Shown here: piece after piece, positions 1-39,265 of the stretch | Layout of the letters: every line of letters starts with the position of its first letter | How positions within the stretch are numbered: position 1 is the first letter of the stretch | NCBI RefSeq assembly: GCF_000275865.1 | Contig: NZ_CM001555.1 | Coordinates: 1,349,621 to 1,388,885 of the forward strand | From: Methanofollis liminatans DSM 4140 | GTDB taxonomy: Archaea; Halobacteriota; Methanomicrobia; Methanomicrobiales; Methanofollaceae | DNA: 39,265 nt | Direction of reading: 5' to 3' | Program-made: the position numbers and the translations under genes | Notes under the pieces: model-generated | What the model was told of the DNA's origin: nothing | Seen by the model: the letters and a program-made list of their open reading frames with translations, nothing else | The model's database searches: none

Positions 1-49
1 ACGTGAGAGTTCTTGAAAACCGAGCAACCCCTGCCAGGTCGCCCCCCCC

Positions 50-340
50 TCACGTCTGCTGGAACATCGCCGCCAGTTTGTCAGGTGAGAAGGAGAGGAT
101 CGTCGGGCGCCCGTGCGGGCAGGTGTAGGGGTTTTTCGTCCGGGCGAGCTGGTCGATGAGGCGGCGCATCTGCTCCCGCGAGAGGTGGTCGCCCGCGTTG
201 ATCGCCCCCCTGCAGGTGACGCGTGTCAGCACCGCCTCCCTTTTTCCCACGGGATCGGACGGGCTCTCCCTGACCAGGGCGGAGACGAGGTCCCTGATCA
301 CCTCGGGCTCTTCGAGTTTCCCGAGCTTGAGAAGATCTCA
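50..340 (-). pseudogene. mutL: mutL 3'-end remnant (DNA mismatch repair protein MutL, C-terminal domain)
   Basis: An open frame reads on the minus strand from the stop at 50-52 back to an in-frame stop at 338-340. It encodes about 95 residues that match the end of the MutL C-terminal domain: the conserved block T-C-R-G-A-I-x-A-G, then L-S-x-E-Q-M, then C-P-H-G-R-P-T and a terminal A-x-M-F. These are the landmarks of the MutL dimerisation/endonuclease domain. The N-terminal GHKL ATPase and most of the linker are absent. A second minus-strand frame at about 341-430 encodes E-H-R-P-L-P-I-S-S-A-Q-x-L-x-L-C-A-H-L, which tentatively looks like the preceding MutL segment, so a frameshift or deletion near 340 is likely. 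Beyond that a dispersed repeat takes over. I read this as a decayed gene, not a short functional protein. MutL identity of the 50-340 part is fairly secure; the upstream part is weak. Confidence 0.75.
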
Positions 341-450
341 GGTGAGCGCATAAGGATAGGGTCTGTGCGCTGCTGATAGGTAACGGTCGATGTTCTACCG
401 GCAGAGGCTGCTCGATTACCCGTACACGCACACACCGCCATCCCCGCACC

Positions 451-630
451 GGGGGTTGCACCCCCCGGACCGCCGCGCGAGGATTGCCCCGGACATGAGG
501 GACCGGTCAGGCCGGCGAGGCTTTCATCTATCCTCCCCCGATCACAGTTCTGCAGGGCAGCACGCCGATCAAAATCGTCCCCTCACGCGAGCGGCCGCAA
601 AACACCCCCGCTCCTTCGCGTCCCTTCGCG
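451..630 (+). repeat. Dispersed intergenic repeat, copy 1
   Basis: The stretch from 431 to 717 contains no credible gene. It holds one copy of a repeat seen again, inverted, at 5955-6170 and in part at 39160-39265. The copy opens with a small hairpin (GGGGG-TTGCA-CCCCC at 451-465) followed by CGGACC, then a variable section, and ends with a highly conserved 90-bp core at 541-630. The core matches the reverse complement of 5955-6044 with only a handful of differences. The repeat lies between the mutL remnant and the 3' end of the EF-Tu-like gene. Confidence 0.8.
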
Positions 631-705
631 TGAGATCTTCCCTCCCCATTCATCAGTGGAAACGCCCTCCACAGATGGTCAATCGCCTCGCGTGAGAGGC
701 CGCGG

Positions 706-712
706 AAAAAAA
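706..712 (-). terminator. T-run terminator after the EF-Tu-like gene
   Basis: Reading the minus strand, a run of seven T residues follows the stop codon of the EF-Tu-like gene within about 10 nt. Oligo-T tracts are the usual intrinsic termination signal in Archaea. No strong hairpin precedes it. Confidence 0.5.
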
Positions 713-717
713 GAGTA

Positions 718-1671
718 TCAGGAGATGGTCAGAGTCCCGGCGACCCGCAGGTTCCCGCCCTCCAGGTAGGTGACGACCGCCTTCGACCCCGGGAGGTACA
801 CCAGTTCCTTCTCCATCTCCAGGGTGACCTGACCGCCTGAGGCCGAGACGACCCGGGAAGGCTCGAACTGCATCCAGTGCCCGACATGGAGGACCATGCC
901 CTCGGTGATCGGGGCCTTCCAGAAGGGCACCAGGTCGAGGCGTCCGCTGATCGCCGTCGTGCTCCGCAGGGCGGGGTCGTTGGAGAGGACGTAGCCGCGG
1001 CTGAGCTCCTCTGCCTCGACGCTCTTGAGGGCGAGGCCCACCCGGTCGCCGGTCTCCGCGTCCTCGAAATCGTCGTCGTGCTTCTGGATGGACCTGACGA
1101 TGGCGGTCTTATGCACCGGGTGCACCTTTAAGTTGTCGTGCTTCTTAAGGTGTCCGTCGGCCACACAGCCAAGGATCACGGTCCCGATCCCGCGCACATT
1201 GAAGAAGTGGTCGATCGGGATGATGCAGGTCTTCTTCTGGTCGGCGAGGGAGCGTTCGATCCCGATCTGGTGGGCGGCGTCGAGGAGGCGATCGCGCAGG
1301 GTGATTGCATCCTCCTCCATGCACTCGTAGTTCTCCAGGACGGTGCCCTTCAGCAGGGGCCGGATCTGGTCGGGCGAGATGTAGTTCCTGAGGACCAGGA
1401 ACCCTTTGCCGATCCCTGCGGCCTGGAGCATCAGGAGGCACTCGCCGAAGGTCGCGTTGAGGGCGTCCACGACGACGATCGCCGCGTCGGCCAGCGATGC
1501 GGCATAGAAGAGCGGTGCCAGGCGCTCGGGGTATCGGGTCGGCTCGATGAAGGTGACCGTGTCTGCGCCTTTTTTCAGGTTGTAAAAGGTGATATCGGTG
1601 CTCGTCCCTTTCTTGCCGAGATCCTTTGCATACCCTGCGGGGCCCATTACCGCCACAGTGAGGTTTGCCAT
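718..1671 (-). CDS. EF-Tu/SelB-like protein with degenerate GTPase motifs
   Basis: This 317-residue protein has the layout of a translation-factor GTPase: an N-terminal G-like domain (about 1-150), then a beta-barrel domain 2 (about 155-240, with IDHFFNVRGIGTVILG, which resembles the EF-Tu/SelB domain 2 start) and a C-terminal barrel. The nucleotide-binding motifs are not canonical. The P-loop position reads GPAGYAKDLGKKGTSTD instead of GHVDHGKT; no DxPG is visible where G3 should be (region EPTRYPE); and NKxD is replaced by RNYISPD. Families of this kind occur in methanogens and are usually labelled EF-Tu domain 2 or EF-1alpha-related. It may be a nucleotide-independent RNA- or ribosome-binding protein; that is inference. 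The ATG at 1671 has little leader and no obvious ribosome site. It is divergent from the acyl-CoA synthetase operon. Confidence 0.8.
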   Translation of the reverse strand: MANLTVAVMGPAGYAKDLGKKGTSTDITFYNLKKGADTVTFIEPTRYPERLAPLFYAASLADAAIVVVDALNATFGECLLMLQAAGIGKGFLVLRNYISPDQIRPLLKGTVLENYECMEEDAITLRDRLLDAAHQIGIERSLADQKKTCIIPIDHFFNVRGIGTVILGCVADGHLKKHDNLKVHPVHKTAIVRSIQKHDDDFEDAETGDRVGLALKSVEAEELSRGYVLSNDPALRSTTAISGRLDLVPFWKAPITEGMVLHVGHWMQFEPSRVVSASGGQVTLEMEKELVYLPGSKAVVTYLEGGNLRVAGTLTIS

Positions 1672-1734
1672 AGTGGTTATCTATTGGCGGAAGAGCGGGA
1701 TAATGCTTCTTCAGACCGAGATGGGCGATAGTTG

Positions 1735-1740
1735 TTTATA
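1735..1740 (+). promoter_or_regulatory. TATA box of the acyl-CoA synthetase operon
   Basis: TTTATA lies about 28 nt upstream of the preferred ATG at 1768. This implies a transcript start very near that ATG and argues against the in-frame ATG at 1732, which lies upstream of the TATA box. Confidence 0.5.
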
Positions 1741-1767
1741 GGCACTCCCCAGAACAGGGATACAGGA

Positions 1768-3837
1768 ATGGCCCGGCGGCTGAGTGAAGCAGAAGGGTAT
1801 GCGCTTCTGGCGAAATACGGCATTCGAGTGCCGAAGCACGAGGTTGCGGCGAGCCGGGCGGATGCCGGGGCGATCGCGGAGAGGATCGGCTACCCGGTCG
1901 TGCTCAAGGTCGTTTCCCCGGATATCGTCCACAAATCCGATGTTGGCGGGGTTATAACCGGGATACAGGGTCGGCAAGAGGCCGAAAATACTTACGACGC
2001 CATCCTCACCTCGGTCGCCGCAGCAGATCCGGGCGCCGGTGTCGACGGCGTGATCGTCGAGGAAGAACTCCCGCAGGGCCTCGAGTTCATCGTCGGCGGG
2101 ACGACCGACCCGGCCTTCGGGAAGGTGATCGCCGTCGGCGCCGGCGGGGTGCTCGTCGAACTCCTGGAGGACACCGCTTTCGGCCTCGCCCCGGTCTCCA
2201 AAGAGCGGGCGCGGGAGATGGTCCGTGGCCTGAAGGCCCACCGCCTCGTCCGCGGCTACCGCGGGGCGCCCCCCCTTGACGGGGAGGCCCTGGTGGAGGC
2301 GGTGCTGGCGGCATCCCACCTCTTTATGGAGGAGAAGATAGAGGAGTTCGATATCAACCCCCTGATCCTCTACGAGCAAGGGGCCTGCGCCGTCGATGCC
2401 AGGTTCATCGCCGGGGGAACGCCCGAGGCCCAGCGGGAGGAGCGGACCCCCTTCGTCCTCCCGTCGCCCAGCGGCATCGCCGTCGTCGGGGCGTCCTCCG
2501 ACCCGGCAAAGATTGGCTACGCGATCCTGCGAAACCTCCTCCACTTCAGGGGCCGGGTCTTCCCGGTCAACCCGAAGTACGCGAGGGTCCTCGGCGTGCC
2601 TGCCTATCCCTCGGTCAGGGAGATCCCGGGCGAGGTGGATATGGCCGTGATCGCCGTCCCGGCTCCGCTTGTCGCCGGGATCGTCGAGGAGTGCGGGGAG
2701 CGGGGGATCGGTCTCGCCGTCATCGTCTCGGCGGGCTTCAGGGAGACGGGCGACGAGGGGCGGAGGCGCGAGGAGGAGGTGATCAGGGCCGCACGGGCGC
2801 ACGGCGTCCGGGTGCTCGGCCCCAACTGCCTCGGCATCATGCTCCCGCACCTCGGCATCAACGCCACCTTCGATCCGATCTCGCCGAAGCCCGGACATAT
2901 CGGCTTCCTCTCCCAGAGCGGGGCGGTGATCACGACGGTGGCCGACTGGAGCGTGCAGGCCGGCGTGGGGTTCTCGGCGGTCGTCAGCGTCGGGAACCAG
3001 GCAGACCTCGGTTTCCCCGACCTCCTCCAGGCGATCGCCGGCGATCAAAAGACGCGGGCGGTGATCCTGTACGTCGAGGAGATCAGGGACGGCAGGCGGT
3101 TTTATGAGGCGGCAAAGGCGGTGACCGCACGCCTCCCGGTGATCGCCGTCAAGTCAGGGGCGTCGGAGAAGGGGAAGGCGGCAGCATCATCCCACACCGG
3201 ATCCCTCGCGGGCTCGCATGCAGTCTATGCGGCGGCGTTTCGCGAGGCCGGCGTGATCCTTGCAGGATCGCTTGAAGAGGCCTTCCAGGTCGGCGAACTC
3301 CTCGCCTCCGAGGGGTATCCGGGCGGGAACCGGTGCGTCGTTATCTCCGGTGCAGGGGGATTTGCCGTGCTCGCATCCGACTACGCGGAAAAATACGGCG
3401 TCTCGCTCCCCACGCTCCCCGAGGAGATCTGCCGCGAACTCGACGCTTTTCTGCCCCCGCTCTGGAACCGCGCAAACCCGATGGACATCATCGGCGACGG
3501 CGGGGCCGGGCGCTACGCGAAGGTCTTCGACGTCCTGATCGAGCACCAGGAGGCATGGGACATCGTCGTCGTCGTCACCGTCCCCTCGGCCGTCCTCAAT
3601 CCCGTGGAGATCGCCTACGAGATCATCAGGTTCTCGAAGAAGACCGGGAAGATGGTGGTCGCCTCCCTCCTGGGCGGGGAGAGCATGGGGGCGGCGGTGC
3701 GGATCCTCAAAGACAACTGCCTTCCCAACTTCCCCGAGATCGAGGACGCCTTCAGGGCGATCGGGAGCGCCCTGAGCCTGCCGGCGCGGGAGCGAGGGGC
3801 GAGGCCGGCCTGCGAGAGAAGAGGTGGGGAGCGATGA
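1768..3837 (+). CDS. ADP-forming acetate/acyl-CoA synthetase, beta-alpha fusion
   Basis: The protein has 689 residues from the chosen start. It interconverts acyl-CoA + ADP + Pi with acid + CoA + ATP. Order of parts: ATP-grasp beta-type domain (about 1-225, with VVLKVVSPDIVHKSDVGGV, where His55 is the beta-side histidine), a Rossmann CoA-binding domain (about 235-340, IAVVGASSDPAKIGY), then the succinyl-CoA-ligase-like ligase domains. These contain SSHTGSLAG, whose His476 matches the phosphohistidine of the alpha subunit. The beta-first order is a known variant of the family. The ATG at 1768 is chosen because a TATA box lies just upstream and GGGA at 1757-1760 could serve as ribosome site. 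The stop overlaps the corA start (ATGA, 3834-3837), indicating translational coupling. Substrate (acetate, branched-chain or aryl acids) cannot be told from sequence alone. Confidence 0.92.
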   Translation: MARRLSEAEGYALLAKYGIRVPKHEVAASRADAGAIAERIGYPVVLKVVSPDIVHKSDVGGVITGIQGRQEAENTYDAILTSVAAADPGAGVDGVIVEEELPQGLEFIVGGTTDPAFGKVIAVGAGGVLVELLEDTAFGLAPVSKERAREMVRGLKAHRLVRGYRGAPPLDGEALVEAVLAASHLFMEEKIEEFDINPLILYEQGACAVDARFIAGGTPEAQREERTPFVLPSPSGIAVVGASSDPAKIGYAILRNLLHFRGRVFPVNPKYARVLGVPAYPSVREIPGEVDMAVIAVPAPLVAGIVEECGERGIGLAVIVSAGFRETGDEGRRREEEVIRAARAHGVRVLGPNCLGIMLPHLGINATFDPISPKPGHIGFLSQSGAVITTVADWSVQAGVGFSAVVSVGNQADLGFPDLLQAIAGDQKTRAVILYVEEIRDGRRFYEAAKAVTARLPVIAVKSGASEKGKAAASSHTGSLAGSHAVYAAAFREAGVILAGSLEEAFQVGELLASEGYPGGNRCVVISGAGGFAVLASDYAEKYGVSLPTLPEEICRELDAFLPPLWNRANPMDIIGDGGAGRYAKVFDVLIEHQEAWDIVVVVTVPSAVLNPVEIAYEIIRFSKKTGKMVVASLLGGESMGAAVRILKDNCLPNFPEIEDAFRAIGSALSLPARERGARPACERRGGER

Positions 3838-4895
3838 CCGGCGCCGTGGTGAGGCGTTCCCAGAAAGCAGGCCTCCCTCCGGGCTCGCTCGTCTACGTCG
3901 GCGACGAGGCGGCCGGAAAGACGACGATCGAGGTGATCGAGTACACCCCTGAGCGGATCGACGAAACATCGGTCCAGGATGCCGGGGACCTCGCCGCATA
4001 CCACGGCCGCGACGCCGTCGTCTGGATCAACATCACCGGCCTCCATGAGGTCGGTGTCATCGAGAAAACCGGCGAGATCTTCGGGCTCCACCCCCTCATC
4101 CTGGAGGACATCTTAAACACCGAGCAGCGGCCGAAGATGGAGGACTACGACGAGACGATCTACGTCGTCATGAAGATGATCGGCTCCCTCGAAGACGGGA
4201 GGGTGGCGGACGAGCAGATCAGCCTCGTCATAGGCGACCGATACGTGATCTCGTTCCAGGAGCGGCCCGGCGACGTTTTCGATCCGGTGCGGGGCCGGAT
4301 CAGGCTGCCGAAATGGCGGGCGCGGCGTCTCGGCGCCGACTACCTCGCCTACGCCCTCATCGACGCCCTCGTCGACGGATACTTCCATGTGATCGAGCGG
4401 TTCGGCGAGCGGATCGAGGCGGTAGACGACCAGATCATCGCCGATCCCGACCCTGAGACCCTCCGCTCCATCAGGGAACTGAGAAGAGAACTGATCTTTC
4501 TCAGAAAAAGTGTCTGGCCGATGCGCGAGGTCATCGCCGGGCTCGAACGAACGGATTCGACCCTGGTCACGCAGCAGACCCGCCTCTACCTCAGGGACGT
4601 CTACGACCACACGGTACAGGTGATCGACACCCTCGAAACCTACCGGGACATGGCGGCCGGCATGCTCGACATCTACCTCTCCAGCGCGAGCAACCGGATG
4701 AACGAGGTGATGAAGGTGCTCACGATCATCGCCACCATCTTCATCCCGCTCAGTTTCATCGCCGGTGTCTTCGGCATGAACTTCAGGAATATGCCCGAAC
4801 TGGAATGGGGCTACGGCTATCCGACCTCCCTTGCCCTGATGGCCGGGGTCGCCCTTGTGCTGCTTATCTATTTCAGGCGAAAACGATGGATATGA
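3834..4895 (+). CDS. corA: CorA-family divalent cation (Mg2+/Co2+) transporter
   Basis: The protein has 353 residues. CorA proteins form homopentameric channels that admit Mg2+. The sequence shows a long cytoplasmic N-terminal funnel domain (about 1-285), including the LHPLILEDILNTEQRPKMEDY segment characteristic of CorA, a long helix rich in charged residues, and two C-terminal membrane segments. The signature GMN occurs at about residue 314 at the end of TM1 (FGMNF), followed by a loop (MPELEWGYGYP) and TM2, with a basic C-terminus (RRKRWI). The start overlaps the synthetase stop by four bases with GAGGTG at 3821-3826 as ribosome site. It sits in one operon with the synthetase and the DUF389 gene, so Mg2+ supply and ATP/ADP chemistry may be co-expressed; that link is inference. 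Confidence 0.93.
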   Translation: MTGAVVRRSQKAGLPPGSLVYVGDEAAGKTTIEVIEYTPERIDETSVQDAGDLAAYHGRDAVVWINITGLHEVGVIEKTGEIFGLHPLILEDILNTEQRPKMEDYDETIYVVMKMIGSLEDGRVADEQISLVIGDRYVISFQERPGDVFDPVRGRIRLPKWRARRLGADYLAYALIDALVDGYFHVIERFGERIEAVDDQIIADPDPETLRSIRELRRELIFLRKSVWPMREVIAGLERTDSTLVTQQTRLYLRDVYDHTVQVIDTLETYRDMAAGMLDIYLSSASNRMNEVMKVLTIIATIFIPLSFIAGVFGMNFRNMPELEWGYGYPTSLALMAGVALVLLIYFRRKRWI

Positions 4896-4911
4896 GGTGA
4901 AAAGAGGGATC

Positions 4912-5889
4912 ATGAAGAAAATACTGATCAATGCGCGAAAGGAGGACTACGAAAATCTTCTCCCTCTCTTCGAAGGGGTCTACCATGTGATCGTCCACGC
5001 GGACGGGGTCTACCAGGTCAAGGTCTTCGTGCCAGACAGCGACCTCGACGCCTTCATCGAACGGATAAAACCTGCAATCGACATGCGCTACCGGGAGAAC
5101 CTCATCGAGGTGCTCTCCCCGGACTTTGTCATCTCGCCGTACCTGAAGAGGGCCGAGGAGAAGACAAAAACTCCTGAAAAGACGCCCATCGAAGAACTGC
5201 TCGACACCACAAAACCCTACCAGAAGTTCGATGCCGGTAAAGTCGTTCTCACCTCGATCGCGGGCATCATCGCCCTGACTGGCCTCTTCCTCAACAACGT
5301 GGCGATCATCATCGGCGCCATGCTCCTCTCCCCGATCCTGGGGCCGATCTACGGGTTTGCGATCAACATGGCGATCGGGAAGGCGCGCGACGGTATGCGG
5401 AGCATCGGCGTTCTTGCAGGGCTGCTCGCCTGTGTCTTCGCCCTCTCGGCCCTGACCACGTTCGCCCTCAACCTCGTCACGCCCCTCGCGATCACCTCAG
5501 AGATCCTCTCCCGGACCGAGGTGAGCCCAATCTACATCTTCATGGCGGTCCTGCTGGGGTTCGCGTCGGTGCTCGCCCTCGCGCGCGGGATGTCCGACCT
5601 GATCGCCGGCGTCGCCATCGCCGCCGCCCTCCTCCCGCCGACGGCGGTGATGGGGATCGCCCTTGCCATGATGCACCCCTACCTCCTCCCCTCGACAGTG
5701 CTCGTCCTGGAGAACGTCATCGGGATGATGGCCGGGGCGCTGATCGCGACTCTCACCCTCAGGATAGGGCCGCGGGAGTATTACGAGCAGGTCGCCGCCC
5801 GCCGGTTCATTACGAGAACGGTGCTCTTGATCGTCGTCCTTGCCGCGATCCTCCTCGCCCTCAGCATGGTGCTGACTCCGCTGGTCTGA
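4912..5889 (+). CDS. TIGR00341/DUF389 family membrane protein
   Basis: The protein has 325 residues. The N-terminal 80 residues are soluble and look like a small alpha/beta domain (MKKILINARKEDYENLLPLF). A charged linker with TKTPEKTP follows, then a DUF389 membrane domain from about residue 108 with around six hydrophobic segments. Motifs include NNVAIIIGAMLLSPILGPIYG and MSDLIAGVAIAAALLPPTAVMGI, both conserved in this family. The function of DUF389 proteins is not established. The ATG at 4912 lies 16 nt after the corA stop and is preceded by GAGGTGA (4894-4900) and AGAGGGA (4903-4909). The position immediately after corA in an apparent operon suggests a membrane or ion-related role, but this is only context. 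Confidence 0.85.
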   Translation: MKKILINARKEDYENLLPLFEGVYHVIVHADGVYQVKVFVPDSDLDAFIERIKPAIDMRYRENLIEVLSPDFVISPYLKRAEEKTKTPEKTPIEELLDTTKPYQKFDAGKVVLTSIAGIIALTGLFLNNVAIIIGAMLLSPILGPIYGFAINMAIGKARDGMRSIGVLAGLLACVFALSALTTFALNLVTPLAITSEILSRTEVSPIYIFMAVLLGFASVLALARGMSDLIAGVAIAAALLPPTAVMGIALAMMHPYLLPSTVLVLENVIGMMAGALIATLTLRIGPREYYEQVAARRFITRTVLLIVVLAAILLALSMVLTPLV

Positions 5890-5954
5890 GAGGCAGCGGG
5901 GGAGGGGGTCAGGTGCTTGCCCCGGAAGAGGGAGGGATGATCCCACGCTCTGGG

Positions 5955-6170
5955 CGCGAAGGGACGGGAAGGAGCGGGGGTGTTTTGCGACCGCTCGCGT
6001 GAGGGGACGATTTTGGTCGGCGTGCTGCCCTGCAGAACTGCGATTGGGGCTTGGATGGACAAGACACGCCGGCACGCCCATCCATCAATTTTTCATCAAA
6101 AGATGCGCCGCCCGGGCCTTCCTCGCATAGCCAGGGCAATCATGTGCGGGGGTCCGGGGGCAGAGCCCCA
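5955..6170 (-). repeat. Dispersed intergenic repeat, copy 2
   Basis: This copy is inverted relative to copy 1. The conserved 90-bp core is at 5955-6044. The other end carries a GGGGC-TCT-GCCCC hairpin followed by CGGACCCCCGCAC when read on the minus strand. The segment at about 6065-6170 matches the partial copy at 39160-39265, including GATGGATGGGC and GCGGCGCATC. It fills the gap between the convergent DUF389 and phoU genes, and I see no gene in 5890-6261. Confidence 0.85.
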
Positions 6171-6238
6171 GCCCGAAGATAAGGGAAGGCGACCGGATCA
6201 CGCTCGCACCCGGAAAAAGTGAGAGTTTCTACACGGTC

Positions 6239-6245
6239 AAAAAAA
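6239..6245 (-). terminator. T-run terminator after phoU
   Basis: Seven consecutive T residues on the minus strand lie about 16 nt beyond the phoU stop, consistent with termination of the pst operon. Confidence 0.45.
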
Positions 6246-6261
6246 GAGGGTTCAGGGCCTT

Positions 6262-6912
6262 TCAGCTGATATCCACCCGCTCGCCGGTGGCCATGTAATG
6301 GATCTTCTCTGCCATGGCGCAGCAGTGGTCGCCGCAGCGTTCGAGATACCGGGCGATCATCACGTAGTCCATGCACCGGCCGATATTGCGCGGGTCCTCC
6401 ATCATGTAGGTGATCCCCTCCCTGAAGACCGAGTAGCGGAGATCGTCGACTCGGTCGTCCCTCTCGGAGAAATCCAGGAGCAAGGAGGTGTTTCCCGACT
6501 CGTAGGCCTCCAGGGTGTCGTCGATCATCGAGAAGACAATCTCCGCCATGTGGGGGAGGTTGAGCATCCGGCCGAGGTGGCCTGAGGCGGCGAAGTCAGG
6601 GACGAGGATGGCGACATCTTTCCCGTATCTTCCTATCCGGTAAAACGCCGTGTTCATTTTGAGAGTGCAGATGATCGTCCGCAGGTCCTGCGCCATCGGC
6701 TGGTAGCGGGCGATGAGCGTAAGTAATCGTTCGTCGAAATGATCCGACCGTTCGGAGAGGTATTTTTTTCTTGCGTTGACGTCTGCCGCGAGGTCGAGAT
6801 TGCCCGTCTTCAGGGCTTCAAAGGCGTCTTTCAGCATCTGGGCCGAGAAAGCGCCGTAATCGCAGAACTCGCGCTGCAGACCTTTCAGTTCTTCGTGAAA
6901 TTTCTCGCTCAT
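6262..6912 (-). CDS. phoU: Phosphate transport system regulator PhoU
   Basis: The protein has 216 residues, the normal PhoU length. It is predicted all-helical with two repeats of the PhoU three-helix unit; the second half contains D-x-x-x-D-D-L-R and the E-R-C-G-D-H motif (ARYLERCGDHCCAMAEKI), which matches the family's ER-x-GDH metal-binding motif. The first repeat has the equivalent helix but lacks this motif, reading TAFYRIGRYGKDVA. PhoU proteins bind PstB and damp phosphate uptake and signalling. It is the last gene of the pst operon, 10 nt after pstB, with AGGTGACC as ribosome site. Confidence 0.92.
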   Translation of the reverse strand: MSEKFHEELKGLQREFCDYGAFSAQMLKDAFEALKTGNLDLAADVNARKKYLSERSDHFDERLLTLIARYQPMAQDLRTIICTLKMNTAFYRIGRYGKDVAILVPDFAASGHLGRMLNLPHMAEIVFSMIDDTLEAYESGNTSLLLDFSERDDRVDDLRYSVFREGITYMMEDPRNIGRCMDYVMIARYLERCGDHCCAMAEKIHYMATGERVDIS

Positions 6913-6922
6913 CTGGTCACCT

Positions 6923-7687
6923 TCAGCCGAACCGCCCGGTCACATAGTTCTCGGTCAACTGTTCGCGGGGCGCCTCGAAGATCTGGTCGGTTTCGCCGAA
7001 CTCGATCAGTTTTCCCAGGTACATAAAGCCGGTGTAATCGCTCGACCGGGCCGCCTGCTGCATATTGTGCGTCACCATGATCACGGTATAGCGTTTCTTC
7101 AGTTCTTCGAGGAGGTCCTCGATCTTTGCGGTGGCGATCGGGTCCAGAGCCGAGCAGGGTTCGTCCATCAGGATCACCTCGGGCTCGACGGCGAGCGTCC
7201 GGGCGATGCAGAGCCGCTGCTGCTGCCCGCCCGAGAGGCCGAGCGCCGAGGCGTGGAGGCGGTCCTTCACCTCGTCCCAGAGGGCGGCGTCTTTCAGGCT
7301 TTTTTCAATGATCTGATCGAGGGTTTTTTTGTCCCTGATGCCGTGGACCCGCGGGCCGTAGGCGACGTTTTCGTAGATGGACTTCGGGAAGGGGTTGGGT
7401 TTCTGGAAGACCATGCCAATGCGTTTCCTGATCTCGACGACGTCGGTTCTGGGAGAAACGATGTCCTCCCCGTCGAAGAGGATCTCCCCCTCGACCCGCA
7501 CGTTGTCGACGAGGTCGTTCATCCGGTTCAGGCACCGGATCAGGGTGGACTTTCCGCACCCGGACGGCCCGATCAGGGCGGTCACCCGGTTGCGCGCGAA
7601 GGAGATGTCGATCTCCTGCAGGGCGTGGTTATCCCCGTAATAGAGGTTGAGGCCTTTTGTGCTGATAATGGCTGCTTCTGTCGTCAT
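6923..7687 (-). CDS. pstB: Phosphate ABC transporter ATP-binding protein PstB
   Basis: The protein has 254 residues from the chosen ATG. It is the ATPase of the high-affinity phosphate importer. Visible motifs: Walker [11 protein letters not shown]-loop VFQKPNPFP, signature LSGGQQQR, Walker B VILMDEP and switch His in [23 protein letters not shown] is typical of PstB. An in-frame GTG nine bases upstream (7696) is possible, but GGTGGTGA directly before the ATG at 7687 fixes that start better. The start lies two bases after the stop of the fused permease gene, so the two are surely co-transcribed. Confidence 0.95.
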
Positions 7688-7689
7688 AT

Positions 7690-9645
7690 TCACCACCTGA
7701 CGTTCTTCTGGTAGCGGCTCCTGATACCGATGGCGACGGCGTAGATCGCAACCACCAGGATAAGGAGCACAAGGGCAGTGCCGTACTGGTTTTTCGTCGC
7801 TCCCGGGACGTTTGTCGCCAGGACAAACAGGTGATAGGGGAGTGCCATCACCGGCTCAAAGGCCGACGTCGGGAGGAAACGTTTGGAAAATACCGCAGCG
7901 GTAAAGAGAATCGGCGCCGTCTCGCCTGCGGCCCGGCCGATGGAGAGGATCGTTCCGGTGAGGATGCCCGGCACGGCCGGCGGGAGGACGACCCGGCTGA
8001 TCGTCTGCCATTTTGTCGCCCCGAGGGCGAGGCTCCCCTCCCGGAGCGAGGCCGGGACGCTCTTCAGCGACTCCTCGGTCGTCCTGATGATCGTCGGGAG
8101 GATCATGAGCCCGAGGGTGATCATGCCGGCAAGGAGGGAGACGCCGAAGTTGAGGAAGATCACCAGGAAAGCAAAGCCGAAGAGGCCGAATACGATCGAG
8201 GGCATGCCGTTGAGGAGATCGATCCCGGTCCTGATGATGTCGGTGATCCGGTTGCCTCCCCGCGTGTATTCGGAGAGGTAGATCGCCGCCCCGATCCCGA
8301 TGGGAAGGGCGAAGGCGATCGCCCCGGCGACGAGGTAGAGGGTGCCGACGATGGCCGGGAAGATCCCGCCGGCCCGGCCGAGGTCGCGGGGCGGCTGGGT
8401 GAGGAACTCCCAGGTCAGCGCCGGGAGGCCGTTGACGATGATGTAGAGCAGGATGATCCCGAGGACGCAGAGGACGGCGGCGATCGCCCCCCATATCAGG
8501 CTAAAGGCGATCTTCTGCGAGACCTTCGGGGATATCCGGTCTTTTACAAAGAGGAGGAACGCCAGGGAGGCGAGCAAGGCGATGGCCGTGAGAGGCGCAA
8601 AGAGGTACATGACGATCAGAACAGCCAGGAGGACCAGAACGGCCCTGAACACGAGTTTGAGGCGCTCGCTCTCCGGCGAGAACAGGGTGCGTCCGGAAGC
8701 TTCAGCCCCGTGCTTCGACCTGATGTGTTTGAGGATAGCAACGGCCGAGAGGTTCACGATCAGGGTGATGGCGAGCAGCACGACGGCGACGGCGAAGAGG
8801 GCGCTGTAATGCATGCTTCCGACGGCGACCTCGCCCATCTCGATGCCCAGGGTGCCGGTGAGGGTCCTGACCGGCGAGAGGACGTTGGTGATCGGTTCGG
8901 GAATGACGGCGGCGTTGCCGCAGACCATGATCACGGCCATCGTCTCGCCGATCGCCCGGCCCATGCCCAGGATCACCGCCGCCGTGATCCCTGAGATCGC
9001 CGAGGGGACAAGGACGCGGCTGATCGTCTGCCAGTGGGTGGCGCCGAGGGCGAGCGAACCCTCCTTGAACATCCGGGGGACCATGTTCAGGGCGTCCTCA
9101 GAGACCGAGATGATCGTCGGGAGGGCCATGATCCCGAGCAGGATGGAGCCAGCAAGCCAGCTCTCCCCGGAAGGAACGTCAAAGGTGAGGCGGAGCCAGT
9201 CTGTCAGGATGATCAGGCCGAAAAAGCCGTACACCACTGAAGGGATGCCGGCAAGAAGTTCGATCGCCGGTTTTGCCACGGCCTTTACTTTTGAGGGTGC
9301 AAGCTCTGAAAGATAGACGGCACTCGCAAGCCCGAGCGGGACGGCGATCGCCATCGCCCCCAGGGTGACGAGGATGGTGCCCACGATGAGAGAGAAGACG
9401 CCGTACGACGGTGTTGCCCCGGTCGGGTTCCAGGTGCTCCCGGTGATCAGGTCCAGGACGCCGACGGTCTGGAAGAGCGGGATGGAGTCCCTTACCAGGA
9501 AGAATATGATGAAAAATACGCTGAGGACGGCAAACGACGCGGTCGCGAACCAGAGGCTCCGGATGAACTTCTCCTTCCAGCCATGCATATAATAACCCGA
9601 TGGAAAACGTCCGGACGATACTCTCCGAATATCTTCTAACATCAT
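7690..9645 (-). CDS. pstC-pstA: Phosphate ABC transporter permease, PstC-PstA fusion
   Basis: A single 651-residue frame carries both membrane subunits that are usually separate. Residues 1 to about 310 are PstC-like (first membrane helix at about 30-52; EAA-type loop [22 protein letters not shown]). Residues from about 375 to the end are PstA-like ([33 protein letters not shown]). Between them, at about 325-370, lies an added hydrophobic stretch (two helices by eye) that would let both halves keep the usual cytoplasmic N-terminus. No stop or frameshift separates the halves. The start ATG at 9645 has GGTGA six to ten bases upstream; an adjacent ATG at 9642 is equivalent. The gene lies between pstS and pstB. 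The two EAA loops are consistent with a pseudo-heterodimer working with a PstB dimer. Confidence 0.93.
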
Positions 9646-9741
9646 TGTTCACCACAGGAAAGAGGAAAAATGGTCTTCTGAAGGCCGGGTGTGGAGACCG
9701 GCCGGTTCAGATGCTCTCCGGATGCCTCATGATTCGACTCT

Positions 9742-10611
9742 TCAGGCTGAGACAAAGCCTTCCTCTTCGACGATCTTCTGGCCGGCAGGGCTCAGGATGT
9801 AGTCGAGGTAGTCCTTCGAGAGACCGGAGGCCTCGCCCTTTGTGAACATGTTGAGGGTGCGGGCGATCGGGTAGTCGCCGCTGGTGACGGTCTCGATCGA
9901 CGGTTCGACCAGTGTGCCGTCCGCATCGATCTTCAGGGCCTTCACCGTGGCGTCGAGGTAGCCGAGGCCTACGTAGCCGATGGCGCCAGGCGTCTGGGCG
10001 ACGGTCTGTTTCACCGCACCGTTGGAGTTCTTCTCGAGCTGGGTGCTGACATAGTCGGCCTTTTCCATGACCTTCTCAGAGAAGAATTCGCGGGTGCCCG
10101 AGGAACTGTCGCGGCCGATGACGACGATTGTCATGTCTGAACCGCCGAGTTCTTTCCAGTTCTTGGTCTCGCCGGTGTAGATCGCCTTGATCTGCTCGGT
10201 GGTGAGGGAGTTCACGGCGACGGCCGGGTTGACGATGACGGCGATGCCGTCACGGGCGACGACGTACTGGACAAGGTCGGGGTACTTCTCCTTTTCGGCG
10301 GCCTTGAGGTCGCGGGAGGCCATGCCGATGTCGGCGGTTCCCTCACCGACGGCCTGGACGCCGGCGCCGGAGCCACCGCCGCTGACCTGGATGTCGGCAT
10401 AGGCGTTGGCGTCCATGTAGGATTCCGCCGCCTTCTGGGCGATCGGGAGGACCGTCGTCGAACCGGTGACCGAGATGCTCTGCACGGTCGGGGCGGCCGT
10501 GGTGGACGGAGTCGTTTCACCGCCGTTGCCGACACACCCGGTGAAGAGGGTGGCAAGGACGAGGAGCGCCATGACCGGCGCGACAAGGAACCTGAAAGTT
10601 TTACTCTCCAA
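9742..10611 (-). CDS. pstS: Phosphate-binding lipoprotein PstS
   Basis: The protein has 289 residues. It is the extracytoplasmic phosphate receptor for the Pst importer. It starts with a short basic segment and a hydrophobic helix ending in the lipobox LFTGC, a Thr/Pro-rich linker (TTPSTTAAPT), and then the periplasmic-binding fold with SGGGSGAGVQAV, the phosphate-loop GRDSSSGTREFF and GAIGYVGLGY. The start is TTG at 10609-10611, supported by GGTGA seven bases upstream; the nearby ATG at 10624 is out of frame. A gap of 96 bases separates it from the permease gene. The promoter region is shared with the divergent AbrB-PhoU regulator. Confidence 0.95.
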   Translation of the reverse strand: MESKTFRFLVAPVMALLVLATLFTGCVGNGGETTPSTTAAPTVQSISVTGSTTVLPIAQKAAESYMDANAYADIQVSGGGSGAGVQAVGEGTADIGMASRDLKAAEKEKYPDLVQYVVARDGIAVIVNPAVAVNSLTTEQIKAIYTGETKNWKELGGSDMTIVVIGRDSSSGTREFFSEKVMEKADYVSTQLEKNSNGAVKQTVAQTPGAIGYVGLGYLDATVKALKIDADGTLVEPSIETVTSGDYPIARTLNMFTKGEASGLSKDYLDYILSPAGQKIVEEEGFVSA

Positions 10612-10645
10612 TGGATTTCACCATAGTAATCTCGGCAGACGCGGT

Positions 10646-10666
10646 TATAATCTGATTCGAATTATA
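10646..10666. promoter_or_regulatory. Symmetric promoter region between pstS and the PhoU-type regulator
   Basis: TATAAT at 10646-10651 is mirrored by ATTATA at 10661-10666, with the palindrome ATTCGAAT at 10655-10662 between them. Read on the minus strand this gives two possible TATA boxes for pstS. The arrangement could also be an operator for the neighbouring AbrB-type DNA-binding protein; that is inference. Confidence 0.45.
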
Positions 10667-10722
10667 CTATTTGTCTGAATATAATTCATGGAAAGTATAT
10701 GTCGGTATAGAGAGAAAAGCAG

Positions 10723-10730
10723 AATATATA
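10723..10730 (+). promoter_or_regulatory. TATA box of the AbrB-PhoU regulator gene
   Basis: AATATATA lies about 27-30 nt upstream of the ATG at 10757, predicting a nearly leaderless transcript. A short tandem ACACTAT/ACACTAT repeat (about 10742-10755) separates it from the start and may be regulatory. Confidence 0.5.
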
Positions 10731-10756
10731 CCTATATGGAAACACTATACACTATC

Positions 10757-11761
10757 ATGGAAATCCGGAAAGTCCAGATCACCGGCGGGTCATCCTATAT
10801 TGTCTCCCTCCCGAAGGAGTGGATAAAGGCCTCCAGGATCGGGAAAAATGATCCTGTCGGCCTGATCGTTCAGCCTGACGGCACCCTTCTGGTCACGCCG
10901 AAGATCGAACAGGAGGCAGTCCAGAGAAAGAAAGAGTTGCGGGTGAACGCAACCACCGATCAGACCTATATCCTGCGCTGTCTTATCGGGGCGTACATCT
11001 CGGGCTATACGACGATCGTCCTCTCTGCACAGGGGCGCCTGCCGCCGTCCATTCGATTGCGCGTGAGGGAGTTCACGCAGATGGCGATCGGGCAGGAGGT
11101 CGTGGAGGAGACCGAGACCTCGATCACGATCAAGGACCTGCTGAACCCCTCTGAGATGCCGTTCCAGAATACGATCCGGAGAATGGCCGTCATTGTCAAA
11201 GCGATGCAGCAGGACGGGGTCGAGGCGCTGAGGAGCGGGAATGTCGCACTTGCCGGGGATGTCGTTGCGCGCGACAACGACGTCGACCGCCTCCAGTGGC
11301 TCATCGCCAGGCAGTGCAACCTCCTGCTGACCGATGCAAACCTCGCCAGAAAGATGGGGATCAGCCCCCAGATGGCGATGAACTATTTCCTGATCTCGCG
11401 GATCATCGAGCGTATCGGGGACCACGGGACGCGGATCGCAAAGAACGCGATCGAGTTCCACCAGGAGGGTTCAAAGGGCGAGGTGGTCGAGATGATCGGC
11501 ACGGCAAGTGCGACCGCCTCAAAGATCTTCGACCGGGCGATGGAGTCGATGTTCGGTCAGGACCTGGAAGGGGCCAATGCCACGATCGAATGCGTCGAGG
11601 ATCTCGAGGTGCAGGCGAGGGCGATCAACAGGGAAGCGCTGAAATTCGATGCGGCGATGGCGACGGCGATTGTGTCCATTTCAGACAGTATCCGGAGAAT
11701 CGGAGAATATTCAGGGGATATCTGCGAGAACATCATCAATAATCTGGTCAACGAGGTATGA
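10757..11761 (+). CDS. AbrB-domain/PhoU-domain phosphate uptake regulator
   Basis: The protein has 334 residues. The N-terminus (about 1-45) is an AbrB/SpoVT-type swapped-hairpin DNA-binding domain: EIRKVQITGGSSYIVSLPKEWIK. The remainder consists of two PhoU-like helical repeats, including SRIIERIGDHGTRIA and SIRRIGEYSGDI, both close to the ER-x-GDH motif. This architecture is common in archaea next to pst genes and is thought to regulate phosphate uptake genes. The ATG at 10757 is preferred over upstream in-frame starts (10688, 10736) because the AbrB domain begins there and the TATA box sits about 27 nt before it. The gene is divergent from pstS, consistent with control of the shared intergenic region. 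Confidence 0.88.
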   Translation: MEIRKVQITGGSSYIVSLPKEWIKASRIGKNDPVGLIVQPDGTLLVTPKIEQEAVQRKKELRVNATTDQTYILRCLIGAYISGYTTIVLSAQGRLPPSIRLRVREFTQMAIGQEVVEETETSITIKDLLNPSEMPFQNTIRRMAVIVKAMQQDGVEALRSGNVALAGDVVARDNDVDRLQWLIARQCNLLLTDANLARKMGISPQMAMNYFLISRIIERIGDHGTRIAKNAIEFHQEGSKGEVVEMIGTASATASKIFDRAMESMFGQDLEGANATIECVEDLEVQARAINREALKFDAAMATAIVSISDSIRRIGEYSGDICENIINNLVNEV

Positions 11762-11807
11762 ATCCCACGGGATAAGGTAAAATATCAGATACTCCGTATC
11801 TTCCCCG

Positions 11808-12209
11808 ATGAATATGACTGAAAATGACAGCGTGGTGGAGGTCTCTGACACCACATGGGAGCGTGCGATAGAACGGGGGACGCTCCCCGCGGTGGTGATG
11901 TTTTACAGCGAAACGTGCCCGTTTTGCAAGCAGATAGAGCCGTTTTTCAGGCAGTTCGCCAGGGAGTTCGGGGAGAAACTCCTCTTCGCCAGGCTGAATG
12001 TCTCTGAAAACCCCTGGACCCTCGAACGCTATGCGGTGCGCCAGACGCCCACCTTTAAGTTCTTCTGCACGGGAAAACCGGTCCAGGAAATCATCGGAGC
12101 GGCATTTCCTGCACTTCTCAAGAGAAATATCGAGGAGTTTCTCAAGCACGGGGAAGGGTGCGCCCGGAGCAGCACCGAGATCGATTACGAGATCACCGGG
12201 TATGGATAG
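11808..12209 (+). CDS. Thioredoxin-family protein
   Basis: The protein has 133 residues. It has a thioredoxin fold with the redox motif C-P-F-C at Cys37/Cys40 (YSETCPFCKQIEPFF) and the cis-proline segment RQTPTFKFF. There is no signal peptide, so it is probably cytosolic. It may reduce disulfides; the CPFC active site is unlike the canonical CGPC and does not reveal the partner. The ATG at 11808 is preceded by a TATA-like AAAATATC at 11779-11786, implying a leaderless transcript; a second in-frame ATG lies at 11814. It stands alone between the phosphate regulator and a long gene-free stretch. Confidence 0.88.
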   Translation: MNMTENDSVVEVSDTTWERAIERGTLPAVVMFYSETCPFCKQIEPFFRQFAREFGEKLLFARLNVSENPWTLERYAVRQTPTFKFFCTGKPVQEIIGAAFPALLKRNIEEFLKHGEGCARSSTEIDYEITGYG

Positions 12210-12378
12210 ACGAAAGACCGATGGATGACCCGACCTCTCCGAGGCGAGGGGAAGAACAACAATTGAATAGATTGAATAAAAAATGGGGATTAAATATCGA
12301 TTCATTCTATTGGCCCTGTGGTAAAAATAGATAATATTAAATATCATTATATTTAACTATTATATAGGAGGATACAAC

Positions 12379-12429
12379 CGTCTCAGGCGACACGTCCCCC
12401 CCGTAAACATGTGTCTTTTTTCTGAGACG
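12379..12429 (+). ncRNA. Candidate small structured RNA or attenuator hairpin
   Basis: CGTCTCAG (12379-12386) is perfectly complementary to CTGAGACG (12422-12429). Inside it GACAC (12389-12393) pairs with GTGTC (12411-12415), giving a two-part stem with a C-rich loop and a T-run on the 3' side (12416-12421). A TATA-like TTATATA at 12360-12366 lies upstream, so a transcript would begin close to the hairpin. Strand and existence of the RNA are inferred; a transcription terminator or a protein-binding site are alternatives. Confidence 0.35.
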
Positions 12430-12671
12430 ATCTGTCCCTCCCTTTTGTGATATTCCTGATCTGATACGTCACGCGATCACGTCTGCTCCATAACGATCGA
12501 TCTTCTTCACGAATAGACCGCTTCTCCGCCAGCACTTCAGGCACCGCTCTCCACCGGTCAGGAGGAGAGAGATCCTCACTCGCTATCCTCGTGAACTTCT
12601 TTTATCTTTCCCATTCGCTTGCATCCATAAGCCCAAAGAAGAAGTACAGGCACCGCCTCCGAGAGATATCA

Positions 12672-12679
12672 TTATATAG
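12672..12679 (+). promoter_or_regulatory. TATA box of the rmlA-rmlB operon
   Basis: TTATATAG about 33-40 nt upstream of the rmlA ATG predicts a short leader that retains the ribosome site GGGGGA (12703-12708). Confidence 0.6.
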
Positions 12680-12711
12680 TAGTTCATGCTGTATTGGTTC
12701 TCGGGGGACAC

Positions 12712-13788
12712 ATGAAAGGCCTTATTCTCTCCGGCGGCCATGGCGTCAGACTGAGACCGCTGACCTATTCACAGCAGAAACAACTGATTCCCATCGCCAA
12801 CAAACCGATCCTCTTCTACTGCATCCAGGATCTCATCGACGCCGGCATCCACTCGATCGGCATCGTTGTGGGACCGAACAAGGAGCAGGTGATCAGCGAG
12901 GTAACGGCGCAGGACTGGGACGCCGAATTCGAGTTTATCACCCAGGACAGACCGGGAGGTCTGGCCCATGCGGTAAAAATATCGCAGCAGTTCCTCGGGG
13001 ACGACCGGTTCGTCATGTACCTCGGGGACAACATACTTCTCGGCGGGATTAAAGGTTTCGTGGATGATTTCAGGAGGTCTGATGCGAAAGCCAGCCTGCT
13101 CCTGACAAAAGTCGATCACCCGGAGCAATACGGGGTCGCCCTCGTCAACGAGCAGGGGAAGGTGATCCTCCAGCTCCTCGAAAAGCCGAAAAACCCTCCG
13201 TCAAACCTCTGTATTGTCGGCATCTACTGCCTGACGCCCGAGATCTTCGAGGCGATCGAGAGCATCAAACCCTCGTGGCGGGGAGAACTGGAGATCACCG
13301 ACGCTCTCCACTGGCTGATCCTTCAGGGCCGGTCGGTGACGTATGACCTCGTCAGCGGGTGGTGGAAAGACACCGGGAAACCTGAAGACCTCATCGATGC
13401 GAACCGCCTTGTCCTCGACGCCCTGCCCGGCATGAACGGGAACGGGGCATGCCTGGAGAACGTCAAGAACAGCACGGTGTCCGGAAGATGCAGGATCGGC
13501 AAAAACACGGTGATCAAGGACGGTTCGGTCATCAGGGGCCCGGTGATCATCGGCGACGACTGTATCATATCGAACACCTATCTCGGGCCGTACACCAGCA
13601 TCGGGAACAGTTCGGTCCTCTCCAATACCGAGATCGAGGATTCCATCATCATGGAGGGGGCGGCGATCTCCAATACAGAACGGATCGTCGAGAGCCTCAT
13701 CGGGAAGAACGTCACCATCGAGAGAGACGGCCGCCTTCCTGCAGGGAGTAAGTTTGTGATCGGAGATAACTCGAACGTGACCATTTGA
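12712..13788 (+). CDS. rmlA: Glucose-1-phosphate thymidylyltransferase (long form)
   Basis: The protein has 358 residues. It makes dTDP-glucose from glucose-1-phosphate and dTTP. The nucleotidyltransferase domain (about 1-235) shows GGHGVRLRPLT near the N-terminus, QKQLIPIANKPI, YLGDN and GWWKDTGKPEDL. The C-terminal third is a left-handed beta-helix of hexapeptide repeats (VIKDGSVIRGPVIIGDDC and following). This long form, with a beta-helix, is common in archaea. An in-frame TTG at 12694 is less likely than the ATG at 12712, which has GGGGGA at 12703-12708. The gene is followed 16 bases later by rmlB, making the first two steps of dTDP-deoxysugar synthesis. Confidence 0.92.
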   Translation: MKGLILSGGHGVRLRPLTYSQQKQLIPIANKPILFYCIQDLIDAGIHSIGIVVGPNKEQVISEVTAQDWDAEFEFITQDRPGGLAHAVKISQQFLGDDRFVMYLGDNILLGGIKGFVDDFRRSDAKASLLLTKVDHPEQYGVALVNEQGKVILQLLEKPKNPPSNLCIVGIYCLTPEIFEAIESIKPSWRGELEITDALHWLILQGRSVTYDLVSGWWKDTGKPEDLIDANRLVLDALPGMNGNGACLENVKNSTVSGRCRIGKNTVIKDGSVIRGPVIIGDDCIISNTYLGPYTSIGNSSVLSNTEIEDSIIMEGAAISNTERIVESLIGKNVTIERDGRLPAGSKFVIGDNSNVTI

Positions 13789-13804
13789 ACCGGAGGGACA
13801 ATCC

Positions 13805-14761
13805 ATGAAAATCGTTATTACCGGCGGCGCCGGATTTATCGGCTGTAATTTTGTCAGGCACATGCTGGACCGCCACCCTGAGAGCGAGATCGTCGTGCTG
13901 GACAAACTCACCTACGCGGGGAGAATGGAGAACCTGGAGGACGTGATGGACCGGATCACCTTCATCCAGGGGGATATCTGCTCGAAGGACGACGTGAACC
14001 GGATCGGCGACTGCGATCTCCTCTTCAACTTCGCCGCCGAGACGCACGTGGACCGGTCGATCAACGACGCCGGTGTCTTCGTCCGCACCGACGTGATCGG
14101 CACGCACACGCTTCTGGAGCATGCCCGGACCCACGAGGTCGGGCGTTTTGTCCAGATCAGCACCGACGAGGTCTACGGGAGCGTGGCATCGGGATATTCA
14201 AAGGAGGGCGATCGCATGCAGCCGTCTTCTCCGTATTCGGCGAGCAAAGCCGGGGCCGAGATGCTTGTTGCGGCATATGCCACGACATACGGCCTTGACA
14301 CCGTGATCACGCGGAGTTCCAACAATTTCGGCCCGTACCAGTTCCCTGAAAAACTGATCCCGGTGATGATCCTGCGGGCGCTCCAGGACCGGAGCCTGCC
14401 CATCTACGGCAACGGGATGAACGTGCGCGACTGGATCTACGTGACCGACAACTGCGAGGGGGTCGCCGTCGCCGGCGAGGAGGGGAGATCGGGCGAGGCA
14501 TATAATATCGGCGGGGGAAACGAGCGGACCAACCTGGAGATCGTCCGCACGATCCTCTCGATCCTCAAAAAACCCGAGTCCCTCATCGAGTACGTGGCCG
14601 ACCGGCCCGGCCACGATATGCGATATGCCCTCGACTGCTCGAAGATGCAGGAGCTGGGGTGGCAGCCGAGGCACCGGTTCATGGACGCCATCGAGTTGAC
14701 CTGCGCCTGGTATGCGCAGAACCGCACCTGGTATGCGCCGCTCCTTGCAACGGCCATCTGA
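13805..14761 (+). CDS. rmlB: dTDP-glucose 4,6-dehydratase
   Basis: The protein has 318 residues. It converts dTDP-glucose to dTDP-4-keto-6-deoxyglucose. It is an extended short-chain dehydrogenase with NAD-binding GGAGFIG at residues 7-13. Catalytic motifs are STDEVYG (the Thr-Asp-Glu triad) and YSASKAG (Tyr and Lys), followed by NNFGPYQFPEKLIP, which is typical of RmlB. The ribosome site GGAGGG lies nine bases before the ATG. No rmlC or rmlD follows within the window, so either later sugar steps are encoded elsewhere or the intermediate feeds another deoxysugar. The 3' end is followed by a T-run. Confidence 0.95.
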   Translation: MKIVITGGAGFIGCNFVRHMLDRHPESEIVVLDKLTYAGRMENLEDVMDRITFIQGDICSKDDVNRIGDCDLLFNFAAETHVDRSINDAGVFVRTDVIGTHTLLEHARTHEVGRFVQISTDEVYGSVASGYSKEGDRMQPSSPYSASKAGAEMLVAAYATTYGLDTVITRSSNNFGPYQFPEKLIPVMILRALQDRSLPIYGNGMNVRDWIYVTDNCEGVAVAGEEGRSGEAYNIGGGNERTNLEIVRTILSILKKPESLIEYVADRPGHDMRYALDCSKMQELGWQPRHRFMDAIELTCAWYAQNRTWYAPLLATAI

Positions 14762-14763
14762 CC

Positions 14764-14770
14764 TTTTTTT
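14764..14770 (+). terminator. T-run terminator after rmlB
   Basis: Seven T residues begin three bases after the rmlB stop, a likely archaeal termination signal for the rmlAB operon. Confidence 0.5.
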
Positions 14771-14865
14771 CAGGAGGAGTGCGACGGCTGCAGATCCCGC
14801 CCTTCCTCCGCGTCGCCTGTCCTGATGAGATACAAATACGTCCTCCCGCATCCAAGATCCATGGA

Positions 14866-15615
14866 ATGGTTGTGCAGCAGACCGACAGGATCGCCTCGAT
14901 GATCGCCGCCCATGCCTCTGAACTCGATGCGCTCGGTGCGTACCCGGAGGAAGAACTTGTCGAGGTCATCAGGGAGGTCGGTTTCTCCTGCACCTGCTGC
15001 GGCAGGTGCTGCACCCGCGCCTTCAACGATCACGTCTTCCTCCTCGAATCTGATGCGGAGACGGTGCTGGAGGTGGACCCCGCGGCACTGATGCCGGCCC
15101 CGTACTTCGAGTTCTGCGACCAGGACGGCCGGTTTTACGTCCCGGGCTATGCGCTCAGGACACAGGAGGACGGGAGATGCGTTTTTCTCTCGGCGGAGAA
15201 CCGCTGCACGATCTACGACCGGCGGATGAGCATCTGCAGGGTGTACCCGTATATGCTCCACCGGGAGGCGGACGAGGATGGAAATGTCGACTGGAGGCAG
15301 ATCAGCGGCTTGAACCTCCACGGCGAATACGGGGCTGAGATCGACGAGGACGAGGCGAGAGGGATCGCGCGCGCGGTGATCGCGTACGAAAAGGCGTTTC
15401 TCAACCAGGAGATCGCATTCCTGGAAACCCTCAGGGCGTATTTCTCGGCGAACAACCTCAGGCATGTGCAGAAGGTCTACGACCGGCAGATGGCGCGCTT
15501 TAACAACGGGGAGGAGGTCGAGGTGAGGGTCTTTTTCAGGGGAGAGTTCTCCCGGACGACCGCACGGTGCACGGATTACGGCATCGTGCCGGTGGCCCGC
15601 GGGAAACGGCGGTGA
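14866..15615 (+). CDS. YkgJ-type cysteine-cluster protein (CxxCxxCC family)
   Basis: The protein has 249 residues. It carries the N-terminal cysteine cluster F-S-C-T-C-C-G-R-C-C, then C-V-F-L, C-T-I-Y and C-R-V-Y-P, the eight-cysteine pattern of the YkgJ/UPF0153 family, which is thought to bind Zn or an Fe-S cluster. The C-terminal half is helical and charged with no further known motif. The physiological role is unknown. The ATG at 14866 has no ribosome site; ATACAAATAC at about 14829-14838 may be its TATA box, which would give a leaderless transcript. An out-of-frame ATG lies five bases earlier. Confidence 0.82.
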   Translation: MVVQQTDRIASMIAAHASELDALGAYPEEELVEVIREVGFSCTCCGRCCTRAFNDHVFLLESDAETVLEVDPAALMPAPYFEFCDQDGRFYVPGYALRTQEDGRCVFLSAENRCTIYDRRMSICRVYPYMLHREADEDGNVDWRQISGLNLHGEYGAEIDEDEARGIARAVIAYEKAFLNQEIAFLETLRAYFSANNLRHVQKVYDRQMARFNNGEEVEVRVFFRGEFSRTTARCTDYGIVPVARGKRR

Positions 15616-15703
15616 GGGGGCGGTCATCCCTGTCACGGGGCGATGGGAGGCAGGACCATCGCCATGTTTTTTATCAGAAACGACAAACAGGGTAGTGCAT
15701 CGT

Positions 15704-15775
15704 GCCCCAGTGGCTTAGTGGTATAGCGGCTGACTTGTAATCAGCAGGTCGCGAGTTCAACTCTCGCCTGGGGCT
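15704..15775 (+). tRNA. tRNA-Thr (anticodon TGT)
   Basis: A complete cloverleaf is visible. The acceptor stem pairs GCCCCAG (15704-15710) with CTGGGGC (15768-15774), with discriminator T15775. The D arm contains TTAGTGGTATAGC. The anticodon stem GCTGA/TCAGC (15729-15733 and 15741-15745) encloses loop CTTGTAA with anticodon TGT at 15736-15738. The T arm GCGAG/CTCGC has loop TTCAACT. CCA is not encoded. A TTTTTATC-like promoter element lies about 30 nt upstream. Confidence 0.96.
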
Positions 15776-15866
15776 TACAGACCTGCAGTTCAAATCCTTT
15801 TTCGCTCCTTCACCCTTCTATCCTGCACACCCCGATCATCCCCACACCCCGTTGTCCCTCATCGGT

Positions 15867-15915
15867 GTCGCACAAGATCGTTTGTGAGACATATTGTGCA
15901 TGTTATGTCGCACAA
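15867..15915 (+). promoter_or_regulatory. Operator-like cluster of GTCGCACAA half-sites
   Basis: GTCGCACAA occurs at 15867-15875 and again at 15907-15915, exactly 40 bp apart. Between them TTTGTGAGAC (15881-15890) is an inverted partner of the first, giving a 24-bp imperfect palindrome centred at about 15878, and TTGTGC (15894-15899) pairs with GCACAA (15910-15915). The cluster ends 18 bp before a TATA box, the position of an activator or repressor site. Confidence 0.5.
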
Positions 15916-15933
15916 ACGGGGTCACAGGATAAG

Positions 15934-15940
15934 GATATAT
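15934..15940 (+). promoter_or_regulatory. TATA box downstream of the half-site cluster
   Basis: GATATAT preceded by a purine-rich AAG (possible BRE) predicts transcription starting near 15960. No protein start with a ribosome site follows closely, so the product may be a small RNA or a long leader. Confidence 0.4.
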
Positions 15941-15980
15941 TTCAACCCTCCTCCCGCTCTCTTCTGTGCAGGTGCCGAAA

Positions 15981-16065
15981 TGCGTATCGGATCGGCATTC
16001 TGATACGCACAAACAGATTCATCGGGACCAGAATACTCGCAATCTCCCTGCTCCAGCGATCCCGA
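15981..16065 (+). ncRNA. Candidate structured RNA with two stem-loops
   Basis: TGCGTATC (15981-15988) pairs perfectly with GATACGCA (16002-16009) around a 13-nt loop, and TCGGGA (16022-16027) pairs with TCCCGA (16060-16065). Both lie just downstream of the TATA box at 15934-15940. Existence of a stable RNA is inferred from this layout alone; a leader of the gene at 16147 is the main alternative. Confidence 0.3.
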
Positions 16066-16146
16066 ACCGGCAGGTGAGCGTCGCAATATATTTATATCGC
16101 CATACCCTCTCCCACGTTGCTCAATCACACGAGCAGGGTGATGACC

Positions 16147-16929
16147 ATGATCCGTACACTATCGGCAATGGTGATCCTTCTCCTCCTCCTCTCCGCCCTG
16201 AGCGTCCCGGCAGCCGCAGCCGGCGGAAGCGGCGGCTCGGACGGAGGGGGTGCAGGGGGATCGGACGGAGCGGGCAACAGCGACAATTCGGCCGGAGACG
16301 GGGCCGCCCCATCCGAAGGCCCGCAGGCCCAACCGCTGCAGGAGGAGCAGGAGCGCAAGCAGCAGACGACCGTCGAACAACCCGGCGTCCAGATCAACCA
16401 GCAGGACCGGGACCAGACCCAGGGCAGGACCAATGTCAGCACCGATGATGAAACTATCATCCTCCAGAGAGACCGCGACCATTTCCTCCAGCAGGTGGAA
16501 ATGCGGCAACAGAACCTCCCGGCCGAGCCTGAGCGGGCACAGGTGCACACGGCGCTCTATGCCTTCTCCATCGCCGGCAACGTGACCGGCAGGGACGGGC
16601 CCGAACTCGCCCGCCTCGGGGCAGAGATGAACACCTCGTTCGCCGCTGCATACGCCGCAGAGGAGCAGATCAAAAACCAGAACTCCCTGATGCGCATGCT
16701 CTACGGCGGGGACCGGGAGGCCGCCGGCCTGCTGGTCCAGTATGCCGACCAGAACCGGCAACGCATCCAGACAATGGAGCAGCTCATCGCAAACTGCTCG
16801 GACTGCGACCCGCAGGTGCGCCTGATGCTGGAAGAACAGGTGCAGGTGCTCTCGCAGGAGCAGAACCGGCTCATCACCCTCGGGCAGGAGGAGCAGGCCG
16901 ATAAAGGACTCTTCGGCTGGCTATTCTGA
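16147..16929 (+). CDS. Secreted Gly/Ser-rich and Gln-rich protein, function unknown
   Basis: The protein has 260 residues. It begins with a clear Sec signal peptide (IRTLSAMVILLLLLSALSVPAAAA). A low-complexity segment of Gly, Ser, Asp and Ala follows (about 26-60), then a Gln/Glu/Arg-rich segment (about 63-110). The last 150 residues are predicted helical and Gln-rich, with an N-C-S-D-C pair and a short aromatic end (GLFGWLF). No domain is recognised; envelope or extracellular location is inferred. The ATG at 16147 is chosen because AGGGTG lies just before it (16135-16140) and the signal peptide begins there; ATGs at 16117 and 16141 are in frame. A TATA box at 16085-16098 fits. Confidence 0.75.
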   Translation: MIRTLSAMVILLLLLSALSVPAAAAGGSGGSDGGGAGGSDGAGNSDNSAGDGAAPSEGPQAQPLQEEQERKQQTTVEQPGVQINQQDRDQTQGRTNVSTDDETIILQRDRDHFLQQVEMRQQNLPAEPERAQVHTALYAFSIAGNVTGRDGPELARLGAEMNTSFAAAYAAEEQIKNQNSLMRMLYGGDREAAGLLVQYADQNRQRIQTMEQLIANCSDCDPQVRLMLEEQVQVLSQEQNRLITLGQEEQADKGLFGWLF

Positions 16930-17136
16930 GGACGGGGTGCGTCGAAAGGAGCCGGTCAGGTCACCGCCCTGACCGATGACGACCGTTCCCCCGATAAGTT
17001 CCGGGGAGCGGTCACGCTTTTTCCTCAAAGGCCGTGCAATCGTTTTGCCGTGCGCGATAGGCGGCTTCTCCCCGCCCGGTCCACCAGACGCCCCGCACCA
17101 TAAAGGCAGGAGTGCCGTTCCCCCCGGGGAAAGTGC

Positions 17137-17186
17137 TTTATAGTCACCAAAAAATATGCCGGGTGTCCACAGGTCCGTATACGGAC
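17137..17186 (+). promoter_or_regulatory. Promoter and 14-bp palindromic operator of the CGGDPFC protein gene
   Basis: TTTATA at 17137-17142 places the transcript start near 17167. The perfect palindrome GTCCGTATACGGAC (17173-17186) lies just after it and before the ribosome site GAGGT (17196-17200). That position would suit a repressor. The rest of 16930-17136 shows no gene. Confidence 0.5.
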
Positions 17187-17208
17187 GACGATCCTGAGGT
17201 ATGAGCAT

Positions 17209-17700
17209 ATGGTGCGCGTAAAAGATATTCCCGAAGGGACGCGGTGGCTCATGGCCACCCATGTCCTGACCCGCCTGGTCGTAGCCCTTGGCCAGGGGAC
17301 CGCCGAAGGTACAGAGATCCCACCCCATCTAGAGCGGCTCTTCTCCGAGATGGGCGATGAGATCCGGATCATCGCCGACCGCTACAGCATGCCGCGCGAG
17401 CACGCCTCCGACCTGGTCCAGACCCTGGGCGCCGTCTCGGTCATCCTCTTCGGGCCGGCGTTCGAGACGCGGTTTATTGAAGGGTTTCCCGAAGAAGCGG
17501 TCATCAGACTGACCGAGTGCGCCATGTTCAGGGATGAACCCGGGAGCGAGGTCTCTCCCTCCCGTGTGAATGCCGTCTGCACCGCCTATGTGAAGCACGC
17601 GATCGAGGCCCTGAACCCGGACTATGCGATCACCACCACGCGGGCGCGGTGCGGCGGGGACCCCTTCTGTGAAATGGTCATCACGAGAAAGAAAGGCTGA
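17209..17700 (+). CDS. Uncharacterised protein with C-terminal CGGDPFC motif
   Basis: The protein has 163 residues. The first 120 residues look helical, and the C-terminal part (about 125-160) reads CTAYVKHAIEALNPDYAI, then RARCGGDPFCEMVI. The arrangement of a strand-rich C-terminus with C-x-G-D-x-x-C is shared with V4R-like and methanogen output-type sensor domains, in which such cysteines can bind metal or small ligands. I cannot assign the exact family. The ATG at 17209 has GAGGT eight bases upstream. The gene is followed 54 bases later by the P-type ATPase and might be its regulator or sensor, which is inference from proximity only. Confidence 0.7.
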   Translation: MVRVKDIPEGTRWLMATHVLTRLVVALGQGTAEGTEIPPHLERLFSEMGDEIRIIADRYSMPREHASDLVQTLGAVSVILFGPAFETRFIEGFPEEAVIRLTECAMFRDEPGSEVSPSRVNAVCTAYVKHAIEALNPDYAITTTRARCGGDPFCEMVITRKKG

Positions 17701-17754
17701 CGCCATACGTCGTCCCAAAACCGGGGCACATCCGTCCATAGGCGAGGAAACACC

Positions 17755-20505
17755 GTGACCGAAAAAACCGACCCACCTGTAGCGGTGCCCTGGCACGCCC
17801 TGCCCATCGACGAGACGTATGAGCGGCTGAGCACCGGTTCCCGCGGCCTCTCCTCGGAGGAGGCCGCCCGCCGGCAGAAGCAGTACGGCAAAAACGTCCT
17901 GCCGGCCGCACGACCCCCCGGCCTTGCTGAGATCGTCCTCCACCAGTTTAAAAGCCCCCTGATCTACATCCTCCTCGTCGCCGGCGTCATCTCCGTGCTG
18001 ATCGGCGATGTAAAAGACGCCGGGTTCATCATGCTCGTCGTCCTCATCAACGCCGTCATCGGGACGGCACAGGAGTGGAAGGCCGAACAGAGCGCCCTCC
18101 AGCTCCAGATCCTCCTGCAGGTGATGGCGAGCCTCCGGCGGGACGACGCCTGGCGCTCCCTCCCTGCCGAGGAGGCGGTCATCGGCGACCTCGTGCTCCT
18201 GGAGTCGGGAAACCGGGTTCCTGCCGACATCAGGCTCCTGCACGCAGCCAACCTGACCGTCGACGAGTCGCTCCTCACCGGCGAGTCGGCCGCCGTGCAG
18301 AAGACGGTGGGGGTGCTCAGGGAGAAGATCCCGGTGAGCGACCGCTCCAACATGGCCTATGCAGGGAGCACGGTCGTGACAGGGCGGGGCTGCGGCGTGG
18401 TCACCGGGACCGGGACCAGGACCGAGGTGGGGATGATCGCCCGCGCCGTCTCAGGGACCGAATCGGCAAAACCCCCGCTCCTGATCAGGATGGAGGAGTT
18501 CTCCCGCAAGGTGGGCATCCTGATCATCGCCGCAAGCATGGTGATGGCCGCCGTCGCCCTCTCGAAAGGAACGCCCCCGGTCGAGGTATTCTTCCTTGCG
18601 GTCGCCCTGGTGGTCGCGGCGATACCCGAGGGCCTCCCGGTGGCGATCACCGTCGCCCTCTCGATCGCCGCCTCCCGGATGGCCAGGCGCAACGTCATCG
18701 TGAGAAAACTGGCTGCCGTGGAGAGCCTCGGGAGCTGCACCACCATCGCCACCGACAAGACCGGGACGCTGACCGTCAACCAGCAGACGGTGCGGGTGCT
18801 TCTCATCCCCAAAGCAGAGCCGATCGAGGTGAGCGGCGCCGGCTACACCCCCGAGGGGGAGATCCTCCTCGCCGGCACCGCCGCCCTCCCGGCCCCGATG
18901 ACTGCCGCCGTCCGGCGCCTCGCCCGCGCCGCCGTGATCTGCAACGAGGGCTCCCTGTACAGGGAAGATAGCCAGTGGGTCCACCACGGCGACGCGATGG
19001 ACGTGGCGTTCCTCTCCCTCGCCTACAAGGCCGGCCTCGAACCTGACCGCGTCAGAAACTCGGTCCTGAAGGTGGCCGAAGTCCCCTTCGAATCAGAACA
19101 GATGTACGCCGCCGTCTATTATCGCGAGGAAGGCGACACCCAGGTCCATCTCGCCGTCAAGGGCGCACTCGAGGCGGTCCTCCCGCACTGCACCACCATG
19201 ACCACGGCAGACGGGGCCGTGCCCATCGACGCCGGCGCCGTGGAGCGCCACCTCGTCGACCTGATGGAGAACGGCTACCGCGTGCTTGTCGTCGCCGAAG
19301 GAACGGTTTCTTCGCCGCCGGGCGACGACCCTGAACTGGAGGACGCACGCCCCGACCTCTCCCTCCTCGGCCTGGTCGGGTTCATCGATCCCCTCCGGCC
19401 CGACGTCAGGGAGGCGGTCGGGGTGGCGCATGGGGCCGGCATCGACGTGGTGATGATCACCGGCGACCACCCGAGGACGGCGCTCACCATCGCCCGCGAA
19501 CTCGATATCGCCCGGTCCGTGGAGGAGGTGATGACCGGGCAGGAACTCGAAGGCCTGGGAGACCCGACCCTCCCCTCCTACGCGACGGCGATCGACCGTA
19601 TCCGGGTCTTCGCCCGCGTGAGCCCGGTCCAGAAGATGGAGATCGTCGACCTCATGGTCAGACGCGGCCATTTCGTCGCCGTCACCGGGGACGGGGTCAA
19701 CGACGCCCCGGCGCTGCGGCGGGCGAACATCGGCGTTGCCATGGGGTCAGGGACCGACGTGGCGAAGGACACCGCCTCCATGATCGTGACCGACGACAAC
19801 TTCTCATCCATCGTCGCCGGGGTCGAGGAGGGGCGGTTCGCCTACGACAACATCAGGAAGGCGACCTACCTGCTCATCTCCACCGGCCTCTCCGAGGTGG
19901 TGCTCTTCATCCTGGCCCTCCTTGCCGGCCTGCCCCTGCCGCTCCTGGCCGTGCAGCTCCTCTGGCTGAACCTGGTCACGAACGGCATCCAGGGGGTCGC
20001 CCTCTCCTTCGAGGCCGGAGAAGAGGGGGCGATGCAGAGACGGCCGCGGGACCCCGAAGAGGGCATCTTCAACGCCCTGATGCTGAAGGAGACCCTGCTC
20101 TCCGGGATGACCATCGGGATCGTCGCATTCTCCACCTTCTGGTGGCTGATCGGGACCGGCATGGAAGAGTCCGCCGCCAGGAACCTCCTCCTCCTGCTGA
20201 TGGTCCTCTTCGAGAACTTCCATGTCTTCAACTGCCGCTCGGAGTACCGCTCCCTCTTCAGGGTCCCGCTACGGAACAACACCGTCCTGGTCGCAGGCGT
20301 GGTCCTGATGCAGGGGCTGCACATCCTCTCCCTCCACGTCCCCTTCATGCAGGACCTCCTCGGCCTCGCCCCGGTGAGCCTTGAGCAGTGGTTCACCTGC
20401 CTGGTCGTCGCCGGCATCGTCATCGTCGTGATGGAGGCGTTCAAGTGGTTTGAATTCCGGAACGGGCCCGCAGGTGGGAGGGGGCAGGCAGGATCTGCCG
20501 CCTGA
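17755..20505 (+). CDS. P2-type cation-transporting P-type ATPase
   Basis: The protein has 916 residues and full P-type architecture. It has an N-terminal cation-ATPase domain, LLTGES actuator motif (about residue 175), the membrane motif AAIPEGLPVAIT, and phosphorylation site DKTGTLT (Asp334). A nucleotide-binding domain, MITGDHPRTA, and hinge GDGVNDAPALR (about 645-655) follow, with roughly ten membrane helices in all. The PEGLP motif places it near Ca2+/Na+ pumps (P2). In TM5/TM6 it has ISTGLSEVV and NLVTNGIQG. Compared with SERCA the Glu of TM5 and the first Asn of TM6 remain, but the TM6 Asp is Asn, so the transported ion is uncertain. The start is GTG at 17755 with GAGG at about 17744. 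It lies downstream of the CGGDPFC gene. Confidence 0.93.
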   Translation: MTEKTDPPVAVPWHALPIDETYERLSTGSRGLSSEEAARRQKQYGKNVLPAARPPGLAEIVLHQFKSPLIYILLVAGVISVLIGDVKDAGFIMLVVLINAVIGTAQEWKAEQSALQLQILLQVMASLRRDDAWRSLPAEEAVIGDLVLLESGNRVPADIRLLHAANLTVDESLLTGESAAVQKTVGVLREKIPVSDRSNMAYAGSTVVTGRGCGVVTGTGTRTEVGMIARAVSGTESAKPPLLIRMEEFSRKVGILIIAASMVMAAVALSKGTPPVEVFFLAVALVVAAIPEGLPVAITVALSIAASRMARRNVIVRKLAAVESLGSCTTIATDKTGTLTVNQQTVRVLLIPKAEPIEVSGAGYTPEGEILLAGTAALPAPMTAAVRRLARAAVICNEGSLYREDSQWVHHGDAMDVAFLSLAYKAGLEPDRVRNSVLKVAEVPFESEQMYAAVYYREEGDTQVHLAVKGALEAVLPHCTTMTTADGAVPIDAGAVERHLVDLMENGYRVLVVAEGTVSSPPGDDPELEDARPDLSLLGLVGFIDPLRPDVREAVGVAHGAGIDVVMITGDHPRTALTIARELDIARSVEEVMTGQELEGLGDPTLPSYATAIDRIRVFARVSPVQKMEIVDLMVRRGHFVAVTGDGVNDAPALRRANIGVAMGSGTDVAKDTASMIVTDDNFSSIVAGVEEGRFAYDNIRKATYLLISTGLSEVVLFILALLAGLPLPLLAVQLLWLNLVTNGIQGVALSFEAGEEGAMQRRPRDPEEGIFNALMLKETLLSGMTIGIVAFSTFWWLIGTGMEESAARNLLLLLMVLFENFHVFNCRSEYRSLFRVPLRNNTVLVAGVVLMQGLHILSLHVPFMQDLLGLAPVSLEQWFTCLVVAGIVIVVMEAFKWFEFRNGPAGGRGQAGSAA

Positions 20506-20608
20506 CGAGATCTGCCCGGGGGCATCACCGCCCCCTGACCGCACTTCAGGATGAGGAAAAATAGATCACGTTCTCAGGTGACATGGTCTTCAGGATGTGC
20601 TTAGAGTG

Positions 20609-21304
20609 ATGCAGGACTACAAAGAGACCTTTAAGGAGGTGCTGCAGGCCATCCTGCCCATATGTATTGTGATCCTGCTCCTTCAGGTATTCCTGCTGGG
20701 GGCATCGGTCACCGAGGTCCTCGAGTTCATCTTCGGGGCCGCCATGGTGGTCGTCGGGATCGCCCTCTTCCTGATCGGCGTCAAGATCGGCCTGCTCCCG
20801 ATGGGCGAGGCGATCGGGGCCGAGATGCCGAAGTCGGGTTCTTTGCTGATCATCGTCGCGGTAGCCTTTTTCTTCGGGTTCCTGACCACCGTCGCCGAAC
20901 CTGACGTGCGTGTCCTGACCATGATGATCGACTCTGTCTCAGGCGGCGGGATCGCACAGACCCCGACGATCCTGGTCATCGCCGTCGGGGTCGGTTTCTT
21001 CGTCGCGACCGCTATCCTGCGGATCATCTACAGGGTCCCGATCATGTACCTCCTTGCCGCGGGCTACGGCGGGGTGATCCTCCTCTCCTTCATCACGCCG
21101 CCCGAATTCCTCCCGATCGCCTTCGACGCCGGGGGCGTGACGACCGGGCCGATCACGGTCCCATTCATTCTGGCCCTGGGGGTCGGCGTCACCTCTGTCC
21201 TCGGGGGGCGTTCCGCACTCTCCGACGGGTTCGGGCTGATCGGGCTCGCCTCCATCGGCCCGATCCTGGGGGTCATGCTGATGGGGGTGGTCACGGCCCT
21301 ATGA
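20609..21304 (+). CDS. DUF1538 family membrane protein A
   Basis: The protein has 231 residues and about six or seven hydrophobic segments. Conserved DUF1538 features include FFGFLTTVAEPDVRVL in the middle and IAFDAGGVTTGPITVPFILALGVG near the end, with a Glu inside a membrane segment. The function of DUF1538 is unknown, but it is likely a transporter or channel. The ATG at 20609 is the most plausible start; GTG codons at 20597 and 20606 are in frame and no strong ribosome site decides. Its stop overlaps the next start. Together with 21301-22032 it appears to form a two-subunit version of proteins that elsewhere carry two DUF1538 units in one chain, which is from family knowledge, not visible here. 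Confidence 0.85.
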   Translation: MQDYKETFKEVLQAILPICIVILLLQVFLLGASVTEVLEFIFGAAMVVVGIALFLIGVKIGLLPMGEAIGAEMPKSGSLLIIVAVAFFFGFLTTVAEPDVRVLTMMIDSVSGGGIAQTPTILVIAVGVGFFVATAILRIIYRVPIMYLLAAGYGGVILLSFITPPEFLPIAFDAGGVTTGPITVPFILALGVGVTSVLGGRSALSDGFGLIGLASIGPILGVMLMGVVTAL

Positions 21305-22032
21305 ACGAGTTCTCTCCCCTGGAGGGGATCGGGCACGTCGTCCTCGACGTGATCCTCGCCCTGGCCCCTCTCGTCCTCTTCTTCATCGCCTACCAGGTCA
21401 TCTCCCTCAGGCTGCCGCGGGCCTATGTGACCAGCCTGTTCAAGGGGATCGTCATCACCCTGATCGGGATGGTGCTCTTCTTCCAGGGCGTCGCCATCGC
21501 CTTCATTCCCGCGGGGCAGAGCATCGGGGCGTACTTCGGGTCGTCCGACTACGTCTGGGCCCTCGTCCCCTTCGGGTTCTTCCTGGGGTTCCTGACGACC
21601 TACGCAGAACCGGCCGTGCGGGTGCTCTGCTACCAGATCGAGCAGTCGTCGAGCGGCTACATACGGGGGTCCCTGATCCTGTACACTCTCTCGTTCGGGG
21701 TGGCCGTATCGGTCGGCCTTGGCATGGCGCGTATCATCTATGGATTCTCGTTTCTTCCTCTCATGATCGCAGGATATATCCTGGCAATCCTTCTCATCAG
21801 GTTTGCCGACCGGGACTTCGTTGCGATCGCCTTCGACTCCGGGGGCGTTGCGACCGGACCGATGGCGGTGACCTTCCTGATGTCGCTGGCCGTCGGGGTG
21901 GCGGCGTCCTTGGAGGGGAGAGACGCTGTGACCGAGGGGTTCGGGCTCATCGCCTTCATCGCCCTGGCGCCGATCCTCTCGGTGCTGGTCCTCGGTATCC
22001 TCTTCAAACACAAAAAAGGTGGAAAGACATGA
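21301..22032 (+). CDS. DUF1538 family membrane protein B
   Basis: The protein has 243 residues and is homologous to its neighbour. It repeats the same signatures: FFLGFLTTYAEPAVRVL and IAFDSGGVATGPMAVTFLMSLAVGVA, with matching membrane topology. The ATG at 21301 overlaps the upstream stop (ATGA), so the two are translationally coupled. The tail FKHKKGGKT is basic and its stop overlaps the PII-like gene. Role unknown; probably pairs with protein A in a membrane complex controlled by the PII-like protein. Confidence 0.86.
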   Translation: MNEFSPLEGIGHVVLDVILALAPLVLFFIAYQVISLRLPRAYVTSLFKGIVITLIGMVLFFQGVAIAFIPAGQSIGAYFGSSDYVWALVPFGFFLGFLTTYAEPAVRVLCYQIEQSSSGYIRGSLILYTLSFGVAVSVGLGMARIIYGFSFLPLMIAGYILAILLIRFADRDFVAIAFDSGGVATGPMAVTFLMSLAVGVAASLEGRDAVTEGFGLIAFIALAPILSVLVLGILFKHKKGGKT

Positions 22033-22382
22033 TCTGTGAAGGGTGTAAAGACCTGATCGTCACGATTGTAAAGAAAGGCTGGGCCGACCAGGTGATGCAG
22101 GCGGCGCGCAATGCAGGTTCGGAAGGGGGCACGGTCCTGATGGGGCGGGGCACCGGCATCCACGAGATGCAGTCGTTTCTCGGCATTCCCATCGAGCCCG
22201 AGAAGGAGATCGTCCTGATCGTCGTGGAGCCCGAGCAGACCGACGGGGTGCTGGATGCGATCTCTGCAGCGGCCGAACTCGACCAGCCCGGTATGGGGAT
22301 TGCATTTGTCATCCCGCTCTCGCGGGTGGCAGGGCGGGTGCATATGCTCCGCAAAAAGGAGGAGGAGGAAGGGGGCCCATGA
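22029..22382 (+). CDS. PII-like signalling protein associated with DUF1538
   Basis: The protein has 117 residues. It has the ferredoxin-like PII fold by pattern: KDLIVTIVKKGWADQVMQAARNAGSEGGTVLMGRG at the start corresponds to beta1-alpha1-beta2, with the glycine-rich turn typical of PII. EKEIVLIVVEPEQTDGVLDAI corresponds to beta3-alpha2. The T-loop is short and has no evident uridylylation Tyr. The B-loop T-G-x-x-G-D-G-K of classical GlnB is replaced by LDQPGMGIAFV, so it is a PII-like protein and not GlnB/GlnK. The first cysteines (ICEGC) are unusual. It overlaps the DUF1538-B stop by four bases, so it most probably binds a nucleotide and gates those membrane proteins. That function is inference. 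Confidence 0.85.
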   Translation: MICEGCKDLIVTIVKKGWADQVMQAARNAGSEGGTVLMGRGTGIHEMQSFLGIPIEPEKEIVLIVVEPEQTDGVLDAISAAAELDQPGMGIAFVIPLSRVAGRVHMLRKKEEEEGGP

Positions 22383-22444
22383 ACGCCTGAGAGCGCCCGG
22401 GGGGAGGCGCCAGATTATTAACTCCCGGAGCGCAGGACTGGAAC

Positions 22445-23887
22445 ATGGAACAGTGGTCATCGCGGGCCGGGTTCATCCTGGCCGCCATCGGTTCCGCGGT
22501 CGGGATCGGAAACATCTGGCGGTTCTCCGCGGTGGTCGGGCAGAACGGCGGCGGGGCCTACCTGGTCCCCTACCTGATCGCCGTCTTCCTCTGCGCCTTC
22601 CCCCTCATGGTCCTCGAACTCGCCATCGGGCGGCACTTCCACGGCACCGTGGTCAGCGCCTTCAGGTCGGTGCGGCCGCAGTTCCGGATCATCGGATGGC
22701 TCCTCTGCGGCATCGTCTTTCTGATGCTCTCCTACTACCTGGTGATCACCGGGTGGACCCTCGGCTACGCTCTGACCTCCCTGGGGGGCGAGCCCCTCCC
22801 CTTCTCCCGTTTCACCGCTGGATGGCTTCCGGTCCTCCTGTTTGTGGTTGCCGCAGGGATCAGCGGGATCGTGGTATCCCTCGGGATCAGGGAGGGGATC
22901 GAGCGGATCTCGACCGTCCTGATCCCGGTCTCGGTAGGTATCCTGGTCGTTCTCCTGCTGTATGCGGCCACCATGCCCGGCTTTGTCCAGGGAGTCTCCT
23001 TCCTCCTCACCCCCGACTTCTCGGTCCTCGGCGACCCCCTCCTCTGGAGTGCGGCCTTCGGCCAGGCCTTCTTCTCCCTCTCGGTCGGCACCGGCATCCT
23101 GCTCACCTACGGGGCATATGTGCGCCCGGGGGAGAGCATCGCGGGTTCGGCCCTGATCATCACCCTTGCCGACGTCGGGGTGGCCCTCCTGGCCGGGATG
23201 GTGATCTTTCCTCTCGTCTTCTCCTTCGGGCTCGTCCCGACCATCGGGGCTGAACTGGCCTTCACCACCCTGCCTGCCGCCTTTGCCCTGATGCCGAACG
23301 GCTGGATCGTCGCCACGGCTTTCTTTCTGGTCCTCTTCTTTGCGGCGCTCACCTCCGCGCTCTCCATGCTCGAGGTGGGCGTGGCCGCCGTCCAGGAGTC
23401 GCTCGCCTGGTCGAGAGGACGGACGGCGGCACTGCTCACCGGCGTGGTCCTCCTCATCGGCCTCCCTTCGGCGCTCTCGTACAGTGCGGTCGACCTCAGG
23501 ATCGGGGGGATACGGGTGCTCGACTTCATGGACGAGACCGTAGGGGCCCTCGGCCTCCCGGTCGCCGCCATCCTCCTTGCGGTCGTCTTCACCTGGTTCA
23601 TACCCCCGCGGATACTGACCGAAGAGATCGGGCACTCAATCGCCCGCTTCGTCCATCCCCTCTGCAGGTTCGTCATCCCCGGCGTCCTGATGGTCACGAC
23701 CGGGGCCCGCCTCCTCGCCGGCCTCGACGATCCCGGCCTCCGAAACCTCCCGGGGAGCGCATTCATCGGGACGGTGCTGCAGGTCGAGGGGCTCGTTGCC
23801 ATCGTCCTGATCGTGCTGGTCATCACCCTTGCACTCTGCCGGTTCAGGGGGTGCCCGCTGGCCACCCGTATCCGTGGACGGATCTGA
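22445..23887 (+). CDS. Neurotransmitter:sodium symporter (SNF/NSS) family transporter
   Basis: The protein has 480 residues and about twelve membrane helices in the LeuT fold. The N-terminus carries the hallmark WSSRAGFILAAIGSAVGIGNIWRF, with the unwound TM1, and GGGAYLVPYLIAVF in TM2. TM6 reads AFGQAFFSLSVGTGILLTYGAY and TM8 FAALTSALSMLEV, the Na+-coupling regions. Substrate is probably an amino acid or related osmolyte but cannot be read from the sequence. It starts 62 bases after the PII-like gene with no strong ribosome site; AGATTATTAAC at about 22410-22420 could be a weak TATA box, so it may have its own promoter or belong to the DUF1538-PII operon. Confidence 0.93.
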   Translation: MEQWSSRAGFILAAIGSAVGIGNIWRFSAVVGQNGGGAYLVPYLIAVFLCAFPLMVLELAIGRHFHGTVVSAFRSVRPQFRIIGWLLCGIVFLMLSYYLVITGWTLGYALTSLGGEPLPFSRFTAGWLPVLLFVVAAGISGIVVSLGIREGIERISTVLIPVSVGILVVLLLYAATMPGFVQGVSFLLTPDFSVLGDPLLWSAAFGQAFFSLSVGTGILLTYGAYVRPGESIAGSALIITLADVGVALLAGMVIFPLVFSFGLVPTIGAELAFTTLPAAFALMPNGWIVATAFFLVLFFAALTSALSMLEVGVAAVQESLAWSRGRTAALLTGVVLLIGLPSALSYSAVDLRIGGIRVLDFMDETVGALGLPVAAILLAVVFTWFIPPRILTEEIGHSIARFVHPLCRFVIPGVLMVTTGARLLAGLDDPGLRNLPGSAFIGTVLQVEGLVAIVLIVLVITLALCRFRGCPLATRIRGRI

Positions 23888-24011
23888 GGAGCCTTCCGGG
23901 AAATAACCGGGCAATGTCTGCATCTGTCCCCCGGTCAATACCTTTATTCTTAAATGATCATCACTACGGTGAAGCAGAACCAGTTCAGGACGGCGGGGAG
24001 AAGATCAGGGT

Positions 24012-25796
24012 ATGATCGCGGTTACAGCCGACCAGGGGATCGTCTTTGTCACCCTCATTATCGCGCTCGTTCTCTTTGTGTACGGGCGCTGGCGCTACGA
24101 CATCGTCGCCCTCCTCTCCCTCTTCATCGTCACGCTGACCGGCGTCGTGGGGTGGGACGAGGCATTTCTCGGGTTTGCGAACCCGGCGGTGGTCACGGTG
24201 GCGGCCGTGCTGGTGATCAGCCGCGGCCTCCAGAACGCGGGCGTCGTGGACCAGATCGTCCACCGCCTCTCCGGGGTGGGAGACGGGCCAGAAACGCAGG
24301 TCTCCCTCCTCACCGGGATTGTCACGGCGTTCTCCGCCTTCATGAACAACATCGGTGCCCTTGCCCTGCTCCTGCCGGTGGGCCTGCGGATGGCGCGAAA
24401 GAGCGGCACGCCCCCGTCCGTGCTCCTGCTGCCGCTCGCTTTCGGCTCATGTCTTGGAGGGCTGATCACCCTCATCGGCACGCCGCCCAACATCATCATC
24501 GCTGCAATCCGGGCCGAACACACCGGCGAACCGTTTGCGATGTTCGATTTCACACCGGTCGGTCTTGCCGTCGCCGTCGCCGGCGTTCTGTTCATCTCCC
24601 TCATCGGGTGGCGCCTGGTCCCGAAGAGGGCAGGGCCCTCCTCCCGCGAAGACCTCTTCGAGGTGAAGAATTACCTGACCGAGGTCCGCGTCACCGAAGA
24701 CTCAAAACTCGCCGGGGCGTCCCTGCGCGAGATCGAGGAGAAGACCGGGGCCGACGTGGCGATCGTGCACCTCGTGCGGGGGGAGACGATCAGGCCGGCC
24801 CCGTACCGCTACGAGGTCGTCAGGCCCGGCGACATCCTCATTGTCCGGGCCGATTCCGACGACTTAAAGACGTTCATCGACCTCTCCGGGTTTGAACTGG
24901 CCGAAGGCGTGGAGGTGAAGAGCGACACGCTGGGCTCGGGCGACGTGACCCTGATGGAGGCGATGGTCCAGCCTGATTCCCCGGTTATCGGGAGAAAAGT
25001 GCGCGACCTCTCTATCAGGTGGCGTTTCGAGGTGAACCTGCTGGCCGTCGCACGGCAGGGCGAACGGTTGAGAAAGCGTCTCCAGCAGGTCAGGTTCGAG
25101 GTCGGCGACGTCCTCCTCCTCCAGGGCACGCCCGGCACCCTGCAGGAGGCGATGAAGGCGCTCGGGTGCCTCCCCCTTGCCGAGCGGGGGCTGAAGATCG
25201 GAGAGCCTCAGCGGATCATCCTTGCAGTAGGAATCTTCGGGTTCGCGATCGCCATCGCCGCCGTGGGCCTCGTCCCGATCCAGGTCATCTTTCCGATCGC
25301 CGCCGTCGTCATGGTGCTCGCCTCGCTCATATCCCTGCGCGAGGTCTACGAGAGCATCGACTGGCCGGTGATCGTCCTCCTCGGGGCCCTGATCCCGGTC
25401 GGGCACGCCCTGGAGAGCACCGGCGGCGCCCGACTGATCGCCTCCACCCTGCTCGGCCTCCAGGGTCAGGTCCCTGTCGAGGTGATTCTCATCGTCCTGC
25501 TGGTGGCGACGATGTTCCTCTCGGACTTTATCAACAACGCCGCAACCGCCGTTCTGATGGCGCCCATCGGGGTCAGTCTTGCCGGCGGGCTTGGCGTATC
25601 GACAGACCCGTTCCTGATGGCGGTTGCCGTGGGAGCCTCATGCGCATTTCTCACACCCATCGGGCACCAGTCAAACACCCTTGTCATGGGGCCGGGCGGG
25701 TTGCGGTTCGGTGATTACTGGCCTCTGGGTCTCCCTCTCGAAGCGATAATCGTGGCTGTAGGTATCCCCCTCATCCTCTACGTCTGGCCGCTCTGA
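24012..25796 (+). CDS. SLC13/DASS-type permease with two RCK_C (TrkA-C) domains
   Basis: The protein has 594 residues. The N-terminal membrane part (about 1-205) shows FMNNIGALALLLPVGLRMA and LIGTPPNIIIAAI, the SNNT-like hairpin motifs of the DASS/ArsB superfamily. Two soluble RCK_C-like domains follow at about 217-300 and 305-395, with GASLREIEEKTGADVAIVHL and RYEVVRPGDILIVRA in the first. The C-terminal membrane half has FLSDFINNAATAVLMAPIGV and AFLTPIGHQSNTLV. Such proteins move carboxylates, sulfate or other anions with Na+ or H+; the substrate is unknown. A possible TATA box (CTTTATTCTT) lies near 23940-23951. The gene is unlinked by overlap to the SNF gene. Confidence 0.9.
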   Translation: MIAVTADQGIVFVTLIIALVLFVYGRWRYDIVALLSLFIVTLTGVVGWDEAFLGFANPAVVTVAAVLVISRGLQNAGVVDQIVHRLSGVGDGPETQVSLLTGIVTAFSAFMNNIGALALLLPVGLRMARKSGTPPSVLLLPLAFGSCLGGLITLIGTPPNIIIAAIRAEHTGEPFAMFDFTPVGLAVAVAGVLFISLIGWRLVPKRAGPSSREDLFEVKNYLTEVRVTEDSKLAGASLREIEEKTGADVAIVHLVRGETIRPAPYRYEVVRPGDILIVRADSDDLKTFIDLSGFELAEGVEVKSDTLGSGDVTLMEAMVQPDSPVIGRKVRDLSIRWRFEVNLLAVARQGERLRKRLQQVRFEVGDVLLLQGTPGTLQEAMKALGCLPLAERGLKIGEPQRIILAVGIFGFAIAIAAVGLVPIQVIFPIAAVVMVLASLISLREVYESIDWPVIVLLGALIPVGHALESTGGARLIASTLLGLQGQVPVEVILIVLLVATMFLSDFINNAATAVLMAPIGVSLAGGLGVSTDPFLMAVAVGASCAFLTPIGHQSNTLVMGPGGLRFGDYWPLGLPLEAIIVAVGIPLILYVWPL

Positions 25797-25820
25797 GCTG
25801 CAGGATCGCACCGGGAGAGA

Positions 25821-25868
25821 GCGTAAAAGGGCGAAGGGCCGGAAAAAGCAGATACGCTACCCTTCGCC
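25821..25868. terminator. Bidirectional terminator-like hairpin between convergent genes
   Basis: GGCGAAGGG (25830-25838) is exactly complementary to CCCTTCGCC (25860-25868). GCGTA (25821-25825) can also pair with TACGC (25853-25857), in an interleaved order that would allow a pseudoknot. It sits between the SLC13 and Usp genes, both of which end here. Confidence 0.5.
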
Positions 25869-25916
25869 AGAGATCGTGCGGGGCCGGGGATTGTCCCCCC
25901 GACCGGATCAGAAGAC

Positions 25917-26771
25917 CTATTGCTTCAGCACAAGGATGGGCCGTTGCGTTCTCCGCGCCACGTACGAGACCTTGCTCCCGAGCAGGGACGTCAATATCCC
26001 CCTCTGCCCGGTTGCTTTCATGACGATGAGCGAGACGTCCTCACTCTCTGCAAGGGAAAGGATCGCTTCCTCGGCACTGCCGGCGCGGACCCGGATCTCC
26101 GCGGGGATCTGGTGCCTGACGAAGGCATCTCTCATCGCCTCAAGCCGTTTCTGTGCATCGTCGACGCTTGCCTGCACTTCCTCGTGCGAGTCGCCGGTGG
26201 TCACGACATGAACGAACGTCGCCTTCTGAATCCACGGGATCTTATGGAGGCAGAGGCCCCCGACCTCCGGCTCTGAAAAATCGGTGGCGATCAGGACGTT
26301 TGAAAATAATTCCGGAAGAATATCAGCTCTTTCCCCTGAGGCCAGACCGCCCGGATCCGGTGCATGAACGAGGAGGAGATCGGTCGTCCCATAGTGGAGC
26401 ATGTCCGATGCAACGCTCCCCAGCAGCAGGGCTTCGATGACGCTCCGACCCCGTCTGCCCATCACGATGAGAGAGCTGCCTTCTCTTGCAGCAACCTCTT
26501 TAATGGCATCGGCGATGGTGCCCCCCCTGATGTCCTCGACGAGGGTTCTGATCGGTACAGTCTCCAGTTCAAGATCTTTTTTCACCTCTTCAAGGCGCAA
26601 TCTCGCATAGTCCACCTGGGGGTCAAAGCCGTCAGGGCCTTTTGATGGATGTTTATTATACAGGACGTGAAGAAGCACGATCTGACGAATGCCCGGAATC
26701 TGGCGGAGGCACCGGACCGCATACCTGGAATCTTCGGAAAAATCATACGGGACTAAAATGTCTCTGAACAT
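25917..26771 (-). CDS. Tandem universal stress protein (UspA) domains
   Basis: The protein has 284 residues made of two UspA domains. The first (about 1-140) starts MFRDILVPYDFSEDS and has the ATP-binding motif G-x2-G-x9-G-S as MGRRGRSVIEALLLGSVA. The second (about 158-284) starts FSNVLIATDFSEPE and ends MKATGQRGILTSLLGSKVSY, where the motif is shifted but recognisable. Such tandem Usps are cytosolic ATP-binding proteins linked to stress and transporter control. Proximity to the SLC13 permease is convergent, so no operon link is implied. The start is ATG at 26771, divergent from the GNAT gene. Confidence 0.9.
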   Translation of the reverse strand: MFRDILVPYDFSEDSRYAVRCLRQIPGIRQIVLLHVLYNKHPSKGPDGFDPQVDYARLRLEEVKKDLELETVPIRTLVEDIRGGTIADAIKEVAAREGSSLIVMGRRGRSVIEALLLGSVASDMLHYGTTDLLLVHAPDPGGLASGERADILPELFSNVLIATDFSEPEVGGLCLHKIPWIQKATFVHVVTTGDSHEEVQASVDDAQKRLEAMRDAFVRHQIPAEIRVRAGSAEEAILSLAESEDVSLIVMKATGQRGILTSLLGSKVSYVARRTQRPILVLKQ

Positions 26772-26857
26772 ACCACCCCTCTGGACAGGTATGGTACATC
26801 AAAGTATCGAAGAGCCCGAAAAAAGCACATCTCCATCCACGTACTATCTCATGTACG

Positions 26858-27316
26858 ATGAACGACAGCACGACGACGATACGGGAGGCCGGGGAGGGGG
26901 ATCTCGAGGCGGTCCTCGCCCTCTACGAGCACCTGCACGATGCCGACGAACAGGCCGGTGAGGGCGAGATACGGGCGGCCTGGAGGGCGATCATCGAGGA
27001 CCGACGGACGTACCTGTTCATCCTGGAGAGCGGCGGTGTTCCGGTCTCGACCTGCATGTTGTGCATCGTCCCCAACCTCACCCGCAGGGCGCGGCCGTTC
27101 GGGATCATCGAAAATGTCGTCACCCGGCGGCAGGACCGAAGGCGCGGCCACGCCACCGCCCTCCTGCACCACGCCCTCGGCTACGCATGGGAGCGCACCT
27201 GCTACAAGGTGATGCTCCTGACCGGGCGAAAGGACGAGGCGGTGTTGGGGTTCTACGAGGGGGCAGGTTTTGTGCGGGGCGTAAAAGAGGGGTTCATCGC
27301 CTATCCGCCGGAATGA
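26858..27316 (+). CDS. GNAT-family N-acetyltransferase
   Basis: The protein has 152 residues. It has the GNAT fold: TTIREAGEGDLEAVLALYEHL at the N-terminus, and the acetyl-CoA pyrophosphate loop in motif A as RRQDRRRGHATALLHHALGYA (Q/R-x-x-G-x-A pattern), followed by KVMLLTGRKDEAVLGFYEGAGF in motif B. The acceptor is unknown. The ATG at 26858 is divergent from the Usp gene and overlaps convergently by 23 bases with the next gene at its 3' end. Confidence 0.88.
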   Translation: MNDSTTTIREAGEGDLEAVLALYEHLHDADEQAGEGEIRAAWRAIIEDRRTYLFILESGGVPVSTCMLCIVPNLTRRARPFGIIENVVTRRQDRRRGHATALLHHALGYAWERTCYKVMLLTGRKDEAVLGFYEGAGFVRGVKEGFIAYPPE

Positions 27317-27761
27317 AGGGGTCTTCCCGCTCCACCACCACCGCCCTCCCGGCCACCCCGGCGATCTCCTCGAAATACGGGTCTGAGCGGGTCGCCACGT
27401 AGGCTACGGTTGCGGATCTCTCCTTCACCCGCTCCCTGAGCGTCAGGCCGAGCACCCGCGTCAGGTCAGGGCACGGAGCATAGAAGGCGGGGTCGTGCTC
27501 CACCACGATCTTCGGCCGCTCGGTCCCGTCAAGGCCGTCGAGAAGGCATCCGGCGTCCTGGACCGGCCAGATATCCACCGGCGCCGCGGAACCGCCGAAA
27601 AGGTCGAGGATCGGATGTGTCCTGCCGTAGAAATACACCGGGACCTGATCTGCGTGTTTGCACATCCTCCCGAGGGCCGGGATCATCTGCTCTCTCGGCG
27701 CCACGGCGGCGGTGAACGTGGCCTGCCCGAAGAAGAGGGAGGGGACGGTGGGTCGCTGCAT
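27294..27761 (-). CDS. Uncharacterised 155-residue protein
   Basis: I do not recognise a family. The sequence is a mixed alpha/beta chain with no signal or membrane helix. Notable segments are VPVYFYGRTHPILDLFGGSA, PKIVVEHDPAFYAPCPDLTRVLGLTLRERV and SATVAYVATRSDPYFEEIAG. Base composition matches the neighbours and codon use looks coding, so a real gene is likely. The 3' end overlaps the GNAT gene by 23 bases in convergent orientation. It is divergent from the padR gene with a 174-base gap holding that gene's operator. Confidence 0.6.
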   Translation of the reverse strand: MQRPTVPSLFFGQATFTAAVAPREQMIPALGRMCKHADQVPVYFYGRTHPILDLFGGSAAPVDIWPVQDAGCLLDGLDGTERPKIVVEHDPAFYAPCPDLTRVLGLTLRERVKERSATVAYVATRSDPYFEEIAGVAGRAVVVEREDPFIPADRR

Positions 27762-27880
27762 ATCTGTATTTTTCTACGGGCCGCTATGAGATGGTTGCGT
27801 GCGTGCGGTCCGAAAGTGTTTTTTTCTGGGGTCAGGAAGGGCGGGATCGCTACCCTGATCAAAATGTTCATCTGCGATCA

Positions 27881-27915
27881 GATAATAGTACGATTTCGAA
27901 CGGTTCTCGTTCGAA
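27881..27915 (+). promoter_or_regulatory. padR promoter with inverted-repeat operator
   Basis: A TATA-like GATAATAG at 27881-27888 is followed by TTCGAACG (27895-27902) and its exact reverse complement CGTTCGAA (27908-27915), separated by five bases. The repeat covers the predicted transcript start. This is a strong candidate for autoregulation by the PadR protein encoded next. Confidence 0.6.
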
Positions 27916-27935
27916 CAGTGATCCCCCACCTGCGA

Positions 27936-28442
27936 ATGATGAACGGCCTCTGGAAATTTTCCCCGGTATGCGGAAAGGAGAGGAGTTTGACCGCTCTTTT
28001 CATCCTTCACTCTCTGCACCACGAACCGAAGTCCGGCTATGACCTCTTGAAAGAGATTGCAGAAAAAACAGGAGACAAATGGACCCCGAGCAAAGGGACA
28101 CTCTATCCTATTTTGAAGGAACTGGAGAAAGACCAACTCATACAGGTGCTCCAAACCGGAAAGCGTTCTAAAAATATCTTCGGCATCACGCCGGACGGAG
28201 AAAAAGCACTTCTGAGTATCAGGGAGCATCGAAAGGAATCAGGAGAAAAAATGCTTGTTTTCAAAAATCTGCTCGTAGAAATATTCGGGCAGGACAGATC
28301 CGTACTTGACGGATTGCTCTTTGAAATCAGATCGATCGTCGAGGATCTGCCGGCTGAAAACAATGATCACGCCTTTGAAATTCTGGAAAAATGCGTTGAA
28401 GATCTCAGGAGGATCGGGGCCGATGCCTGCAATACACGTTGA
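27936..28442 (+). CDS. PadR-family transcriptional regulator
   Basis: The protein has 168 residues. The winged-helix domain (about 14-90) shows LTALFILHSLHHEPKSGYDLLKEIAEKTGDKWTPSKGTLYPILKELEKDQLI, characteristic of PadR (GYDL and TLYP-L). The C-terminal part (about 90-168) is helical and probably a dimerisation domain. Base composition is a little less GC-rich than the flanks, with A-rich stretches at the coding 3' end. ATG codons at 27936 and 27939 are both possible. Its 3' end overlaps the ABC ATPase gene by 20 bases, so it is co-transcribed with the exporter it probably regulates. Upstream in-frame codons exist, but the operator lies inside that region. Confidence 0.85.
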   Translation: MMNGLWKFSPVCGKERSLTALFILHSLHHEPKSGYDLLKEIAEKTGDKWTPSKGTLYPILKELEKDQLIQVLQTGKRSKNIFGITPDGEKALLSIREHRKESGEKMLVFKNLLVEIFGQDRSVLDGLLFEIRSIVEDLPAENNDHAFEILEKCVEDLRRIGADACNTR

Positions 28443-29406
28443 AAATCTGACAAAAAAATTCCACGATTTTGTTGCCGTGGACAATGTCTCGTTCGAGATC
28501 CAGAGCGGCGAGATCTTCGGGCTGCTCGGGCCGAACGGGGCGGGCAAGACCACCACAATCTCCATGCTTTCGACCATGCAGAAACCGACCTCAGGGACGG
28601 CCACGGTCAACGGCTGCGATGTGCTGACCGACGAGGACGGCGTCAGAAAATCCATCGGGATCGTCTTCCAGGACCAGAGCCTGGACGAAGAACTGACGGC
28701 GTACGAAAATATGGACTTCCACGGCAGGCTCTATCGTATCCCCCGCACCGAGAGGGAGGAGCGCATTTCAAAACTGCTGACCCTTGTGGAACTGGACGAG
28801 CGGAAAGACGATCTTGTCAAGACCTTCTCCGGCGGGATGAGGCGGCGTCTTGAGATCGCCCGGGGGCTGCTCCACCGGCCGAAAGTGCTCTTCCTCGATG
28901 AGCCCACCCTCGGTCTCGATCCCCAGACGCGCAACCATCTCTGGGCGTACATCGAACAGTTGAACGAGGAGATGGGTATCACCATCATCCTGACGACCCA
29001 TTACATGGACGAGGCCGACCGGCTCTGCGACCGGATCGCCATCATCGATCGCGGCCGGATCATTGCGATGGACACCTCGCAGAATTTGAAAAGCACGATC
29101 GGAGGCGACGTGATCACGATCCAGACCCCGGATTCTGCCCTGATATCCTCGAAGATCGAGGCGCCGTGGGTCGAGCGTATCGAAGAGCACGACGGATATG
29201 TAACGATCAATCTGCATAACGCCGAGACGCACCTTTCAGAGATTGTCACCCTGCTGAACCGGAACGGGATCGAGATCACGTCGATCTCCGTCCGTAAACC
29301 GACGCTCGAAGATGTGTTTCTGCATTATACCGGCAAGACCATCCGGGAGGGGGAAGCCGACGGGAAAGAGACGATGCGGATGTTCCATCGGGCGTCGAGG
29401 CGGTAA
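28423..29406 (+). CDS. ABC transporter ATP-binding protein (DrrA-like, multidrug/antibiotic type)
   Basis: The protein has 327 residues. Walker A is GPNGAGKTT (about 36-44), Q-loop IVFQDQ, signature FSGGMRRRLEIARGLL, Walker B VLFLDEPTLGLDP and the switch His in TTHYMDEADRL. The C-terminal 90 residues form the DrrA-type extension (ITSISVRKPTLEDVFLHYTG), typical of ABC-2 exporter ATPases. The ATG at 28423 lies in the padR 3' end with AGGAGG ten bases upstream (28407-28412). It is followed two bases after its stop by the permease gene, making a PadR-ABC export operon. Confidence 0.94.
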   Translation: MPAIHVENLTKKFHDFVAVDNVSFEIQSGEIFGLLGPNGAGKTTTISMLSTMQKPTSGTATVNGCDVLTDEDGVRKSIGIVFQDQSLDEELTAYENMDFHGRLYRIPRTEREERISKLLTLVELDERKDDLVKTFSGGMRRRLEIARGLLHRPKVLFLDEPTLGLDPQTRNHLWAYIEQLNEEMGITIILTTHYMDEADRLCDRIAIIDRGRIIAMDTSQNLKSTIGGDVITIQTPDSALISSKIEAPWVERIEEHDGYVTINLHNAETHLSEIVTLLNRNGIEITSISVRKPTLEDVFLHYTGKTIREGEADGKETMRMFHRASRR

Positions 29407-29408
29407 AC

Positions 29409-30158
29409 ATGGATATCATATATGCGATCTGGCTGCGCAACGTCAAGCGGTATGTCCGCTCGAAGAGCAGAATCGTCGGGAGTCTCGGGATGCCCCTCTT
29501 CTTCCTGCTCATCATGGGGTTCGGGCTGAACTCGGTCGTCACGATCCAGAACACCGGCGAGGGCTATATCCAGTTCATCATACCCGGCGTGGTGGCGATG
29601 AGCGTCCTGTTCACCTCGGTCTTCTCCGGGATCCAGATCATCTGGGACAAGCAGTTCGGCTTCCTCAAAGAGACGCTGGTCGCGCCGGTCTCGCGGCTGG
29701 AGATCATGCTCGGCCAGACGCTGGGCGGGGCGACGACGGCGTTTATTCAGGGACTGATCATCCTGGTGCTCTCGGTGTTCATCGGCATGAATATCGTCAG
29801 TTTTGCCGGATTTCTCGTCGCCTTTATGTTCATGCTCCTCATCGGCGTCGCATTCACCGCACTCGGGATTGCCATCGCCTCGAAAATGGAGGACATGCAC
29901 GGCTTCCAGCTCATCATGAACTTTGTGATCTTCCCGATCTTCGGGCTTTCAGGGGCCCTCTTCCCGATCGACGGCCTGCCCTCCTGGATCAGGCCGCTCA
30001 CCCTCCTGAATCCATTGACCTATGGCGTCGAGGGGATACGATACGGCCTTTCCGGCGCCGCCCAGGTAAACCCCCTCGTCTGCTTTGCGGTGCTGGCCGG
30101 GTTCGCCCTCGCCGTGACGGCGATCGGGTCCTATCTCTTCAGGAAGGTCACAATCTGA
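29409..30158 (+). CDS. ABC-2 type transporter permease
   Basis: The protein has 249 residues and about six membrane helices. It begins with a cytoplasmic segment (MDIIYAIWLRNVKRYVRSKSRIVGSLGMPLFF), and later has LKETLVAPVSRLEIMLGQTLGG, the ABC-2 consensus loop, and IFGLSGALFPIDGLPSWIRPLTLLNPLTYGVEGIRYGL, the ABC-2 signature near the C-terminus. It is the export channel partner of the ATPase at 28423-29406. The substrate is unknown; PadR control suggests a toxic compound or lipid-like molecule, which is inference. Confidence 0.93.
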   Translation: MDIIYAIWLRNVKRYVRSKSRIVGSLGMPLFFLLIMGFGLNSVVTIQNTGEGYIQFIIPGVVAMSVLFTSVFSGIQIIWDKQFGFLKETLVAPVSRLEIMLGQTLGGATTAFIQGLIILVLSVFIGMNIVSFAGFLVAFMFMLLIGVAFTALGIAIASKMEDMHGFQLIMNFVIFPIFGLSGALFPIDGLPSWIRPLTLLNPLTYGVEGIRYGLSGAAQVNPLVCFAVLAGFALAVTAIGSYLFRKVTI

Positions 30159-30179
30159 CGGGAAAGGAGCAGATATCTC

Positions 30180-30185
30180 TTTTTT
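30180..30185 (+). terminator. T-run terminator after the ABC-2 permease
   Basis: Six T residues lie about 20 bases after the permease stop; a plausible end for the PadR-ABC operon. Confidence 0.4.
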
Positions 30186-30270
30186 GCAGGGCCGGATCCT
30201 CCTTCTGCCGCACCATCCCGCTTGAACGGGCGGCGAACCGCCTTTTTCTTTCCGCCGTCCGTACCAACAC

Positions 30271-30278
30271 ATAAATAG
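30271..30278 (+). promoter_or_regulatory. TATA box of the small orphan gene
   Basis: ATAAATAG lies about 33-40 bases before the ATG at 30311, with ribosome site AGGGA at 30301-30305. It argues against an upstream in-frame start at 30278, which overlaps the TATA box. Confidence 0.55.
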
Positions 30279-30310
30279 TGGCTTTTTCCATCCTCAGTGC
30301 AGGGAAAACC

Positions 30311-30574
30311 ATGCTGAACACTCGCGATATCATCAAACAGATCTGGGACGCCCAGGGATATGGAAACCTTGCAGTCTGGAAGAACGGGGCGACCGAGGTC
30401 ATCGAGCCCGGTGCAACTCCGAAAAAAGACGGCGAGCCCCCCCTTGTCATATTCAAGCCAATACCACTTGTCGGTGGATTTTCCATGCTTGATTTCGCAC
30501 TCGGCGATGCCGAACTCCTGGCGTTCATCGAGAACGAAGTGACCGCGGCAGGAGGAGAGATCGTCAGGGACTGA
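30311..30574 (+). CDS. Uncharacterised small protein, 87 residues
   Basis: The family is not recognised. The sequence has MLNTRDIIKQIWDAQGYGNLAVWK at the N-terminus, a Pro-rich middle (PGATPKKDGEPPLVIFKPIPLVGG) and an acidic C-terminus (ALGDAELLAFIENEVTAAGGEIVRD). No membrane helix or signal is present. The start is well supported by promoter and ribosome site, so I consider it a real small gene. It lies alone, followed by a 148-base gap with no gene before the DUF155 gene. Confidence 0.65.
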   Translation: MLNTRDIIKQIWDAQGYGNLAVWKNGATEVIEPGATPKKDGEPPLVIFKPIPLVGGFSMLDFALGDAELLAFIENEVTAAGGEIVRD

Positions 30575-30722
30575 TCAGGATCATCCCTGATTCGAGAGAT
30601 GATGTTGAAAACGATCTGACGGTCGACAGAAAGGCGGCGAGGGACGGGAAAAAGACAAAACCGGGTGAGTCTCCGATCCTTTCTGGAGATAAACTCGTTG
30701 TCCATAGAGGGGCTGAAGAGCC

Positions 30723-31787
30723 ATGATTGCACTCAGGTTTTACCGGATCTATGATATCGGCAGGGAAGTAAATCTCGACTGGCTGGAAAAGGATCTTGCC
30801 GCGAGTTTTGTTACGACCAGGACGAGTTTTCGCCGGGTCAAGCCCAAGTCCATCATCATGGAGAACCCTCCCCTCATGCTCTGGATGGAGCCCGTGCTGG
30901 TGGAAAAGGACGGACGCACCTTCGATTTCAAGGTGGTCGCCCGCATTTACGACGTCGGTGCGATCAGTTTCTGTTTTGTCTATGAAAGAACGGACGCCGA
31001 TTTGGCCGTTCTTGAGGATACGGCACTCCTTTTTGCCGGACAGGAAGGACTCTCCGATTTCTTTTTGAGTTATCTCAGGACTCTTGCAGAGATCCTCAAA
31101 CCGCATATCAAAGATTTTGCTCTCAATCCTGATTTCTTTGAGGATTACACGATCCATGTCGCCGATCGTCTGGACGACTCGATAGATCCGGTCATTCTCC
31201 TGACCGGAGAGCGGACGAAGATCTCGTCCCAGATGCGCGACGAGATCCTGAAAAACACGCAGAGTTATACGGTGGACGACTGCGCAATCCTCTCATGGGA
31301 CGCCGCACTTCTCTGCAACCCCGAGTACCCTGCCGATCTCATCGACCTGATCGAATACGCAAACGTCCAGGTGCTCGAACTCCGGTACTATGACCGGGAA
31401 CTGACCCGCCAGATGGAAAAGATGTATGACGACATCGCCCTCGCAGACCGCCTCTCCTGGTTTCGCCGAACACATCATTATCACGGGATAATGGCGCATT
31501 TGATGGAGACAAATGCAGAGTTCTCCGAGATTATCGAGAAGATCGATAACCTGATCAAGGTCACCGAGGATGTCTACTATGCCCGCGTCTATGCAACGGT
31601 CCTGAAGGTGATCAGGAGCGGGCAGTGGAGCGAGAGCGTCAGCCGCAAGATCGAGGTGATCAGGGAGAACTACTCGATGCTCTCGGACGAGGTCAGGATC
31701 CAGCATTCAAACTTCCTCGAATGGGTGATCATCATCCTGATCGCCCTCGAGTTCGGGTTTGCGATCTGGGAATACTTCATCAGGTGA
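30723..31787 (+). CDS. RMD1/YagE family (DUF155) protein
   Basis: The protein has 354 residues. It has the DUF155 layout: an N-terminal alpha/beta domain (about 1-130) with KVVARIYDVGAISFCF, a long helical central part (SEIIEKIDNLIKVTEDVYYARVYATVLKVI) and a single C-terminal membrane helix (EWVIIILIALEFGFAIWEYF). Family members occur in bacteria, archaea and mitochondria (RMND1/RMD1), where a membrane-anchored role is known but not the biochemical activity. The 3' end overlaps convergently by eight bases with the GntP-like gene. Confidence 0.85.
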   Translation: MIALRFYRIYDIGREVNLDWLEKDLAASFVTTRTSFRRVKPKSIIMENPPLMLWMEPVLVEKDGRTFDFKVVARIYDVGAISFCFVYERTDADLAVLEDTALLFAGQEGLSDFFLSYLRTLAEILKPHIKDFALNPDFFEDYTIHVADRLDDSIDPVILLTGERTKISSQMRDEILKNTQSYTVDDCAILSWDAALLCNPEYPADLIDLIEYANVQVLELRYYDRELTRQMEKMYDDIALADRLSWFRRTHHYHGIMAHLMETNAEFSEIIEKIDNLIKVTEDVYYARVYATVLKVIRSGQWSESVSRKIEVIRENYSMLSDEVRIQHSNFLEWVIIILIALEFGFAIWEYFIR

Positions 31788-33009
31788 AGACGGCGGCGAT
31801 CGCCCAGGCGGCGGCCGCGACCAGGGCCGAGGCCGCCATGAGGGGGAGGGTGAACCGCAGGAGGACCGCGGCCACGGGATCGCCGGTCTCCCTCTGTACG
31901 ACCCAGAAATAGGGGTCGCTGAAGGCCGAGACCGAGAGGCACCCGGCGGCGATCATCAGGGCAAGGGGCACCGGTCCGACGGTGGCGGCGGCACCGGACG
32001 CGGCGACCATGCCGGCCGTCACCACGGCGGTCACGACCCTCGACCCCTGTGCGGCCTGGACCAGGACGGCGAGGAGGAGGGGGACGAAGACCGCCGGCAC
32101 CACGCCGTCGAGAAGCCCGAAGGCGTCCTGCGGGAAGGTGCTCGAGAGGATCACGGCGCCGAGGGCTCCGGCGCCGCAGAGGTCGTAGATGATGACGCCG
32201 GCGCGAGGCGTCCCCTTCTTCAGGGCGGCGGCCCTGAGAGGGGCGGGCAGGAAGAGGAGGGCGACCCCCATGCCGACGAGCAAGAAGGCCGAGATGCTCT
32301 CTCTCCCGAACAGAGGCCAGATGGCGGCAGCGCCCGCAAGGGCGATCGGGGCGAGGAGCGGAAACCAGGCCCGCATCACTCCTGTGGCGGCCCGGGTGGG
32401 GGCGCATTCACCCTCTTCTTCGGGCATTCCCCTGATCGCTCCGGCAGCCGCCAGCATCAGCACCGCCGAGAGCGGCACGGCCACGGCGAGGTATGGCCCT
32501 GCGGAAAACGCAGCGGCAGAGGAGATGGCGAGCGTCACCGGCGTCGGGAAGAGCAGGGTGAACGAGAGGGCGCTTCCGACTGCAGCGGCGTAGAGTGCGG
32601 CCTTCCGGTCTCTGCAGCAGGAGAGGAGCGGCGATATCACGATGAACGCCGTGACGCAGCACATGAACGGGACAGCCAGAAGAAATCCGGCGATCCCCCC
32701 GGCAAATGCCGGCCTGGAGAAGAGCCTGTTGATATCCAGGAAGATCCGCTCCCGGTACCCCCCGAGTTCGATCGCCCCGGCGATCACCGAACCGGCAAAG
32801 ACCACCGGGCCAAGGAAGGCGAAGATGGCGCCCGCCCCCCGCGTGGCGGTGCCGACGACCGACTCAGGCGGGACGCCGGCGATCAGGCCGTAGATGACCG
32901 CAGACGAAAACAGCGTCAGGAAGGGGTTGAGCCTGAACTTCACCGTCAGAACGGCGATCAGGAGGAGGACGACGACAAATGCGAGGAGGGGGGACGCAAA
33001 AGGGGCCAT
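31780..33009 (-). CDS. GntP-type permease (gluconate:H+ symporter family-like)
   Basis: The protein has 409 residues and about eleven or twelve membrane helices. The N-terminus FASPLLAFVVVLLLIAVLTVKFRLNPFLTLFSSAVIYGLIAG resembles GntP/ion-transporter family starts. The C-terminal SAFSDPYFWVVQRETGDPVAAVLLRFTLP corresponds to the conserved His-Asn-Asp/FW motif region of GntP, with differences. The substrate may be an organic acid. It starts immediately after the stop of the kinase gene, so the two are co-transcribed and the kinase may sense the same solute. Family assignment is moderate. Confidence 0.7.
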   Translation of the reverse strand: MAPFASPLLAFVVVLLLIAVLTVKFRLNPFLTLFSSAVIYGLIAGVPPESVVGTATRGAGAIFAFLGPVVFAGSVIAGAIELGGYRERIFLDINRLFSRPAFAGGIAGFLLAVPFMCCVTAFIVISPLLSCCRDRKAALYAAAVGSALSFTLLFPTPVTLAISSAAAFSAGPYLAVAVPLSAVLMLAAAGAIRGMPEEEGECAPTRAATGVMRAWFPLLAPIALAGAAAIWPLFGRESISAFLLVGMGVALLFLPAPLRAAALKKGTPRAGVIIYDLCGAGALGAVILSSTFPQDAFGLLDGVVPAVFVPLLLAVLVQAAQGSRVVTAVVTAGMVAASGAAATVGPVPLALMIAAGCLSVSAFSDPYFWVVQRETGDPVAAVLLRFTLPLMAASALVAAAAWAIAAVFT

Positions 33010-34461
33010 TCATCCCTGACCCGGCGCACGGCAGGCGACCGGCGGGATCGTGATCACGAACCTGGCGCCCCTGCCGCACTCCCCTTCTTCGGCGATCGAA
33101 AGACCGGTGATCGAGAGGATCTCCTTCGAGAGGAAGAGACCGAACCCGGTGTTTTTCCCATAGCCCTGCTTGAAAAGGCGGGGCTTTTCAGGGTCGGGGA
33201 TCCCGACACCGTTGTCCTCGTAGACAAACCGCACACCGGATCCGCTCTTCTCGATCGCGCACCTGATCGCCGTCACATGTTCCCCGTGGCGGACCGAGTT
33301 GTCGATGAGGTTCTCGATCACCCTGACAAACATCGGGTCCGCATACACCTCGATGCCGCCGGCAGAGATCTCCACCGCCACGCCGTTGAGGTCCTGGTGG
33401 CGGAACGCACTCCTGACGACCCGTTCGACGTCCTGCCAGGCAGGGGCGTTTACGCCGATGTCCTGGTATTCCCGCGTGAAGGTGATGAGGCGTTTGATGT
33501 TGACGGCGGCGGTCTCCTCTTTCTCGATGATCTCCAGCAGGGCGAGGTCTGAGACCATATCCTTCTCGATCTCGAGATATCCCAGGAGTGCGGTCATCCA
33601 GTTGAGGATATCGTGGCGGGTGATGCTGTTGAGGATGTTGAGTTTCTTGTTCGCCTGCTGGAGGGCGGTCTCGATCCGTTTCCGCTCGGAGATGTCTGCG
33701 ATCTGCTCGATGAGCAGGCGGACCTCGCCGTCCTCCCCGATGATCGGGTTGCTCCGGCAGACCAGGTACCTCCCGAGTTCAGGGAAGAACCGCTCCACCT
33801 CTTCGAGGTGTCTGCTTTTTAACGCCCTCTCAGTGGCGCAGACCTCGCAGGGCTCGGAGCGGCCGATGAGTTCGTAGCATGTTTTCCCCACGGCATCTGC
33901 CGGGGTGCAGTCCAGGAGTTCGGAGCCTGCGCGGTTGAGCCGGACAATCGTATGATCGGGATTTTGAACGACGAGGACGTCCTTGATGCCATCGAAAACC
34001 CCTTCGAGGAGGTCAAAACCGTCGAGCATATTTTGAAAAAGATCCCTGTACTCGGCCTCGCGGTCTGCCAGCTTCTGCTCCGTCCGCCGGTTGCGTGCAG
34101 CCTTCAGGATCATATGCCTGAGTTCTGCAAACTGCATGCGGGGATTGCCCCCTTTCTGGAGATAGTATTCGGCGCCGTTGTTGAGGGCCTCGATCACCAC
34201 CTCTTCACGCCCCCGGCCGGTGAAGATGATGACCGGAATGGAGATCCCGCGGGCGTTGAGCGCTTTTAAAAGGTCGATCCCGCTCATGCCCGGCATTTCA
34301 TAATCCGAGACGATGACGTCGAAATTCTCTGCTCCGATTTTCTGGAGGGCCTCTCCGGCGGAGAGAGACGGCGTAACAACAACGCCGCCCTCCCTCTCCA
34401 GGAAGATCTTCGTGATCTCGCAGAGGGCAGGTTCGTCGTCGACGAGCAGAACGTGGATCAT
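33010..34461 (-). CDS. Hybrid signalling protein: receiver-PAS-histidine kinase
   Basis: The protein has 483 residues from the chosen start. Domains in order: a response-regulator receiver (about 1-120; MIHVLLVDDEP, phosphoacceptor Asp53 in VIVSDYEMPG), a PAS domain (about 155-265), the kinase helix with His in NSITRHDILNWMTALLGYL, and the ATPase domain (NLIDNSVRHGEH, DNGVGIPD, GFGLFLSKEI). The receiver at the N-terminus followed by a sensor is common in methanogen two-component systems. An in-frame GTG at 34482 is possible but the receiver begins at the ATG 34461. No membrane segment is present. It is followed directly by the GntP-like permease gene. Its output partner is not in the window. 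Confidence 0.9.
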   Translation of the reverse strand: MIHVLLVDDEPALCEITKIFLEREGGVVVTPSLSAGEALQKIGAENFDVIVSDYEMPGMSGIDLLKALNARGISIPVIIFTGRGREEVVIEALNNGAEYYLQKGGNPRMQFAELRHMILKAARNRRTEQKLADREAEYRDLFQNMLDGFDLLEGVFDGIKDVLVVQNPDHTIVRLNRAGSELLDCTPADAVGKTCYELIGRSEPCEVCATERALKSRHLEEVERFFPELGRYLVCRSNPIIGEDGEVRLLIEQIADISERKRIETALQQANKKLNILNSITRHDILNWMTALLGYLEIEKDMVSDLALLEIIEKEETAAVNIKRLITFTREYQDIGVNAPAWQDVERVVRSAFRHQDLNGVAVEISAGGIEVYADPMFVRVIENLIDNSVRHGEHVTAIRCAIEKSGSGVRFVYEDNGVGIPDPEKPRLFKQGYGKNTGFGLFLSKEILSITGLSIAEEGECGRGARFVITIPPVACRAPGQG

Positions 34462-34542
34462 GGGCGCCTTCACACGGTACACTGTTTGACGGTGAACACG
34501 GAAAAAAGGTTGGAAAGAGGGAATACCCCCCGAAGGGGAAAG

Positions 34543-34550
34543 GGGTATAT
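34543..34550 (+). promoter_or_regulatory. TATA-like element of the GDPD gene inside an inverted repeat
   Basis: GGTATAT-type sequence about 25-32 nt before the ATG at 34575. ATACCCC (34523-34529) and GGGGTAT (34542-34548) form an inverted repeat that includes the TATA core, and CCCC/GGGG continue inside it. Confidence 0.4.
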
Positions 34551-34574
34551 CCGCGGCGGCATCAGGACTCCGTC

Positions 34575-35282
34575 ATGCTGATCGTCGGCCACCGGGGGGC
34601 GCGCGCCCTTGAGCCGGAAAACACCCTCCGCGCCATCAGGGCTGGAATGGCGTGCGCCGATTATGTCGAGGTGGACGTGCGTCTGAGCAGAGACGGCGTC
34701 CCGGTCGTCATTCACGACGCCTCCGTGGACCGGACGACCGACGGTGCGGGGGCGGTGCGGGACCTCACGCTCAGAGAACTAAAAACCCTCGATGCCGGGT
34801 GCGGCGCGGAGGTCCCGACCCTCCGTGAGGTGCTCGATTGCGTCAGGGGGAATTGCGGCCTTGTCGTGGAGATCAAGGATGCGGACGGCGTGGAGGAGAT
34901 CTGCAGGCTCCTCCGGGAGCGGGGGCCTAAAAAACTATTCATCGTCTCCTTCGACGCCGACACCGTCAGGAAGGCGGGGGAGATCGTCCCGGGTGCAATG
35001 ACCGGCCTGATCGTTTCGCACGCCGACCCCGACCCGATTGAAGCGGCGCTGTCGATCGGCGCCGACGCCATCCTGCCCAGGTTTGATCTGGCAGGGCGGG
35101 CGCTTATCGACCGGGCGCACCGGCACCGCCTGCTCGTCTTTCTGTGGACACTGAACACCCCTGATGCATGGGAGCGGGCGTGTGCGATCGGCGCCGACGG
35201 TGTCGCGAGCGACGATCCCTGTGCTGCCCGGGAGTATCTGCAGGGCGTTCGCACTCACCATACCGTTTCGCCCTCTTTTTGA
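34575..35282 (+). CDS. Glycerophosphodiester phosphodiesterase family protein
   Basis: The protein has 235 residues. It hydrolyses glycerophosphodiesters to glycerol-3-phosphate and an alcohol. The TIM-barrel core shows LIVGHRGARALEPENT with the catalytic HRG/E-N-T, DYVEVDVRLSRDGVPVVIHD with the metal ligands E-x-D and the second His, and LVVEIKD. The C-terminal strand LVFLWTLN is typical. No signal peptide is seen, so it acts inside the cell. In archaea the substrate may include archaeal lipid head-group phosphodiesters, which is inference. Confidence 0.92.
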   Translation: MLIVGHRGARALEPENTLRAIRAGMACADYVEVDVRLSRDGVPVVIHDASVDRTTDGAGAVRDLTLRELKTLDAGCGAEVPTLREVLDCVRGNCGLVVEIKDADGVEEICRLLRERGPKKLFIVSFDADTVRKAGEIVPGAMTGLIVSHADPDPIEAALSIGADAILPRFDLAGRALIDRAHRHRLLVFLWTLNTPDAWERACAIGADGVASDDPCAAREYLQGVRTHHTVSPSF

Positions 35283-35311
35283 TCGCTCCGCCGCCGGCGA
35301 CGGATACCTTT

Positions 35312-35329
35312 ATTCTGTCAGAACAGAAT
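35312..35329 (+). promoter_or_regulatory. Promoter and 7-bp inverted repeat upstream of the sulfur/Fe-S operon
   Basis: A TATA-like TTTATTCT (35309-35316) overlaps ATTCTGT (35312-35318), which is exactly repeated in reverse as ACAGAAT (35323-35329) with a CAGA spacer. The repeat overlaps the TATA element, so binding would block transcription. The regulator is not obvious in the window. Confidence 0.55.
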
Positions 35330-35353
35330 GGGAAGGTGCTCAGGGGGGGGCGG

Positions 35354-35410
35354 ATGAACAGCGAATGCGTTACGTGCAGAGTGCACCAGATACAATGGGG
35401 GGACCGGTGA
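35354..35410 (+). CDS. 18-residue CxxC peptide overlapping tusA
   Basis: This is the first ATG after the predicted transcript start. It encodes 18 residues including C-V-T-C and an acidic end (WGD), and the stop TGA shares its A with the ATG of tusA (TGATG, 35408-35412). It is a leader peptide, a tiny metal- or sulfur-binding protein, or a translational coupling device. The ribosome site is unclear (an eight-G run lies at 35343-35350). Function unknown, existence as protein uncertain. Confidence 0.35.
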   Translation: MNSECVTCRVHQIQWGDR

Positions 35411-35652
35411 TGACCGGGAAGATCACGCCGGCACGGGAAGTGGACTGTGTCGGGCTATTCTGCCCGATGCCGATCTCGAGGACAAAAGAGGAGATCGAGC
35501 AGATCGGCATCGGAGAAATTCTCAGGGTCGAAGCCGACGATCCGGCCGCGGAGGAGGACATCACGCGCTGGGCAAAACGGGCCGGCCACGAGATCGTCGG
35601 TTTTGAGAAAGAAGAAGGGATCCTGACCTTTTACATCAGGAGAATGAAGTGA
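35410..35652 (+). CDS. tusA: TusA-like sulfurtransferase
   Basis: The protein has 80 residues, normal for TusA. The motif DCVGLFCPMPISRTKEEIEQIGIGEILRVEADDPAAEEDI has the sulfur-carrying Cys in C-P-x-P. Such proteins receive a persulfide and pass it to acceptors. The ATG at 35410 overlaps the stop of the preceding 18-codon ORF; no separate ribosome site fits well, so re-initiation is possible. An in-frame ATG at 35365 would add 15 residues with no family similarity. The dsrE gene follows after eight bases. Confidence 0.9.
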   Translation: MTGKITPAREVDCVGLFCPMPISRTKEEIEQIGIGEILRVEADDPAAEEDITRWAKRAGHEIVGFEKEEGILTFYIRRMK

Positions 35653-35660
35653 GGCGAGAG

Positions 35661-36020
35661 ATGACGAAAATCCTGTATGTCCAGACGAGCGGGACCGACA
35701 CGCCCGAGCGCCTCTACGCCCCGTTCGTCCTGGGGATGACGGCGGCGGCGATGGATGTCGAGGCGTCGATATTCTTTATGATCAGGGGGATCACCGCCGT
35801 ACGAAAGGGGGAGGCGGAGAAGATCCGGCTCGGGTCGTTCCCCTCCCTTGCAGAGGTGATGCGGCAGGCGATCGGCGCCGGGGTGCGGATCTATATCTGC
35901 GAGCAGAGTTCGCACCTCCTCGGCATCCCGCCGGGCGACTTCATCCCGGAGGGGACCATCGCCGGGGGGGCGACGCTGAACGACCTGGCCCTGGAGGCCG
36001 ATGCGGTGCTGACCTTCTGA
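35661..36020 (+). CDS. DsrE-family sulfur relay protein
   Basis: The protein has 119 residues. The DsrE fold is indicated by KILYVQTSGTDTPERLYAPFVLGMTAAAMDVEASIFF and GVRIYICEQSSHLLGI, where the Cys matches the family's functional cysteine. DsrE-like proteins accept sulfane sulfur, commonly from TusA. The ATG at 35661 is preceded by TGAGG at 35650-35654. It lies between tusA and the IscS-like gene and so is placed to move sulfur between them. Direct evidence for that flow is lacking. Confidence 0.88.
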   Translation: MTKILYVQTSGTDTPERLYAPFVLGMTAAAMDVEASIFFMIRGITAVRKGEAEKIRLGSFPSLAEVMRQAIGAGVRIYICEQSSHLLGIPPGDFIPEGTIAGGATLNDLALEADAVLTF

Positions 36021-36030
36021 GGGGGGCGCA

Positions 36031-37179
36031 ATGGTATATCTTGATCATGCATCGGCCACCCCGGTGGACCCGCGGGTGCTCGCCTTTGCCGGGCGCTTTC
36101 TGAGCGAGGAGTTCGGGAACCCGTCGACGCTCTACACCCTCGGCCTCTCGGCGCGGCAGGCGCTGGAAGAGGCGAGAGCGCGGGTCGCCGCCCTTGTCGG
36201 TGCAGAAAAACCGGCTTCGATCGTCTTTACCGGGAGCGCCACCGAGTCGAACAACCTTGCGATCAGGGGCACGGCCCTCAGGAACCGAAAAGACGGGAAA
36301 AAACTGCTGGTGAGTGCGATAGAGCACATCTCAGTGCTGAACCCGATGAAGGATCTCCAGAAGCAGGGGTTCGACCTCGGGGTCATCCCGGTCGATCCGG
36401 CGGGGATCGTCGATCTCGGCGCTCTCGAGGAGCAGATCTCCCCGGAGACGGTTCTGGTCTCGGTCAACTACGCCAACGACGAGATCGGGACGATCGAACC
36501 GATCGCAAAGATCGCCCGCATCGTGCACGAGAAGGGGCGGTACCTCCACGTGAACGCCACGGCGGCCGCGGGGCGCGTCCCCATCGATGTCGAGCGGGAC
36601 GGGATCGACCTCCTGACCCTCTCGTCGAACGACCTCGGCGGGCCGCGGGGTGCGGCGGCGCTCTATATCAGGCCGGGGGTGAAGGTCCAGGCGGTGATGC
36701 CGGGCGGCGGGCAGGAGCGCGGCCTGCGGTCGGGGACCGAGAACCTCTTCGCCATCGCCGGGATGGGGGAGGCGGCGCGGCTTTCTGCAGACGAGATGGA
36801 GGCCGAGATGGCGAGGGAGCGTTCGATCAGGGACGGGCTTGTCAGGGAGATCCTGACAATCGACGACTCGTATCTCATCGGTCACCCCGAACAGAGGCTC
36901 CCCGGCCACGCCAGCTTCAGGTTCAGCCGGATCGAGGGGGAGAGCATCCTGTTGAACCTGGACACCTTCTTTGGCATCCAGGTGGCCACCGGGTCGGCCT
37001 GCTCCTCCAGGACGCTGGAGCCCTCCCATGTCCTGCTCGCCATCGGGCTTGAGCACGCGGAGGCGCACGGTTCGGTGGTGATGACCCTGGGGCGGTCGAA
37101 CGTCCCTGAAGACGTCCCCTATGTTGCGGATGCGATGAAACGGACGGTGGAGAGGCTCAGGGCGATCTCTCCCCTGTAA
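36031..37179 (+). CDS. IscS/NifS-like cysteine desulfurase homologue lacking the PLP lysine
   Basis: The protein has 382 residues, with the fold of class V aminotransferase/NifS: LDHASATPVDPRV at the N-terminus, FTGSATESNNLAI, VSAIEHISVLNP (His99 of the catalytic site retained) and the cysteine loop GSACSS with Cys324. The PLP site is altered. Where IscS has S-x-H-K-x-x-G-P-x-G it reads S-S-N-D-L-G-G-P-R-G, so Asp201 replaces the Schiff-base Lys. H-V-D-A-x-Q is H-V-N-A-T-A, so Asn175 and Ala178 replace the Asp and Gln that contact PLP. As a desulfurase it is probably inactive or very different. I recall that Archaeoglobus fulgidus IscS, studied with IscU, also has Asp at this place, so it may act as a scaffold or sulfur acceptor. 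Co-transcribed with tusA, dsrE and iscU. Confidence 0.92.
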   Translation: MVYLDHASATPVDPRVLAFAGRFLSEEFGNPSTLYTLGLSARQALEEARARVAALVGAEKPASIVFTGSATESNNLAIRGTALRNRKDGKKLLVSAIEHISVLNPMKDLQKQGFDLGVIPVDPAGIVDLGALEEQISPETVLVSVNYANDEIGTIEPIAKIARIVHEKGRYLHVNATAAAGRVPIDVERDGIDLLTLSSNDLGGPRGAAALYIRPGVKVQAVMPGGGQERGLRSGTENLFAIAGMGEAARLSADEMEAEMARERSIRDGLVREILTIDDSYLIGHPEQRLPGHASFRFSRIEGESILLNLDTFFGIQVATGSACSSRTLEPSHVLLAIGLEHAEAHGSVVMTLGRSNVPEDVPYVADAMKRTVERLRAISPL

Positions 37180-37194
37180 TTCTGAGGTGATACG

Positions 37195-37584
37195 ATGGAA
37201 GACAGGCCACAGATTGGCTATTCAAAAAAGGTGATGGACCACTTCACGAATCCCAGGAACGTCGGGGAGTTCGAGGACCCCGACGGCGTGGGGACGGTGG
37301 GGAACCCGGTCTGCGGGGACCTGATGCAGGTCTCGATCAAGGTGAAAGACGACGTGATCACCGACGTGCGCTTCAAGACCTTCGGGTGCGGGTCGGCGAT
37401 CGCGACGGCGAGCATGGTGACCGAGATGGCAAAGGGAAAAACGATCGAGGAGGCGATGGCGATCACCCGCACGGACGTCGCCGACGAACTCGAAGGGCTC
37501 CCGCCGGTGAAGATGCACTGCTCGAACCTTGCGGCAGACGCCCTGCATGCGGCGATCAAGGACTACCAGGAGAAGAAAAAGTAG
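37195..37584 (+). CDS. iscU: IscU/NifU-type iron-sulfur cluster scaffold protein
   Basis: The protein has 129 residues, the normal IscU length. The three cluster ligands appear as GNPVCGD, FGCGSA and KMHCSN, and the Asp next to the first Cys is kept. It builds a [2Fe-2S] or [4Fe-4S] cluster and donates it to apo-proteins. It follows the IscS-like gene by 15 bases with GAGGTGA as ribosome site. The C-terminus ends with a basic KEKK-like tail. With the IscS homologue lacking its PLP lysine, the sulfur for this scaffold likely comes from sulfide or from the TusA/DsrE relay, which is inference. Confidence 0.95.
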   Translation: MEDRPQIGYSKKVMDHFTNPRNVGEFEDPDGVGTVGNPVCGDLMQVSIKVKDDVITDVRFKTFGCGSAIATASMVTEMAKGKTIEEAMAITRTDVADELEGLPPVKMHCSNLAADALHAAIKDYQEKKK

Positions 37585-37644
37585 CCGGGGCCGAAATGAT
37601 CCCTTCCGGCAGGTTCATGGGATCGGGCCGGAAACAACACTCCC

Positions 37645-38064
37645 ATGAACCGTCCGGGATGTACTCCCGCACTCTGCCTGCTCGCCCTGCTCTGCGCCGT
37701 CGCCGCCGGAGGCTGCCTCTCTGGCGAGCGGGCGGGGGGAGAGGACATACGCCCGGTCAGCGTGGAGATCGAGAAAGGCGATATCGGCCCGTTCTACGAG
37801 ACGGCGGCGGCGATGGACGACCGGGTGGTCTTCACCTTCGTCCCGACCGGCGCGAACGTCTCGGCATACCTGGTCACCTACGAGGTCAAAAGGGAGGGGA
37901 GCACGGTGGCGGCGGCGGACGGAAAATACTATGACGGGGTCAGCGCCTCGCACCCGATCGTCATCGCCGCGGGGCGCTCGCCCGGCGAGCTGGTCTCGAT
38001 CGCCATCTCGATCAAAACGCCCGACGGCGAGGTTGTCTATGAGAGCGCCTCGTCGGTCGGGTGA
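37645..38064 (+). CDS. Putative lipoprotein of unknown function
   Basis: The protein has 139 residues. The N-terminus (MNRPGCTPALCLLALLCAVAAGGC) is a signal peptide ending in a lipobox-like AAGGC, suggesting a lipid-anchored surface protein. The rest is beta-rich (VEIEKGDIGPFYETAAAMDDRVVFTF, VSIAISIKTPDGEVVYES) with no recognised domain. It overlaps the next gene convergently by 28 bases. It stands apart from the Fe-S operon by 60 bases. No function can be given. Confidence 0.7.
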   Translation: MNRPGCTPALCLLALLCAVAAGGCLSGERAGGEDIRPVSVEIEKGDIGPFYETAAAMDDRVVFTFVPTGANVSAYLVTYEVKREGSTVAAADGKYYDGVSASHPIVIAAGRSPGELVSIAISIKTPDGEVVYESASSVG

Positions 38065-39023
38065 GCGGGCCCGGCAGACTCCCTGAACCTGATCAGGTCG
38101 GCGATGCACCGGTTGTACGGGGTGGGGATGCCGTGCCGCTCCCCGAGCGCCGCGACATACCCGTTGAGCAGGTCGATCTCTGTTTTTCTCCCCATTTTGA
38201 TGTCGTAATACATCGAGGGGTAGACCGCGGCGAAGTCAGGGATCTGCACGCCGAAGAGATGAGCAAGATACGCTTCAGGGGTCGCCCAGGGCACCCTGAC
38301 GCCTTCGGCCGCCATGACGGCGAATGTCTCATGGACCAGGTGGGCGATGACCCCCCTGAGGCGGTCGTCGGCCGTCGCCCCGACCGGGACGGAGAAAAGA
38401 GCGCAGAGAGGGTTTACCGTTATGTTCAGGAGGGACTTCGCCCATTTTCCCGCCCTGATGTCGGGCGACCGCTCGACCGGGATACCGGCGGCGCGGACGA
38501 TCCCGATCAGACGGTCCAGGCCGGCGGCGGCATCCCCGCCCGACCACACACCCAGCATCATCGGACCGCTCTCGCTTTTGACCCTGACCTGCGCCGGGCC
38601 TTCGACCGAGAAATTGGTGGTCACGGTGCCGCCGATCACGCTGCCGGCATAGCGGGAGATCACCTCCTCGTTGCCGATGCCGTTCTGGAGGGAGACGACG
38701 GTCGCTTCCCTCATGACGCCGGCAAACTGCTCGCAGATCGCCGCGGTGCCGGTGCCTTTCGCCGTGATGAAGATGTAGTCGACGGAAGGCGGGAGATCTT
38801 CAGGCCCGGCGATGCAGGCGATCCCTTCGACAGTCCGGTCCCCCCAGATCCCCGCCATGAGCAGACCGCGTTCCCGTATGGCATCGGCGTGGGCCGGTCT
38901 GCAGAGGACATACACCCGCGCCGCTCCGGCGAGTTTTCCCGCAAGGGAGAGGCCGACCGCCCCTGCACCGAGGATCGCTATCACCGGCCGTTCTGAATCC
39001 GTCATCTCGATCGAGATCCGCAT
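38037..39023 (-). CDS. panE: 2-dehydropantoate 2-reductase (ketopantoate reductase)
   Basis: The protein has 328 residues from the chosen start. It reduces ketopantoate to pantoate with NAD(P)H in coenzyme A synthesis. The Rossmann motif VIAILGAGAVGLSLAGKL sits near the N-terminus, followed by CRPAHADAIRERGL and VDYIFITAKG. The catalytic Lys region is GKWAKSLLNITVNPLCAL, and the C-terminal SMYYDIKMGRKTEIDLLNGYVAALGERHGIPTPYN is the family's substrate-binding block. The ATG at 39023 begins the conserved protein; an in-frame ATG at 39005 is a credible alternative and no ribosome site decides. The region further upstream is repeat DNA and non-coding. Confidence 0.9.
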   Translation of the reverse strand: MRISIEMTDSERPVIAILGAGAVGLSLAGKLAGAARVYVLCRPAHADAIRERGLLMAGIWGDRTVEGIACIAGPEDLPPSVDYIFITAKGTGTAAICEQFAGVMREATVVSLQNGIGNEEVISRYAGSVIGGTVTTNFSVEGPAQVRVKSESGPMMLGVWSGGDAAAGLDRLIGIVRAAGIPVERSPDIRAGKWAKSLLNITVNPLCALFSVPVGATADDRLRGVIAHLVHETFAVMAAEGVRVPWATPEAYLAHLFGVQIPDFAAVYPSMYYDIKMGRKTEIDLLNGYVAALGERHGIPTPYNRCIADLIRFRESAGPAHPTDEALS

Positions 39024-39159
39024 TGGACGTCCGGCAGGATAACCCTTGGGGAGGGAAAAACCCTGATTGTCCGGCTTTGTAGAAATCATCACTTTCCAGA
39101 ACCCGCACGTTCTTGATGCGAAGAGACGGCAGAACGAATAGCGAAGGGCGCCTCTGCCC

Positions 39160-39265
39160 GGGGGTTGCACCCCCGGACCCCCGCACAGCGAATTGCCCCG
39201 GACATGCGAGGACGGGGAGGGCGGCGCATCTCTCGATGAAAATTGATGGATGGGCATGCCGGAGT
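39160..39265 (+). repeat. Dispersed intergenic repeat, copy 3 (cut by window end)
   Basis: The copy opens with the hairpin GGGGG-TTGCA-CCCCC (39160-39174) followed by CGGACCCCCGCAC, then GCGGCGCATC and GATGGATGGGC. These match the reverse complement of 6065-6170. It is in the same orientation as copy 1 and runs to the end of the window, so the conserved core would lie beyond it. 39024-39159 shows no gene. Confidence 0.75.

Follow-up and report, generated by a model that had tools for sequence, protein, structure and literature searches.

What use an IscS homologue might be to the IscU scaffold encoded beside it, once the Schiff-base lysine has been lost, is the question raised by a locus of Methanofollis liminatans. 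The window analyzed, a stretch of 39,265 nucleotides from strain DSM 4140, contains four genes on one strand, in the order TusA-DsrE-IscS-IscU, separated by gaps of 8, 10, and 15 bp. The carrier cysteines are present, and it is the IscS homologue that is without its lysine (hereafter Lys-less). The features are as follows.

35410-35652, + strand: TusA-family sulfur carrier with a CPxP motif and an ATG start (PF01206, E = 1.1e-24)
35661-36020, + strand: DsrE-family sulfurtransferase with a conserved cysteine (PF02635, E = 6e-19)
36031-37179, + strand: Lys-less IscS homologue (PF00266, E = 2.3e-67; best PDB match A. fulgidus IscS2, 4eb5, E = 4.4e-124)
36631-36633, + strand: codon GAC for Asp201, at the position of Escherichia coli IscS Lys206
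37000-37002, + strand: codon TGC for Cys324, the persulfide/cluster-ligand loop cysteine, equivalent to E. coli Cys328 and A. fulgidus Cys321
37195-37584, + strand: IscU scaffold with Cys40, Asp42, Cys65, Cys109, and LPPVK (TIGR03419 above its cut-off, 209 against 187.9 bits; PF01592)

DsrE can also be read from a GTG start (35649-36020), in which frame its conserved cysteine is Cys84. Downstream of IscU lies a short lipoprotein-like ORF (37645-38064) that matches no Pfam or NCBIfam family.

The open reading frame of the Lys-less protein is uninterrupted and encodes a full-length IscS homologue of 382 residues, with the aminotransferase class V fold extending along its entire length. The predicted model (mean pLDDT 88) superposes on IscS/Nfs1 chains with Z scores of 51-54 (53 to 4r5f/4hvk). 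Confidence is low at the cysteine loop, residues 321-329, as expected of a mobile loop.

Alignment with E. coli IscS bore out the residues read by a first-pass annotation of this DNA: Asp201 occupies the position of the PLP lysine, Asn175 and Ala178 those of Asp180 and Gln183, and His99 (E. coli His104) is intact, as is the Cys324 loop, which reads TGSAC. Asn200 corresponds to His205, and Thr76, Ser203, and Thr243 (E. coli positions) are retained. Absent from that annotation were two further changes, of Asn155 to Asp150 and of Arg354, the E. coli IscS residue that binds the carboxylate of the substrate (PMC9978102), to Val. The E. coli enzyme becomes inactive or nearly so when Asp180, Gln183, or Lys206 is mutated (PMC9978102); with all three changed here, together with Arg354, the loss of PLP-dependent desulfuration that had been proposed is, at the level of sequence, well supported. 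Measured against the group I cysteine desulfurases (IscS/NifS, EC 2.8.1.7), the protein possesses the class V fold and the loop cysteine of the GSAC motif and lacks the Schiff-base lysine, the Asp180/Gln183 contacts to PLP, Arg354, and a curated family score, reaching 410.6 bits against a cut-off of 530.75 for NifS and 345.9 against 643.2 for the IscS equivalog. In the M. liminatans clade, Asn155 and Asp180 of E. coli have traded identities, becoming Asp150 (36478-36480) and Asn175 (36553-36555). The exchange is seen throughout the genus and in some sister genera, and it suggests that the two pocket positions changed together.

The survey of the lysine position, which the first-pass annotation had put forward as a check for methanogen genomes, covered 149 genomes of the class, 393 of the phylum, and one named scan of 84,980 species, with loci compared for both Lys-less and Lys-containing IscS. 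Clustering at 90% identity left 104 non-redundant Lys-less and 71 Lys-containing sequences, the former having at the lysine position D in 84 cases, Q in 11, E in 4, T in 2, and P, A, and R in one each. Lys-less IscS is a large family, spread across archaea and some bacterial metagenome-assembled genomes (MAGs). Named archaeal contigs include those of Methanofollis (the nearest named record, 79% identical), Methanosaeta, Methanoperedens, ANME, Bathyarchaeota, Thermoplasmatota, Thorarchaeota, Lokiarchaeota, and Hadesarchaea; the bacterial-labelled MAGs are of Desulfobacterota, Aminicenantes, Actinobacteria, and WOR-3, some of which labels may reflect mis-binning. The Asn-Asp motif is identical in 9/9 same-genus relatives with a full-length copy, and dN/dS against other Methanomicrobiales copies is 0.12-0.22, indicating purifying selection. 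Together with the 104 relatives, these observations rule out sequencing error or chance.

Almost every member of the family has other residues in place of Lys206, Gln183, and Arg354, and the M. liminatans clade in place of Asp180 as well; the columns that best separate Lys-less from Lys-containing IscS are the PLP and substrate pocket positions 206, 183, 354, 205, 12, and 75, together with several positions of gained residues (331, 304, 89, 112, and 109). The loop cysteine is invariant in 122/122 members, as is Ser326, and the IscU-docking residues E309, G310, E311, S326, C328, and S336 are fixed, so that the retained IscU or cluster interface suggested earlier is supported by the sequences. 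Gained and fixed are K/R331 beside the cysteine loop (96%), R304 (95%), K112 (97%), and N205 (97%), as well as R89 and N109. The fixing of such new, family-specific residues argues for a changed function and not for decay. No column near the PLP motif of the alignment holds a conserved replacement lysine; the sole lysine gained and fixed, at position 112, is distant from the motif in sequence. Among the residues with which E. coli IscS docks TusA, R55 and mostly D/E52 are kept and W45 and E49 are not. The phosphate cup (Thr76, Ser203, Thr/Ser243) is kept in nearly all members, as is His104, and the A. fulgidus structure 4EB5 is drawn with PLP (PMC9769115). The description of the protein as PLP-free is thus conjectural: with the cup kept, PLP, PMP, or some other phosphate-bearing ligand may be bound.

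The two kinds of IscS also differ in their neighbours. Within 1300 bp on the same strand, TusA, DsrE, or both precede IscS in 91/96 non-redundant Lys-less loci (both in 65; the Lys-less loci counted have 800 bp or more of sequence upstream) as against 1/68 Lys-containing loci (TusA). IscU was detected downstream in 82 of the 91, and the median distance between DsrE and IscS in Lys-less loci is 4 bp. DsrE or TusA went undetected in about one-quarter of Lys-less loci, and both in 5/96. The TusA profile recovers the E. coli protein at 7e-25, and relaxing the search at the Lys-containing loci revealed no missed same-operon case. Fisher's test gives p ~1e-38, a figure that is not counted as evidence because the loci share descent. 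The carrier cysteines and the IscU ligands are also conserved: the TusA motif cysteine in 86/86 TusA proteins adjoining Lys-less IscS, the equivalent of DsrE Cys84 in 73/76 aligned neighbours (two Methanosarcina rows are gapped there in the profile alignment, of which the one inspected has a cysteine in IIACE), and IscU C40, D42, C65, and C109 at 95-100%. In an ANME-1 genome, the Lys-less operon stands back to back with a Lys-containing IscS, and TusA and DsrE are on the Lys-less side. The sole Lys-containing exception, locus L138 of a Hydrothermarchaeota MAG, has TusA and an Ile in place of Gln183. Directly upstream of its TusA and Lys-containing IscS is a second, fast-evolving IscS (L138:2577-3761), in which Lys is replaced by Arg and the cysteine loop is changed to GSPCMAR.

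In two trees, both with moderate supports, the M. liminatans and A. fulgidus proteins fall within the main Lys-less clade, with the Lys-containing sequence of L138 at or in its base, as if the link to TusA predates the loss of the lysine. The trees require three changes of lysine state and set Methanosarcina acetivorans IscS1 apart from the main clade. A single Lys-less clade was not rejected by the AU test, in which the constrained tree scored better (p 0.76); independent, convergent losses of the lysine are accordingly not claimed, and the Lys-less clade may be of single origin. The Lys-less loci are therefore not independent evidence, and the link to TusA and DsrE is to be read as an old association retained by a single lineage or a few, and not as something gained independently many times.

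The Lys-less protein itself is already known from A. fulgidus and M. acetivorans. The A. fulgidus IscS2 structures (PDB 4eb5, 4eb7, and 4hvk, and the D199K mutant 4r5f), at E ~1e-124 and ~52% identity, are the nearest solved; the gene product surveyed differs from the 4eb5 sequence by one residue. In common with M. liminatans, A. fulgidus IscS2 has Asp for Lys, Ala for Gln, an intact cysteine loop, and an adjoining IscU, and DsrE lies 4 bp upstream, whereas the equivalents of Asp180 and Asn155 are kept. The statement in the first-pass annotation that the A. fulgidus protein has the same Lys-to-Asp change and forms a complex with IscU was correct (PMC7585200; PMC9769115): it is without desulfurase activity owing to the missing lysine (PMC7585200, PMC9769115), and through its Cys321 it ligates the [2Fe-2S] cluster in the complex (PMC9769115). 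A. fulgidus has no Lys-containing IscS; an E. coli IscS query found only the Lys-less type in this and four other Archaeoglobaceae genomes. M. liminatans, in contrast, encodes one Lys-containing IscS with its own IscU (G000:C1:1742542-1743627), making the Lys-less unit a second system there, as well as SepCysS and a SufB-like gene.

The published M. acetivorans case, IscS1 (MA0808; PMC7585200), likewise stands beside IscU (IscU1, MA0807), with TusA and a DsrE_2-family gene upstream (L179) and the loop motif STGSACFS. It differs in having Thr for Lys and Asp for His104, with His205 and Arg354 kept, and its IscU1 (L179:3248-3910) differs in carrying a C-terminal PF01883 (FeS_assembly_P) domain. 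In the literature, iscS1 is said only to cluster with four genes whose function is unknown, and its product is marked as proteome-detected (PMC7585200). Canonical IscS-IscU, or minimal ISC (MIS), systems share the fold, the loop cysteine, and the IscU partner but are defined by a cysteine desulfurase, whereas the Lys-less unit is without the active-site Lys, Gln, and Arg and has TusA and DsrE added. The TusA/DsrE relays of sulfur oxidizers and of tRNA thiolation use the same TusA CPxP cysteine and DsrE cysteine as are found in M. liminatans, where the genes are linked not to dissimilatory or tRNA-thiolation genes but to IscU and Lys-less IscS. No report of such a link in archaea was found in the open-access literature; the breadth of the family and its operon linkage to TusA and DsrE are what is added here.

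We consider it somewhat probable (about 0.5) that Lys-less IscS is a desulfurase-derived platform, providing docking and a cysteine ligand for IscU, that is fed by a sulfur relay of TusA and DsrE. The residues that bind cysteine and react with it via PLP have been lost, and the fold, the IscU-docking surface, and the mobile cysteine loop are kept. The cysteines of DsrE and TusA would carry sulfane sulfur as persulfide and hand it either to the loop cysteine or straight to IscU, and the loop cysteine would help to hold the nascent [2Fe-2S] cluster on IscU, by analogy with A. fulgidus Cys321. Cysteine would then not be the direct sulfur donor of the unit; the relay might draw on sulfide, polysulfide, thiosulfate, or another enzyme. 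The linkage, the conserved carrier cysteines and IscU ligands, and purifying selection support this reading, as do the occurrence of TusA and DsrE_2 with the divergent M. acetivorans IscS1 and the reliance of the Archaeoglobaceae on Lys-less IscS alone. Of the sulfur supply by TusA and DsrE that had been proposed, the association has strong comparative support; the transfer step itself we infer. Against the relay, sulfur moves the opposite way in E. coli, where TusA takes it from IscS in competition with IscU (PMC2854127, PMC11302665); W45 and E49 are not kept, and about one-quarter of loci have no detected DsrE or TusA, five of them neither. The kept phosphate cup and His104 count against a pure platform, which would not need them.

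The last point leads to a different reading, in which the protein is a changed PLP- or PMP-dependent enzyme that binds its cofactor non-covalently and uses another residue, perhaps the new Asp/Asn pair or His104, for slow chemistry on cysteine or another substrate. Besides the cup residues and the PLP drawn in 4EB5, the very low activity retained by E. coli K206A (PMC9978102) and the fixing of the Asn-Asp motif in most members, which fits a working site, speak for it. We nevertheless regard it as improbable, given that the lysine position is variable (D, Q, E, T, P, A, R), Gln183 is gone, most members no longer have the Arg for the substrate carboxylate, Asp180 has become Asn in the M. liminatans clade, and the family offers no conserved lysine near the motif as a replacement. 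A further alternative is that Lys-less IscS supplies only docking and a cysteine ligand, with free sulfide of the anoxic surroundings feeding the cluster and TusA and DsrE serving another acceptor. Ligation of the cluster by A. fulgidus Cys321 is in keeping with this, a ligand-only role for IscS1 was proposed by the M. acetivorans authors (PMC7585200), and sulfide is the donor in Methanococcus and, in E. coli, is used by SMS (PMC10500019, PMC12192291). One TusA-DsrE-IscS-IscU unit of A. fulgidus shares its gene run with SepCysS. It leaves unaccounted for the near-constant linkage to TusA and DsrE across phyla and the conservation of the carrier cysteines, and we judge it rather unlikely.

That M. 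liminatans also has a Lys-containing IscS paired with a separate IscU, along with a SufB-like gene and SepCysS, might be taken to mean that clusters are made by canonical IscS-IscU and SufBC, the Lys-less unit being a sink or regulator of the sulfur relay that, for example, parks IscU or TusA. This is hard to reconcile with the Archaeoglobaceae, which have no other IscS, and with the full retention of the IscU cluster ligands, and is very improbable. That the gene is a decaying pseudogene, as the lost catalytic residues alone might imply, is refuted by conservation: it is under purifying selection in a conserved operon, its new residues are conserved, and its distribution is wide, and M. acetivorans IscS1 is marked as detected in the proteome (PMC7585200).

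The rebuilding of the catalytic site and the clustering of carriers with a scaffold suggest that Fe-S clusters are built with carrier-delivered sulfur and not from cysteine. In M. acetivorans, it has been noted that other factors may be involved in assembly without SufBC when cysteine is absent (PMC10500019). The gene link to TusA and DsrE provides a concrete candidate for the sulfur donor, both there and for the IscS-IscU system of the A. fulgidus type. The distinct Fe-S route that had been envisaged is plausible, even if the Lys-less protein was known. The wider proposal, that anaerobes have a widespread and previously undescribed Fe-S assembly system in which cysteine desulfuration on IscU gives way to a sulfane-sulfur relay of TusA/DsrE and a cysteine-independent platform derived from a desulfurase, is more tentative and falls short of even odds. 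The Archaeoglobaceae would then have no other ISC route, and the system would be a candidate for the factor still to be named in M. acetivorans. If true, ISC-type assembly is not universally reliant on cysteine desulfuration, and the name cysteine desulfurase is wrong for many of the archaeal genes that bear it.

Two further gene arrangements were noted. At the A. fulgidus IscS1 locus (L181:491-5862), the genes after TusA-DsrE-IscS-IscU encode, in turn, an HTH protein, a DsrE_2-like protein, an unknown protein, and SepCysS, a proximity hinting that the relay may also feed tRNA-dependent cysteine synthesis. In one Methanomicrobiales family (f2; L024-L036, L112), the lysine position is occupied by Gln and once by Pro, and DsrE is preceded by as many as three TusA-like genes in tandem, of which the second and third have changed CPxP motifs.
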